This document shows, piece after piece, positions 1-64,000 of a stretch of 64,000 bases of DNA (its first letter is position 1; every line of letters starts with the position of its first letter). A program made the position numbers and the translations under genes. Under the pieces are notes generated by a model that saw nothing but the letters and a program-made list of their open reading frames with translations, searched no databases and was not told where the DNA came from. This DNA comes from Certhia americana. Lineage: Eukaryota > Chordata > Aves > Passeriformes > Certhiidae. The stretch spans positions 36,001 through 100,000 of the forward strand of contig JAGMWU010000138.1 in NCBI GenBank assembly GCA_018697195.1, in the 5' to 3' direction.

Positions 1-2
1 TC

Positions 3-583
3 GAGTCCTGTGATGACTGTCACGTGCTGGCTGCGCCTTTACCGGCTGGGGTGAACCCCAGAGGCCTTAGGGCCTTGGAGCTTTGGCAGACTGATGTTAC
101 CTAGATTGCCGAGTTCGGCCGGCTCAAGCATGTGCATGTCACGGTGGACACGTTCTCCTCTGCCATGTGGGCCTCTGCTCACACTGGAGAAAAGGCCCGC
201 GATGTCCTTGCCCACTGGAGGCAGGCCTTTGCTGTTCTAGGCATACCTTCTGCTGTGAAAACCGCCTGTGGTCCTGCTTATGCATCGCAGCAGGTGCAGC
301 AGTTCCTGCAGTCGTGGGGTGTGTCACACAAGTTTGGTATCACTCATTCCCCGACTAGTCAAGCTATTGTAGAACACGCTCATGGTACTCTGAAGTGGGT
401 TCTTCAAAAACAAAAACGGGGAATGCAGGGTGACACCCCGTACAGTCGGTTGGCAAAGGCATTGTACACCATTAATCATCTTATTGTGCCCCAAAACTCG
501 AATAACCCTGTCATTTTGCAGCCAACAGGCAACATGGAAACTGTGACCAAACTGAAAGTCTTCAGTGAATGGATCATCAAGTG
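3..583 (+). pseudogene. ERVK-like integrase fragment (broken pol)
   Basis: Remnant of a retroviral integrase of the beta/alpha (ERVK-like) type, the enzyme that joins viral DNA to the host chromosome. One frame starts with the second half of the zinc-binding HHCC domain (CDDC at about 9-20), then LWQTDVT at 81-101 opens the catalytic core, with HVTVDTFS at 138-161 and the sequence around KTACGPAYAS as the second core strand. An in-frame TAG at 102-104 breaks it. The usual glutamate helix is represented by QAIVEHAHGTLK, with E present. Similarity fades after NHLIVPQNS, and the frame ends at 582-584. No env follows; integrase runs almost directly into a polypurine-like stretch and an LTR, so the 3' half of the provirus is deleted. 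The 5' part lies outside the window. Confidence 0.85.
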
Positions 584-719
584 ATGACTCAGATGCAGAT
601 GACATGAGTGATCATTCTGATGACTCCTACACAAATGGACATTGGACATTGTAAATTCCCTTTCAACATTGTTCATTTTTCTTTTTTATTTTTCTTTTTT
701 AAATGGAAAAAGGGTGAGA

Positions 720-1030
720 TGTCGCCCTTGCTTTTGCATGTTTCATCTAGCCTTCTGATGTTTTGAATTTCTGGAGCCAGATTTCACACACACATTTCTG
801 TAAACAATGATTACTTACATTCCTTTCTAAAAAGGAAGTGAGAGTTGATGGACCTGTGGTTTGACCAGTGTAGTCTCAGAGGAGGTCAACTGTTAGACCA
901 ATCAAGGGGAAAATGTGTGTAACCTATATAAATCATAGTTTTAAAATAAACTTTCTCTTCTGCTTCTGCCTTGCTCTAAGAAAGGTGTGTGTGTGTGTGT
1001 GTGTGTGTTCATTCGTGTCGAATTGTAACA
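720..1030 (+). mobile_element. Probable 3' LTR of the ERVK-like element
   Basis: A 311-bp block starts TGTCGCCC just after a purine run (AAAAAGGGTGAGA, 708-719) and ends GTAACA. It contains TATATAAA near 925 and AATAAA near 944, then a short U5 with a (TG)n run. That is the expected order for an LTR following a polypurine tract. The sequence changes abruptly at 1031 into pol of an unrelated element, so the 3' boundary is sharp. The target duplication cannot be checked because the 5' LTR is outside the window. Confidence 0.6.
985..1008. repeat. (TG)n microsatellite
   Basis: Uninterrupted GT dinucleotide run of about 12 units inside the U5 part of the LTR. Confidence 0.9.
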
Positions 1031-1549
1031 AGGGTATTCTAATATCCTCACCTAAACTAGAACTTGAGGTTACTAACTTACAAAATCCAGCACAGTTTTT
1101 GTATGGGGAACCAAAAGAAAAAAATAACTTATGATTGTTTGCATAATATTGAAGAGCAAATAATAATCAGGCCAGATTTAGAAGAAGAGGAGCTGGATGA
1201 AGGAGAAAAGCTTTTTGTTGATGGTTCTTCCCAGGTAGTGGAAGGGAAAAGGAAATAAGGATATGCAATAGTTAATGGAAAGACATTTAAAGTCATAGAA
1301 TCAGGACCATTAAGCCCCAGCTGGTCAGCCCAAGCGTGCGAACTATATGCAGTCTTAAGAGCTTTGCAAATGCTAAAAGGAAAAACTGGAACAATCTACA
1401 CAGATTCTAAATATGCATTTGGTGTAGTGCATACATTTGGCAAAATCTGGGAAGAAAAGGGTCTAATAAATTCCCAAGGAAAAGGATTGATTCATCAAGA
1501 ACTAATAATTAGAATTTTATAAGCTTTACAGGGGCCGGTAGGGATAGCT
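1031..1549 (+). pseudogene. Gammaretrovirus-like pol: end of RT and RNase H (ERV-A)
   Basis: Start of the better preserved class I (gamma-like) ERV, here called ERV-A. The RT connection region is readable at 1050-1200, with a frameshift near 1130, and is followed by RNase H. The RNase H signature FVDGSS lies at 1219-1236, then YTDSKYAF near 1398-1421, consistent with the catalytic Asp positions. In-frame stops occur at 1256-1258 (TAA) and near 1519-1521. The upstream part of pol, gag and the 5' LTR are absent because the ERVK fragment interrupts at 1030/1031. Confidence 0.85.
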
Positions 1550-2980
1550 GTGGTACATTTAAAAGGGCACCAAAGGGGATTAACCCCGTTGGTGAGGGGA
1601 AATAATTTAGCAGACCAAGAAGCAAAAAAAGCTGCCTTATTGGTATTTAGAGAAAAAGAAAACTGGGATCCTTGGGAAGGGGCCAGGAAAAAGTGCACCA
1701 CATGTGGAGAAGATCTATTTGAACCCCCTTGTTATGACTGTTGGAAAGATCTTGGAAGTGATGCACTATACCGTAGCTGTAACAACCCCAAATACAAATA
1801 TTGTTGTATACATGGAGAAAAACATTATCTTTTTAGCTTTACTGTACAAGAAAAGAAAAAATTGGCACAAATGGGGGCAGAAGAAATTGAGACAGGAAAA
1901 TGGGAACTCCCAGATGGTCGAGAGGTTGTTCCAAAGACCATGGCTATAAGAATTATGCGTAAATACCATGAAAGCACCCATTGGGGAGTTCAAGCATTAA
2001 TAGATCAATTTGCCATAAAATATGTGTGCATTGGAGGGTATAATATAGCAAAGAGAATAGTGAATGAATGTTTGATTTGCCAGAAAGTAAACAAGCACCA
2101 ATTGAGAGAGAGACCCCTAGGAGGAAGAGAATTGGCTCACCGACCATTTGCCAAAATTCAATTAGATTTTACTGAACTACCTAAAGTAGGGAAATATAAG
2201 TACTTGCTGGTAATAGTAGATCATTTAACTCACTTTGTAGAGGCATTCCCAACTGCTAGAGCCACCACCCAGACTGTAGTAAAGCTACTGCTTGAGGATA
2301 TTATACCCAGATTTGGCTTTATTGAAACAATAGATTCTGATAGGGGACCACACTTTGTTTCAAAGAATATAAAAGAAGTTTTTGCTGTTTTAGGAACCAG
2401 ATGGGAGTATCATACCCCTTGGCATCCACAAAGCTCAGGAAAAGTAGAGAGGGCGAATGGGGAGATAAAGAAACAACTGACTAAATTAACATTGGAAACC
2501 AAGATGTCCTGGGTAATGTGTCTCCCCTTAGCCCTGTTAAACATTAGGACACAACCTCGCACTGATTTAGGAATTTCTCCTTTTGAAATGTTGTATGGGA
2601 TGCCTTATGATTTAGAGATTCCTCAAGATCATCCCTGGGTTGAAAACTTACAACTTAAACAATATTTAACCCAGCTCATGACTAGGAGAAAACAATTGCA
2701 AGATAAAGGCCTGGTGGTGCAAAGGCCTCCATTAGATATTGCAATACACAATATACAACCTGGAGATAAAGTTTTAATTAGATCATGGAAAGAATCCTCA
2801 TTAACCCCTCGCTGGGAAGGGCCTTATCTTGTTTTACTCACTACAGAAACTGCTATTTGGACTGCAGAACGAGGATGGACACATAGCAGCCGAGTAAAGA
2901 GACCAATCTCTGAAGAACAGTGGGAGAGCTTTGGAAATCCAGAGACTTTGAAGCTCAAGTTGTGTAAGAAAAAGGATTAA
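1550..2980 (+). CDS. ERV-A pol C-terminal ORF: RNase H end and integrase (476 aa open)
   Basis: Long intact frame covering the end of RNase H (HLKGHQRG), a Cys-rich linker (CTTC, CYDC, CC at about residues 49-85), and integrase. Integrase shows the zinc-binding HHCC module (HESTH, then CLICQ), the core with LDFTELP, IDSDRGPHF and the glutamate in KVERANGEIKK (a D,D,E triad), and a C-terminal GPY/F-like module (RWEGPYLVLL). It ends at a TAA (2978-2980). No chromodomain is visible. The chosen start is only the first Met of the open stretch; the real protein would be part of a Gag-Pol precursor, and stops at 1256 and about 1520 separate it from the rest. The Cys-rich insert between RNase H and integrase is larger than usual for gammaretroviruses. 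Confidence 0.9.
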   Translation: MVHLKGHQRGLTPLVRGNNLADQEAKKAALLVFREKENWDPWEGARKKCTTCGEDLFEPPCYDCWKDLGSDALYRSCNNPKYKYCCIHGEKHYLFSFTVQEKKKLAQMGAEEIETGKWELPDGREVVPKTMAIRIMRKYHESTHWGVQALIDQFAIKYVCIGGYNIAKRIVNECLICQKVNKHQLRERPLGGRELAHRPFAKIQLDFTELPKVGKYKYLLVIVDHLTHFVEAFPTARATTQTVVKLLLEDIIPRFGFIETIDSDRGPHFVSKNIKEVFAVLGTRWEYHTPWHPQSSGKVERANGEIKKQLTKLTLETKMSWVMCLPLALLNIRTQPRTDLGISPFEMLYGMPYDLEIPQDHPWVENLQLKQYLTQLMTRRKQLQDKGLVVQRPPLDIAIHNIQPGDKVLIRSWKESSLTPRWEGPYLVLLTTETAIWTAERGWTHSSRVKRPISEEQWESFGNPETLKLKLCKKKD

Positions 2981-3031
2981 TGAGCTGGATTAAGACTATA
3001 TTTTGCCCAAGAGAAGACTATTTGTTATCCA

Positions 3032-3523
3032 TTTGTTTGTGTAAAATGTAACTTGTGTAAAGAAAGCTGGTGGGAACATTGTAGTTACGGATATACTCCA
3101 CCCGATCATTGCTGACAGTGTTATCAAAGAGAAAGAGAACTGACTGAACAAGCCTTGAGATTATTAGTGGCCACTGGGCGAGTAATCCCGTGGACCCGGC
3201 CCTGGTGGGATATTTTTGCACTCGGCATTGATCTGGAAAAGGGTTGTGTACATCCAAACGAACCCCAGAAATCAAACCCAGAGATTTTACAGATAATCTG
3301 CAGAACCACAGTGCCTAAAATTCCCTGTATAACACCTCAAATAAAAGCTAAGAGCTGGGGGGCCTATAAGGAGCGAAATAAACGAAAAGAGCACTCTCCT
3401 GAAGAATACGTTTGCTGCCGAGAAGACGGTACACCTTGCTGCACTAGGCAAAAGTGTAGGAGAAGGAGGCAGAGACGTAAAGAAGTGGAGGCTGGAAAAG
3501 AAATGCTCAAGGGAGCTGTATAA
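3032..3523 (+). CDS. ERV-A unassigned ORF between pol and env (Cys-rich N-part, Arg-rich C-part)
   Basis: Between pol and env, in a frame different from env, lies a stretch open from 3032 except for one TGA at 3113-3115. It then runs open for 136 codons to a stop at 3521-3523. The N-part carries closely spaced Cys (KCNLC at 3044-3058, then further Cys around 3080-3120). The C-part has CCREDGTPCC and a basic run, KCRRRRQRRK, near 3450-3481. No in-frame ATG precedes the basic part, so it would need splicing or a non-ATG start. I do not recognise the family. Simple gammaretroviruses do not normally carry a gene here; complex retroviruses place accessory regulators here. It could also be a chance or degenerate exon. 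Confidence 0.45.
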
Positions 3524-3578
3524 CAATAAGCAGCGTTACTCGCCCGTGAGGCCCCAGGCTTTATTACTTGAGGTGAGA

Positions 3579-5526
3579 ATGAAAGGCACAAGAGGCACAA
3601 CCAAATTACATAAGTTAGAAAAGAAAGTTTTCATTAGGAAAAAAAACCCCACCAGCTCTCTCCAGGATTGGGTATTTATTTGTTTTAATTTGTGTAAACT
3701 TGGTACAAGTGGAGGATAACCTCCACCAACTATTTAAGTGGTCCTTAATTCAGTGAGAAGATCAAAGTACAGTTCAAACCATTATTACTCCTGGAGTACC
3801 CAGCTTTACACCTGCTTTGTGTCAAATAGTGCCTATCGAGTTCTGCTTAAACCAAAAAGGATTTTATTTCTGCCCAAGCTCTAACCCTGGGCAGGGTTAT
3901 TGTAATAGTCCTGGACAATATTATTGTGCATATTGAGGTTGTGAAACTATTGCATCACACTGGGATCCAGGAGCAGGAACTGATAAATTCCTTAAAATAG
4001 GATGGGGGCCAAGTGGATGCACTCCCCCTAAGAAAGATCCTAGCGGTGGTATGGTTTTGGCTCCCCGTGGGGGAATAAGACCTCAATCTTCCTATGCAGA
4101 CTGCCAATTTATATATGTAAATGTATCTCAACCAACAGATCCTGGTTGGATAACTGGGAAAACATGGGGTATGAGATACTGGGAGCCAGGAACTGATAGA
4201 GGAGGATTGATGTTAATTAAAAAGAAAGTGGCAGTGCCTGAGCCTCAAGCAGTGGGACCTAAACCAGTAGTAAATGTTCCAAATGATTCATTCAAAGAAA
4301 TAGAACACCAAAGTACTACTGAACCCTTCCCCCAAAACATCGCAGATCTATCCAATTTCGAGTCAGAGCCAAAGGTTAATCCTTTATGGAAACTCTTAGA
4401 TACCACCTATCAAGTACTAAATTCAACTAATCCGAATGTAACACAGCATTGCTGGTTATGTTATGATATTAAACCGCCTTTTTACGAAGCAACAGGTATA
4501 TACTCTAAAGCAAAAAGAATAAATGGTTCAAACCCAGCTCAATGTTTATGGGACTCTGAGGGTGGGAAACAAGGGATAACGATGCAACATGTATCAGGAA
4601 AAGGGAGGTGTGTTGGAAAAGTACCTCCAGAAAAAGATCATTTGTGTCAAGTAAAAACTTCCCTAAAAGGAAAGTTGTCTGCTGATTGGCTAGTACCCAC
4701 CAACAATGCAAAATGGATTTGTTCTGAAACAGGGATTACTCCATGCTTATCTATCAAATTGTTTGATGAAAGCAGCGAGTATTGCATACAGGTAATGATT
4801 CTTCCCCGAATCATATACCATCCTGAGGAATTTGTGTATAATTACCAAAGTACTCAAAGTCATCATTTACAAAAATGGGAACCATTTAATCTTACTGCTT
4901 TAACTGTAGCCACCCTAATAGCCGTAGGAGCTGCAGGTGCAGGAACAGGAATAACATCACTAGTTCAACAAAATCAAAAGTTCCAATCACTTAGAATAGC
5001 TGTAGATGAGGACTTAGTCCGAATTGAAAAATCAATTAGTGCATTAGAAAAATCACTAAGGTCGTTATCGGAAGTGGTACTGCAAAACCAAAGAGGGTTA
5101 GATCTCATGTTTCTACAACAAGGAGGAGTATGTGCTGCACTGGGAGAACAATGTTGTATATATGCGGACCACACTGGAGTTGTAAGAAATACTATGACTA
5201 AATTCCGTGAGGGCCTAGAAAAACGAAAACAAGAACGAGAAATGCAACAAAGCTGGTATGAATCTTGGTTTAACCATTCTCCTTGGCTTACCACCTTGTT
5301 GTCTACTTTTGCAGGACCTTTAATTTTAGTTATTTTAGTGCTAACCTTTGGACCATGTATATTTAATAAAGTCATTGCAATAGTGAAGAGTAGACTGGAA
5401 GCTGCACATTTAATGCTAATTAGAGCCCGATATGAGTCTATAAAAGATGAAGAATTTGAGTTAAGCTATGCTGAGCTCCAAAGATTTGATAAACAAAATG
5501 AGAAAAAGAAGAGGGGAAAATTGTAA
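3579..5526 (+). pseudogene. ERV-A env (gammaretrovirus-type envelope), 491-codon open 3' part
   Basis: Envelope glycoprotein gene of the class I ERV. A hydrophobic leader (YLFVLICVNLV at about 3673-3705) starts the frame that becomes env. TGA stops at 3754-3756 and 3934-3936 break the surface subunit, after which the frame is open from 4051 to 5526. The surface part has the CWLC motif (4450-4461) that in gammaretroviruses makes the disulfide link to the transmembrane subunit. The transmembrane part has a Gly/Ala-rich fusion-peptide-like segment (about 4890-4960), a coiled-coil heptad region, the LQNQRGLDL segment followed by a CX6CC motif (about 5131-5157), a membrane anchor (about 5290-5355) and a cytoplasmic tail. 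The position expected to carry a furin site reads HLQKW, so cleavage looks lost. The gene leader probably also needs a frameshift near 3640. It is a broken copy with an unusually well kept 3' two thirds. Confidence 0.9.
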
Positions 5527-5987
5527 TAGGTATATACCCGAGTTTGTTAATCAAATCTCAACTATCAGCACCTGGCCAAGGCTTTGTGGGGGAGGAAGGG
5601 GGAAGCCGCCAGCCATCTGAAACAACAAAAGTTCTTTAAGCAAGATAAACATCATGCATCCTGTCTGCAGAAAATGTAAAAGTTTTTGTGTATTCGCATA
5701 AGCCAGCGGGGAGTAAAACAAAAATTAAGAGAGAAGGATTATGTCCCCCTCCCCACGACCACCAGAAGACAGGAAGATGACCCTTAACAAGAAGAGTCAC
5801 AGATACCAGAAGAAGAAAATTATAAAAAAACGAAGAATGAACTGGGAGGTGGTGTGTGCCTTTCGGTGGGAACAGGAGATTCCCGGGCCGACCCAGCGCT
5901 GTTTTGCTTATTGCTGCTTGCTTAATAAAATAATTTTCTTAATTGGCTTGACTCTGTCGGATTTAATTAGACAGCTAACTTATAACA
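5522..5987 (+). mobile_element. ERV-A 3' LTR
   Basis: A 466-bp block begins TGTAATAGG right after the purine run AAGAAGAGGGGAAAAT that overlaps the end of env, and ends TATAACA. AATAAA occurs at about 5924-5930, about 60 bp from the end, as expected for R/U5. Sequence after 5987 is pol of a different, more diverged gamma-like element (ERV-B), so the boundary is sharp. This implies that ERV-A inserted into ERV-B. Confidence 0.75.
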
Positions 5988-6370
5988 CCCAATAACTCCA
6001 CCATTGCCAGAGAAACTGTCTTTTCCACCTGAGGAGCTTGAGATAATTAAAAATAGTAGAACAGAGGAAAGAGGGGATAATTGGTTTACAAGGGATGATA
6101 AACAGTGAATCCCAAAAGCTCTGGCCCCACAAATATTAAAACAACTCCATGAAGGAAGTCATTGGGGCTCTCAAGGATTGGCAGCAGCCTTCATCAAAAT
6201 GTACACTGCTGTGGGTCTTTTTACGTTAGCAAAGCGAGCTACTGAGGGTTGTTTGATTTGTGCTAAAACCAATAAAAGGGTTACAAAGAAAACTGCCCGG
6301 GGAGGGAGGCCTTGGGCTGTACATCCCTTCCAAAGATGTCAGGTGGATTTTACTGAAATGCCCTGAGTGG
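5988..6370 (+). pseudogene. ERV-B pol: integrase N-terminal part
   Basis: Decayed gammaretrovirus-like integrase, homologous to but clearly diverged from that of ERV-A. The zinc-binding module is seen as HEGSHWG (6148-6168) and CLICAK (6250-6267), then QVDFTEMP starts the catalytic core (6340-6363). An in-frame TGA near 6106 and another at 6364-6366 break it. The gene is cut at 6370 by a solo LTR and resumes at 7043. Confidence 0.85.
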
Positions 6371-7042
6371 TGTTAAAAATGACTAAATAATGTTGGCTTT
6401 CGCATTTGTGTATTGGCTTCTGCATGTTGTTATTGTTCATAAATATTCAGATATGGTATACATTATAACTCCTTTTTAGCTGCCTGTTAATATAACATAA
6501 TCTCACATCTTAAGTATGTATTGTGCTGCTTTCAGAAATAGTAGTGTAATAGATATAATATATATGTATTGTTTATAGAAATGGTAACATAATGAATAGA
6601 CCTTAACAAAAACATAAGATGTGAAAGAGCTTTTGTGTAACTAAAAGAACTGGGTAAGATCATCCATTAATTGACCCATCCGAGTGATAACAATGACACA
6701 AAACAGAGTACAAGAGAGGATGGGAGGAGAACTCATTATTTTCTCTTATCAAAAGGAGTGTGAAACAGCAGGAATTAAATCACAGGAAGAAATAAAATTT
6801 ACTGATGGGAAGAATCAAACACAAAGAATCACTGTAACATCAAAAACTTCCAGGAATGTTTTAACAATGTATAAGCTAATGAATATGCATGTTATCCCAG
6901 CAATGTACCTGTATATAGAAATCATGATTTTAAGTGTCAGTGTGCTCTTTGGCTGTTATTGTCTTTTTTTTAATCTCATTATTATTATTACTATTATTAT
7001 TAAACTTTTAAAAATTCTGGCACATGAATTTCATTTCTTACA
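6371..7042 (+). mobile_element. Solo LTR 1 in ERV-B integrase (672 bp, TSD GTGG)
   Basis: Begins TGTTAAAAATGAC, ends TTTCTTACA, and is flanked by GTGG on both sides (6367-6370 and 7043-7046). The integrase reading resumes directly after the second GTGG. The 5' and 3' ends are clearly homologous to solo LTR 2, with a shared TATA-like GTATATAGAAAT near 6911. Divergence between the two is high, so both are old insertions of one family. A 4-bp duplication is typical for gamma-type integrases. Confidence 0.85.
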
Positions 7043-7184
7043 GTGGGAAGGTTTAAATATCTTCTGGTAATAGTATGTCAGCTAACAGGATGGCCAGAAG
7101 CATTTCCAACTGTTTCAGCAACTACAAGATCAGTTATTAAGGTATTTTTGGAACAAATCATTGCAAGATATGGGATTGTGGAAG
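7043..7184 (+). pseudogene. ERV-B pol: integrase core, middle piece
   Basis: Short continuation of the catalytic core (RFKYLLVIV near 7048-7074, WPEAFPTVSATT near 7091-7126) between two solo LTRs. It aligns with the segment after LDFTELP in ERV-A. It is cut at 7184 by LTR 2. Confidence 0.85.
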
Positions 7185-8360
7185 TGTTATAAATGACAAT
7201 GTAAATATTTGTATTTTCATTTATGTATTAGCTTTTATAAGTTATTATTAATCCTAATGATTTAGATATAGTACAATTTGTAATCCCTTTTAACTGCTTT
7301 TTGATATAGTATAATCTGTCAGCTTTTGTATGTACCATATAACATACATAAACAGTAATATGATAAATATATTATAGCTTAGGCCTTCACATAATATTAA
7401 AATAGACTATGTAATATTAAATGGGGGTTTTTTTTGTAGCTAACTAACAATAGTAAAATAGCTAATGTTGGTCTAAAGTATTTGTCAAAATAGCTAAAAC
7501 GTCTATATGATAAGGTGTGGGGACTGGATGAGATGGGATGGATTGTGATTTGGCCCAGGCTCTGTATTCAGACAGTATTAACATGAGGCCATGGGAAATG
7601 GGATACTGAAAGAAGGTTACCAAGGGGTAGGTCATGTCTCAAATTCTACCTCTCTGTTAGCTCGAAATGGTCTGGTCCCTGTCCTGGAGACAGGATTGGA
7701 TACCTGCCCCCAGGTAACCATATGTATTGTTAAGTTAACCATACCCCTGTGTCTTTTGCAAGGAAGCCCCCGACCCACTTGGTCGTTGAAGGCAGCTCCC
7801 AGGCCTCCTGACCATGTGGCTGCTCTGATACATTAAAATCTACCTTTGGCTACAGCATTGCACCCATCCTAGTTTTATAGCCACACTCCCCCGGTCAAAC
7901 CAGGTCAAAACTAGCAGGGGAAACACATCCCCCCCCCCCCCCCCCCCCCAGACTGCTACAATAAGGTAACATTGAAAAGAACCAGACAAATAACACTGAA
8001 AAGCACAAGGAAGAATCTACCACTGACCCTTTGGCTATCAATAACTGCCAAACTACAGACCAGGGGGCCTCATGAAGAAATAAAATACAAGACTCTGAAA
8101 ATCACATCTGCATTGTGGCATGTACTCTAAGAAGATGAGGTGAAGGGTCAAACTAAGATGAACATAAACTCAAAGGAATGTTTGAATATGTATAACATTC
8201 ATTAATATGCATTTGACCAATGCAATGAGAAAGTATATAAGAAATGTTATAGCTAGTGGTGTGTTTTTTGGCCAATCGCCAAAACACCCCAGCACTGGAT
8301 TTTGTCCCTTTTATCACTTAAGAAACTTCTAAAATTTTAGAGTGAGCTTTGTTTCTCACA
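7185..8360 (+). mobile_element. Solo LTR 2 in ERV-B integrase (1176 bp, TSD GGAAG)
   Basis: Begins TGTTATAAATGAC, ends TTTCTCACA, and is flanked by GGAAG at 7180-7184 and 8361-8365. Integrase continues after it. A TATA-like box (AGTATATAAGAAA) lies near 8231 and the 3' end has a typical U5 look. It is about 500 bp longer than LTR 1. The extra part (roughly 7500-8000) has no counterpart in LTR 1 and includes a C homopolymer, so it is either a nested piece or a deletion in LTR 1. Confidence 0.85.
7929..7949. repeat. Poly-C tract
   Basis: Uninterrupted run of 21 C residues inside solo LTR 2. Such runs are prone to replication slippage and sequencing error. Confidence 0.9.
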
Positions 8361-8420
8361 GGAAGCAATAGACTCAGATAGGGAAATTCATTTTACAGGC
8401 AAGATCCTTTAAGGGGTTAT
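8361..8420 (+). pseudogene. ERV-B pol: second catalytic Asp segment
   Basis: Sixty bases carrying the IDSDREIHF-type motif (8371-8397) with the second catalytic aspartate, trapped between solo LTR 2 and solo LTR 3. A TAA follows at about 8410. Confidence 0.8.
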
Positions 8421-8750
8421 TGTTGCATCCCTTTTGGGAATGCTCTCTCCCCAAAATCCCTCCCCCAGAGACTGTAACCTGGCCTGAGTTACCTGCCCCT
8501 TTGAGTCTGACCTATGGCCTTCAGCCAGGTAATCTGACCCCGACCCCAAAGGAGATAAAAACCCCTCTCCCTCCATGTGCTCTCTCCTTGCTTCTCGGGA
8601 TCCCTTCATTGAGAATAAAGCTTTGGAATACATCCTGAGGTAAGGGGCCTCTTTTGAAACTCTTCTCCCTATCCTGTAGATCCCCTCTCCCAAAATTCCC
8701 TAAATCTGAGCTAGCAGCTTGTGGGGGGTGGAGGGAAAGGGGAATCATCA
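8421..8750 (+). mobile_element. Solo LTR 3 in ERV-B integrase (330 bp, TSD GGTTAT)
   Basis: Begins TGTTGCATCCC, ends GAATCATCA, and is flanked by GGTTAT at 8415-8420 and 8751-8756. AATAAAGC occurs near 8614, giving plus orientation. The 6-bp target duplication fits an alpha/beta (ERVK-type) integrase, unlike the 4-5 bp duplications of the other two LTRs. It therefore comes from a different retroviral family. Confidence 0.85.
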
Positions 8751-9330
8751 GGTTATGACTGCTTTAGGAATACAATGGAACCTCCATACCCCATGGCACC
8801 CCCAGAGTTTGGGTCAGGTAGAAAGAATGAATGGAGAAATAAACACCTTTTGAAGGTGGTGATAGAAACTAAAATGCCATGGGTACGGTTTTTGCTACTG
8901 GCTTTGGCAAGAATAAGGGCCAGACCCAGAGAAGATATTCAATTATCTCCCTTTGAATTGATATTTGGAATTCCTTACCCTTGTAATTCTCAGCCTAGTG
9001 GGGGGTAGAGATAAGTGATAGATATTTAAAACAGTATGTGGCCAGGGTACTGTCTTTTGTGAAATCTCTTTGACAGGAAACTCAGCTGGTAAAGACCCTG
9101 CCTTTGGACTTTGCTGTTCATAACATCCAACCAGGAGATTGGGTCCTAGTTAAGGAGTAGAAAGAAGCACCACTGGTGACAAAGTGGTGTGGACCTTTCC
9201 AAGTGTTGCTGACCACAGAAACAGCCATCAAGACAGCTGAACACAGGTGGACCCATTACACTCAGGTCAAGGTCTCTGAGGCCCCAGAGATTTGGACATC
9301 TCAGCTGGAGGAGAAGGATGGGAGGCCATG
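8751..9330 (+). pseudogene. ERV-B pol: integrase C-terminal part
   Basis: Rest of integrase: HTPWHPQ and the catalytic glutamate in QVERMNGEI (about 8778-8842), a frameshift near 8853, then the KMPWVRF...IRARPRE region, a stop near 9157, and the C-terminal module with WCGPFQVLLTTETA (about 9187-9228). It ends near 9330. The layout matches ERV-A integrase throughout. Confidence 0.85.
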
Positions 9331-10974
9331 ACTGACACTCCACAGGAGTGGACTGGAGCAGCAGCCAGGGTGCTGACATTGGGGGAAGCCTCGTGTGCCC
9401 ATCCAGACTGCCTGCTGAAATAGTCTAGATGGGCATCCCTCCTCTTGGATCTCCAGTCACTGGGGGGGGCAAATCTTTACTGTCATTGTTTTATGTTAAG
9501 TGCTTTCTGTGCCTTCACTCACCACAGGTGGGGTGGATGACAACACAAGAATTAGATTAGGTAATTAGATTACACCATTAGAATGTTTTTCTTAATATTA
9601 ATAATCCTACTTTTATATTGTCAGTTAGATTTGGGCCAGAGGTAGTAGAGTTGGTTTTTTAGTCCTAGGAAAAGAAGTAACAAAACCCTTTAACCTTAGC
9701 AATTGTTTGGTCTGTGGATAGGCCAGGAGGATCTGAAGACTGGCCATGGGTGGCCAGCCCAGTCAAACCTAAATGGTGGGTTAGCACCCTGAGTGAGGTT
9801 CATAATGGGATGGGATTTTGGGATGAGGAAGGAAGTCCATGGCAACTTCATTCTTCTGAAAAAGGCATTTATTTTCTAAATAAAACAGGGGGCATATACA
9901 TGGAAAAAAGTATTTGTGACTGGACTTTATATTTGGGTTTAGATTGTTGGACCTCCAACTGCCCTCCTTATGATTGTTCTAAATATCAAGGCAGGTGGAA
10001 TCAAACGCACATTAAGCTCACTAATGGTAGCTGGGTAAGGTGTTCCTACCATAATTACTGAAGGGATTTTTAAGGCTGTAAAGCACTGGGGAGGGACAGG
10101 TTTTTTGACCACTTATTTTTAAGCTGCCCCTGAGATAATTCCACAAGTAGAACACATGTTGTTCCTGACTATCAGTGGAAGTAGCAACACCAGAACAGAA
10201 CTCAAACCCTTTTTAATAAGTTCTGGTCCAGATCCAATAAAACACATCTGGAATGTAACTGTAGGTGGAAACCTCATGTGGGAGCTTGGAAATGTAAATA
10301 TTGTGATTCTTATGGTGGGGCAACTATTGTTGGAAGACTGTTAGGCCCAGAAGCAAGCTGTATTTTCACCCACCAAATGATGAAAAATGGAAAAGCTCCT
10401 TTGCCAATGGAACCTGGGCTTTGAAAGGCCATTATTGAATTTGTGATGAACATGCTTATTGCAGGTTACCCCCAAACTGGTCAGGGATATATTACACAAT
10501 TGTTCTTTTTTTACTACCACAAGTTTAGGAAAATCGGTTAGGAATCAAAGTATACGATCTAATAGTAGAAGTTCATGAAAAATTAAATTACTCAAATATC
10601 TGTTTGCAAATAGATGACAATGGAAAAGTAGCAAAACAGATTAAAAAAAATAATAAGAAAGCTCATGTACCAGTCCAAACATGGAACACATGAGAAAAGA
10701 TGGACATGTTTTCATGGACTATGAGTTGAATTAATGCTGTTCTTCCTCTTATGTACTATAGTAACTCTAATCTTTTTACCATGCATACCTTCTCTAGCGC
10801 AGCTCATTCAGCATGTGATCAAGGGGATGCAAGTAGTAGCCATGCCTACTGATCCAAAAATAGCTACAAAAGGACAGAATATGAGGTTACTGCAAAAAAT
10901 AAAAAAAAAAAAAAAAAAAAAACAGGAAGAAAAAAAAATAAGATAATTATTTAGAAAATAAGAAGAGGGGGGAT
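9331..10974 (+). pseudogene. ERV-B env remnant (class I envelope)
   Basis: Badly decayed envelope gene. After a 300-bp stretch with no clear coding signal, a surface-subunit segment is readable from about 9688 (NCLVCG, then an open part 9714-10061 with several NXT/S sites). Around 10400-10500 a block reads NGTWALKGHY and RLPPNWSG, a pattern known from class I ERV envelopes near the subunit border. HVPVQTW near 10665 and a hydrophobic anchor with short tail at 10734-10850 mark the end of the transmembrane subunit. Much of the ectodomain is missing. An A-rich stretch (10898-10940) and the purine run AGAAGAGGGGGGAT precede the LTR. Confidence 0.7.
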
Positions 10975-11433
10975 TGAAAGGAATGAGAGGGATGTGTCTT
11001 TACAAACAAACTGTGGGCCTGCTGGTAGATAAAGCCAGATACTGATAGATGAAAAACAATGGGAGGGACCATAAATTCCATAGCAATTCCACTAATTGAT
11101 GCAGACTGTTGCTCACTCAAGGCTGTACTAAATTCCTGGACTTAGGGAAAAAGAACAGAGATACAAAGAAAAAGAAGTGGGGGAGGCACATTAGAAGGGG
11201 GTCTTAGGTGATTCTGGAAGTCTGTACCTCTCAAGTACCTCAGTCAATGGGGAAAGAGAGAGGGAAATGAGGCCAGGAAATTAGGATAAAAAGGAGGCTG
11301 TGTCCTCCAGCAATTTGAGTGACCCCATGGGAAATGCCCCATGGCCTCTCCTTTTACTCAAATAAAGTTACAGGACTCCTCTATTTCCTTTTTGGATATA
11401 AGCCTCTGACGTCATGGATTAATTTTCCTGACA
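10975..11433 (+). mobile_element. ERV-B 3' LTR
   Basis: Starts TGAAAGGAATGAG directly after a polypurine tract (10961-10974) and ends near TTCCTGACA. AATAAAG lies at 11361, about 70 bp from the end. Length is about 460 bp. The exact 3' end is uncertain (11433 or 11437). No matching 5' LTR is in the window. Confidence 0.7.
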
Positions 11434-11640
11434 AACATAATCTAGCAATGTGAGTGAACTTTAATCTGTGACATAAACGACTTCTGCCAAGATCCTGAAG
11501 AGCAGAAAATAAAGGCTGTTTTTTAAAAGAAGTAAAGCCTAAAAAACCTAGAGCTCCTAGTTTTAACTGCTCCTTTAACCAGTGAGAGGTACTGAACCAT
11601 GATTCTGAACGTTCACCCTGTTCCTAAACCCATCCCACCA
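11434..11640. other. Unique sequence between ERV stack and CpG island
   Basis: About 200 bases of AT-rich sequence with no coding signal and no repeat that I recognise. Confidence 0.6.
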
Positions 11641-12640
11641 GGGGCCAGGCTGCTTCCTAGGGTGCTAAGTCTTTGTCTCTCCGCGGCCTGACAGAGAGCT
11701 AAGGTGGGGCTGCCTGTCCCCGCAGATGCCCTTCCCGGTCGGGCTTCGCCGGCACATCAACCCTCCACGGAGCGACCCCAGGAACGGCTGCGGGCTTCCC
11801 TCGGAGCCCTCCGCGGAGCAGTCGGCAACCTCACGGAGACACACTATACAGTACCTCCCCTCAGCGCAGCTTTGAAGAGGTTTAACCAACCCCTCCTCTG
11901 CGCAGGCGTTTGGAGGGAGGGGCAAAGCCCCGGTCATATGCGTGCCAGGGTAGGTGGAAGGGCTGGTGAAGAGCGAAATGCGCAGAAGAGGAATGTGCTA
12001 AGTGATGTCACGCGACGTCGCGTGGTGGGAGAACAGCCTCGCGTGTGCGTTGGGAAGTAGGGGGAGCCAGGCAGTTGGTCACGTGACGGTGGCGAGCGCC
12101 ACTCCTGCTTTGTGCGCACATTGGGTAGGTATCGTGTAGGGGGGCCGGGGCTGCCTCCGGCGGGGAGGGGGGGGGGAATGGAAAGACGGGAATGCGCGCG
12201 CGCCTGCCCCCCTTCTTCACTGCCTGCCCCGTGCGCGCGGTGGCTGCGGTAGACTCGCGCGCCCAAGGGAGGCTTGGTGCCCCTTCCCATCTTAATGGTA
12301 AGGGGGTGGCTGTTGGACCCTCAGTGGTCTGAGGCCCTGGGACGGGCCTGCCGCCTAGGGCCGGTTCCTCGTTCTGGTGTGAGCTTTTGTCCGGTGACGG
12401 GTGTCTGTTGGTACTGCCCCTCCCCGCCGGGCCTGCTTCCCCTTCCCAGCTACGGGGGGGAATGAGGGTGGTGGCGTGAGGGGAGGTGGCTCTGCCCTAC
12501 TTATGCTGGCTGCCGTCTGAGGGAAGCTTTACCCTGCTCTAGATTGCTACCTTTCCCTCTTCCCCCCATTCCCTTAGGGGCCGCTGAGTAGGCCGCGGTT
12601 GCGGGTAGATCCTGCCCCAATTCAGGTTTGTGTGGGGAGG
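11640..12640 (+). promoter_or_regulatory. UBAP2: CpG island, probable UBAP2 promoter and first non-coding exon
   Basis: GC-rich, CpG-dense kilobase in an otherwise AT-rich region. A CRE-like cluster (GATGTCACGCGACGTCGCG, 12004-12022) and an E-box in GGTCACGTGACGG (12077-12089) lie in its centre. Potential splice donors for a 5' UTR exon include ATG|GTAAGG at 12298. Position upstream of the UBAP2 coding exons and the plus-strand donor fit a housekeeping-type TATA-less promoter. The exact start site and exon border cannot be fixed from sequence alone. Open frames on both strands here are GC-rich chance frames. Confidence 0.65.
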
Positions 12641-15600
12641 GGAAGCCCACCTGGTGGGTGTCGGGGGAAGTGGATTAATTTTCTGCGCTGTTCTATTCTG
12701 GAGAGGAGGTCTTGCACCCCCTTCTTCTCATTTCTCATCTCGTTACAGCTGGGGAGGGGGGTGTTCTCTCCTGAAGCATTTGTGCTTCTCCTGGCTCCTT
12801 GGGCTTGTGGGTGTGAAGAAAGGGCAGGGGATGCAGTGGACCTTTCGGAGAGGTGCATCTGGTGAAGGGAGGCATCTTTGGGTCTCTTTTTAATCTCGAG
12901 TTAGGCCAAAGGAGGGCTGGAAGCATGGGAAGGAACAAGCAGGTGAATAACTATTGATTTGTGCCTTGCGTGGGGTGTTACTTTCATGTTTTCTTTCTCT
13001 ATCTCCTTCCCCAGTGCTCCCTCACTGCTGCAGTAGGGCAGCTGTGTCACAGTCATAGCTACAGAATTCACTGACGGTAACGTATTGGGAGCAACACTAG
13101 GTTACTCGAGGATATGACAATGAATGAACTGTTATTTCTGTTAAACGTTTCTACTTAGTCTTTCCTCACCCCGACTCTGTGTGCTTGTTGAGAATTGCAA
13201 GTCAGTGCAAGGCTTTATTATTGGACTGGCATTTTTTCATTTAAAAACTGAGAAAAGAAAACTCTTCTGTTTCTGCTATTGTTGCTGAAGAAAATTATAG
13301 CAGAAAAATGAGCTGATAGAAAGCCTTCTGCAGAAAAATAGAGGTAGAAAGGAACTTGGTATACCTTTGAGCTTGGTGCATGGACATGAAGAGCCCCGTT
13401 GGTTACCTTCAAAGGAACATGTGGTCTAGTGGAACAGAAACTTTGGACTTTGTGTGAAGCTGTGTAAGGGGAAGCTCATGAGGGCCACCTTGCTTTGCCT
13501 CTAGCTACCAAGCAGTAATCTGTCTTTAGTAATCTCAATTTGAGCGAATAATGAATGCTTATAATACAGCAGCAGATCAAGGTATGATAGCCTCTGGGGT
13601 AGTGGTGGTGCCTGGTGAAATGGAGGGGCTATTATGGTGTGAAAGCAGCTGTTTTCAAGAAGAGGAAGGAGCTAGATGTGAGGGAAAGGGAAGGGAGGGG
13701 AAGTAGCACTTGCCATTGAAACACAGCTCTTCACAACAAATGGTAGCAATTCAGCCTTCCAAGGCTTTGCTTTTTTAATATTTACCAGGGCCTTTTAGTA
13801 ATTTCCTCAATATTGATACCTGGGCCTGATCTTTCTGTGGTGGTTTGATCTAACTTGTTTGAAGAATATATTTTTAACCTTACACTAGGTAACTTGAAGG
13901 CAAGCAAGGCTAAAACATTTCGTAGCATTAATTATGTTTGTGACTCTTGGAAGGTTACACTGAGAAACTGGATTAACTAGTGTAAATCAATTTTGTGGAA
14001 AATGAGGCAGCTGTGTTTATAACCTAAGCAATTTAAAGGAGGTAGGGAGGAGTGGGAATGGGGCAAGCTCTGTTCTAGTTGCAGTTTTATCAGTATGTTG
14101 ATTTTTTTTTTAAAAAAGTGTTTATAGTAATAAAAACAAAGGTATGGAAATTCAGAAATTTAAACTATTTCACTTGCATTATTTTGGCCCGTCCTCAAAA
14201 AAGCTTCTGGTGCCATGAATTGCAAAAGGATTTGACAATTCAGGAGGACTTCGGAGTTACAGACTCAACACTAAAATCTAAGGAAGCTAAGGGAAAACCC
14301 AACCAAAAAATCTTGTCTGTTATCAGGAGTGTGTGTGTGGTTTTTAGTTGTGGGATTTTTTTGGTTTTTTTTTGTGGTGTGGTTTGTTTGGTTTTTTTTT
14401 TTAGTTTTTCCAATTTTTAAGCTACCTTTATAGAACTTAGGAGCAGATTTTTGGTGTTTTACATTTCTTTCATGGATTTTTATGTGATGCTTTCCTCATA
14501 GAATGCCATTTCTTGGTATGTTTTACATTTGTTGGTGTCCCCCTAGTGATACTTACTGATTGCAGCAGAATAGTATGCTGATTATTAGTGCTTGAGAAAT
14601 TTATGTATCATGGACTGTTAATATTCTGTTAATAATTACCATTGATAGTATTACTAATGATAGTAATATTTACTTGCAATTTCAGTGATATTTAGTGCTA
14701 GTACTTGAATAGGTACTTCATGAAAGACTAGAAATACAAACTAATATATTTTAGTAATTTTTTTAAGTTATCTTTGTCTCTTATTTGGTTAAAGCACATG
14801 AGCAGAACTCTGAAGACCTGTTTTCTGTGCCTGGGTTTGCAAAAGCTTCATAGGACCTTAGTAAAAGAGAAGTGAAGTGACTTGTCCTGTTTGTAAGATG
14901 ACAGATTAAAGAAACTTAGTGTTGTATTTGTATACTTCAAAATTATTGAATGGAAGGTGCTGGAGGAAATATGTGTTATTATTTTGCCTGAGATTTTTGT
15001 TGAATTTATAGTTTGTGGGTTTTTTTCTAATATAGTCTGTTTGTAGCCCATTATGTCCTCTTTGCTTCTCAGAGACCTAGTTTTGACTTGTACTGTTTTT
15101 CATATAACTTTCCTAATCAGGTTATGCTCATTAAAGTGAGCACCAGGATGAAAGATTGGGAAGTAGCTCCTTTACAATTGCCTCAGGTTCATGTTTTGCA
15201 AAAATAATATAGTTTCTCTGTTTTGCTCTGATGTGAAAGTCCATACTCTCATTTTGGCCATTCAAACTGGGAGTTTGTTGGAACTACCCATCTGCCTGGG
15301 GTTCCTGCAGGCTGTTTCAGGTGTGGTACCCTCAGCCCTTTTCTTCCCACTCCTTTGCAATGCTGCAAAGAGTAAACAGTGACTAAAGACAGAGTAGAGG
15401 TGATACAGTCTGATGCCTAAGGCCTCATAGCTTGCTCAGCTTGCTTTTACTATATAATTATTTTGCTGAGCATATTGTTTTATTTATGTTCCCTCTAGAC
15501 TAAAGCTTGTAAGATAGCTTATGTGAGCAACTTTGCTCAGCTCCCTTGGAGTTGTTTCTACTCTCAGTTCTCTTTAATTTTTTTGTTTTTTGTTCAGCTG

Positions 15601-18600
15601 TCTTTGTGGAAGCTGCAAGACACTGTGGCTTCTTTTGAAGGTAAAATTGCCAAGCTTTTTTCCCCTCCCTCCCTCCCTCCCCAGCTTCTTAAATCAGTCT
15701 TCCAGTAGATGAGCTTGGAGGAGTTCTTAACCTGGATGTGTGTAGCATTTTGCATTAAAAATGATGAAATGTTTTCCATATTGAGAAATCTTTGATCTTT
15801 CTCAAGACTTAAGGTTTGCTCAAAGTGATATTTATATTGTAAACTTTATGGCTGAGGTGGGTTTTTTTTTTTTTTTTTTGCTTTATTGTACAGGAACCAC
15901 TGGTTATTACAGATCTGCAAAAGATGCAGATTCAGTGGAATTTGTGTTACAGGATCATTCACTTTTTGAATCCAAAGTTAAATGGAGAAAACACAAACAC
16001 TTTCTTAACCTCCAAATTTATATTATTAGGTTGTACTTTTTTTAACCTGCTTTAATGGGGGGGGGGGAAATACCCATCTTAATCTGTTAGGCAGCCCTAT
16101 AGTTGAAGGTGTAAAATTTAAATTCAGTAGCCGTGATCATATTCCTAAACATTTTTAATGGTTAACTGTAGAGAGGGGAAATTTTTCTGCAATTTTATTC
16201 TGTGTGGTATAGTCTTCATCTAGAACATTTCAGTTGTATTTCTTATGACTAAAATACTGTTCCTGGAAGTAGGATGATGTTTTAGAGACCATATTGAGAT
16301 TGCTTTTGAGCAAAGAAAATGAATTATTATTTGTAACTGTATTTGAGCAAAGAAAACAATTTATTTTCAACTGTATTTATTTTGTTAAGTGTTTTCAGGA
16401 TGATGGATATAATAATATAGAATGAAGCATATGGCTTCTGAAAACCCTTTTGTTTCCTCTATTTGGTTTCAGATGTTAACTGAATTGTGGTTTTTTATCA
16501 TAAAAGACTTGTGCCCATTGCCTCTGGTCCTGTCACTGGGTACTGCTGAAAAGAGCCTGGCTCTGTTTTTGCACCTTCCGTTTAGGTATTTATATGCTTT
16601 GAGACACCTTCCTCAAAGCTGTCTTCTTCTCTAGGTTAAGCTACTTGACATAGTCAAGTCTGTAGTCTTTCAGACAAACTCGAGGCCATATGCTCTTACA
16701 TGCCTTTGAGAAGGAGGTGGATTAATGATTGAATTTAGTGTAGGGGTGGTGGTAACAGTAATTCTTGACTCTTGATAGGTGGAGAGGTGGGTGGGTTTGG
16801 GATGTGTGTTTAAAGTGCTGTGAAAATGCAATAGGATGCATATTTCAAATCCAAATAACTTGTTATTGCAAATAATGAGTAATTGGCTGTATTTGCTCTA
16901 GCTGAAATGAAGGCTATAATTTGGCAGTTCTGTAAGGAAAAAAACAGGTCAAGCATTTAATTGTCTGATAGTGATAAAATTGCTTAAGTCAGGTGTATGT
17001 TCTGTCTTAGAATTGTGTGGATTGTAAATGATGGTTTAGTGTACATATAGCATGTAGGATAATCTAGGCTGAAGTGCAATATGATCTCTAAAGCTGATAC
17101 TTGTAATATTTTAATACTGTTGCTAGAATTGAACACCATAGTTAGCAAAGCATATATTCCAGATGCAGTCTTAGAATTCTAAGGGTGAGATGCTGCAATT
17201 AATACAAATAAGTTGAGATGTGAGGAGTACAAATCCCTTTTCTTTCAAAATGAATAACTTGATCTTGCAGCAGAGTGCTTGGTCTTACAGATTGATGGTG
17301 AAATAGGTGACTCATCTTGGCATGTTTTAGAAAACAGGCTTTATACTTAGGCATTTTAATGTTGCATTGTACAGCATATAAAGTCAGCATACATCTGTGG
17401 GGTCAAGGGCTGTAATTTTAGTATAGCATGGTAATGAATGATCCTGTAAAATACAAAAATATAGTTAAAAGGAGATATAAGCTTTAAAAATGAGTGAATA
17501 AATTCCTCTGAAAAAAGTTTCTTAATGGTCTATCAATAGGAAGGAAATTTTTAAGAAAAAATATTTGCTAATTTAGAATTTTCAAACTTAAAAAAAAAAG
17601 ATTCTTTGCACATTTTTATTATAAGCTACTCTGGTTTGGAAAGAAATGGTAGAGTACAGTGAGAACCTCCTTTCAGAGACCGAAAACACATGGCAGTCAA
17701 ACAACATATAAACCCAGACATGCAGAAAAAGGTAAAGATGGGGAGCTGGAGCAGTGACTGTGGGTCTAGGAGAAGTCCAAGGGTGGTTCACCCCCAATTC
17801 TGTTGGAAAGAAAATAAATACTGAATTAAGTGCAATAAGAATTTCGGCAATTTGACATCATATGTAACTTGTCTCTTTGGTATCTTTAAAAAAGAAAAAA
17901 TAAAATTTATCTCCCACTTCCTCGTTAATTTCTTAATCTTTGTTAAACACACAAGAACAGCTTGGATGACTTTTTGATAAAATTGCATGGTAGTATGTTT
18001 GAAGTTGTAAAGATTGTTAATCCTTCATTTCTTTTGGATAGTTTAGTATTATTTTGGTGTAGATTGGATAGACCTGGCCTCATAAAAAATTCTAGGGCAA
18101 CATAACAAGAATATGTGAATTTACATGTGACACCAAGTTGAGAAGTTGTGATCATGAGAAAAATAATGCTCAAAATAAAGTAGGAAAATTTGGGGGTAAA
18201 ATCAAGTTTTCTGACTGAAGCAGGTCAAGATGATGTTTAGTATCAAAAGAAATTAATAAACCCCACCTTGTTTAAAGCTAGACAAAATGCTAACAATGGT
18301 TGTGACAACAGAAGGAGCAATCCAGAGTTGGCAGATAAATAAAAATGATCTCTTATAGCTTTCAGTTCTTGATACTGTTTCTGTGGTGACAGCTTGTAGT
18401 TGTGATGTATTAGATATGACCTGAAATTTGATTTTAACAGAATAAACTGTTTGGGTTCTATCTGTGCTATGGATTGAACTTTGAATGAATATACAACCAG
18501 GTCCCAAATATGAACTAAAACTATTGTCATGATATTTTCTCCCAAACTCTGCTCAGCTAACCTTCACTTGTGTGTGACATCAGGAAGGATGTTTTCTGGT

Positions 18601-19229
18601 TGCAGAGGGTAATTATTTTCATCCCTGAAAAACCTAGTTGGTTTTTTTTTCCTCAGCTAGAAAAACCTTTTCTTTTGTGAAGAACTAGTTAATGTTTTTT
18701 TACAAGCCTCCTAGTTAATGCAGCATATAATTCAGTCTGAATATTTGTTGCAGGGGGTGACCAGGCTATAGTTCTGCTAGCTGCTTCTTTGTTGGAAGTT
18801 GTAGACACTGTAGTGCCCTTTCACTGAATGCTACTAAGGAAACCCTAGGAGGGAAAATACCAAGGGCTTTACGTTTTTCTCGTTTTCATTGTTGAGAAAC
18901 AGGTATGAAGAAGTTTGCAATACTGATTGTTTGTTCTTCACTGAATGTAGCAGTGATGGAATAAACAGCAATTATACTGTGTATTGACTTGGTTAGCATT
19001 TTCTTTTATCTCCTTAGGCTAGAAAGTAAGAGAGCAGAGGACTTGGAAATGGAGGTGTTCCTTTCCTCCTGTAGCAAGAGGAAGTAGAGTGTGTCCATGG
19101 CTGTGCAGGCATAAGGGCCCACCTCTGAGCCACTGGTTTCTCTGTTTCCTGACCTGAGATACTGAGTCAGTTCAGGACAGCATATGGTGTGCTGAGTGAT
19201 GGGAATACATTCTCTCTTCTACTTTGGTA
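12640..19229 (+). other. UBAP2 5' intron, unique part
   Basis: AT-rich intronic sequence. I see only simple T-rich runs (for example 14100, 15860-15880) and no coding exon, RNA gene or recognisable transposon. All open frames are short and unconserved in appearance. Confidence 0.6.
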
Positions 19230-19546
19230 GTTTTTAACAGAATCAACTAGTATGAAAAAGATGTTTGAGATCATAGAGTCCAACCTATGACCTAACACCA
19301 CCTTGTCAACTAGACCATGGCACTAAGTGCCATAATCAGTCTTCTCTTAAACATCTCCAGGGATGGTAACTTCACCACCTCCCTGGGCAGCCCATTCCAA
19401 AGCCAAATCACTCTTTCTGTGAAGAACTTCTTCCTACTGTCCAGCCTAAACCTCCCCTGGTATACCTTAAGACTCTGTCCTCTTGTTGTGTTGCTGGTCA
19501 CCTGGGAAAAGCCTGACCCTCGCCTGGCTACAACCTCCTTTCAGTG
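19230..19546 (-). mobile_element. CR1 LINE 3' fragment (antisense)
   Basis: The minus strand encodes the C-terminal end of CR1 ORF2. Readable pieces are [16 protein letters not shown] and [17 protein letters not shown], followed by the termination region. This is the usual 5'-truncated CR1 tail, about 320 bp, in reverse orientation within the first UBAP2 intron. Substitutions are moderate. Confidence 0.9.
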
Positions 19547-21631
19547 AGGGTTTGCATAAAAAAAAGCCTTTTCTATGACAGAGAACAAGAAATTAGGTCC
19601 AACTATCAAAGATGACAGGAACATGTATTTAATTTTTCCTTCAGATCTTAGAATATCAGACAGGCAAGAAGTTTTCTTCAATTATTACTCAGCAAAGAAA
19701 CATACTTTTAAAATGAACTTGCTGTTGCCCCTTCCTCACATGTTCCCCATGATGGCTGCCTCTCAAAGAGAATTCCTATTTTCTATATATTATATTTCTA
19801 TGTGGACCAGTTCAGCTTTTTTTTTTTTTCTTTTCTTTTTTCCTCCCTTTCTCTCTCTATTTCATGGCAATAGCTGAGGTCTGGTCTGTGTTATGGTCTA
19901 GTAAAGTCCTCTAGTTCTGATGGTCCTGAGAGCAGTGCTTAGATATATAGTCTAACTGCATGTTATTTTCCAACTCTGTTACTTAAAGTTCCTTTACAGT
20001 CAATGGCAAGTGCTGGTAACTAGTGCATCTCACAGGTCCTTGCCAACATGAGGCTTATAATTAGGACAGGGATCAGGATTTTATTCTTTTTGCATGTGGA
20101 AGTTCAGCTGGTTGCTATCTAAAATGGTGGTGTTCTTGCAGAAAGGCATCAAAAGATGACAATAGTGACTGTAGATATTGATGTTTGAAACATAAGTTTG
20201 AGCTCTCTGAATCTTCTAGGACATTCACTCTCTTTTGATTTTCCAGAATCAGGACAAATCAGGAATGTTGTCTTCTGACATCAGCAGTGCTAGGTGGGTA
20301 TTGCTAACCAGGTTTTTAGTAGTATGAAGATTGCCTTGGTTGTGTGAAAGATAAAGCCCTAGGTGGAAGTTAGTTAGGCTTCTCCAATTTTGGTGCAATT
20401 GTCCTTTGTTATTTGTTTTTTTAAATACCAGTGAAAATTGATTTTGGGGAAATTTAGATTCCTCCTTCAGAAATTTCTGTATGAATAAGGGTACTTGTTG
20501 CATCTGAAGTTTGAATGTTTATGAAGAAATTGAGGGCAAGTCTTTTGGAGGTTTATTGGGTGTAGCTGGCAGATTTTGATTAAAACAAGGATAATCATCA
20601 GCAGTATATACTAAAATGTAAAGCATCTGTTAGGCAGAGACACTGGTATAATGGCAAAGATATATATTGTGAGATTAGAAAATTTTATTTTTTAAGTAAT
20701 ACTAATCATATTGCTTGACTTTTGTGATTGAAACTTGCTCTACTAGTGGAAAACATGCCCTGTTCAGTTCCCCTTCCACATCATGCTTTTGAGAGGGGCT
20801 CTGGATGTGTAACCAGCCTTTGCCTAACTCCAGTCTTTTGATGGTGAACATTTTGTTCTCTTACAAAGCAATGCTGTCTTTTCTTTATTTGCAAGACCTA
20901 TTTGTATATTTGTCTTCCTCTGTATAACATCTGTTTAGGAATAGTAATCCTTGAAATGAACTTTTTTTTGCTGGTAGTGAAAAAGTATTGATTTCTCTAA
21001 ATTGGGGGTGTTCTTAGGTCATTATAGGTTGAATTGACAGAATAATAATTTAGACTAACAACTCATTGGGTTTTAAGAGTGTTTGCTTGTTTTAGTATGC
21101 TTTGGTAACACAAGTGGAAGTGTATATGTTAGTTTATGTGTTGGTACTCTGTCCACTCCTGGCAATCTTCTTTTATTGGTAAAACATGAAAGTGTATTGA
21201 TAATACGTTTTCTCTCTCCTGTGATGTTCCACCAGTGATGCAGGTCTACTCCTGGCCATCAATATTCTTCCGATTTACCACAGAAAATTAAGATGAGACG
21301 GAAATCCTCCCAGGATCCATAAGCTCAGTTTTGGTGTTGTTGGCTTGGGACATTACAGACACTGAGTAATCAGCACCACTTGAGGAACATCGGACTTGGA
21401 AACTTTTTCCCTTTCAAGCAGTAATAAAGGTGGTGAAATGCTTTAGGCAACAGCTACAGGCACATTTATTTTCCTCCACTCTTTTTTTCTCATGCTTATA
21501 TCATGCTACTGCATAGCAGTAAAATCTGCACTTATTGTACATGTACAGTAGTCATGCCATCATGAAGCAGTATCCTGCAGCCTTGTTCCAGCTCTGTCAT
21601 TATGAGAAATCCTAAGTAACTTTGTGATTAG
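19547..21631 (+). other. UBAP2 5' intron, unique part
   Basis: AT-rich intronic sequence with poly-T stretches (about 19818-19840) and no gene or transposon that I can support. Confidence 0.55.
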
Positions 21632-21636
21632 AGTAT

Positions 21637-22823
21637 TGTGATTTAGGTATAGCATTCTCCAATTTAGTGCTCCCACTAAAATCATGCTGCTGCTTGCTCT
21701 CCCCTCCCTTTCCCCCTCCCCCCTGTGGGTTACTGTAGAGGAGAATTGGAGGCAGGAAAGGTAAAGATCAAGGGTTGAGATAAGAACAATTTACTGGAAA
21801 CAACGGGATAAGAAAATGAACAGTAACAGCAACAATATTAATAACAGAAGTGTACAAAAGAGAGAGTGATTGACATGCAAAATGCTTCCCCTGACTATTC
21901 CCTCTGGCTTGGAACCTATGCTACCCAAGGGGATAAAGGATAAGGATAAAAAGGAATAAGGAAGACTCTCCTGTTGAGTCACAAAGTTGAGAGTAGACCC
22001 CCTTGCTAAACTGAGCCCCAGACTTGACTGACAGTTTAGGCCCAAAGGTTTTAACAGCACTTAATTGATAGCTTAAGTTAAACAATTTAAGGAGTAATGT
22101 AAAATTTACTATAGCAGAACAGTAATTCATCAGACAATTTACCTACAAATCTAAAGTACTTGAGAATGTATGAGAGCAACATTCTTAGTCTGTTTGCTAT
22201 AGCATATTCACACTCTCATGCATACAGACCTAAAGAATATGTACAAGGTATATACTTGTGAAAAATTCCCTTCAAAATCAGTGACATACGTTGGATGCCT
22301 TTGCATCTTCATGGGTGAAGGGTTGAGCCTTGAGGAATGGAGGGTATCAGCCTGGCATCTGTCATTGGCATTCAGTGATCCTCCAAGTATAGCAAACTTA
22401 AGAGTTTGCTGGCTCTTAGAGGCCCCACTCAGAGGGAGGTTGCTGGTCACAAGCCTGCTGTGGTCCAAGAGAGCTCAAAGGGTCTCACTTTGGACTGCTG
22501 TTTATAGGGCTTCAAGAGAATGGGCTTTAGTCATAGTAATTTTCTATCCTGGCCACAATTTGGGGCGGTAACTTTCAAAAAAAGTTCAATAACAGAAATG
22601 TTATTCCACTTGGGTGGTTATTCAGGCAGGAAAAATAAGTTTCCAAGGCTGTTAAAAAGTAGGAGCTCATTAAACAGCACCAGTTTCTGGGAGCAGATGG
22701 TTTTTGATAAGCTCAAGAGGAACTCAGCCGAGGTGCTGCTGTCAAGGCTGAGGCCTAAGGAGCATTTTTCAGATCATAGTGTGGTCAGAGGGTAGAGAGG
22801 GGATGCACCACCACACTTTAACT
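21637..22823 (-). mobile_element. ERVL-type solo LTR, minus strand (1187 bp, TSD AGTAT)
   Basis: Flanked by AGTAT at 21632-21636 and 22824-22828, a 5-bp duplication typical of ERVL. The plus-strand end reads TTAACT rather than TTAACA, so one terminal base has changed. The segment around 21780-21890 is the reverse complement of the ERVL LTR seen at about 43970-44110, including the ACAGTAACAGCAACAATA block, so both belong to one family. Confidence 0.75.
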
Positions 22824-22828
22824 AGTAT

Positions 22829-23375
22829 AGTGCACTATCTTTGAAGCAATTATATTAAAGCTAGAAAAAACCAATTATTAAGTAGAGATTGATATTACCC
22901 ATACCAATGACTGTGGGCAAATCTCTTGCTCAGCCTCAAGGAGTAACCTTAGGGGGCATCCCCACTCAAGGAAGGAATCTCTACACATAGTCCAATAAAG
23001 GATATGGTAGAAGACCCTGCCATTAAAAAGTGGGACTGACACTAAAAAGTGTTTGACTGACAGTCTGTTAGTCCTGTTTCTGGGCCAGCTGTATCAGCTC
23101 AGCAACTTTAGATAAGTTATCAGTACTATCACTTGTTGGTTCCTTTATCTCAGGTACTTTACCAGGTCTGCCATATTTTCACCTCACTATCAGGATGTTT
23201 AGCTTTGGGGCTGATGAGTCAGGCTGGTTTCAGCATTTCTTCGACACCAAAAGCTGCATGACCCCCCCCTTCTCCATTCACCAGTGTTAGCTTTGTAAAT
23301 AGGGTACTGTTCAAGTTGTTTTATCCCCACTCCAGGCAGAGCATCCTGCTACATCCCCATCTTATTAGTAATATT
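22829..23375. other. Intronic stretch, unassigned
   Basis: No clear gene or repeat. It contains a C run near 23262. It may be diverged ERV sequence, but I cannot support a family. Confidence 0.4.
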
Positions 23376-24165
23376 TGTCTTAGATTGGAAGACAGGTGTG
23401 TCTGCTAGGAAAACAAAAAAAACCCCAAAACAACAGGAGCCTCCCTTGGACTGGTGAATACAAAACCTTCTCCCTCTGAATTGTTATAATTCTGAAATTG
23501 AAGGGGTCTCAGGCAAAGATGTAAGGGTAGGAATAGCAGTTCTTTACTAGTGTGTCTAGCAAGATAAAATAACAACAATAACTATAGTGTAAACAACAAA
23601 CAGAACTAGGGGGAAAAAAAACCAACCAGGCACAGTTTTCCTCTGCCACTGGCACCTTCCCCCCTTCAGTACTGTCACAAGCTACCAGAGCGAGCAGCAG
23701 GCCCGGGGGATGAGATGTATCCAGGCTCAGCGGCGGTAGCTGGAGCTGTAGAAAACGTCCTGGCTGGGCAGGGTGTGTAGAACACAGTGTGGGGAAACCC
23801 AGAGCAAAAACTGAAGAAGCAGTGGGTGCAGGGCAGTGGGGCAGCAGCTCTCGGCAGGGCAGGCAGAGGACAGGTTCCGAAATCCCGTGGGAGACACAAA
23901 GAGACGGTGATGGGTCACTCCGAGCTAAACTCCAGGTGAGGGCTGGTGAGGTCTCCCCGCAGTCAAGAACCGAGCAGTCCTGGCAGTTTCCTCTGAGCGC
24001 AAAAAAACTTCTGGGAGCCAAGTAAAGTCTGGGTGCCACCCTGTCCCTGACTTAGCTGCTTCCTTTGTCTTTCCTAAGCACCCATAAGTTCTCTCGAGCA
24101 CCTAGCAATCAGCTTTCTAGCAATTTCTGGGAAAAAAAATTCTATAAGAAAGCAACCCAACACAC
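23376..24165 (-). mobile_element. Solo LTR, TGTCTTGGTTT family (copy 1)
   Basis: Starts TGTCTTAGATTGGAAGACAG and shares with copies at 25539, 42631 and 51632 the CCTCCCTTGGA block, the AAATTGAAGG block and the GGAATAGCAGTTCTTTACTAG block. The end is set by homology to the 25539 copy (AACCCAACACA) and is approximate. No target duplication was found. Orientation is inferred from the polyadenylation-like signal of the family, which lies on the minus strand. Confidence 0.65.
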
Positions 24166-24638
24166 ACTTAATGCTCAAAATTGTAGTTACTATGGTAATT
24201 CAAAGGCCGTTGCTAACTGCCCTCCTCATTCCTGCTGCTTTGATACATTAAAGTGATGCCTTAAGTAGGTGTGGTGAGATGTGAAACTCAGCCTGGTGTG
24301 GTGAAGGTATGTCCATGCCAGGAAGGTGCAATGTTGTCCTGGTCAGTTCACTGTTGGTGGTGGAGCAGGGCCCTTCAGCTGCTTCTCATGCTGGAGATGG
24401 GGTGGTTGTTGTGTCTACTGCCAATTGTGCTTTAAGATGATTGTATTACATCTGAAATGGATTATGACATGCCCATGTTGGCTTGATGGAGACCGTCAAA
24501 TTGGGGGTGTGTTTTTACAGTTGTCTGAAGCAAGTGCAAGTTCATACTGTTGCCTGGAAGAGGCTCTTTCCATCACTGGTTTTCTGCTTCAGACTGATTT
24601 ATTAAAATATGAATATCAATCTAATATCGATACCCAAC

Positions 24639-25073
24639 TGTGACGGACAAAAGACTCTCTAACAGTTAAGTTAGAAAGTGTATGTTTATTGACGGCCGGG
24701 CAGCTGCGTGGGATAGCTCCCTAATACGCACTGCAAAGATCACAGGTAATTACAGAGCCTTTTATCCACAAGAATGTTGAATACACAAAATACAAATGCA
24801 TATTCATACCCTTGTCACCTCCTCTTCTCCGCTTCGTATGCTAATTGACAAAAAGGCTATTAAGCATGCGTAGTTTGTTCTCTGAAATGAGTCGGGGGTC
24901 TTATGTGGGGAGTGGTCACCAAAGGGAGGAAGTAAAACTAGTCTTCCTCGTTCTAAACTTTCAACCTTTGATGGATACGTGATAAATGACTCCTTGGAAT
25001 TTCTTGTTCCCAGGACTGTTTCTGGAGATAGAGGGTCTGCAATGGTCTTGTGTTTTTACAAGCCAAACTTACA
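24639..25073 (-). mobile_element. ERVK-type LTR, minus strand
   Basis: Starts TGTGACGGACAAAAG on the plus strand. On the minus strand it has an AATAAACA signal near 24695 and a TATA-like GATAAAAGG near 24760, followed by U5, giving minus orientation. The far end (ACTTACA) is a guess, as no clean target duplication was seen. Confidence 0.55.
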
Positions 25074-25533
25074 TAAACATAAGCTTGATAGGCAATGAGT
25101 TACCAGTTACTGGATTAGTTTATCTAAATCTAGTCTCTCTCGCTTATCTATTCTCTAAATTTTAACTGGTGTCATCAAAGCTTCTTTTTCCCAGCAGCAA
25201 TATCTTCAAAGTTAGTGTCTCAAGACCTGTTGCCAAATTGTGCTGCTCATGAGTTGCAGTCAGCAAGATGAAGATATTCTTTAAAGATCTTGTTATATTC
25301 AGGTTGTTTGGGCTGTTTTGACAGCAGGCTGATCTTCCTGTGCTGCTTCATCCCCCCAGGAGTGTTTCAAATATTTGTGTGTGTGCCTTTTTCCTTAAAG
25401 TACCCTTTCATCCTGGTAAACAAACATGGACTAAACAACAAATTGAGACCCAGTGGAGTTAACATATCTTAAATCACAGTGGGCTAACTCCAGACTATCA
25501 TAGGTGAAGTTATTAGCTTGTCTTTCAGAGAGG
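25074..25533. other. Intronic stretch, nothing recognised
   Basis: AT-rich intron sequence between two LTRs; no gene or repeat that I can support. Confidence 0.45.
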
Positions 25534-25538
25534 CTAGT

Positions 25539-26257
25539 TGTCTTGGTTTGGAAAGACAGGGACCAAAAAAAGGGGAAACTTCCCTTGGGGTTTGTTATAA
25601 TTCCAAAATTGAAGGAGAGGTCTTAGGCAACGATAAGGAGGGTAGGAATAACAGTTCTTTACTAGTTAGTCTAACAAGGTAAATTAACAATAATTACAAT
25701 ATTGACAACAAACAGAACTAGAGGAGGAAAAAAAAAAAACCAAAACAACAAGTCAGTCCCAGTTTTTCTTCTGGTACCCCCCCCCCCACTCCCCTCAGTA
25801 CTGTCACAGGCAAATAGGCTAGCGGCAGCTCTAGGAGCGTGAGATGATTCCGAGGGTTCACAGTGGCTGGAGCTGTTGGAAAAAAGTGTCCCGGCTGGCA
25901 GGGGCTGCAGAAACACAGCGTGGGGAGACCTCGAGCAGAACTGAAGAAACCGTGGGTGCAGGGCAGGGAGGAAACGGGTTCCCAAAATCCCGGGGGACAC
26001 ACGAAGAGACCGGTGGTCCGACGGAGTCCCAGGTGAAGGGAAAAAAGTCAGAGCTCTCCGCCTCGCCGAGACGAGCAGCCCTGGCCGTCCCCCCCAGAGC
26101 AGAAAAACTGCCCCCAGCGAAGTGGAATCAATGTCTCTGTGTAGCTGCTTCTTTTGTTTGTTCCCGAGCACCCATAAGTACCGAAAAGCACCCAGCCATT
26201 AGCTTCTTAGCAACTTCTGGGAAAAAATTCTATAAGAAATTAACCCAACCCCCAACA
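25539..26257 (-). mobile_element. Solo LTR, TGTCTTGGTTT family (copy 2, TSD CTAGT)
   Basis: 719-bp LTR from TGTCTTGGTTTGG to CCCCCAACA with perfect 5-bp duplications CTAGT at 25534-25538 and 26258-26262. The 5-bp size fits ERVL. It contains a GC-rich middle part (about 25830-26100) that yields long but meaningless open frames on both strands. Confidence 0.85.
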
Positions 26258-26381
26258 CTAGTGCTCTCTGTCATGTTCTCTATTAAGGGTGCTTGGTTTT
26301 ATTTTTTTCATCGCTTATTGTGGTATGCGCAAACTGTGATGAGTTGATTGATACTTTAATTGTTGAGTACCCATTCTTTAT

Positions 26382-27734
26382 TGTTATGGTTTATCCCTGA
26401 TTGGTCAATTTTGTAATATTGACACTTGATTAAAGTAATGAAAAGGGTGGATACACCTTTAGTGAATACACATTTTGAGGTGAGATTCTGGAAATAGCTC
26501 TCTTCTGGTTTTCAGTGGGGTGAGTTGAGGCGCCTCGGCCGGCCCGGCTGTTCTCCATGGCTGGGCGGGGCTGAAGTTCTCCCTGCCCTCCCCCAGCACC
26601 CTTGGCAGGTAAAGGGGAAGGAGAGGCAGTGAGGGGGAGGGTGGAAGGCTGGCCCAGTCCTGGCTGCTGAGATCTGCTAATCCAGGATGGCCCCACACAG
26701 CAAAACGGGGGCTGAGCCAGGCCCGGCATCTGCCAGGCAGAGAAAAGAGAGGTGATCAGCCCTGGCATGAGACATCTGAAGCCTGACCGGGCTGAAAAAA
26801 AGATCCTAGCCTCCCTCTCTCAGCACAGCTGGAACTAGAAAGCAGCAGCCAGGCCTTGAGAAAGATCCTGGCCCAGCTCCAGCACAACTGCAATGCATCA
26901 TGTGACTGCCTTGTCTCGGCTGCAGTCTGTGCTCACTTTTTTCCCAACCAGATGAAACTTCCAAAGCATGAATCTTACCCAGAGGAAAAAGAGGAGACTG
27001 GAAAAAATGTAAAAAGACACAGCATAAGACTTAATGTCAGAGAAAGTGAGAAGAGAATCTTAAATGGCAAGGAAAATTGAAGGAGTGGCCTGGTTAGGTT
27101 GGACTTCTCTTGTGAGGCCATAGAGAATGGACTAAATACCCTGTAACCTATGGAGTGTTTGTTAGGGGATGCAAGGTTCTAGTCAGAGTTGTGAGCTGCT
27201 GGAGAAAATTGAACAGAGGAAAACTGAGGAAGTGAGAGGTGATGCCCTGCCCATTGAGGGAAGATGACCTCTGTTTCTTGAAATGAAAAGAACTTTTGTT
27301 TTATACTAGAAGAGGCATCCTTAAACTGTACCCTAATAAACTGATATGGCCCATGAGCTGCTGTAGAAGGCTGTCTCATGGGAGGGACTTCACAATGGCA
27401 ACATTTCTCCCCCGGGTGGGCCATTGTAGAGTGTAGAAGCAAGAGAACAGGCATCTTGTGAAAAATCTCTATGGTATTCAAGAGAGACTCCTTTCTCCTT
27501 AATGAATTAAGAAATTATTATTTTAAAAGTGGTAACTGACTGAGAATCCCATATTTTGTCTTTGATATCAAAGTAAGAAAGTGAATAGTTAGTAGGGGGA
27601 AGAGAAGTGTTTTGAAAGTTTCATTCTGTTTTTTTTTTCTTTTGGTGTTAATTAATAAAGTTTTATTCCTTTTAAGTTTAAGCCTGTTTACTCTTGATTG
27701 GGGAATTTTGAATTGGCAAACCAAAACTAAGATA
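26382..27734 (+). mobile_element. ERVL-type LTR (older copy of the 56919 family)
   Basis: About 1.35 kb, starting TGTTATGGTTTATCCCTG. It is homologous along its length to 56919-58270, sharing the AATGAAAAGGGTGGATACAC block, the CAGATGAAACTTCCAAAGCA block, the CCTTAAACTGTACCCTAATA block and the final TTAATAAAGTTTTATTCC. Orientation is plus from that AATAAA. The 3' end is placed by homology; a clear target duplication is not visible. Confidence 0.75.
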
Positions 27735-27777
27735 TAAAATTAGTGTTTCTGCCCAGTTTCAAACTGAAACCACGACA

Positions 27778-29000
27778 CAAATTAGTGCATTGGCCAGAAA
27801 GCAAACAAAACCCACAACACTTATGAATGCCAGTGAACAGTTGGGTATTGAACGTGTCTGTATGATCCCAACAGTGTGCTCAGTTTTCATCTGAGCATTA
27901 TTGTGCACTGAACTCGGTGCTAACCAGCTTGCACCAAAGCTGCTGCCCTGACAAGTTGTGTGCGGAGGCATGTTCATATATGGGGGCTGCAGTAAAAGCA
28001 CTTTGCTGCTTGTTTGCACATCTCCTCTTGCCCAGGTACACCGCTTGTAGGTTGTCCTTAGTTCCCTAAATTTTCAGGTTTTACTTCCCAGTGTCATGAA
28101 ACACAAACCAGGCAGTTAACTCTGACCTGACCAGTCAAGAGATCTGTTGCCAGTTATCATAGTAACTATAAGCCATACTTGTCAACCTTGTGTCAGATGC
28201 TGTAAAAACACAGGGGGAATAATAAATTTCTTGTTTCAAAATAATTTTAATGATAGAGAATGAATTAGAATGAAAGCTGACTACCACAAATGGGATAGCA
28301 CTGGTGGGTTTGTGTGGTTTGAGTTTTCTTTTGTTTTCTTTTGTTGCCATGCAACCAATGTATGTTTAAAGCAGGGTAATATGTTGTTTTTTAAGTAATT
28401 TCTTTAAGTGTGAGGGAGAACATAAAAATATTGGCTACAAAGGCTATATTTAAAGATAAGGATCATAATTTTTCTATAAGAGAGAATGAGAGTGGGAAGT
28501 AGAGTGGGCATTGTCTATGACTTCATGTATGTGTGCAGGAAAGCAGTTTAATGATAGGGAAGAAAGGAACGGCCTGGTTTGTGAATGTGATTTTTCTGTT
28601 AGCATTCTGAGTGGGTATGAGTGGTTAAATTCTAGGCATCAAAACAAGACAGCAGATATTAAAGAAATTTAAGGAGTGATCCAGCTGGAGCTGGAATTTC
28701 AGCAGAGTAGCAAATAGAAAAGTCTATATGTCAAATAACTGGGAAAAGCTGTGAGATCCAGATGTCTGGAAGTAGAGATCTAGACAGATCCAAGTCAGCT
28801 GACAAAAATGCTTTTTATCTACTTCATTTACCCCTTTATTGTAAAGATTGCAGTAAATCCAGAAATAGTGTATTGAAGCTGCTTTCTCAGGAGTCTCTGT
28901 ATAGAGTTTGTGGTAAAGGCAGGAAGAGTTTAACCTACTACATTTGTATATTATTGGGGTATTGAATCACTACCCTGCCTTAACTCTTTTTTCCTTTCAG
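27778..29000 (+). other. UBAP2 intron before first coding exon
   Basis: Unique AT-rich sequence ending in a pyrimidine-rich splice acceptor (TTTTTTCCTTTCAG, 28987-29000). No other feature is seen. Confidence 0.6.
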
Positions 29001-29140
29001 ATTTTCTATTTTGTACATACATTGTTTTGTATATACTGTATATGATGACTTCGGTGGGCAGTGAACGTACCCGGGGCACTAGGGACAAAATGCAAATTTC
29101 AGCCTCTCAGCCAACACAACCACAGAAACAAGTAGTACAG
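29001..29140 (+). CDS. UBAP2: UBAP2 first coding exon (5' UTR end plus N-terminus)
   Basis: UBAP2 is a cytoplasmic UBA- and RGG-containing protein linked to ubiquitin binding, RNA granules and RNA polymerase II turnover. The acceptor TTTCAG ends at 29000. The exon has 41 untranslated bases, then ATG ATG at 29042, coding 33 residues (MMTSVGSERTRG... TQPQKQVVQ), and ends CAG|GTACGTG at 29140. The double Met and the QPTQPQKQVVQ block match the UBAP2 N-terminus and separate it from its paralog UBAP2L. The first ATG is chosen because it begins the conserved N-terminus. The exon ends in phase 0. Confidence 0.95.
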
Positions 29141-29999
29141 GTACGTGCTACTATATAATCATCTTTGAGTTGAAAGTGAGCATGCAATGATTTATTTCTT
29201 CCCTAAGTCAGTAAAAACAAAAAAAAAATGGGGGGGCTATGGTCTTATTTGGAAAAGTATGTTTGTTTGATATCTTGCTTTAATTGCTTAGTTATCCAGC
29301 ACAGCATTAAGTTGTCCTTGTATTCTTGTCTCTGAAGGAGCTTTGTGTTCTTCAGCAACATTTCCCGTGAGTGAGCAATGCTATGCCTATCCCTGCCAGG
29401 ATTTCTGTCCTGTTACCTAAGTGTCTTCAGAGCTCAGCTCTTTCATATGCCAGCCTCATGATGCTAGAAAATTTCTGGTCAATAGAGGAATTTGGGTGGG
29501 TGGGAAAAGCTTTGTTAGACCCATGTTGTGTTCTACAGCATGATTCAGCATATTTAGAAGTCACAAAATCCTAAACTTCTTGTGCAGTGCCTTCACAAAG
29601 TGAAATGAAGATGATTGTCTACTAGCAGGCTAAAGTTATTTTGAGTATCTGCAAGATTGAAATTAAGCTCTTACCCCATTGTCTTGGTTCTCAGCAGCAG
29701 AATAGTTGTGTGCTTGCCTGGGTTAAAGTGCAAAATGTCTCTGTTCCTGGCAACTAATTATTCTTTTGTCAGGTACTTTTCAAAATTTGATTCAATTCAA
29801 GAATTGCCTCAGTTCTCAGTCTAGAGGTGCTCCCCTGGGAAATTGTCTTATTTTCTAGACTGATCTTTAACATCGAGGGGCTCTTCTGCTCTGTACGATA
29901 TTAATTATGTGACCTCAAACCCTTATCTCCTTGTGTTACAGTGCTTTACATAGTGGTGATTCATGCTAATGTATGGGTTTAGAAAGTGGCTTTCAACAA
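29141..29999 (+). other. UBAP2 intron, unique part
   Basis: No gene or repeat recognised apart from short A runs. Confidence 0.55.
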
Positions 30000-30370
30000 A
30001 TGAAGTTGAATTTGTTTTTGCTTTATAAAAAGTGTGCAGGAGTGTAACGAGCAGGTTGACAGATGTGATGGGTTCCCCTTTTTTGATGTTTGCAAGACAG
30101 CAGTGGAGTATTCTGCCCAGTTTTGGGTTCCCTAACACAAGTCAGACATTGGCAAATGGGAGCAAGTCCAGTGAGGAGCTGTGAAGATGGTTGGGAGGCT
30201 GGAGCACAGGATGAATGAGTGGTGACTGAGGGAACTAGATTTGTTCATCCCTAAGAAGGCAAGGCCAGGGTGCCTTCTATTCAGATACCTCATGAAAGGG
30301 TATAGAAAAGGTGAAGCCAGCCTCAATGGCACAAGTTGGAACACTGGAAATTCCATCTGTTAAAAGGAAA
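30000..30370 (+). mobile_element. CR1 LINE fragment (old)
   Basis: The plus strand carries broken CR1 ORF2 sequence. SVEYSAQFW near 30103-30129 corresponds to the CR1 block LEYCVQFWAP, followed by traces of KSDIG, EQVQ and GRLEHRMNE. Frame breaks are frequent and there is no clean 3' end, so this is an old copy. Confidence 0.75.
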
Positions 30371-30978
30371 AAAAAATTGTTTACCACAAATACTGTCATG
30401 GATTAGAGAGGTTATGGGATCTTTATCTGGCCTCAAGCAGCTACTCTGATGGGACATGCTCTCAGTGGGAGGTTGCACTGACTATCGCTAGGGTATATTT
30501 GCAACTGATGTGATTCACTGATTTTAAACATTAAGTCTTAGACCTTTTTATGAATTTTTTCCACTTATTCTACCTCTTGCATAATAGATATTGGTTTGGT
30601 CATTTCAGTGGAAAAGATGATTATTTAATATACAGCAGATATGTTTTATTGCTTAGATTAGATGAACCTCCCTCCTTATGCTTTGCAGATCAACAAAAAC
30701 ATGTAGGATGATACTATGCAATTACCACTGATTTTTTTTTTTGAATGTAGAATGTTACTTTCTCAAATGGAGATTTCATTGTCATAGTCACATTGAACAT
30801 CATTTAAGTTATTTAAGAAATTACATCACAGTTTTTTCATTGTTTCTGGATAATAAATATACTGTGTTAAGATCTGGGCCTATTACTGTCACTTTGTGTT
30901 TTGCATACTTCTGTTTTCTGGTAGTTCAAAATTGTTAAAAATTTCCTTCACTCTGTTATGCTGCAAAGATAATGTATT

Positions 30979-31105
30979 TGTCCTGGTTTAGGGCAAATTT
31001 GGGAAGAAACCTCAGAATGGGGTCCCTCTAGAAAGCAAATCCAAACAGCCCCTCCCCCAACCGGTTCAGGAAAAAAAGAATTCCTTGGAGGAAAGTGGAA
31101 AAAAG
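30979..31105. mobile_element. LTR fragment (TGTCCTGGTTTAGGG type)
   Basis: About 127 bp beginning TGTCCTGGTTTAGGGCAAAT, a start typical of avian ERV LTRs, including a CCCCTCCCCCAACCGG block. The rest of the LTR is missing. Orientation is not settled. Confidence 0.5.
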
Positions 31106-31939
31106 GTTGTAAGGTTGAGTAAAGATCTAGCTGTTTTAAGATGCTACCATTTTCTTAGTGTCAATTAAAACTTAATTATACTTTTTTATAGGACACTACA
31201 ATGTCACTTGTAACAATGGTGCCTTAAAAACAAAGAAGAAACACTCACTGGGGGAAAAAAAAAGCAAAACTTTTTGTGACACTAATTTGGTGTTTGTGTA
31301 GTAAACGCATCTTGTGGGGTTTTGTTGGGTTTTTTTTCTTCTGAATCTTCAATTCTATCTGTATGCAATCCACTGGCATAAATGTTAGTGATATTGCACC
31401 TGCTTGTGTTTCTAAGCTTTCTCCTTACACAGGAAAACTAAAGATATTGTTACTCAGTTGATAGTGTTATAAAGTTTGTATATTTTTGTCTTCTAACATG
31501 GACTTGAAAAAAGTTGGTTTACAGAAGAAATGAATCTCAGTGGTTTCCTGTTTCTGGTCAAATATCCCATCAGGTCTCTATAGAAATTACATTGAATGTT
31601 TGTATTCTGGATATATTTAAAGTAAATCTCTTCGCTAGCTAAGAAGTTGCTGTGGACATGAGGAGGCTGAAGTCAGAGCAAGAAGGTGGATCATCAGGAC
31701 TTAATTTCTGAAACCAGCAGGCCTTTTATTTTTTGCCCTCTTCTGAGCTCTCAATAGATACCAAGAGCAAGCTCCTTCACGCAGAGTACCGCACTGACCC
31801 AGGAAGCTTTTGTGGAGAGTGGCACCAGGGCTGGCACAGGGAATTCCAGAGCATGCTCTCTTCTTGTGTTACTGACTGGCATATGAAGCTGTCAGCATGA
31901 CACTTTGAAAGTGTGAAGTAGTGCAGAGTATTTAACTCT
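31106..31939 (+). other. UBAP2 intron, unique part
   Basis: AT-rich sequence with A/T runs; nothing else recognised. Confidence 0.5.
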
Positions 31940-31944
31940 GTTAC

Positions 31945-32875
31945 TGTCTTAGTTTAAGACAATTATATGGGGTGGAGACTCCACAATGAGTTACCTTCTC
32001 ATAGTTTTAATCACTCCCCTTTCACCAATAAGGAGAAATGAATGCGGGAAGATATAAGTTAAAAAATAACAGTTTGCTAAAAAGAAAAACTAGCAATAAC
32101 TACTAGATACAAAGGTGCTGAGTCACCTCGTCCCCTAGGAACAAAGAAAACAAGATGGTGGAGAAGCCCCCTCTTCCCAAGATGATGGCAGCCGTAGCAT
32201 CCCATGTGGCCTAGAGGACAAAGACAAGATGGTGGAGAAGCCCCCTTCTCTATACCACCCGCTGAGAGAGAGCAAAGGAAAATCAACACAGCAAGTGAGT
32301 CTCTGTGGTTCCACAACTCCCTTCCCTCTCAAACAACAACTGACAGGGGACAGAGACAAAGCAAAACCTGGAAACCCCACTATTTTTGTCCAAAAGGCTT
32401 CAATGCTGCTGAAACACTGGAAGAAACTTCCCTCCTTGGCATGTCTGGAACTGGAGCAGAAAACTTGTGAATAGGTCTGACTCCTCCTTGGCAAATGGCA
32501 GGTGCCTGGAACTGGAGTAGCATCTGAAAAAGCAATGGAAGAAAGGTCCTGACCCCTCCTCGGCGAAACATGTGGCTAAGGTGTTTAAAAATCTGCTCTG
32601 AAGTAGTTTTGGATTGCAAAATGCATCTTTCTGGGTTGTGACTAGGAGACCTGCCCAAGGCAACCCCCTTGGGAGCCCAGAGAGAACAAGAGAGCTCATT
32701 GGTATACATTGCCTGTTTTTAAAGGGACCCAGCTCCCCTCTGAACTGGGGTAAAACACACAAGTTCCACTTCCTTGGTTGTCAGGTCTTAAAGAGACTAA
32801 TACTCTTGGGCAGGTTGGCATGGAGAAGATATGAAATACATGAGGTTTTTTGGGTCATCTAGGTCACCTAGGACA
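31945..32875. mobile_element. Solo LTR with perfect TSD GTTAC (931 bp)
   Basis: Starts TGTCTTAGTTTAAG, ends CACCTAGGACA, and is flanked by GTTAC at 31940-31944 and 32876-32880. The 5-bp duplication fits an ERVL-type element. Inside, a GATGGTGGAGAAGCCCCC block appears twice (32155-32172 and 32228-32245), a short internal direct repeat. Open frames inside are by-products of its composition. Confidence 0.85.
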
Positions 32876-32880
32876 GTTAC

Positions 32881-34067
32881 AAATGCTGATTGTCTTGGAA
32901 CATTGAGCAAAGCAAATATTACTTCCCTCAAGGAACTGGGGCAGCTGCAGTAACTTCTCAGCAAATAAGCAGCTGGTGTTTTATGGTGGAGTAATTTTTT
33001 AGACTCAGGATTTACACTTGGTGATCTCCTCTAAAGCTTGCATTTGTGGTAAACTCCAAAAGTGAAGCAGTTTGAGACTGATTAAGTCTGAACTTGTACA
33101 GAATTTCATGTGGATATCTTGTGAAGTGAGGCTGCCTAGGATGAATCCTTTCTGTCAAGAATTTTGGGGAATGATGTGGTCCCCTTCTTAATAATGAAGT
33201 CTTCTGCAGTACATCAACTTGCATTTTGGGTCCTGGCCCTCTTCAGTATCAGACTTCTCTAGCATGAGATAGTAGCCTCTTCTGTTTGAGCAGAAATCAA
33301 ATGAGGTCCAAGTTCATGTAGCATACAGTTATCTTTGGTATTTTCATGGGAGTGTAGTTCAAGTAGGTTGCAGATGCTGCACTATGAAGAGTGGCCTGTA
33401 TGATGTACTGTTAATGTTTTTGAGTAGTTTTCTCTTTAGGGTAGCCATAGCCTATTTGGGTTTACGGCTCTTTACTGTATCCATCCATTTTAGTCTTTTA
33501 GCTTTTGGAGAAGTTGCTGGCATGGATTTGTTGTCCATAAATGTTACAAAAGCACCAAGGATTTTATCAAGAGCAAGATTTTTTGGCAGTTTTCAGAGAC
33601 TAGTATTCAGTTATAAAAAAAAAGGAAGTTCAGCTGTTCATGAGCAGAATCTTGAGGCATGACTCAGTCTCTAAGTGCTCATAAAACTACAGTCAGGTGG
33701 TTATTGGGAGAGGTGTGGAAGGTGATATGAACAGGAATCATCAGAGATGTGGTTAATTTAGAAGTACCATTGTCAGTTTTTTATGATAAAACTATCTCTG
33801 GAGTGGTAGATACTAAATAAAAGTAATATCAAAGTGTAAGCTTCTGTGGTAAATTCTATTATAGTTGTCTTGTCTATGTGGTGAGCTTTAACTGTGGTTC
33901 AAACACATTAGAATATGTTGAAACTGCTTCTGTTCTAGCTAAATTTTTAACTATAAAATGGGCATAGAGGAGATATTAATCCCTTCCCTGTAGCACCATT
34001 GTGCTTGTTGCTTATATTCTTTTTAAGAATCTTGAGAGAAAAAAAATAAAGTGATACTCTAGTGACC
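32881..34067 (+). other. UBAP2 intron, unique part
   Basis: No gene or transposon recognised. Confidence 0.5.
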
Positions 34068-34340
34068 AGTGAAAGGACCTCAGGGAATGACCTGATGTTG
34101 TGTCAGGGGAGTCCTAGGTTGGATATTAGGAAAAAGTTCTTTCCCCAGAGGGTGGTTGGGCACTGAACTGATTTCCCAGGGATTGGTCATGGCCCAAGGC
34201 TGCCAGAGCTCCAGGAGGGTTTGGACAATGCTCTCAGGCACAGGGTGGGATTGCTGGGGTGTCCTGTGCAGGGCCAGGAGTTGGACTTTGATGATCCTTG
34301 TGGGTCCCTTCCAAATCTGTATTCTGTGATTGTGATAGCT
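34068..34340 (+). mobile_element. CR1 LINE 3' end
   Basis: Plus-strand CR1 tail: the AGGAAAAAGTTCTTTCCCCA and GGGTGGTTGGGCACTG blocks, then GGAGTTGGACTTTGATGATC, GGGTCCCTTCCAA and a closing TTCTGTGATTGTGATAG. This is the characteristic short tandem at the CR1 3' end. It lies about 60 bp upstream of the next UBAP2 exon. Confidence 0.9.
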
Positions 34341-34403
34341 AGGAGATACTTTAAAAATATAGTTAGATTTTGTATACTTTATTGGATTTTTTTTCTTTTT
34401 CAG

Positions 34404-34481
34404 GCAACAGCAGAACAGATTCGCCTTGCTCAGATGATCTATGATAAGAATGACGCAGATTTTGAAGATAAAGTGAAACAA
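34404..34481 (+). CDS. UBAP2: UBAP2 exon: UBA domain, first half
   Basis: Acceptor TTTTTCTTTTTCAG ends at 34403 and the donor CAA|GTATGT starts at 34482. The 26 codons (ATAEQIRLAQMIYDKNDADF...) start in phase 0, matching the preceding exon. They encode the lead-in and first helix of the UBA domain, which binds ubiquitin. Residues match the known UBAP2 family pattern (AEQ-RLAQ-I-DKND-DFE-KVKQ). No stop or indel is present. Confidence 0.95.
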
Positions 34482-35346
34482 GTATGTTTCTTATGATACT
34501 GAGGTTTTTATGCCCTGCATCAGTGCTGACTTGTGTTTTGGAGCTAGAGCATGTTTCTGATTTAGATGAAACCTTTTTCACAAGGATAGAAGTTTAACTA
34601 GGAAAAGGTGCTCTTATTGCCTTGTAAAGTCTGTTTTCAAGAAATTGTGTGGTAATATAGCTATGGCTGTATGGTTACACTGGTGTATTTTCCTTTGTCC
34701 TTTAAGCCAAAACTCATCTGTGCTGATCTCTTCCAGACTATAGCTCTTTAATATGGTCCCAATTGAATAATTGTCAGAATAAAGAGTGTATTCAGGTTGT
34801 TCATGTGTACACAGATATGGGAAAAATGTCACCTGTGTAAACTGAGTTTGCCAATATATTGGTTATTTTTCAGGAAAAGTAAAAATCATAGAATTATAGC
34901 TTAAAGGTAAATTGAGGTATTATTTTAAAAAATAATTTGACCTCTCAGAGCTGTGTATGCAGTGTTATTGACTCTTCCTTTGTAAAACCTCCTCTGAAGC
35001 ATTAAGTGCTTTTTGTTGTTATAAACTTGTTTTGGTGATGTGCCAGAAGTGAAATTTTGTACTTCCTGAAGCCAAAGTACCCTCACCAATAATGCCTGTA
35101 GGTGTGCTGGTGGGAAGGATAAGAATTAAGTTCTGCATAGGAAAACTCCAAGCATAAAGTTAAAGGGGGAAAAAAAGTGAGAGAGTGCTTTTTTAATTAT
35201 CATTTAATTTGTGTTTACCTTTATTTAAGATTTTATTTTGCTCTGACAAGGTAGCTATGCGTGTTTTTGAATCTGTGGTGATACTAACACTTATTTTCTT
35301 ACAAAGATAATTTGAATATTTTAACATGTCTGACTCTTACTGCCAG

Positions 35347-35457
35347 CTTATGGAAGTGACGGGGAAAAACCAGGATGAGTGCATAGTGGCACTACATGAT
35401 TGTAATGGGGACATGAACAGAGCAATTAACATATTGCTGGAAGGAAGTTCAGACACG
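35347..35457 (+). CDS. UBAP2: UBAP2 exon: UBA domain, second half
   Basis: Thirty-seven codons, phase 0 to phase 0, acceptor CTTACTGCCAG and donor ACG|GTAAGG. They encode LMEVTGKNQDECIVALHDCN and the following GDMNRAINILLEG, i.e. helices 2 and 3 of the UBA fold with the conserved TGKNQDEC and HDCNGD motifs. The block is almost identical to vertebrate UBAP2, which argues for constraint. Confidence 0.95.
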
Positions 35458-38400
35458 GTAAGGTTTTGCTTTCTTATTAAGCTGTTCTTTTTGTTTCCAC
35501 TTCTTAGAAGTGATTGGGAAAGTCACATTTTGGAAGCTTTCAATTTTCATGCCTCCAAATTCTTTTGAAGGAAATGGAGACCAGGACAGCTTTTCTGCTG
35601 CGTGCATACCTTAGACTAGGCTGAACCTTGAAAATGTTATAGGTGTTTAGCTGGTTTCTTGCAGAATCTTTTGGTTTTCATTTGCATACAATAATTTTAA
35701 CTCTGCAGAAGAAGTCATTGCTCTGTCAGACAGGCCTGTTTTTTTCTCCAATGTTTGTAGCACCTCCCAAGCATGAGACCTGAGTCTAAGTGTTTGCCTC
35801 AAAGGATAATCTTTATAAACCTAAAGCATAGGTAGATATTTTAAGTTGTGCAGCTTATGTAGGTTTGCATTGCCAGTATTGAATTTGGAGATTTCCACAT
35901 CTGAAAGTTGCATTGACAGCACTACTAATGGCAAAAGAAGATACAAGTATCCTTTCACTGTTGTTCATTTGCATAACTTCATTGAAAACCAGAAAGAGGA
36001 GACTAAAAAATGTGTATATAACAACAAATAATGTTGCTTAGAATGTTGCACAGAGCAATTTTCTATCCCAAGAGATACCAGGAAAATGTCTTGCTGCAGC
36101 TCAAGCTTTTGTTGGAGGGACTTCTTACAGTTTGTCCAAGACAGTAAACTAGATTCCATCACATCTAAATTGGGAAAGAAACCTGGACTTCCTTTCTTAA
36201 TGCTGAATGTTCAGTATTTCCTGTGATTTGTCAGGATGTGTGGTCTGTCTTATTGTTAATGAGGAAACCCAGCCCCACACACCTTAAATCTGGAACACAT
36301 GCTGTTCTGACTGAGAGGACTTTCTTTCCTATCCCTTTATCATTTATCAGGGTTGAGGTCATCTAAAACAGAAATATATAATACTGAAGAAACTGTCAAG
36401 TTGGGAATAGAAGAGAGCATCTCATGATTAAATCTGTGTTGGAAATGTGCTGGTTTTGTGTTCTTTTGTACTTCTCATATTTGCCATTTTCTAGTTGAAA
36501 ATAGTTTTCTGACTGATAGAGAATTTTAAATACTTCCTTACTTTAGCAAATTTTTTATAAGGGATCATGGCATGGAATAAACTTTCTGAATTCATTTATC
36601 AATTAGAAGCAGCATATCCATATATTGCTCTTTTGACAAGTCTCTCTGAACCCACTGCACTTTGTAGACAAAATGCAACTCAAATACAGAGAACTTGAAG
36701 GACTCAAGAAGGAGGGAGTATTAATTAGAAGGGGTTCTTGTCAGTGTGAATAAACTTATTCTTTATGCAAATTTGTGGGCCTCCAACTTGAAGGCCATTA
36801 TATTCCAGAACATATTTTTTTTTTTTTTTTTTTTAGTTTCACTCTGCTTTGATGCACTGGAAGGTTTTTTTACCTTATTTGGAAGAAGATGTATCTATCC
36901 AAATTGAGGAATCAAAAGAAGAAGGAGTGATAGCTAGAATGTCCATTTATAATTTCTTTGGTACTCTGCCAGTTTTGTCTTTTTTTAAAATGCTGTAATA
37001 TTTAAGGCTTTATGCTCCGTGACTGTTAGTCTTTATGAAGACTTCACTTGCAAGAGTTGTGTCAGTATGTCTTTGGATAGACAGAGGCTTGTGGATGAGA
37101 GTTGAGAAGGGCATGTTTCTTTGCCCAAGACTTCTATTCATTTAACTTCCTACAGTCATAAGATCCATTTTATGTCTGACCATGTGTTACTTCCTAAACC
37201 TTTTAAGATAGAACAAAGGGGACCTTTCAGATTATTCTTCTTTCCATCTAAGACCAGGCCAGCAAGGTAGCTTCTGTTACATATTTTTGAAGGTCATGCC
37301 CATAGCTGTCATTTGGGTTGCCTCTGGCATCCTCAGCTGAAATTGTAAGGGAGCTAATTGATTGCAAAAAGAGACAGCTTCAGTAGTCTGTGATGGATTC
37401 CCATGCCCAGAGGTAGCGTCATACTGTATCTCAAAGGACATGCCCAACTTTTTGAGGCTTTCCTCAAAATTATACTGTGGGAAAGCATGAATCCGATGCT
37501 TTCATAATCATCCTTTTACTGATCCTTCCTAAGTCATATAAAACCTTACTGAGGAGAGGCTGCTTCCTCTTCAGCTTTGCAGACTCATCCAGTTTTGGGT
37601 ATTTCTTGAAATGGTTCAAGATTTTTGGCACCATGCCCATCAGTAAAATAGTGCATTCTGAAATTTATAGATTTGGTTCTTCAGTTGTCAGTGCAGGTTG
37701 GGTTTTTTTCTCTTGTGAAATAGCTAAAGTTTTAGGAGTATTTTAGTACATAATACAATTACATAGGCTATGGCAGACGAAGCCATGTGATACCTACTGG
37801 GGGAAACGGTTTTCTGCCTCACAAATAATGTGGTGTTGCTCAAACACAGTTTTGTACTTCTAATCTGTGCTGCCTGTGCTTCACTTAAGTTGGTTTATGG
37901 CGATATAGTCTTCTATACTGGGGATGAAATTGCAGAGTGATTTCAGCCTTCTTTCTCACCTATATCATGTAAAAAAAACCCCAAACAAACCAACTATTCT
38001 TTTAGTACTTATTGTCTCAAAGGAGGTACTGAAACACTGAATTTACACTTGTAAACTGCTTTGTTACCTGCTTTCTCAATAGAATTAGTTTCCTCGATTC
38101 TAGGCATCTTGGACTATCTGTTCATTGCCTACTTTGTGAGGGCTGCTGAGTTGCTGTTGACTGAATTGAGAAGAGAGAGGACAGGACCTGAAACTATTGA
38201 TAGCCAACCTTTTTTGTTGAATGCAGGTGCTTGTCAGAGGTCATGGCTTTTTGTAGTGCTTCACAGTTGATGCTGTCTCATTTGCATGTGCAATTTTATC
38301 TCTCAAATACCTTACCTAGACTAAAAGCTCCTAGAGATGTGAGTATATACATAGACCTATCTGCCATCTTAATGGTTTGCACGTAATACCTTTCTTCTTT

Positions 38401-39068
38401 CTTTTGCAGCTAACAGCTCAATAGACTAACCATGTAATTGCATAATATGAGTTGCTGTGCTATTCTTGATGAGTGTTTTAGTTGTTTTGTTTTCAATTTT
38501 TATAGAGCTGATATGATCCCTGAATTTATTTTAAAGATGGAATTTATTATTAAAGCTAAAGCTCCAGTTTTCCCAAGTTATTGTTTTGCCATTCTGTCTC
38601 TTGGTGCTTGAATTCTAGTACATCTGGATAGTGGTTCCCCCTGGCTACTTACTTACTGTCTATTGTTCCATGATACTTATAAGCATTTTTTCATTTCCTT
38701 TGGAGAAAAGGATAGCTCTGTACATGCTCCCTTGCTAGATTTATGGAGGTAGTTGAGAAGGAAACTGTTGCTTGCTTTGCAGATTTTCTGTGTTGTGGTC
38801 ATATCTAGGCTTCCTTGAACTAGTAAAAGTCCATTATAGCCAGAAATATTTTGGATTCTCACATTCCATAAGAAAATCCAACTTTAAAAACTTGTTTCTT
38901 TTTCATTTCTTTCAAAAAATACAACTTATATTTCCATTTGTATCAGTGTAATATGAATGTATGGCTGGTTTTTTTCCCATGAACTGGAGGGATGTGAGAT
39001 AGAAGCATACATTGAGAGCGGTCTCTTCCTTTTTGACTTTTGTATCTAATTCTATTCTATCCAAATAG
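35458..39068 (+). other. UBAP2 intron
   Basis: 3.6 kb of AT-rich intron with a poly-T run near 36812-36834. No transposon or other gene recognised. Confidence 0.5.
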
Positions 39069-39222
39069 ACTTCTTGGGAGACTGTAGGGGGAAAGAAGAA
39101 AAACTTTGGAAAAGAAGGTTTGGAAAACAAAGAGAACAGAGAGAAACGAGGGGACAGAGAAATGAGTCATGGATGGGGAAATTCCAACAGATGGAGAAGA
39201 GGAGGCAGCCGTGGCCGAGAGT
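39069..39222 (+). CDS. UBAP2: UBAP2 exon: linker and start of Arg/Gly-rich region
   Basis: 154 bases: 51 codons plus one base (ends phase 1). Acceptor CTATCCAAATAG ends at 39068; donor T|GTATGT begins at 39223. It encodes TSWETVGGKKKNFGKEGLEN, then a highly charged stretch and RRGGSRGRE. The TSWETVG block and the basic, Gly/Arg-rich end are typical of UBAP2. The donor has T before GT, which is weak at -1 but keeps the frame: the split codon becomes Phe with the next exon, as expected from the family REFR pattern. Confidence 0.92.
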
Positions 39223-40763
39223 GTATGTATAGGAGTTCATTTTTAAAGATTCAGACACTTTTTTTTTGCAGCTGAAACTGGTTGAGTTAAGAGCAAGTGC
39301 TTAATGGAGTAAAGTCTGTCCAAGCTATAGCTCAGCACTGAGAGGTCATAACCTGTTTATGCAACAGGTATGCTCGATCTGTCTGTGACTTGGTTTTGGG
39401 ATGGTCTGTGTTTATTCAGAGACACTAAATTTAAATTTCTGTCCTTTTTTAATTGATCTTGTACAAATTGCTGTTGTTTTTTAAGTTTTAGAATTGACTC
39501 TCTGTAAAACTGCTTGAGAAGCAAGTATGTTAAGTATGTTGCTGCACAGCTGATACACTTTTTTTTCTTTTAATGAAAAAATTATCCAGCTTTGATTTCA
39601 TCTCCTTTTATGAGTGGGAGAACCTGAAGATGTTCTCATCTTTTTATAAAGGGGATTGAAAAGACTGGGATCATTATTACTCTCTAGCATATGTTACTCA
39701 TAAGCCAACCAAAGGTGAGTTTCTACAACACAGAAAGTTCTTTGTGGGTTAAAATGTTTAAAATTTTTCTTCAGCTTATACAGGTGCAAAAATACGTTGT
39801 ACAAAAGCAAACTGATATTTCCAAGTTAGGTAGCATCACATTAGATTGCCATTGGATGCACATTGCTTTTTTCTCTTTACATTTTATCAGCAGTATCAAA
39901 GCTATATAAATTGCCTGTAAGAGCCATACGTACTGATAGATGAGCAGAGAAACACCAATGAAAAAATGTTTAGCTTTTGACTTAAAAGCAGGAAAAAAAT
40001 TTATATTAGCTAATTCTTTTAATTATTGTAATATCTTCAAATATTGTGCCAGTGAAGATATTGCAAGTCTTTGTAAAATAATGTCAAAATTAGGAAAAAA
40101 TAGTAATAAAACTTGCAGCTATGCTTAGAAAAATTGAAATCAGATCCATCAAAATGAAAGTGACCTGGCAGGAGGAATTTTTCCAATAGCAATGATGGAG
40201 TCTTAAAAAGAAAAAGAAATATTAAAAAATAAGCTTTGAGAACCTTTTTACTTGCGCAAAAAGTACTGGGATGTTGGCATGATGGTACAGGCTAAAAGGC
40301 ATTTTGCTGTTTAGCTTCATTCTGGTTAGAAATAGACTTTCTGTGAAGGGAAGACTTGCCACCAGGATTTTGTGTTGCTCAGCCTTTTGAGGGAGATATG
40401 TGAGCTGACAAGGACCTCAGGAGAGGGCTGGTGATGGTGAAACAGGATTCCCCTGTCCCTTTGGATATTTATTGGAGGTTTCAGATCTGCCACTTTCCAG
40501 CTGAAGAGCTCACATTTCACTCTTTCAATTCTCTGTTAAAAATGCAGCCTGCCTCTGTTCATTTCAATTCAGGAGAGCCCTGAAGCAAAATTTTTGACAG
40601 AGCAAGATGCTGCTTGTCTCTTTCTGGAAACTGGAATTAAAGATTTTTTTCAAGTTGTTACCAAATCTTGATATCTCCTCCCAGTGCAAACATTATTGGT
40701 TTTGTTGCTGCCATTAGGAAAAGTTGTGGAGTACAAAATCTCAACAGTGTTTTAAGTGGTCAG

Positions 40764-40801
<38 letters not shown>

Positions 40802-41277
40802 CTTTCCATCAAAGAGACAGCAATCTTTTGGAGTACTTCCTCAGGAGTTTTCTGTGAAGTAGTTAAGGTGCAGTGCATAGTGCTTTTCTAATGCCTCACC
40901 TTCACCTGGTTGTTATCCTTCTAATTTTAAATACAGAGGAAAGTTGTTTTAAGTTTCCCTGGTTGTACAGGTATACGGTATGGGCAGACAAAAGAGTTGG
41001 TGTTCTTGATTGTCCCTTATTCTTTCACTGTTGCCACACAGCCTGACCCAACAGAAGTGTGTCTGCTGAAGGGCATTTTCCTCTTAGATATTTTGCTTCC
41101 TAATGGTCTAGTGCAAAGTAAACATAACTTGTTTGTAGCTAGGCCGCCAAAGAAGAGGGGTGACTGACATCTGTTAATCAGCCCACTTTAAAATCTTGCC
41201 TTTTTTTTGAGGCTTAGGTTAAGCAGATGGCTATACTGTCTCATATGTGAGTCTCTTAAGCTGTCCTCTCTCCGCAG
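39223..41277 (+). other. UBAP2 intron with long poly-T
   Basis: Intron sequence with a pure poly-T tract at about 40766-40799. Nothing else recognised. Confidence 0.55.
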
Positions 41278-41355
41278 TCAGAGCTGAAGAGAATGGAGTG
41301 GACAACAATCAAGGAGACAGGCCTTCAGACCATGGGAAACGTAACCATGGGAGAG
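41278..41355 (+). CDS. UBAP2: UBAP2 exon: charged linker
   Basis: 78 bases between acceptor CTCTCTCCGCAG and donor GAG|GTGAGA. Completing the split codon from the previous exon, it encodes RAEENGVDNNQGDRPSDHGK and RNHGR, ending in phase 1. This fits the UBAP2 segment between the UBA-proximal linker and the GRGRG-rich part. The frame is unbroken. It is followed by the longest intron of the window (21.5 kb), where most nested ERVs lie. Confidence 0.92.
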
Positions 41356-42630
41356 GTGAGATGGTAGTATTGGTGCAGGACTGGCACCAATGATTTCATA
41401 TCCTGAAATCAGTCTCCCATTTATTTCTTCTTTTTAAGCATTTGTTTGGTTATCCTTTGATTCCATGAGCATTTCATCCACCTTCAATTTAGGTACATTC
41501 CTTTCCCTTGCCCCTTGTTATGTCTTGATCTTAGAACAATTTAAAAGAATTGACACAAGATTACTTCTATGGTAATTTCCCGCGTAGCAGACTTGTGTGC
41601 TCTGGCTATGGAGAGCTGTTTTCCTAGATTGATTCATGTCAGCCTTTTGAAAGTGGGAGTATGCTGGGCTCCACAGGATGTACCTTGGAGCAGGAGAGCA
41701 CAAGATTCCATCTGTATGGCTCTCAGGGAAGGATTTGATGTGTACTTGTGTTGTTTCTTTGGGGTAGATCTGGTTGTCAGGGTTGCCTTCTGTTTTTGGT
41801 AGCCAATCAGAGAAAGTACAAGCTACCTTCAAGGCTTTTCAGTTAGAGAAGGAATTCAGCATAGAGGACTTGATGAGAAGAACTGTGGAAAAAGAATATT
41901 GCAGTCTTAGGTACAACAATCTTATCCTGTAGAAGAGATAGGAAAGGTGTTGATAATGGATTTGATGTGGAATAAAGGGATGTGTAGTTGGTTTGATTTT
42001 CATGGGTTGAAGTGGAAAGAGGCTTGTTTCTTCTAAGAGCAGGAGGAATGAAAATTAGTAACTTCAGTACAGTGCATATTGTGTGAGGAAGTGAATATTA
42101 AATGAGTTAAATTGAGAAAGTGCATAGCAGAGCTAATGTATTTAAGTAATGTCTGATTGGTAAAAAATTCTGCCTTCAAAAGGCTCTCTTCTTTGGAATA
42201 TTCAGTAATGAGGCATTCAAAGACAGGCACATCCAACTTGATTGCCTCCAGATCTGCATCTTGAAGGAATGGAAACATGCAAAGACATGTAGCTTCCAAA
42301 GGATGGCAAAAATAACTCAGTTGTACCTGTGAATCAGCAAATACGAAATGGTTTGTGTAGAGAAGTAGCCTTGCAGGGGAGGGTGTGGTATAGTTCACAG
42401 CTAGTTTTTTTGGTATGTTAGCACTGTTAATAGATGGAATGTAAGTATTTCAGTTAATTGTTTTATAAAATAATCCTTTATACTCAAATTATAAAGGTAG
42501 GAGTTTTTAAAATTGTTGAGTGAAACTTAGAGGTTAACTTTAAATGCAGTCTGTTTTTTGCTTTGTAACCTTATGAACAATACACTGCTTTTGTTGTCAA
42601 CACTGTAGCTCTCTAGATAAATATCATGTC
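41356..42630 (+). other. UBAP2 large intron, 5' part
   Basis: No feature recognised up to the LTR at 42631; the last part may belong to the 5' LTR of the ERVL that follows, but I cannot show this. Confidence 0.45.
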
Positions 42631-43799
42631 TGTCTTGGTTTGAAGGACAGGTGTCTGCTAAGGAAGGCAGGAGCCTCCCTTGGAATGGAGAATGTAAACA
42701 CTCTCCCTCCAAATTACTATAATTTTGAAATTAAGGGATTCTCAGGCAAAGATATGGGAATAAGAATAACAGTTCTTTATTAGGAGAATTAAAATAAAAA
42801 TGCAGTAATATAAAACAAACAAAACCCCTTGACAGAGTCAGAATACAACCTGACACCCTGTGGGTCAGGGTGTTGGTAGCAGTCTGATTAAATGGTGGCT
42901 GCAATCCTGAAGTGGCAGATGTGGTTCTGTTGAAGCAATGATCCTGTAGAAAGGTGGAGTTCTTTTGCTGAAGGTCCATTGGTGGTGATAGATGGGCCTG
43001 GTCTTCCTCTGGGAATCCAGCGGAGAAAAGTCTGCTTTGGTGTGCCGAATCTCAGATTTTTATCCAGGTAGGAATGCTTGGCTCCTCCCCCTGGATGGAG
43101 CATTTCTCAATGGGATGATGTAAGTTTATCAGTCATGCAGTGAGACTCAATTGCCCATTAGTGGAAGATAACTTCCTGGAGGGAGGATGGGTTGTGGTGA
43201 TGCCTTCTCGAGGCTGACCTGGAACAGAGATTAGACAGGGCAAAAGGATAAAGTGGGTATTTATTAAAAGGTCTCAATGGGTACACCTGGGCCACACAAG
43301 GGTCCAGCTGGACCACACCCAAGATGCACCCCAAAGTGGTCACAAAATGGCCCCCCACATCAAGAGGTCTCACATTTTTATAAGTTCTGGTTCATTAGCA
43401 TATTAGAACCAATTGTCCAACCATAGCTTTGGGTTATGAAACTCCGTCCTCCTCATTTTTTCTTCTCACTCCACTGTTCTTTTCATTCCTGGACCTAAAA
43501 GTTGTCCTTGATATCAAACTAGAGAAGGAATTGTTTTGTCTATCTACATCACAAAGAGAGCTTAGTAGTACTTAATATGAGACCTAAAACTACTCACTGA
43601 AACAGCACAGAGTCCAAAAAACCCAAAAAAAACAACAGCTAAACCCCAAGGCATCAGTGGAAGAGAGAAAGAAAACTGCCCCAGCTGGTTTTTTAACAGC
43701 TGGCCTATTAACAGAGGATTACCCCACCCCCACCCCAATTTCAACAGATGGTGATAGAATACATGCTTCTGGTTATATCTTGCACCACAACCCAAGACA
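42631..43799 (-). mobile_element. Solo LTR, TGTCTTGGTTT family (copy 3), itself interrupted
   Basis: Starts TGTCTTGGTTTGAAGG and ends CCACAACCCAAGACA, with the family blocks CCTCCCTTGGAATGGA and AATAACAGTTCTTTATTAGG. On the minus strand AATAAAG and a TATA-like GGATAAAAAT are in the right order for an LTR in minus orientation. It is split by another LTR at 43198-43656 with a GTGG duplication. Without that insert it would be about 706 bp, like copy 2 (719 bp). Confidence 0.8.
43198..43656 (-). mobile_element. Solo LTR with TGATGCCTT/AAGGCATCA ends (copy 1, TSD GTGG)
   Basis: 459 bp with perfect 9-base inverted termini and GTGG duplications at 43194-43197 and 43657-43660. On the minus strand there is a TATA box (TTATAAAAAT, near 43373-43382) and AATAAATACC (near 43257-43266), setting the orientation. 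A 4-bp duplication suggests a gamma-type element. Confidence 0.88.
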
Positions 43800-44193
43800 C
43801 TAGGTTGTTATTCTATACTACTCATATCACTGCCAGGGGATAGAGCTAAGGGATTCTCACTTCTAAGAAGGAGGAGGGGCATGGTTTATGGTTGGGAAGA
43901 AAAAGATGGCACATGGAGTGTCCCCCCACCATTTTGTTCATTGTATCGGGAGTTACGCAATGTGGGGATTTTTTTGGTTTTTTTGCATGCAAATCACCCT
44001 CTTTTTGTACACTTTTGTTAGTAGTATTGTTGCTGTTACTCTTCATTTTCTTATCACATTGCTTTTTCCAGTAAATAGTTTTTTCACAACCCATAATCTC
44101 TGCCCTTCTTATCTCCCACTGAAGGGGAGGAGTGAGTAGGGGGGAGAATGGGACACACTCTAAATTAAGGAGTGCTGCTCCTAAACCATGCCA
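43800..44193 (+). mobile_element. ERVL 5' LTR, 3' part
   Basis: Ends CTAAACCATGCCA and contains AGTAAATAGTTTTTTCACAA and ACTGAAGGGGAGGAGTGAGT, the U5 pattern of avian ERVL LTRs. It is the same family as the minus-strand LTR at 21637-22823. ERVL gag follows on the same strand, so this is taken as the 5' LTR of that provirus. Its 5' end is unclear because of the LTR inserted at 42631-43799. Confidence 0.6.
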
Positions 44194-44259
44194 GCCTTTA
44201 ATTGGCATTCAGTGTCAGGCATGAAGGGTTGAGATAACAGACTTGCCCAGAGTAGGTGG

Positions 44260-45714
44260 GAAGCAATTTTGTTCTAAGACTTTGTTGTATTATGTATGGA
44301 GCCACTGGGCACAATGTTGCTTGGTCTGTTCACATGGTTGTGGTACCTAACCCTGTATGTGTTTCTGTATATGCAGTATGTCCCCATCACAGTGCTCCTT
44401 CTCAGAGCAGGGATAAGGATCAGGATTGCTTTGTTGCTGTACTGTGCGATAGCAGTTTATGATATGATAACATCAAGGGCAATGAGGGTCATTAGGGATG
44501 TGTCTTCAGTGCTGCTCTCCTGCCATGGCCTTGGGTGCTACCAAATTCATTAATAATTGTACCCAGCCTGTGGGGGAAACAGGGAAGGATGATTTTCCCC
44601 AGCTTTTTACTCCCTTTTCTTCCTTCAGGCCTGTTACAACAGCTTTTGAGAATTTTGAATTTCCTTTGGATGTTAAAGTCTCTTTTTGCTAAGTCTGCCA
44701 GGTCTCCTCTGTGTGGTCTACACCATGTTCAGAATCAAGAAAGTGTTATCTAGGGAAGGTATTCAGAGATCTGCCACATGGGTGGATGGTTAGTCATGAG
44801 TGGCATGGAATGTGTGAGAAAATGAGCCAGTCTGGGGGGGAAATTCTCTGCTCCAAGGGTTTGGAAGTTCACCCCTGACCAAGTATAGGACCCTGTTAAA
44901 GTGACAGAATATTTGCAAGGACAATGCTGTGACCACTCCACAGAAGAGCAACTTGTTGCAGTGTGCTGGGCCCTGGCTACTATTTATTGGACACTGCTTG
45001 TCACTACACAGCACCCTCAGGGGGAAGAGGAGGACAGCAGAGCAACTGACACTGTGGCCACTCAAACTGCAGTTGAACCAGAGGAACAACCCATGCTGGT
45101 AACAGTCATACCTATACAGAAAAAGAAATCCAAGAGGAAATAATTGCACTTAGTGAGGGTTGAAGATGAAGCAGGGCCCTCAGATCAAAAGGAAGAGGCA
45201 GGGCCAGAGATAATCACCCGCTCCCTATCCCTGGGTGAGTTGTGAGATATGTGATAAGATTTCAGCTGTGCATTGGGTGAGCCCATGGTGACCTGGCTGC
45301 TCTGATACTGGGGTATGGTGGCCCATGATATGAAACTAGATGGTAGCCAAGCAACTGGGATCCCTGTCCCAGGATGTGTGCATTGACCAGAAAATTAGGA
45401 AGAAGACAGAAACTCTCAGCCTCTAGAGGTGACTCCTGTCAAGAGTGAGGGAAAGGTATTCTCTCAAAAATGTTCTAATAGTGCACTCAACCAGGTCAAA
45501 TGCAATGCAGCAAGGTATCCAGTACCTGAGAGAATTAGCTGTGCTGGAGGTACTCTATGTGGATTCAAATAATGAGCAGTCTCCTGTAGATACAGATGAG
45601 GTCCAGCGTACACAATACATGTGGCAGAAGTGCCTACGGAGTATGCCATCATCGTATGCCAATTCACTGGCAGTGATATCAAGGAAAGAAGGAGAACAAA
45701 CAGTGCTTCAGGTG
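44260..45714 (+). pseudogene. ERVL gag remnant
   Basis: Gag-like reading with several frameshifts. Recognisable blocks are HNVAWSVHMVVVPNPVC (44309-44359), SRAMRVIRDVSSVLL (about 44473-44517), EEQLVAVCWALATIY (about 44946-44990), KKKSKRK (45120-45140), EIITRSLSLGEL (about 45206-45241) and a last open part at 45445-45720 with GIQYLRELAVLEVLY and SSYANSLAVI. These blocks follow the order of gag-like frames known from avian ERVL proviruses. The link to RT at 45715 is a deletion, as most of the protease and fingers/palm region is missing. Confidence 0.75.
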
Positions 45715-45858
45715 ACTACCTAAATGGCAACAGACATAGTCAACAAAATAGCAGCTATGTCCCCACCAACCAGCAAGAAGGACACACAAGCTTTCCTAGG
45801 CACCGTGGGTTTTTGGAGGCAGCATATTCCAGATTACAGTCAGATTGTAAATCCACTC
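45715..45858 (+). pseudogene. ERVL pol: RT thumb-proximal piece
   Basis: Encodes FLGTVGFWRQHIPDY (about 45801-45845), the RT segment after the catalytic palm in ERVL and related retroviruses. The reading stops at 45858, where the minus-strand provirus is inserted. It continues at 51592 and 52785. Confidence 0.85.
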
Positions 45859-46561
45859 TGAGGGAGAACATACTGATACCTTCTTGAGGTTGACCTGGAA
45901 CAGAGACTAGACAGAGCAAAAGGATAAAGTAGGTATTTATTAAAAGGCCTCAATGGGTACACCTGGGTTGCACAAGAGTCCAGCCAGACCACACCCAAGA
46001 TGCACCCCAAAATGGTCACAAAATGGACAACTGATGACAAGGTCTCACACTTTTATAAGTTCTGGTCTATTAGCATATTAGAATCAATTGTCCAACCATA
46101 GCTTCATGTTATGAAGCTCTATCCTTCTTGTTTTTTCTTCTCACTTGACCATTGTTTTTGTTCTTGGGCCTGAAAGTTGTCCTTGGTATCAAACTAGAGA
46201 AGGAATTGTTTTGTCTACTCGGTGAAGAGAGCTTAGTAGCACTTAATACGAAACCTAAAACTACTCACCAAAACAGCACAGTCTAAAAAATATAATAGCT
46301 AAAACTTAAGGCATCAATACAACCAACCTCATGAATGACTCCAAGCACCATTGACTTGTTGTTCTTCTATACAACCTTTTATACCATTCATCCTACATGC
46401 ATTACACCTGTGTGACTCCTTCACCCTTCAGTGATTGGTCCATACCCCTCAGCATTCCAAGTCTCTACCTTCAACACTGCTCACCTGTCTTACACAGCTG
46501 TAGTCCATTAGGCTGATGAGGCTCAGCCACCACCCCAATCACCACAAACTGTGTGCCTACA
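45859..46561 (-). mobile_element. 3' LTR of the host-gene-carrying provirus (interrupted)
   Basis: Matches 51332-51591 from TGAGGGAGAACATA to GTGTGCCTACA, apart from a younger LTR inserted at 45874-46316. Without the insert it is about 256 bp. On the minus strand it starts TGTAGGCACACAG directly after the polypurine tract AAAGAAAAAAAGGGGGAAT (46562-46580) and has a TATA box (TATAAAAGG) near 46378. Rough reading gives on the order of 10% difference between the two LTRs, so the insertion is old. Confidence 0.88.
45874..46316 (-). mobile_element. Solo LTR with TGATACCTT/AAGGCATCA ends (copy 2, TSD ATAC)
   Basis: 443-bp relative of 43198-43656, inserted in the 3' LTR of the provirus. Target duplications ATAC lie at 45870-45873 and 46317-46320. 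The 5' end has one change relative to copy 1. TATAAAAG and AATAAATACC lie on the minus strand. Confidence 0.88.
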
Positions 46562-47185
46562 ATTCCCCCTTTTTTTCTTTTTAAATCAATGCCATGTCTA
46601 CCAACCCTCTATAGGGCCTCTGCAAAAGAAATAGTAAACATGGTACTAGTATTATTTTATATATATTCTACTAGCTCTGGAGTGCATCCATGTACTGACC
46701 TTGATTCATTTCCCAAACTAATATCATGTCATCAAAGTTTTTATACTTATACCTATGGAATTAACTTTCATACCTTTGCCTACAGAATATTAACAAAGAT
46801 TAACGGCTGCAATTCACAAATATAACATATATGTTTCACCAGCAAATAAACACATTGTATTGAATAATCAGACTGCTCTGTCTCTAGCTCCCACTGCTGC
46901 TTTAGTAAATTCTCTTGTTCCTTTTTCATTTTTTGTTACTTTTATCTTCTATCTGCTGAAGTAATGTCTCTGCTTGCTGCTTCTCTCCCTCTTGTCTTGT
47001 TCTTTTCAACACTTCCCCTTGTGCAGTTTTGTACTCGTTTTCATAAAATCCATCCATAGTTGTGAGGGCAAGACTGTTCCCACTCTTTGGTAATTGGCAC
47101 AACTGCATTTTATCAGAGGCAAGACTGCCTTCATCACTATCTCTATCCACCCTCCTACAACTCCCCCTTTCTTTTTAAATTACAA
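46562..47185 (-). other. 3' untranslated-like region with two polypurine tracts
   Basis: On the minus strand a block with ACAATGTGTTT and ending TTTAAAAAGAAAGGGGGAGTT (about 47345 down to 47158) is followed by a 75-codon open frame (47150-46926). A second, diverged copy of the same kind of block (about 46870 down to 46562) ends in the polypurine tract that abuts the LTR. This looks like a partial duplication of the 3' end of the provirus. The open frame (SDEGSLASDKMQLCQL, then EGEKQQAETLLQQIEDK) is charged and coil-like; I do not recognise it. Confidence 0.5.
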
Positions 47186-47369
47186 AATTGCAGCATTTCT
47201 ATAAGGACATGTTTAGGTAAATGGATATTATGACATATTCACATATTTCATGTAGGACTAATAGGTAGAAAGACATGTTTAAATACAACACATAGGTTTT
47301 ATTAAGAAAGAAACACATTGTACTGATTATTTAGCTTTCGATATTTTTGCTTTTATGCTACTAGTCCCA

Positions 47370-49170
47370 GAGCTAGGCTGTTGATCTTTTCTGATTTTGC
47401 TTTAAGTACTTGATCTTGTTTAATCTGAGTCTGTTCTTGTTCTTCTCTTTCCAACATTAGCTGATCAAACCTGTTCTTTTAGACATTTATTTTTTCTCAG
47501 GGCTTCTTTATGCAATACTAAAGCTGTCTGTAATTTCCTTTGGAGGCGCTCTCTGGATTTCTCTTCTGTTACAGCTCTTTGCTTTTGAGATTTGGAATCA
47601 TTTAGATTTGCAGGTTTTGCTAGTGGCTCTTCTACTGTTTTAATTTGTTTCTGGATTTCACATTCTGTTGCTTCTCTCAGTTTAGTTTTCTTAGAGTAAT
47701 CAGTTTCTGATAGTTGAAAAGTGGTGATTTTTCCTTCTAAATTCCCTTGAAGCGAATTACTTTCTGTTAACATCTCTGTTTCTTCCTGAAGTTTTGTATA
47801 ATCACTTTCTAGTTCTTTTAGCTCAGTGTCTTCACTTGGTACTGAGGTGATCGTGATTTCTGACACTTTCAAGGATACAACCTGAACCTTGTTTCTTGTT
47901 TTATGTTCTTGCTTGAGTTGCTCAAGGTGGGCTTTTTGTTCATCAAAATCTGTTGCCATTTTTATGTGCTCTTCACTTTCTTGCTTGAATTTTTTTTCAT
48001 ATCTTCTTTCATGACCAAAACCTCCCCCTGTAAAGCTTCTTTTTCTTTTTGTAATTGATTTATGGCATTAACATCATTGCTGGGATTCAGACACTCATTC
48101 CTGACTCCAGCACTTGATCTAGGCTCTTCTAAACTGGAATTTTTCAACAATTTTTCCTTCTTTTTAAGTTCAGACTTTATCTCTTCAAGAGTTGAGAGCA
48201 ACTGAGAACATTCCTCTTGCTCTTTTATCAAGCTCAGATTGCAGATGAGCAAGCATACAGTCCTTCTCTCCTAAAGATTTTACGTTTTGCTCACAAACAT
48301 TTTGTTTTTCAGCTATGACATCATTCAGTTCTGCAATATCGTGCTGAAGTTCCTCTAAATAGGATGCTCTTGAAGGTGAAGTTTTGGTCAAACCACTTAC
48401 CTTGGCATCTTTTTCTACAAGTTGTTTCAAATTTCCAAGATGAGACTCAAAATCATTACTTTGTCCTTCAATTAGTTTCACTTTGTCTGCTAACTCACTA
48501 ACTTGCTTCAACAGCTCCTCTGCTTTTTTCTGCTCTTCTTCTATTTCTTCCCGTCCACTCTTTTCTAATTTCCCAGCTTTTGGCATTAGATCACTTCTTA
48601 CTATCAATGCCACTTGAAGCTTCTTTTTTAGATTCTCTTTTTCCTTGCCCATTTTCTCAAGCTTGCACTTCATCTCCTCTTTTTCATTCATTAAATCTTT
48701 AAACTCAGCTTCTCTACCGCTTAGCATAACCTGGTTATGTTCCAGTTCTTTCTTACAATCTCCAAGTTCCTGCAATACTCGGTTTAGCTCTGCCACTGAA
48801 CTGTTATGAACAGCTTTAAGGTCTTGCAGTTTGACATTTAATGTATTCCTCTCTTAAGAAAAAAAAAATAAAATCAGCATTTCATTAGACAATGACTCCA
48901 TGACATGGGTTACAGAAGAGTCTTTTTCTTTCATTTGCTGGTTTAGATTAGAAATTAAATCCTTCTGCTGATTGACCTGGGACATTAAGTTTTTGATGAG
49001 GTGATCTTTTCCCCCCATTTCTTCAAGGAGACTTGCTACTTTTTTACCTTCAGCCTGCAGCTTTTCTTGACTAGTTATTAATCTTGTCTTGAAAAAATTC
49101 CACCTGCTTATTTTATTTCTGCTAAAGACTCTTCCCTTTCACTCTTGTTTGACTAATGTTAAGTAACCCC
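47370..49170 (-). pseudogene. Giantin (GOLGB1)-like coiled-coil cDNA inside a provirus
   Basis: About 600 codons of uninterrupted coiled coil on the minus strand, in at least four frame pieces (49140-48870, 48860-48230, 48252-47962, 47959-47465, then to about 47370). They run on without introns. Typical pieces are LQAEGKKVASLLEEM, NQQMKEKDSSVTHVMESL, VAELNRVLQELGDCKKELE, LKKKLQVALIVRSDL and LQRKLQTALVLHKEALRKNK. The repeated KLQ-AL--RKE motif and the order of segments resemble the middle of giantin (GOLGB1), a Golgi tether. Identity as GOLGB1 rather than another golgin is an inference. It lies after the gag start and before the 3' polypurine tract, in the direction of the LTRs, where gag, pol and env should be. 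Frameshifts, stops and a T-rich patch (48856-48870) show that it is not intact. Confidence 0.65.
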
Positions 49171-49384
49171 GCAGCTGTCTTGTTTCTCAGTGTTGGTGCG
49201 TCCCTGCTTCTTCCCATGTTTTAACAAAGAAGGCAGTTGGTGCATTCATTCTCACACCGTTTCATCCACACCAAACAAACAAAATGCACAGTGCCCGCTC
49301 CTCACATTTAATACCTTTTCTTTGTAATATACGCAGCAGGATGTCCAGTATGGACTCTTCTTCTGCCAGTATTTGAGCCCCCAT
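49171..49384 (-). pseudogene. gag matrix start of the host-gene-carrying provirus
   Basis: On the minus strand an ATG at 49384-49382 opens 40 codons (MGAQILAEEESILDILLRIL, then QRKGIKCEE) to a TGA at 49264-49262, followed in other frames by VKTWEEAG. The pattern resembles the N-terminal matrix domain of alpha/beta-type avian ERV Gag: an initiator MG, a leucine-rich helix and a KGI segment. Similarity ends near 49170, where the giantin-like coil starts. A splice donor CAG|GTGAGT lies just upstream at 49409-49401. Confidence 0.6.
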
Positions 49385-49400
49385 TCCTAAGCTTCTATCC

Positions 49401-49409
49401 ACTCACCTG
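49401..49409 (-). promoter_or_regulatory. Splice donor in proviral leader
   Basis: On the minus strand CCAG|GTGAGTGG is a near-perfect donor, 17 bases before the gag ATG. A donor in the leader near the gag start is the normal retroviral layout for making subgenomic mRNA. Confidence 0.55.
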
Positions 49410-49532
49410 GGGGTGGTGTATCTATCTATAAGTCATCTGGTGATGCAAGCTCTTGGTCTATCTGCTTTGTTCTTCAGGTCCTTGGTCCACCTGCTTTATG
49501 CTAGAGACTTTTCTCAGTCTGGCTCCTTTCTT

Positions 49533-51105
49533 TGTGGTAGGTTTATTTTTTGCTGTGAGATAGGATTAGGAGAAAAAGCAAAACATGTTTAAACTTGAAA
49601 GGGTATAAAGAAAACTTTATTAACAGAGTTAAAAGAAACATAATAAGAAAAATCGGAATAAAACCTTCAGAACACCTTTTCTCTCCCTCTCTANNNNNNN
49701 NNNNNNNNNNNNNNNNNNNNNNNNNNNNNNNNNNNNNNNNNNNNNNNNNNNNNNNNNNNNNNNNNNNNNNNNNNNNNNNNNNNNNNNNNNNNNTCCCTCT
49801 CTACAATATTCTTTTCTACTGACAACGTAGAGACAAAAACTTGGGGCTTTTAGTCAGTTTACTACCTCTGAAATAGTTTCTTCAGTTCACTTAGGGAGAA
49901 GAGTTTTTCTTGCCATACTATGGAGATTTCTTTACAAGAAAATAGTTCTCTTGTGGTTTTAATGTCACAAAGGAAATCTGCCATCCGGGATATAAAAAAA
50001 TCTGTTTGCAGTGTGAAAGTCCTTCCTATGTCTTGCAGTTTTTCTCACAGCTGCTTTCACGGGCCATTTCAATTTACTGGGGTGCTATTTTAAGAATGAG
50101 GTGTTCTAATATAGAGCATAAGTTCATCTCTGGGACTAGAGGTCTTCCACTAGTGTCCCCAGGGCAGAGTTTCTCATTTCTTTATGCTCAAGTTTCTCAC
50201 TAGATCCACATCAACATCGATCTGCTTCAACTCCTGGTGCCTCGGCCCACAACTCTACTAGAAGGCTACATTCCCCCAATGCATCTCTATGAGTCACAAG
50301 GAAATAAAACCAAAGTCAAATATATCTTTACCATACCTTTACAGGATTTTAAGTCAAGCTTAAAACATCTCTTCAATCCCTTCTATCTAGAATTAACTCT
50401 TTCTTTACTGACCTCTGAGTCCCATGTTATTATCTCTATGTAATCACCTTTTTTTTTCTCCTTTTCCTAATTTAGGAAAGAAATAGTATTTGTCAAGTCA
50501 TTTGTTCTCAAGCTTTACCAGTAATTGAAACAGTTCTATAAAGTTTTGCAATGCTGAAAAGCCGATCTGGTCCAAGCTCTGCATCGGGAACATGGATCGT
50601 CGTGCTTCCCTGCTGGCCACATGGTTCCTACCAGCACTGTGAATGTCAGCCCGACTCTGCTGGAGTGATGAAAGCAGGGAAAAAATCCTGCTCCCGGTGC
50701 TAACACAGTCTCTGCCTGGCACAGTCCAGCAAGCTCCGTTAAGAAAGAGCTTGTCTTTGCTGGCAAAGAGCCCCAGCCATCCGCCAAGATAGGGCCTGGT
50801 GAGCTCCTTGCTGAAGGGCCTGACAGCCCCTCAGTGAGGGATTCGGCAGCCTGCTCACCACCCCTCCAGAGACAGAAAAATCTCATCCAGGCCGTGGGAG
50901 CCAGCTCGGACCCAGCCGTGCGGGTTGAGCCGGGACTGACCCGGACCCAGCCTGCCACCACCTTCCAGGCTGGGAACAAAGAGAACTATTCCTGGTTTTT
51001 TTTTCGTCTTAAGATGTGTAGTTACAAAAGGCGTATCCACTCTTTTCATTGGCTTAGTCAGGTGTCAGTATTAAAAAATTGTCCAATTAGAGCCAATCCA
51101 GGACA
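49533..51105 (-). mobile_element. ERVL-type LTR nested in the proviral leader (contains N gap)
   Basis: Minus-strand LTR starting TGTCCTGGATTGGC (51105 downward) and ending CTACCACA (49533). The first part (51105-50980) is the reverse complement of the 26382 and 56919 LTR starts (GACACC, CCAATGAAAAG, GTGGATAC). The end has TTAATAAAGTTTTC, again shared. Flanks TTCTT (49528-49532) and TTTTT (51106-51110) may be a 5-bp duplication with one change. Length is 1573 bp including 100 N. Confidence 0.75.
49694..49793. other. Assembly gap (100 N)
   Basis: Exactly 100 unknown bases. The ten bases TCCCTCTCTA stand on both sides (49684-49693 and 49794-49803), so the two contigs probably overlap and little or nothing is missing. 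Confidence 0.95.
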
Positions 51106-51141
51106 TTTTTACAGGCACTCTTTGGCTTCATTCTGTAGGTT

Positions 51142-51174
51142 CTCTCTTTCTTTCTTTCTTTCTTTCTTTCTTTG
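51142..51174. repeat. (CTTT)n microsatellite
   Basis: About eight CTTT units in the proviral leader between the nested LTR and the primer binding site. Confidence 0.85.
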
Positions 51175-51311
51175 TTCTACGGGCACTCTCTGCCTGCCTC
51201 TATTCTGCAGGCTCTCTTCTCTTGGCTCTGCTCTATGGGCACTCTGCTCTGTTCTTCAGGCTCCCTCTCTGCCTGGAGTTATTCTTCATCTCATTGGCAT
51301 CTCATCTTCTC

Positions 51312-51329
51312 ATCACATTGGGGTCACCA
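51312..51329 (-). promoter_or_regulatory. Primer binding site, tRNA-Trp type
   Basis: The minus strand reads TGGTGACCCCAATGTGAT two bases after the LTR end. It differs at two of 18 positions from the tRNA-Trp site of avian alpharetroviruses (TGGTGACCCCGACGTGAT). This fixes the orientation and the 5' LTR, and suggests an alpharetrovirus-related parent. Confidence 0.88.
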
Positions 51330-51331
51330 GA

Positions 51332-51591
51332 TGAGGGAGAACATAGAACCAACCTCAGGAATGGTTCCAAGCACCACTGACTTTTTGTTCTTCTGAACAG
51401 CCTTTTATACTATTCCTCCTTCATGCATTACACCTGTGACTCCTTCACCCTTCTGTGATTGGTTCATACCCTTCAGCATTCTAGGTCTCATTACCTTTAA
51501 CACGCTTCACCTGCCTTACACAGATGTAGCCCATTAGGGATGAGGCTTGGCCACCACCCCATTCCCAATCACCACAAACTGTGTGCCTACA
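51332..51591 (-). mobile_element. 5' LTR of the host-gene-carrying provirus
   Basis: 260-bp LTR, minus strand from TGTAGGCACACAG (51591) to CTCCCTCA (51332), with a TATA box (TATAAAAGG) near 51410. It pairs with 45859-46561. The next bases on the plus strand (51592 on) resume ERVL pol, so the provirus boundary is firm even though the target duplication (CCACTC against CTGTCT region) has decayed. Confidence 0.88.
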
Positions 51592-51631
51592 CTGTCTATC
51601 ATGTGTGATGGAAAACAGTTTCAAGTAGGGT
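51592..51631 (+). pseudogene. ERVL pol sliver
   Basis: Forty bases (TATCATGTG... TTTCAAGTAGGG) that look like the ERVL RT sequence expected right after the break at 45858. They are trapped between the provirus and the next LTR. Confidence 0.5.
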
Positions 51632-52784
51632 TGTCTTGGTTTAAAAGACAGGTGTCTGCTAAGGAAGGTGGGAACCTCCCTTGGAATGGAAAATATGACC
51701 CACTTCCCTCCAAATTATTATAACTTTGAAATTATGGGGCTTTCAGACAAAGATATGGGAAAAGGAATAGCATTTCTGTACTAGGATATATTACTATACC
51801 AAGGCAAACAAACAACAGCAGCAGCAACAACAACAAACAAAAACCCCATAAAGCTAGTCATCCTTCTCTTGGCCATCAAGCCTTTTCCCCATTGGTGTAG
51901 TTATGGTCACAGCTGGCAGGGGTGCTGTTGGCTCCTGGCCAGGCAGGGCCAGTGCAATGATTCCCCTGTGGCTGCAGAGGGTGCTGTGGTGTGAGCACAG
52001 TGGTCTCTTTCTACATGGTTAATGGCAGCTCAGACAGCGGGAGAGAGAGAAAAGGGGCTCCCTTTGCAAACTCATGGGGAGCAGCTGGTCTCAGTGTCAC
52101 TCTGGGTGGCGAAATGGACTATAGCAGGAACCTCAGAGCAGTAGGCTGAAGCAACAGAGGTGAGCACACCTGGGGTGGCAAACAAAGCATAGCAAAAACC
52201 TGAAACAGTGGCAGAAAGCAGTGGGGTGGGGCAGTGGCAGCTGGGTTCCCACAAGCAGCTGCTGCAAACAGCCAGAAGATGCTGCCTCTGGAGAGAGGGA
52301 GGGGGGCAGAGTCCCCAGTTTGCCCTAAGGCACATGAGCAGATGGTGAAGGTCCCTCTCAGTGAGGTCCGGTGTTGAAAAGGCCTAGTTCAATGACTGCT
52401 CTTGTGAGTAAAGGCTCACACACAGTAAGGAGAAGCAGTGAAGGATGTAACTGCAGTAGTAGCAAATCCTCTGGGCAGGAAGTCTGGCACCAAAACCGCA
52501 AGCCATCCCCCTTCAGATCTTGAGAGTGAGAGAGCAGGAGGAGGCTGAGCCCAACCCCTGACCCCCAGCCTAGTCTAGCAGTATCTCTGCACTTCGCAAG
52601 AGAAAACCTCCCCAGCTACCAAGCTCACTTCCCAGTTAAGAGACTGCAACCAACTGCACCCCCTCCCCTTCCAGACACATCTTTTGTCTCTTAAGTATCA
52701 TTGTTCTCATCTCTTAGGCATCAAGTGGGAGAAAAATTCCCTGAGAGAAAGGATTTTTTCCTTTTTTTTTTTTTCCTAACCTCA
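51632..52784 (-). mobile_element. Solo LTR, TGTCTTGGTTT family (copy 4)
   Basis: Starts TGTCTTGGTTTAAAAGACAG with the family blocks CCTCCCTTGGAATGGA and AATTATTATAACTTTGAAAT. The end (CCTAACCTCA) is set where ERVL pol resumes. The middle is longer than in copy 2 and includes a CAGCAGCAGCAACAACAAC stretch (about 51815). No clean duplication was found. Confidence 0.7.
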
Positions 52785-53344
52785 AACGGGGGTCCTGAAC
52801 GGGAACAAGCTTTTGAACAAATTAAATAGGAGATTGTTCATGTGGTAGCCCTTGGGCCAGTCAGGAGAGGACAGGATGTGAAAAATGTGTTCTACACCAC
52901 AGCCGAGGAGAATGGTCCTTTCTGGAGCCTCTAGCAAAAAGTACCTGGGGAGACCCCAAGGACAACCCCTGGGATTCTGGAATCAGGGATACAGAGGATC
53001 CAAGGCCTTTTACACCCCAACTGAAAAAGAGATACTGGCAGCTTATGAAGGAGTTCAAGCTGCTTCAGAAGTGGTTGGCACTGAAGCACAGCTCCTCCTG
53101 GCACCCCAACTGCCAGTGCTGGGCTGGATGTTCAAAGGGAAAGTCTGTTCCACACATCGTGCCACTAATGTTACGTGGAGTAAGTGGATTGTGTTGATCA
53201 CACAGCAAGCTCAAAACCACAGTCACCCAGGGATCTTAGAAGTCATCACAAACTGGCCTGCAGGTGAGAATTTTGGACTAATTTCAGAGGAGGAAGAGGA
53301 AAAGGTAATGTGCTGACGAGGCCCCACCATATAGTCACCTACCA
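52785..53344 (+). pseudogene. ERVL pol: RT end and RNase H connection
   Basis: Resumes ERVL pol with EREQAFEQIK, VALGPVRRGQDV and VFYTTAEENGPFW, then, after frame changes, FYTPTEKEILAAYEGVQAAS, TEAQLLLAPQLPVLGWMFKG, NVTWSKWIVLITQQAQ and the EEEEEKV region. This is the RT-RNase H linker typical of ERVL (class III, spuma-related). Stops occur near 52832 and 52933. It breaks off near 53344, where a CR1 begins. Confidence 0.88.
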
Positions 53345-55391
53345 GAAACTGTCAGGAAAGGTGGATGTGCTTCAAAACAGAGATCTTGAGGGCACAGGAG
53401 CAGACTGTCCCTGTGTGCTGAAAGATGAGTCAACGAGGCAAATGCCCAGCCTGGATGAGCAACAAGGTTTTGAAGGAACTCAGAAATAAAAAAAGGATGT
53501 ATCATCTTTGGAAAGAGGGTCAGGTCTCTCAGGAAGTATTTAAGGGGCCTGCTAGGGCATGTAGGAAAAAAAATTAAGGAGACCAAAGCTCAGTTTGAAC
53601 TTTAAATGGCAACTACTGTAAAGGATAATAAAAAATGTTTCTACAAATATATTAATGGTAAAAGGAAGGGTAAGACCAGCCTTTGTTCTTTATTGGATGA
53701 GGGAGGAAACTTAGTAACTGTAGATGAGGAGAAGGTGGAGGTGCTTAAAGCCTTCTTTGCCTCAGTCTTTAGTGGGAAGACAGCTTGTCCTCAGGACAGC
53801 TGTCATCCTGGGCTGGTAGATGGTGTCAGGGAGCAGAACGGTCCCCCTGTTATCCAGGAGGAGGCAGTCAGAGAACTGCTAAGATGTTTGGATATTCATA
53901 AATCTTTGGGACCAGATGGGATCCATCCCAGGGTGATGAGGGAGCTGGCAGATGAGCTTGCAAAGCTGGTCTCCATCATTTACCAACAGTCCTGGCTCAC
54001 AGGTGAGGTTCCAGATGACTGGAAGTTGGCCAATGTGACACCCATTCACAAAAAGGGTGGGAAGGATGATCCTAGTAATTACAAGCCACAGCCTGACCTC
54101 AGTACCTGGTAAGGTTATGGAACAGTTTACACTAAGTACCATCATGCAGAATTTACAGGATGGCCAGGGTATCAGGCCCAGCCAGCATGGGTTTAGGAAG
54201 GGTAGGTCGTGTTTGACCAACCTGGTCTTCTTTTACGACCAGGTGACCTGCCTGGTGGATGCAGGAAAGGCTGTGGATGTTGTCTCTTTGGACTTCAGCA
54301 AAGCCTTTGACACTGTCTCCCACAGCAAACCCCTGGAGAAGCTGTCAGCCCACGGCTTGGACAGGAGCACTCTCAGCTGGATGGCTGGGCCCAGAGCGTG
54401 GTGGTGAACGGTGCTGCATCCAGCTGGTGGCCAGTCACCAGTGGTGTCCCTCAGGGGTCTGTGCTGGGGTCAGTTCTGTTCAATATTTTTATTGATGACA
54501 ATGGATGAGGGTATTGGGTCTTTCATTAGTAAATTTGCAGATGACACTAAGCTGGGAGCGTGTGTTGATCTGTTGGAAGGGAGAAGGGCTCTGCAGAGAG
54601 ACCTGGAACAGTTGGATGGATTGGCAGAGTCCAATAGGATGAGGTTTAATAAGTCCAAGTGTCATGTCCTGCATTTTGGCCACAATAACCCCCTGCAACA
54701 TTATAGTCTGGGGTCAGTGTGACTGGACAGTGCCCAGGCAGAAAGGGACCTGGGGGTGCTGGTTGACAGCTGGCTGAACATGAGCCAGCAGTGTGCCCTG
54801 GTGGCCAAGAAGGCCAATGGCATCCTGGCCTGTATCAGGACCAGGGAGATCATTCTTCCCCTGTACTCGGCACTGGTGAGGCCACACCTTGAGTACTTTG
54901 TCCAGTTCTGGGCTCCTCAGTTTGGGAAGGACATTGAGACGCTTGAGCGCATCCAGAGGAGGGCAACAAGGTTGGTGAGGGGCTTGGAACACAAGCCATA
55001 TGAGGAATGGCTGAGGGAGCTGGGGTTGTTTAGCCTGGAGAAAAGGAGACTCAGAGGCAACCTTATCACTCTCTACAACTTACTGAAAGGTGGTTGTAGT
55101 CAGGTGGGGGTTGGTCTCTTTCACCAAGAAGCAACTGACAGGACCAGAGGACACAGTCTCAAGCTGCATCAAGGGAAACATAGGCTGGATATTATGAAGA
55201 AGTTTTTCATGGAAAGAGTGATAAAGTACTGGAATGCTTTGCCTGGGGAGGTGGTGGAGTCACCATCCCTGGATGTATTTAAAAAAGGACTGGATGTGAC
55301 ACTTGGTGCCATGGTCTAGTTGAGGTGTTAGAGCATGGGTCGGACTCAATGATCTTGGAGGTCTCTTCCAACCTAGTGATTCTGTGATTCT
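53345..55391 (+). mobile_element. CR1 LINE, 5'-truncated, long copy (ORF2 RT and 3' end)
   Basis: Two kilobases of CR1 non-LTR retrotransposon. ORF2 reads through GKCPAWMSNKVLKELRNK, DNKKCFYKYI, the RT blocks [68 protein letters not shown] and FADDTKLG (catalytic Asp pair). It then runs to the C-terminal [18 protein letters not shown] and [17 protein letters not shown], with a stop at 55317-55319. Frameshifts near 54100, 54400 and 54490, and stops near 53603 and 54720, inactivate it. The 3' end has GATTCTGTGATTCT (55378-55391), the CR1 terminal repeat. It is much fresher than the neighbouring CR1. Confidence 0.93.
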
Positions 55392-56095
55392 CCTGGAGAC
55401 ACTGGCTGTTCATGGCTTGGCCAGTTGCACTGTTAGCTGGGTAGAAAACTGGCTGGATGGCTGAGCTCAGAGAGTGTTGGGGAACAGAGTTAAATTCAGC
55501 TAGAGGCCTTTCACTAGTGCTGTTCCCCAGGGCTCAGTGTTTAGGCCAGTCCTGTTTAATATCTTTATCCATGATTGGTTGAGAGGATTGTGTGCACCCT
55601 CAGTAATTCTGCAGATGACACTAAGTTGGTGTTGATCTGCTGGAGGGTCTAAAGGCTTTACAGAGGGATCAGGACAAGTTGCATCAATGGGCTGAGGCCA
55701 ATCATATGAAGTTCAGCATGGCAAAGCGCTGGGTCCTGCACTTGGGTCACACCAACCCCCTGCAACACTGCAAACTTGGGGCAGAGTGGCTGGAAGGCTG
55801 CCCAGCAAAAAAGGACCTGGAGGTGCTGGTTAACAGCCGGCTGAACAGAAGCCCAGGTGGCCAAGAAGGCAAATGGCATCCTGGCCTGTATCAGCAGCAG
55901 TGTGGCCAGCAGGACCAGGGCCCTGTACACCTTGAATCCTGTGTTGAATTTTTTGCCCCTCACTACAAGAAAGTGGAAGTGTTCAAAAGGCATGTGGATG
56001 TGGCACTTGGGGATGTTATGTTGGTGCTGGGTCAACAGTTGGACTTAATCTTGGAGAACTTTTCCAACGTTAATTATCCTGATTCTAAAAATGGT
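55392..56095 (+). mobile_element. Second, older CR1 LINE fragment
   Basis: Directly adjoining, same strand: LAVHGLASCTVSWVENWLDG, VPQGSVFRPVLFNIFIHD, later [11 protein letters not shown], and a 3' end reading TTGGAGAACTTTTCCAACGT before TGATTCTAAAA. It has several internal deletions. Because the RT part restarts right after the 3' end of the first CR1, the first probably inserted into or next to this one. Confidence 0.88.
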
Positions 56096-56913
56096 TACTA
56101 GAGTACATGCATTATATTATGAAACAGATTTAATGCTTCTAGCTTTATGATAACTAATAAGACAAAATTGTTTGAATTGTAATGTATATATAATTAATAT
56201 GAAGATATTATAATATATTGAATTTAACTTCAGTGTTTGTTTTGGTAATATGGAGTAACTAGAATAGGAATTTTCTGTACTTTGCCTCCTTATCTCTTTG
56301 TAAGGCTTCTTCTTATCTCTTTGTAAGGCTTAAACTTCTGTCACCTTGGTGTCTGCTGGGAGGATGGCTGGCTCTGTATTTCCAAAGCAGAGACCAGGAC
56401 TGTTTGGTTATTGTGTAGTCAGAGATTAGTGCAAATCTAAGGTGTTGCCTGCACTTCCAGTCTGCTTTCCCTTACTGTTCTTAAGCCTGTTTCTTAACCT
56501 TAAATTGTCTTCACCTAATTAAACCTGTCAGTGTGAAAATCTGAATTTCAAAATAAAGCATCTGTGATGCAGTGGAAAGATTTAGGTCTGCAAGCTCAGA
56601 AAACTGGATTTTTTATAGATTAGGTTTTTAAGTTAATGGAGTGCTCCAATCTGAGTTGTGATGCTACTCAGCATTCTCATGCTCCCATGTAGTGTGCGTT
56701 TGTTTTGTGGAAAGAATAGTTGTGTATGAGATGAACAATTCTTTCTATGCATGGATGGTACCAGAGTGAAGTCTTGATTGTGTAATTATAAGTGTTTTTA
56801 ACTCCTAATGGGTTTTAGTAGAAACAAAATCTCACTGCCTTCTTAGGTTGATTTCTCTATAATTCATTCCAGAAAAGAAAAATATAAATTTAATAAGTGG
56901 TGGCTACTGTGAA
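56096..56913 (+). other. UBAP2 large intron, unique part
   Basis: AT-rich intron. A short tandem (CTTATCTCTTTGTAAGGCTT twice, about 56290-56330) is the only structure seen. Confidence 0.55.
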
Positions 56914-56918
56914 CCTAG

Positions 56919-58270
56919 TGTCTTGGTTTAGTTCTGACTAGACAATTTTGTAATATTGACACCTAATTAAACCAATGAAAAGGGTGGATACACCTTTGTG
57001 AACACACACTTTCAGATGAGAAATCTGTCTCTTCTGGTTTCTGGTGGTGGGACAGGTAGGAGGTCCAGCCCCGCTTCTTCCCATGGCCGGGCTGGGCCAA
57101 GTTTCTCCTACCCTCCCCCGGCACCCCTGGCTGGACAAAAGAGAAAGAAAGGCAAGGGGGTGAAGGCTGGCTGGTCCAGTTCTCAGCTGATGAGATCTGC
57201 TGAGCCAGGAGTGCCCATGCCGCAGAGGGAGGGGCTGAGCCAGGCCTGTCAGCTGCCAGGCAGGGAAAGCCCTGGCATGTGACATCTGAAGCTTGACCAG
57301 GCTGGAAAAAAACATCCTAGCCTCTCTCTCTCAGCACAGCTGGAATTGAAGGCAGCAGCCAGGCCATGAGATCTTGGCATAGCTCCAGCACAGCTACTAT
57401 GCACCAAGTGACTGCCTTAACCTGACTGCTGCCCTGCTGTTAACTCTTTCCTAACCAGATGAAACTTCCAAAGCAGGAATTTTTCCCAGTGAGAGAAAGA
57501 AGAGACCAGATGAAATTTAGAAAGGCACAGTGTGAGATCTGATGTCAGAGAAAGTGAGAGAAGAATCCTAAATTGCAAGGAAGATTGAAGGAGTGGCCTG
57601 GTTAGGTTGGACTTCTGTTGTAAGGCTGTAGAGAATGGACTAAATACCCTGTAACATATGGAATGTTTTTAAGGGGATGCAAGGTTCTAGTCACAGTTGT
57701 GAGTTGATATAATTGTGGTCTACTGGAGAAACTGAACAGAGGAAGACCGAGAAAGTGAGAGATGACGCCCTCTGCCCATTGAGAGAAGATAGCCTCTGTT
57801 TCTTGAGATGAAGAGAACTCTTGTTTTATACTAGAAGAGGCATCCTTAAACTGTACCCTAATAAGCTGGATATGGCCCATGAGCTGCTGTGAAGGCTGTC
57901 TCATGGGAAGGGTCTTCACAATGGCACATTTCTTTCTCCGGGCAGGCCAGTTGTGAAGTGTGAGAGCAAGAGAACTGTTATCTTGTGGAAAATCTCTATA
58001 GTACTCAAGAGAGACTCCTTTCTCTTTGATGAATGAATTGAGAAATGATTATTTTAAGGATGATAACTGACTGAAAATCCCAAGTTTTGTCTTTTTATAT
58101 TAGAGTAAGAAAGTGAATAGTTGGTGAGGAAAAAGAGAAATATTTTGAAGGTTTTATTCTAATTCTTGTTTGTTCTTTTAGTATTAGTTAATAAAGTTTT
58201 ATTCCTTTTAAGTTTAGGCCTGCTTTCTCTTGATTGAGAAATTTCAAATTGGCAAATCTAAACTACAACA
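56919..58270 (+). mobile_element. ERVL-type solo LTR (1352 bp, TSD CCTAG)
   Basis: Starts TGTCTTGGTTTAGTTCTG, ends AAACTACAACA, and is flanked by CCTAG at 56914-56918 and 58271-58275. TTAATAAAGTTTTATTCC near 58190 gives plus orientation. It is the same family as 26382-27734 and, in reverse, 49533-51105. Confidence 0.9.
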
Positions 58271-58275
58271 CCTAG

Positions 58276-60523
58276 TCAACTGAGGGAGGTGTGTATAATT
58301 TTGTTATTTGCCTGATTCCATTATTTGCTTTTGTGCTCAATATGCTGATTGATTGTAAGAAAGTCTATTCCTTTAGACTCAGTGGGAGATTTAATGAGCT
58401 ACTGCCATGTCACTTGTTGTCTTTCTGTCAGTATATAAAAATATTGTTAGAAAAATTGCTGATTGTGAATTACCACAGGAAAATAAAATTTAGTGGACAT
58501 GGGCCATTGTAATATAAATCATATCTATGCATCTCTTTAGAGTAGTGTTAAAGCTATACTTTTTATGTTAAAAGCATAAACTGGCATTACTGCTTGGATG
58601 AATTGATTTTATCTGTCTCCTGGTACATTTGAACTTTATTAGAGGATTGATCTAAGTTTAAAATTAACCAAGCCAAAAGAATAAAAAGGGGGCAGGCAGC
58701 ATGGTAGCTGGGGACAACAGGGGTTTTGGTGGCTTAACCTTGTGTAAAGGTGACTGGTTTTCTGTCATTTAGGAAGTGGGAAACTGGTTTGAAGAGCCAA
58801 TACACCAGTGGCCTAATAATTTTGTTTTCTAATGGTGGTTTTGTGCTCACTTACTTTTTAACAGTATGTGCAAACAGTGCAAGAAAGAGCAGAGTTGTGA
58901 TCACTAGTGAGAAACTTCTGTTGTAGTAGTTCTGATTTTAATGGGTTTAAGTTACTGTGGGATTGCATGCTCAGAATATGGGTCCCTGCTCTGAATTGTG
59001 TGAAGCCCTGTTTGCTCACTGACCTTTTAGTCACTGTTAAAAAGTACCTGATGGCCATTCACAGTTGCTTCATGACTAACTTCTCTATGTTAGAAGACTG
59101 TGTGCCTTTTAATTTTTTAAGGTCATGTTTGAATTTTGGCAGTGAAGTAACTTTCTTAGCATGAGAATTTAAGACTGTAGTAGTGATTCGATTGTGTTGG
59201 AGAATATCAGCCCTTTCCACTGACATCTTGCATTCATGACCATGATGTATGGGATTCTGTGTCAGGGTGGTCTTTCAGTGGTGGGTACACACTGTCCCAT
59301 ATTTTGAATCAGTTCTTCATAAGTGTCTTACAGATTTGAATTTAGTGCTAACCCTACTGGTTTGGTACTGCTCTTTTGTCTTCATTAAAATACTTTTTGT
59401 TGCATTCGTTGATTAAACTTAATTTCAGTTTTGACAGAAGGCATAGACACAACTTTACGAAGTTAAAGGAATCTCCTTGAAATTCAAGTTCAGGATTAAC
59501 TTTTTATACACGATCACTTTGAAAATGCTTTGCTGACTAGTAGTCTAAGACTGCATGGAGCTTCAGGAACAACATGATGTTTTTCTAGCAGTTTCTAAAA
59601 TTGTTAGAAGTTCTTATTGCTGTTTGTAGCCAGTAGTTTATTGTGCCCATCCTGGTATGGTGTCTTACATATGCCTTGTTTGCTAAAACTTCACCTTGTG
59701 TGTAATATGCTGAAGTTATTTTTTCAGACTTTTGCACTTGGGAGGCTGGGGAGACCTACTTCCATTTCTAAAATCTATTTCTACTTTCATGCTAGCTATT
59801 CCAGCTACTTTCTTTGTACCTAATGTCTGCTTCACTCAAAAATATTTCTGCTTGACTGTTACTGTGATTTGCAGCTCCCAGTCAGTCTTGTCGTTGAGTT
59901 TGTAAAAAAACTTTTTCTCTTTTCTGTGCATCATTAGTAGATGGTCTTTAATGCTGTATTGATAGCTGTAGGAAGTACAGTGTCCCCAAGTAAACTTTTC
60001 TAGCTGGTTCTACTCTTTTAAGAAAACCAACAAAACCAATATTTACTAGGCAGAAAGATAATCCAGAGTGCACTGACTTCTAAAGTTGCATCCATGTAAT
60101 GCCATAGATCAGCTCCCCAGATTGTGGATTTTAGGTGGGTAAAGGTGAGAAGAGCAGTAGAAGTAGGAGGCTGAGCAAGGAGGTTTAGAAGGCTGAGTTA
60201 TCAGATGGGCACAGCAGGGTCTGGGACGCTGTTTATGACAGAGCAAAGAGCACAGCTCCATGTGTGGGCTCAGGGAAGAGGGATGGCAACTGCCAGATTG
60301 CAGTTGTTACTCCTTTCCTAATCTCTGTCTCTTTTCTCCAGACAGTTGTGAAAAGAGTGCAAAGAGGAGAAAATGGCCTAGTGTCAGACTTCATTCTTCT
60401 GTGTTGTTGTTGTTTTGCGTTGCTAGATGGGAATCCTTCCTCTGCAGGTTTACATGGTTGTCATCCTGTATAGAATAGGGGTAAACCCTTTCATCAAAAT
60501 ATGGATAAAGCTATCCTGCTAAT
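58276..60523 (+). other. UBAP2 large intron, unique part
   Basis: No gene or transposon recognised; short open frames only. Confidence 0.5.
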
Positions 60524-61628
60524 TTGATATTTCTGAGAAGTCCTTGTGTTTGCATGGCAAGGTTTTGGTCGCAGGGGGAGGGGGGGACTACAAGGATGGC
60601 TTCTCCAAGAAGCTGCTGGAAGCTTCTCTCATGTCTGACAGAGCCAATGCCAGCCGGTTCCAAGACAGATCCACCTCTGACCAAGGCCAAGCCAATCAGT
60701 GACAGTAGTAACGTCTCTGTGATAAGATATTTAAGGATGGGGAAAAAAATGTTGCACAGAAGTAATTGCATCCAAGGAAGAGAGGAATGACAATATATGA
60801 GAAACGTTGCTGGAGACTCCAAGGTCAGTGAAGGAGGTGCAGGTGCTCCAGGTGCCAGAGCTGAGATTCCCCTGCAGCCCATGGTGAAGACCTGCAGGAT
60901 GTCTACCTGAAGCCCATGAAGGTCCACAGGAGAGCAGAGACCCACCTGCAGCCTGTGGAGGACCCCACGCTGGAGCAGGTAGATGCCCAAAAGAAGATTA
61001 TGATCCCATGGGAAGTCTGTGCTGGAGCAGGGTCCTGGCAGGACCTGTGGCCCCATGGAGAGAGAAGTCCACACTGGAGCAGGTTTGCTGGCAGGACTTG
61101 TGACCCCGTGGGGGACCCATGCTGGAGCAGCCTGTTCCTGAAGGACTGACCCTGTGAAAGGGACCCACGCTGGAGCAGTTCATGAAGAACTGCAGCCTGT
61201 GGGAAGGACTCACATTGGAGAAGTTCATGAAAGACTGTCTCCTATGGGAAGGACCTCATGCAGGAAAAGGGGAAGGACTCCTTTATCTGAAGAGGAAGCA
61301 GTGACAGAAACAACATGTGATAAACTGTCCATAACCTCCATTCCTCATCTCACTGCACTGTTGGGGGAGAGGGAGTAGAAAACCGGGAATAAAGTTAAGC
61401 CTGGGAAGGAGGGGGGAGTAGGGGGAAGGTGTTTTTAAGATTTGTTTTACTTCTCATTATCTTACTCTGATTTTGATTGGTAATAAATTCAATTAATTTC
61501 TCCAAGTCAGGTTTGTTTGGTCTGTGATGGTAATTGGTGAGTGATTTCTCCCCTGTCCATTTGTGGAGGGGAGTGATAAGAGCAGCTTTGGTGGGCACCT
61601 GACCTCCAGCCAAGGTCAAACCACCACA
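60524..61628 (+). mobile_element. ERV solo LTR with internal GCTGGAGCAG repeats
   Basis: About 1.1 kb, starting near TGATATTTCTGAGAAGTCC and ending GGTCAAACCACCACA. It shows GCATGGCAAGGTTTTGGT, GCCAATGCCAGCCGGTTCC, a TATA-like AGATATTTAAGG (60726-60737), AATAAATTC near 61482 and the ERVL-like end. All point to a plus-strand avian LTR. The exact start is uncertain and no clean target duplication was seen. Confidence 0.75.
60940..61230 (+). repeat. Degenerate tandem repeat around GCTGGAGCAG
   Basis: Six units built on CCCACGCTGGAGCAGG recur at about 60965, 61019, 61069, 61117, 61165 and 61207, spaced 40-55 bases apart, with CCTGTGG and GAAGGAC/GGCAGGAC side motifs. They lie inside the LTR, downstream of its TATA-like box. 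Confidence 0.75.
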
Positions 61629-62875
61629 GTATTTTAGAGGTCCAGAAATGTCTTTTAAAATATGTATAGTGAACTAGGGAAAGTAGGAGAACAAGTGGTA
61701 AGGGGAGGAAAAGGAAAGTCATTAAAATAGGAACTTTCTAAACTGAATTTACCATGTCTTGGAGCTACTGTTTATTCAGTTTAGATGGTCCCCTCAAAAT
61801 AAGGGGTAATTTTGATCCAAATTTGAAACCTTTCATAGGTAATTCTGATGTTTGGACAACCAGTATATTTGTGACTTAGGATTATAACTTTTATGCTCTG
61901 GTAAACTTGTAGTTGTTCAGTGACATTTTATAACCACATAATTTTGTCATTAAAATAACATCACTTTGTTCTCACAAGCAACTCTTGTAATACCAAATAC
62001 TATACATAGTCTCCCTCAAAAAAACCCAACAAACTAAAAAAGCCTCAGATACTGAGGTTATAAAAAAGAAAAAAATTCCACCAAAACTATGTAGAAATAT
62101 GCCACATGTAAGAAATAGCTTCTAACAGTTTGCATAGATGTGCTTTATGAATGGTTAAGTAATACAAAATTTTTCATGCTTTCTTGGCACTATGCAACAT
62201 ACAAAAATAAAGCCATTCACTATATTAAGAAGCTTGTAAACTGAGGTTGGTAACCAAAATTGGGGGCAACAAATATTTGTTGTTGTTAAAATAGAAATTA
62301 ATATTCTTGTGGGTGATAACAAGGAAGTTTGAGTAATTTGAATTGGATAATTTTCATGTCAGTAGTTATGCTTAAAGGGGAAACAGAAGGAATGTGTTGG
62401 AACAGGTTGGTGAAAGCTCAGGGAGGGTAGGGGTGGGCGGAATCAGAGAAGGAAGCAATTGGAATATTTTTCTTCTCACAGATAAGAAGTGATGGAATTT
62501 CTTGAAAGATTAAGGTATGCAGGGAGGCTGGAATTTAAAGCATTTAGGCAAGAGGGAAAAATTAAATGAAATTTTGAACAATGTCTAATGATTTTGCAAT
62601 AGCAGTCTCATGGGATGATTCTTTAGGTAAAGTCTTTCTTGGCATTTGGAGCTACTTCACTAGATACAGAAAAGATAGCAAAGAATTGCAAGTCCTACTG
62701 AAACACAAAGTCTCAGATGAACTGTGGCTTACTTGCATGTGTTAGGGAAATTTGGGAAGTAAATGATATTTAATCACAGTACTTTTTTTTCTTCAATTGT
62801 TATATTTTCTAATGTGACAGACTAGCAATTGGTGGGTCCTCTGCTGTTGCTGTTAAATGGTGTTTTCTCTCCTAG
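61629..62875 (+). other. UBAP2 large intron, 3' part
   Basis: Unique AT-rich sequence ending in the acceptor GGTGTTTTCTCTCCTAG. Nothing else recognised. Confidence 0.55.
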
Positions 62876-62930
62876 GGTTTGGACGTGGCAGAGGGAGAGG
62901 AGCAGGGAGGTTTTCAGCCCAAGGCATGGG
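62876..62930 (+). CDS. UBAP2: UBAP2 exon: Arg/Gly-rich (RGG) segment
   Basis: 55 bases between acceptor TCTCTCCTAG and donor GGG|GTAAGA. With the split codon carried over from 41355 it encodes GFGRGRGRGAGRFSAQGMG, the conserved RGG and FSAQGMG block of UBAP2, associated with RNA binding. The exon ends in phase 2 and the next exon lies beyond the window. No stop or shift occurs across the 21.5-kb intron, so the gene still looks functional. Confidence 0.95.
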
Positions 62931-64000
62931 GTAAGAAACACACAGAGCACAGATTTTGGCAAGGATCAAACTCACTGGCAATATTAATTGACAGTGTTGC
63001 CACTGTGTGTCTTAATATTGCTGTATGCTTGATAAACCTGTATAGATACAAAAATTCAAAATGTCTTAAATTATTAATGGATTATTTTTGTCTTAAACCA
63101 GTATTTCTACCTAGACACATCTATACAAACCTAATGTAAGTTCACTCAATGTTAATATCTCAAATTTGGGGAACCCATTTGTACCTATCAGTAGCAGCCA
63201 TCAGTAGACTTGGAGACTGAAAGTTTTGTGTGGTGCACATAGTTCTGGGTCAATTTAAAAAAAAGATTTGTTTCAGTGTAATGTAGAACTTTCAAGTTCT
63301 GTATAAAACCAGAAGGACTAGTGATTCTAAACTTTTTCCTGTTTTTGAAGTTTCATGCTTTAGCTGTTTGGACATACATTGACCCAAAACAAAATCAAAA
63401 GAAGTTACTCAGCAGCTCTAAAGTTTGTTCTCAGTTTTGTGGAATAACTTGTTTCATGAAGCGTAGCCTCCACTACTTTCACTCAGTGTTTGTCTTTAAT
63501 GACACTTCATGTAACATCATTGATGGCATGATGAACAGAAGATTCATTCTTCTTTTCTGATAATTCTTCTTGTCCATACTTGAAGATGATAAACTGTTTT
63601 TTGAAGAAGGTTTTTCTTCAATGATCCTTTTTCACCTTTTAGCTTCATCTGTGTTTTGGCATTGGTGTCAAGAGTGCATTCTGAAATAGTCCTACTGATG
63701 TTCTGACTCCTGTCCTGAACAGGTCTGGTGCTCTGAAAGGACATGATACTGGTTTCTCATCAGTAAGCCACCTTCTGAGAAACTATCAGCTGAGAGAGGC
63801 TTATCATTGTGCATATAAACTAATGCTTTATAAGACTGGAGGAGTAGGTATGCTGTTAACTGCTATTTCAGGAGTTGTTGGTTTGGTTCAGTTTCTTGAC
63901 ATTAATTTTTTTCAGTCTCTTCACTTTTCTTTTCTCCCCTTCTTTTCTCCCTCTTTTATCTGTGTCTGCTCATAGAGGAAAAAATTTTGAAACCAAAACT
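62931..64000 (+). other. UBAP2 intron to window end
   Basis: AT-rich intron sequence; no further exon could be identified. The following UBAP2 exon (the TFNPADY region) is not in the window. Confidence 0.55.

What the first reader, a model, noticed from the sequence alone, without database searches (positions are those of the whole stretch)
45859..51591. Old provirus that appears to have captured a giantin-like host mRNA
Seen: two matching ~258-bp LTRs in minus orientation, a tRNA-Trp-type primer site, a leader splice donor, a gag start (MGAQ...), then about 1.8 kb of intronless coiled-coil coding sequence in the same direction, then a polypurine tract and the 3' LTR. No pol or env is recognisable. 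Known: acute transforming retroviruses carry host cDNA fused behind a shortened gag. Inference: this is a fixed, germline example in a bird, with a golgin (GOLGB1-like) cargo and an alpharetrovirus-related carrier. Capture of a Golgi tether gene by an ERV is not something I know to be described. If copies are shared among birds, the cargo may have been mobile as a family.
Basis: partly seen in the sequence, partly recalled or inferred. Interest (0 to 1): 0.92.

Follow-up and report, generated by a model that had tools for sequence, protein, structure and literature searches.

The report
Bird retrovirus family carrying GOLGB1 piece
A piece of the bird's own GOLGB1 (giantin) gene was picked up, most likely once, by a defective retrovirus and then copied with it to dozens of places in the genome, apparently as a passenger that makes no conserved protein.

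Summary
The cargo is GOLGB1: it matches bird GOLGB1 proteins (best 85% identical over 99% of 209 residues) and this genome's own gene (87-90% in the two main blocks), with sharp ends at window 49160 and 47439. It is not a lone provirus. By my count the piece occurs at 44 or more places in this genome; 13 of 20 fetched LTR regions carry it, and 5 of 8 with both ends readable have exact 6-bp target duplications. The 14 copies mapped form one clade, sister to the host gene: one capture, then amplification. Three of six further loci lack GOLGB1; two of these match the window down to base 49160. Corrections: the captured stretch lies within one 3,627-aa open frame, so 'intronless' does not show mRNA capture. 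The gag-like piece has no natural relative in the searches made and is out of frame with GOLGB1 in 5 of 8 copies read. Copy-to-copy dN/dS is near neutral. The window copy is a mosaic. ERV capture of host genes is known; this cargo and copy number are new to me.

The parts
51332..51591 (-). 5' LTR, 260 bp, TGTAGG...CTCA
   Evidence: 40 genome matches scored of 307 first-look candidates, the window's own two LTRs included
51312..51329 (-). primer binding site TGGTGACCCC..., Trp-type (tRNA assignment recalled)
   Evidence: a similar site follows the LTR in L011, L024 and L027
51106..51331 (-). leader, first part
   Evidence: 65-90% identity to leader stretches in other copies
49554..51105 (-). 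later LTR-like insertion in the leader, with a 100-N gap at 49694-49793; not part of the element
   Evidence: its edge matches LTR-like repeats at 56919-57023 and 26397-26479; N run; ends set by eye
49385..49553 (-). leader, second part, with splice-donor-like CAG|GTGAGT at 49409
49161..49384 (-). gag-like start (MGAQ..., stop after 40 codons), ends at the 5' join
   Evidence: same segment in other copies and in GOLGB1-free relatives; no Pfam or database hit, in PDB only designed proteins
47439..49160 (-). GOLGB1 cargo, colinear with host C5:2276166-2278729 less 126 bp, 648 bp and small indels
46562..47438 (-). 3' module with two polypurine-tract-like stretches (about 47167 and 46569); looks like a partial tandem duplication
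   Evidence: part from 46984 on shared with GOLGB1-free relatives
46317..46561 (-). 3' LTR, first part
45874..46316 (-). later 443-bp insertion in the 3' LTR (GTAT on both sides); a second copy of its family at about 43198-43643
45859..45873 (-). 3' LTR, end
46326..49381 (-). tract 99.87% identical (4 mismatches in 3,056 bp) to C27:4.80 Mb, with different sequence on both sides

Best explanation
A defective (non-autonomous) endogenous retrovirus of this bird's lineage picked up one internal stretch of the host GOLGB1 giant exon (about 2.56 kb). It stands where related GOLGB1-free elements have a different segment of about 400-450 bp. Both joins were probably made by template switching of reverse transcriptase between co-packaged RNAs (inferred). 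The chimeric RNA kept what the cis-acting machinery needs: LTRs, primer site, leader with donor, and polypurine tract. A helper virus then reverse-transcribed and integrated it in trans many times with 6-bp target duplications (copies and duplications shown; helper inferred). While spreading, the cargo lost pieces and gave subfamilies. The copies decay close to neutrally, so the GOLGB1 piece behaves as passenger RNA. The window copy is one such element, later mixed with another copy (or mis-assembled) and broken by two insertions.
For: One capture: common cargo ends at host positions 872-881 (10 of 14 copies) and 3434-3435 (10 of 14) of L031, and a 126-bp loss shared by 12 of 12 copies that can be scored. 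The 14 copies form one clade (100/100) sister to the host gene (97/92). Mobility: 13 of 20 fetched LTR regions carry cargo. The cargo query gave 59 matches with 40 of 62 candidates scored, 38 places by my count besides the host gene. Exact 6-bp duplications in 5 of 8 complete copies, 5-bp in 2, none in 1 (by eye). 5' and 3' LTRs are sisters in 7 of 10 copies. LTR K2P in 8 copies runs from 0.028 to 0.122, which suggests prolonged activity. Donor kin: L036, L038 and L041 have the gag-like start and 3' module without GOLGB1; the window matches of L036 and L041 stop at 49160, where host identity begins. Passenger: median dN/dS 0.67 over 88 pairs against means of 0.61-0.64 in neutral simulation.
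Against: No helper or full-length relative was identified. The LTR context of the 38 places was looked at only in those also fetched. The 5' join shows at most 1-2 bases of overlap, which does not single out template switching. Two main shared losses keep the frame (126 and 648 bp), though others do not (about 334 bp at the cargo start of L010, L013, L021; about 29 bp in L009, L011, L013). Non-coding K2P averages 0.150 and cargo dN 0.098 over 86 pairs, so the cargo has changed somewhat less than the non-coding parts. 3 of 88 pairs have dN/dS of 0.40-0.41, under the simulated 95% range of 0.44-0.87 for d = 0.15; several others lie above it. Of 27 stop positions 4 are shared by two or three copies. 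In L010 and the window the LTRs do not pair; L025 is unresolved.
Confidence: 0.82

Rival explanations
1. The element encoded a useful golgin-like coiled-coil protein (own start codon or Gag fusion) that helped the virus or element spread, and mostly dead copies are seen now.
For: The 126- and 648-bp losses keep the frame. 23 of 27 stop positions are private to one copy. The frames agree at the join in the window, L012 and L016, and in L013 and L021 the stretch before their later join reads on into GOLGB1 (by eye). Cargo dN (0.098) is below non-coding K2P (0.150) in 86 pairs. A rough split of host-copy distances allows dN/dS near 0.3 on the branch before amplification if host and stem have equal dS. 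I raised this rival from 0.12 to 0.15 on recounting the frames.
Against: Copy-to-copy dN/dS is at the neutral level. The gag-like frame and GOLGB1 differ at the join in L011, L014, L015, L020 and L025 (by eye). The agreement in the window, L012 and L016 goes with local length differences. The equal-dS split is an assumption.
Confidence: 0.15
2. A GOLGB1 retrocopy made by a LINE was inserted into an ordinary provirus, or the LTRs are unrelated insertions that flank it by chance.
For: LTRs of the window copy are not a proven pair and lack a target duplication.
Against: The same joined structure recurs in the mapped copies (13 loci and the window), with no poly-A at the cargo end (window and L014 looked at) and target duplications outside the LTRs of other copies.
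Confidence: 0.02
3. The copies spread mainly as DNA, by segmental duplication and gene conversion, above all on contig C27.
For: 15 of 38 cargo places lie on C27, 1.5% of the assembly (one search tests 15 of 37). A 3,056-bp tract is near-identical between C138 and C27. L009 and L010 have 3' LTRs about 8 kb apart that pair with each other. The two C14 places lie 67 kb apart.
Against: 5 of 8 complete copies have exact, different 6-bp duplications, on three contigs (C1, C3, C27), and 3 of these 5 (L013, L014, L016) also have paired LTRs.
Confidence: 0.05

Closest known systems
Crocodilian ERVs with captured KIT-ligand (CrocERV29) and nectin3 (CrocERV31), PMC4299795 (passages; section 15)
   Same: Germline ERV lineages with a captured host coding sequence, several copies, capture older than species splits.
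   Different: There the KIT-ligand lineage keeps its viral genes and the captured ORFs are reported under purifying selection. Here only an internal fragment, no pol or env recognised, near-neutral decay, 44 or more places.
Maize Bs1 and LTR-mediated retroposition (passages in PMC5408686; the Tan et al. 2016 paper was not held)
   Different: Here a single cargo is the core of a multi-copy vertebrate ERV family; mRNA origin cannot be shown because the host stretch has no intron.
Acute transforming retroviruses (v-src, v-sis; review PMC13297096, passages)
   Same: Host coding sequence carried by a retrovirus; defective carrier.
   Different: Endogenous, many copies, cargo is a Golgi tether fragment with no known transforming role (recalled), in doubtful frame with the gag-like start.
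Chicken ENS-1/ERNI (Soprano), PMC3958431 (passages)
   Same: Multi-copy bird ERV with a protein that holds a coiled coil.
   Different: ENS-1 is an expressed protein of retroviral origin; the passages read do not mention GOLGB1. No sequence comparison was made here.

Membership tests
Non-autonomous ERV family | several independent insertions with LTRs and target duplications | tested here: met
Non-autonomous ERV family | no intact pol or env | tested here: met
   in the window the space from leader to 3' LTR is taken by the gag-like piece, GOLGB1 and an 877-bp module whose 82-aa frame has no significant PDB match; the module was not scanned with Pfam, and inserts in other copies were not scanned
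Non-autonomous ERV family | mobilised in trans by a helper | not testable with these tools
   no helper identified
Host-gene-transducing retrovirus | captured host sequence inside the provirus | tested here: met
Host-gene-transducing retrovirus | spliced (mRNA-derived) cargo | tested here: inconclusive
   host stretch lies in one open frame of 3,627 aa (no stop in 4.2 kb)
Host-gene-transducing retrovirus | Gag-cargo fusion frame | tested here: inconclusive
   of 10 copies with the original join, by eye: different frames in 5 (L011, L014, L015, L020, L025), same frame in 3 (window, L012, L016), unclear in L024, not read in L027; L013 and L021 (later join) read on in one frame just before it
Alpharetrovirus-related ERV | 6-bp target duplication | tested here: met
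   5 of 8 complete copies exact; that alpharetroviruses make 6 bp is recalled
Alpharetrovirus-related ERV | tRNA-Trp primer site | tested here: inconclusive
   TGGTGACCCC present; tRNA-Trp complement recalled, not checked against a bird tRNA
Alpharetrovirus-related ERV | gag/pol similarity | tested here: inconclusive
   gag-like piece: no hit; no pol to test
LINE-made processed pseudogene | poly-A at the cargo 3' end and target duplication around the cargo | tested here: not met
   both ends in mid-CDS; no poly-A at the 3' join of the window and L014

The most novel reading that the evidence does not exclude
The dozens of GOLGB1-bearing copies, enriched on one contig that may be the W chromosome, feed germline small RNAs or sense transcripts that act on the host GOLGB1 mRNA. 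A captured passenger would then have become a dispersed regulator of a Golgi tether gene. The nearest analogue I met is the W-linked PxyMasc retrocopies of a moth (PMC9674220, listing only).
Probability: 0.05. Interest if true: 0.85.

Novelty: new variant of a known kind. Interest (0 to 1): 0.64.

Why it matters
It shows a host gene fragment becoming the standing core of a successful vertebrate ERV family, with the donor gene, GOLGB1-free relatives and graded deletions all in one genome. That makes capture, cargo loss and the limits on retroviral packaging directly measurable, and it tests whether captured cargo needs a function to spread. The data lean towards no.

Tried and rejected
Pfam and PDB comparison of cargo pieces gave only weak coiled-coil noise. 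The gag-like piece gave nothing in Pfam and no hit among 8 candidates in the protein database. In PDB it gave a designed helical-repeat protein at E 1.8e-8 and a synthetic one at 0.74, which I read as helix composition. The 3' frame at 46929-47174 gave one PDB row at E 0.35. IMG/VR scans: the cargo query matched 11 stretches by pattern, none confirmed, and the primer-site pattern matched nothing. A protein search meant to find other short gag-GOLGB1 fusions found 2 proteins, both ordinary GOLGB1 fragments; it could not find broken copies, so presence in other birds is untested. A first codon mapping with a loose tblastn threshold mixed in chance coiled-coil matches and was discarded. dN/dS below 1 was first taken as constraint; simulation with the measured transition bias showed such values are neutral. 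In that call the mean dN/K ratio failed because of one zero distance. Shared stops in the gag-like piece were not taken as proof of a dead gag; I infer a site that mutates repeatedly. Paper searches listed no report of GOLGB1 or giantin in an ERV; this covers only the open-licence PMC set. Requests did not complete: genome search with the 3' module and with the right flank of the provirus.
Full report
What is there. On the minus strand, window 51591-45859 holds LTR, primer site, leader with splice donor, a gag-like start, coding sequence, a polypurine tract and the second LTR. Two later insertions interrupt it: about 1.55 kb in the leader (51105-49554, with a 100-N gap) and 443 bp in the 3' LTR (46316-45874, flanked by GTAT). 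Both share sequence with other repeats in the window.

The cargo. A 209-residue piece matches 8 proteins at E of 1e-5 or better among 3,523 candidates; 7 are named as golgin B1 of birds and the best is unnamed, 85% identical. tblastn shows colinear GOLGB1 from residue 1467 to 2279 of P0001 with two gaps and small shifts.

The host gene. A C-terminal GOLGB1 query finds the gene at C5:2274175-2275554, 93% identical to P0001, within an open frame of 3,627 aa. The fetched 4.2 kb has no stop in that frame. The window matches it from 49160 to 47439 (87% over 1,309 columns, 90% over 328, 72% over 166 with a 30-base gap), lacking host positions 2169-2294 (126 bp) and 2461-3108 (648 bp). So the captured stretch and both losses lie within one exon-sized open frame. 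Lack of introns says nothing on mRNA capture, and exon skipping does not explain the losses.

The family. The LTR query gave 40 scored matches of 307 candidates. I fetched 20 regions. 13 carry cargo (L009-L016, L020, L021, L024, L025, L027), 6 are LTR only, and L026 has LTR and leader bits. The cargo query gave 59 matches, with 40 of 62 candidates scored. By hand I count 38 places besides the host gene, joining pieces that continue each other (the pair C27:11656332/11663941 is joined across 6.6 kb), or 37 if C138 and C27:4.80 Mb are one. Six more places not in that list (L009, L010, L020, L037, L039, L040) make 44. The count is a lower bound. LTR context was seen only in the fetched copies.

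One capture and graded loss. In 14 copies, the cargo starts at host 872-881 in 10, at 1206-1207 in 3 (L010, L013, L021), and further in for L009. It ends at 3434-3435 in 10. The 126-bp loss is in 12 of 12 scoreable copies. The 648-bp loss is in 6 (window, L009, L014, L015, L024, L025) and not in 7 (L011 reads only 55 bp into it); L027 cannot be scored. The protein tree puts the 14 copies in one clade (100/100), sister to the host gene (97/92), with P0001 outside. An earlier tree without the host gene, with 13 copies, agreed more weakly (80/60).

Independent insertions and age. Of 8 copies with both outer ends, 5 have exact 6-bp duplications, 2 have 5 bp and 1 none; of 6 solo LTRs, 1 has an exact 6-bp duplication (read by eye). 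LTR pairs are sisters in 7 of 10 copies; L025 is unresolved, L010 contradicts, and the window does not pair. K2P between LTRs of the 8 copies runs from 0.028 to 0.122. With recalled rates of 1.9e-9 to 3.3e-9 per site and year this is about 4-7 to 18-32 million years. These ages are rough, and gene conversion can distort them.

The relatives without GOLGB1. The leader query (40 of 70 candidates scored) named 9 places with no cargo match and not yet read. I read 6: three carry cargo (L037, L039, L040) and three do not (L036, L038, L041). The latter share the gag-like start and 3' module. The window matches of L036 and L041 stop at base 49160 and that of L038 at 49202. They continue with a different segment, 400 bp in L036 and 454 bp in L038, alike among the three. 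So viral and host homologies meet at the same base. The 3' side is less clean: 47438-46985 lies outside the match to these relatives and looks like a partial duplication of the 3' module. At the 126-bp loss the host has a 6-bp direct repeat, and the 5' join shows 1-2 bases of possible overlap.

Does the cargo make protein? Median dN/dS is 0.67 over 88 copy pairs. Neutral simulation with the measured transition bias gives means of 0.61-0.64. Three pairs (0.40-0.41) lie under the simulated range for d = 0.15 and several above it. Non-coding K2P averages 0.150, cargo dN 0.098 and dS 0.152 over 86 pairs. Stops occur at 27 positions, 23 of them private. Host against copies gives 0.32-0.66, as expected if the host branch is constrained. 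By eye, of the 10 copies with the original join, the gag-like frame differs from GOLGB1 in 5 (L011, L014, L015, L020, L025), agrees in 3 (window, L012, L016), is unclear in L024 and was not read in L027. In L013 and L021 the stretch before their later join reads on into GOLGB1. I conclude passenger RNA as more likely, with an early protein phase not excluded.

The window copy itself. Window 46326-49381 is 99.87% identical over 3,056 bp to a stretch of C27:4798500-4806400, while leader and LTR beyond it are 81-88% alike and flanks differ. This fits gene conversion, recombination or an assembly error. It explains the unpaired LTRs; the missing target duplication remains unexplained.

Place in the genome. 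15 of 38 cargo places lie on C27; for 15 of 37 the expectation is 0.5. Avian W chromosomes are described as ERV refuges (PMC8310711, abstract). That C27 is W is inference only.

Known context. Capture by ERVs is known in crocodilians (PMC4299795). LTR-mediated retroposition by template switching is described, chicken included (PMC5408686, passages). I saw no report of GOLGB1 in an ERV in the listings of searches.

Noticed in passing
window 1-5526: Another ERV, plus strand: integrase core in 105-581 and 1523-2977 (the latter with an MLV-type integrase C-terminal domain) and a 529-aa open env-like frame 3937-5523 (TLV_coat E 3.4e-109).
   Followed up: partly
window 26379-27729 and 56916-58265: Two 1.35-kb LTR-like repeats 80% identical; the insert in the provirus leader shares their edge.
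   Followed up: partly
window 43198-43643 and 45874-46316: Two copies of a 443-bp repeat, 85% identical, with 4-bp target duplications by eye (GTGG, GTAT).
   Followed up: partly
G000:C30:1253658-1254896: A GOLGB1-like match in an open frame of 1,679 aa, 33% identical to the GOLGB1 query; possibly another golgin.
   Followed up: no
L036 and L038, element strand of the pieces cut (222-621; 170-623): GOLGB1-free relatives share a 400-454 bp internal segment of unknown origin; it could be another captured piece.
   Followed up: no
G000:C138 against G000:C27:4798500-4806400: 3,056-bp tract with 4 mismatches between two loci with unlike flanks.
   Followed up: partly
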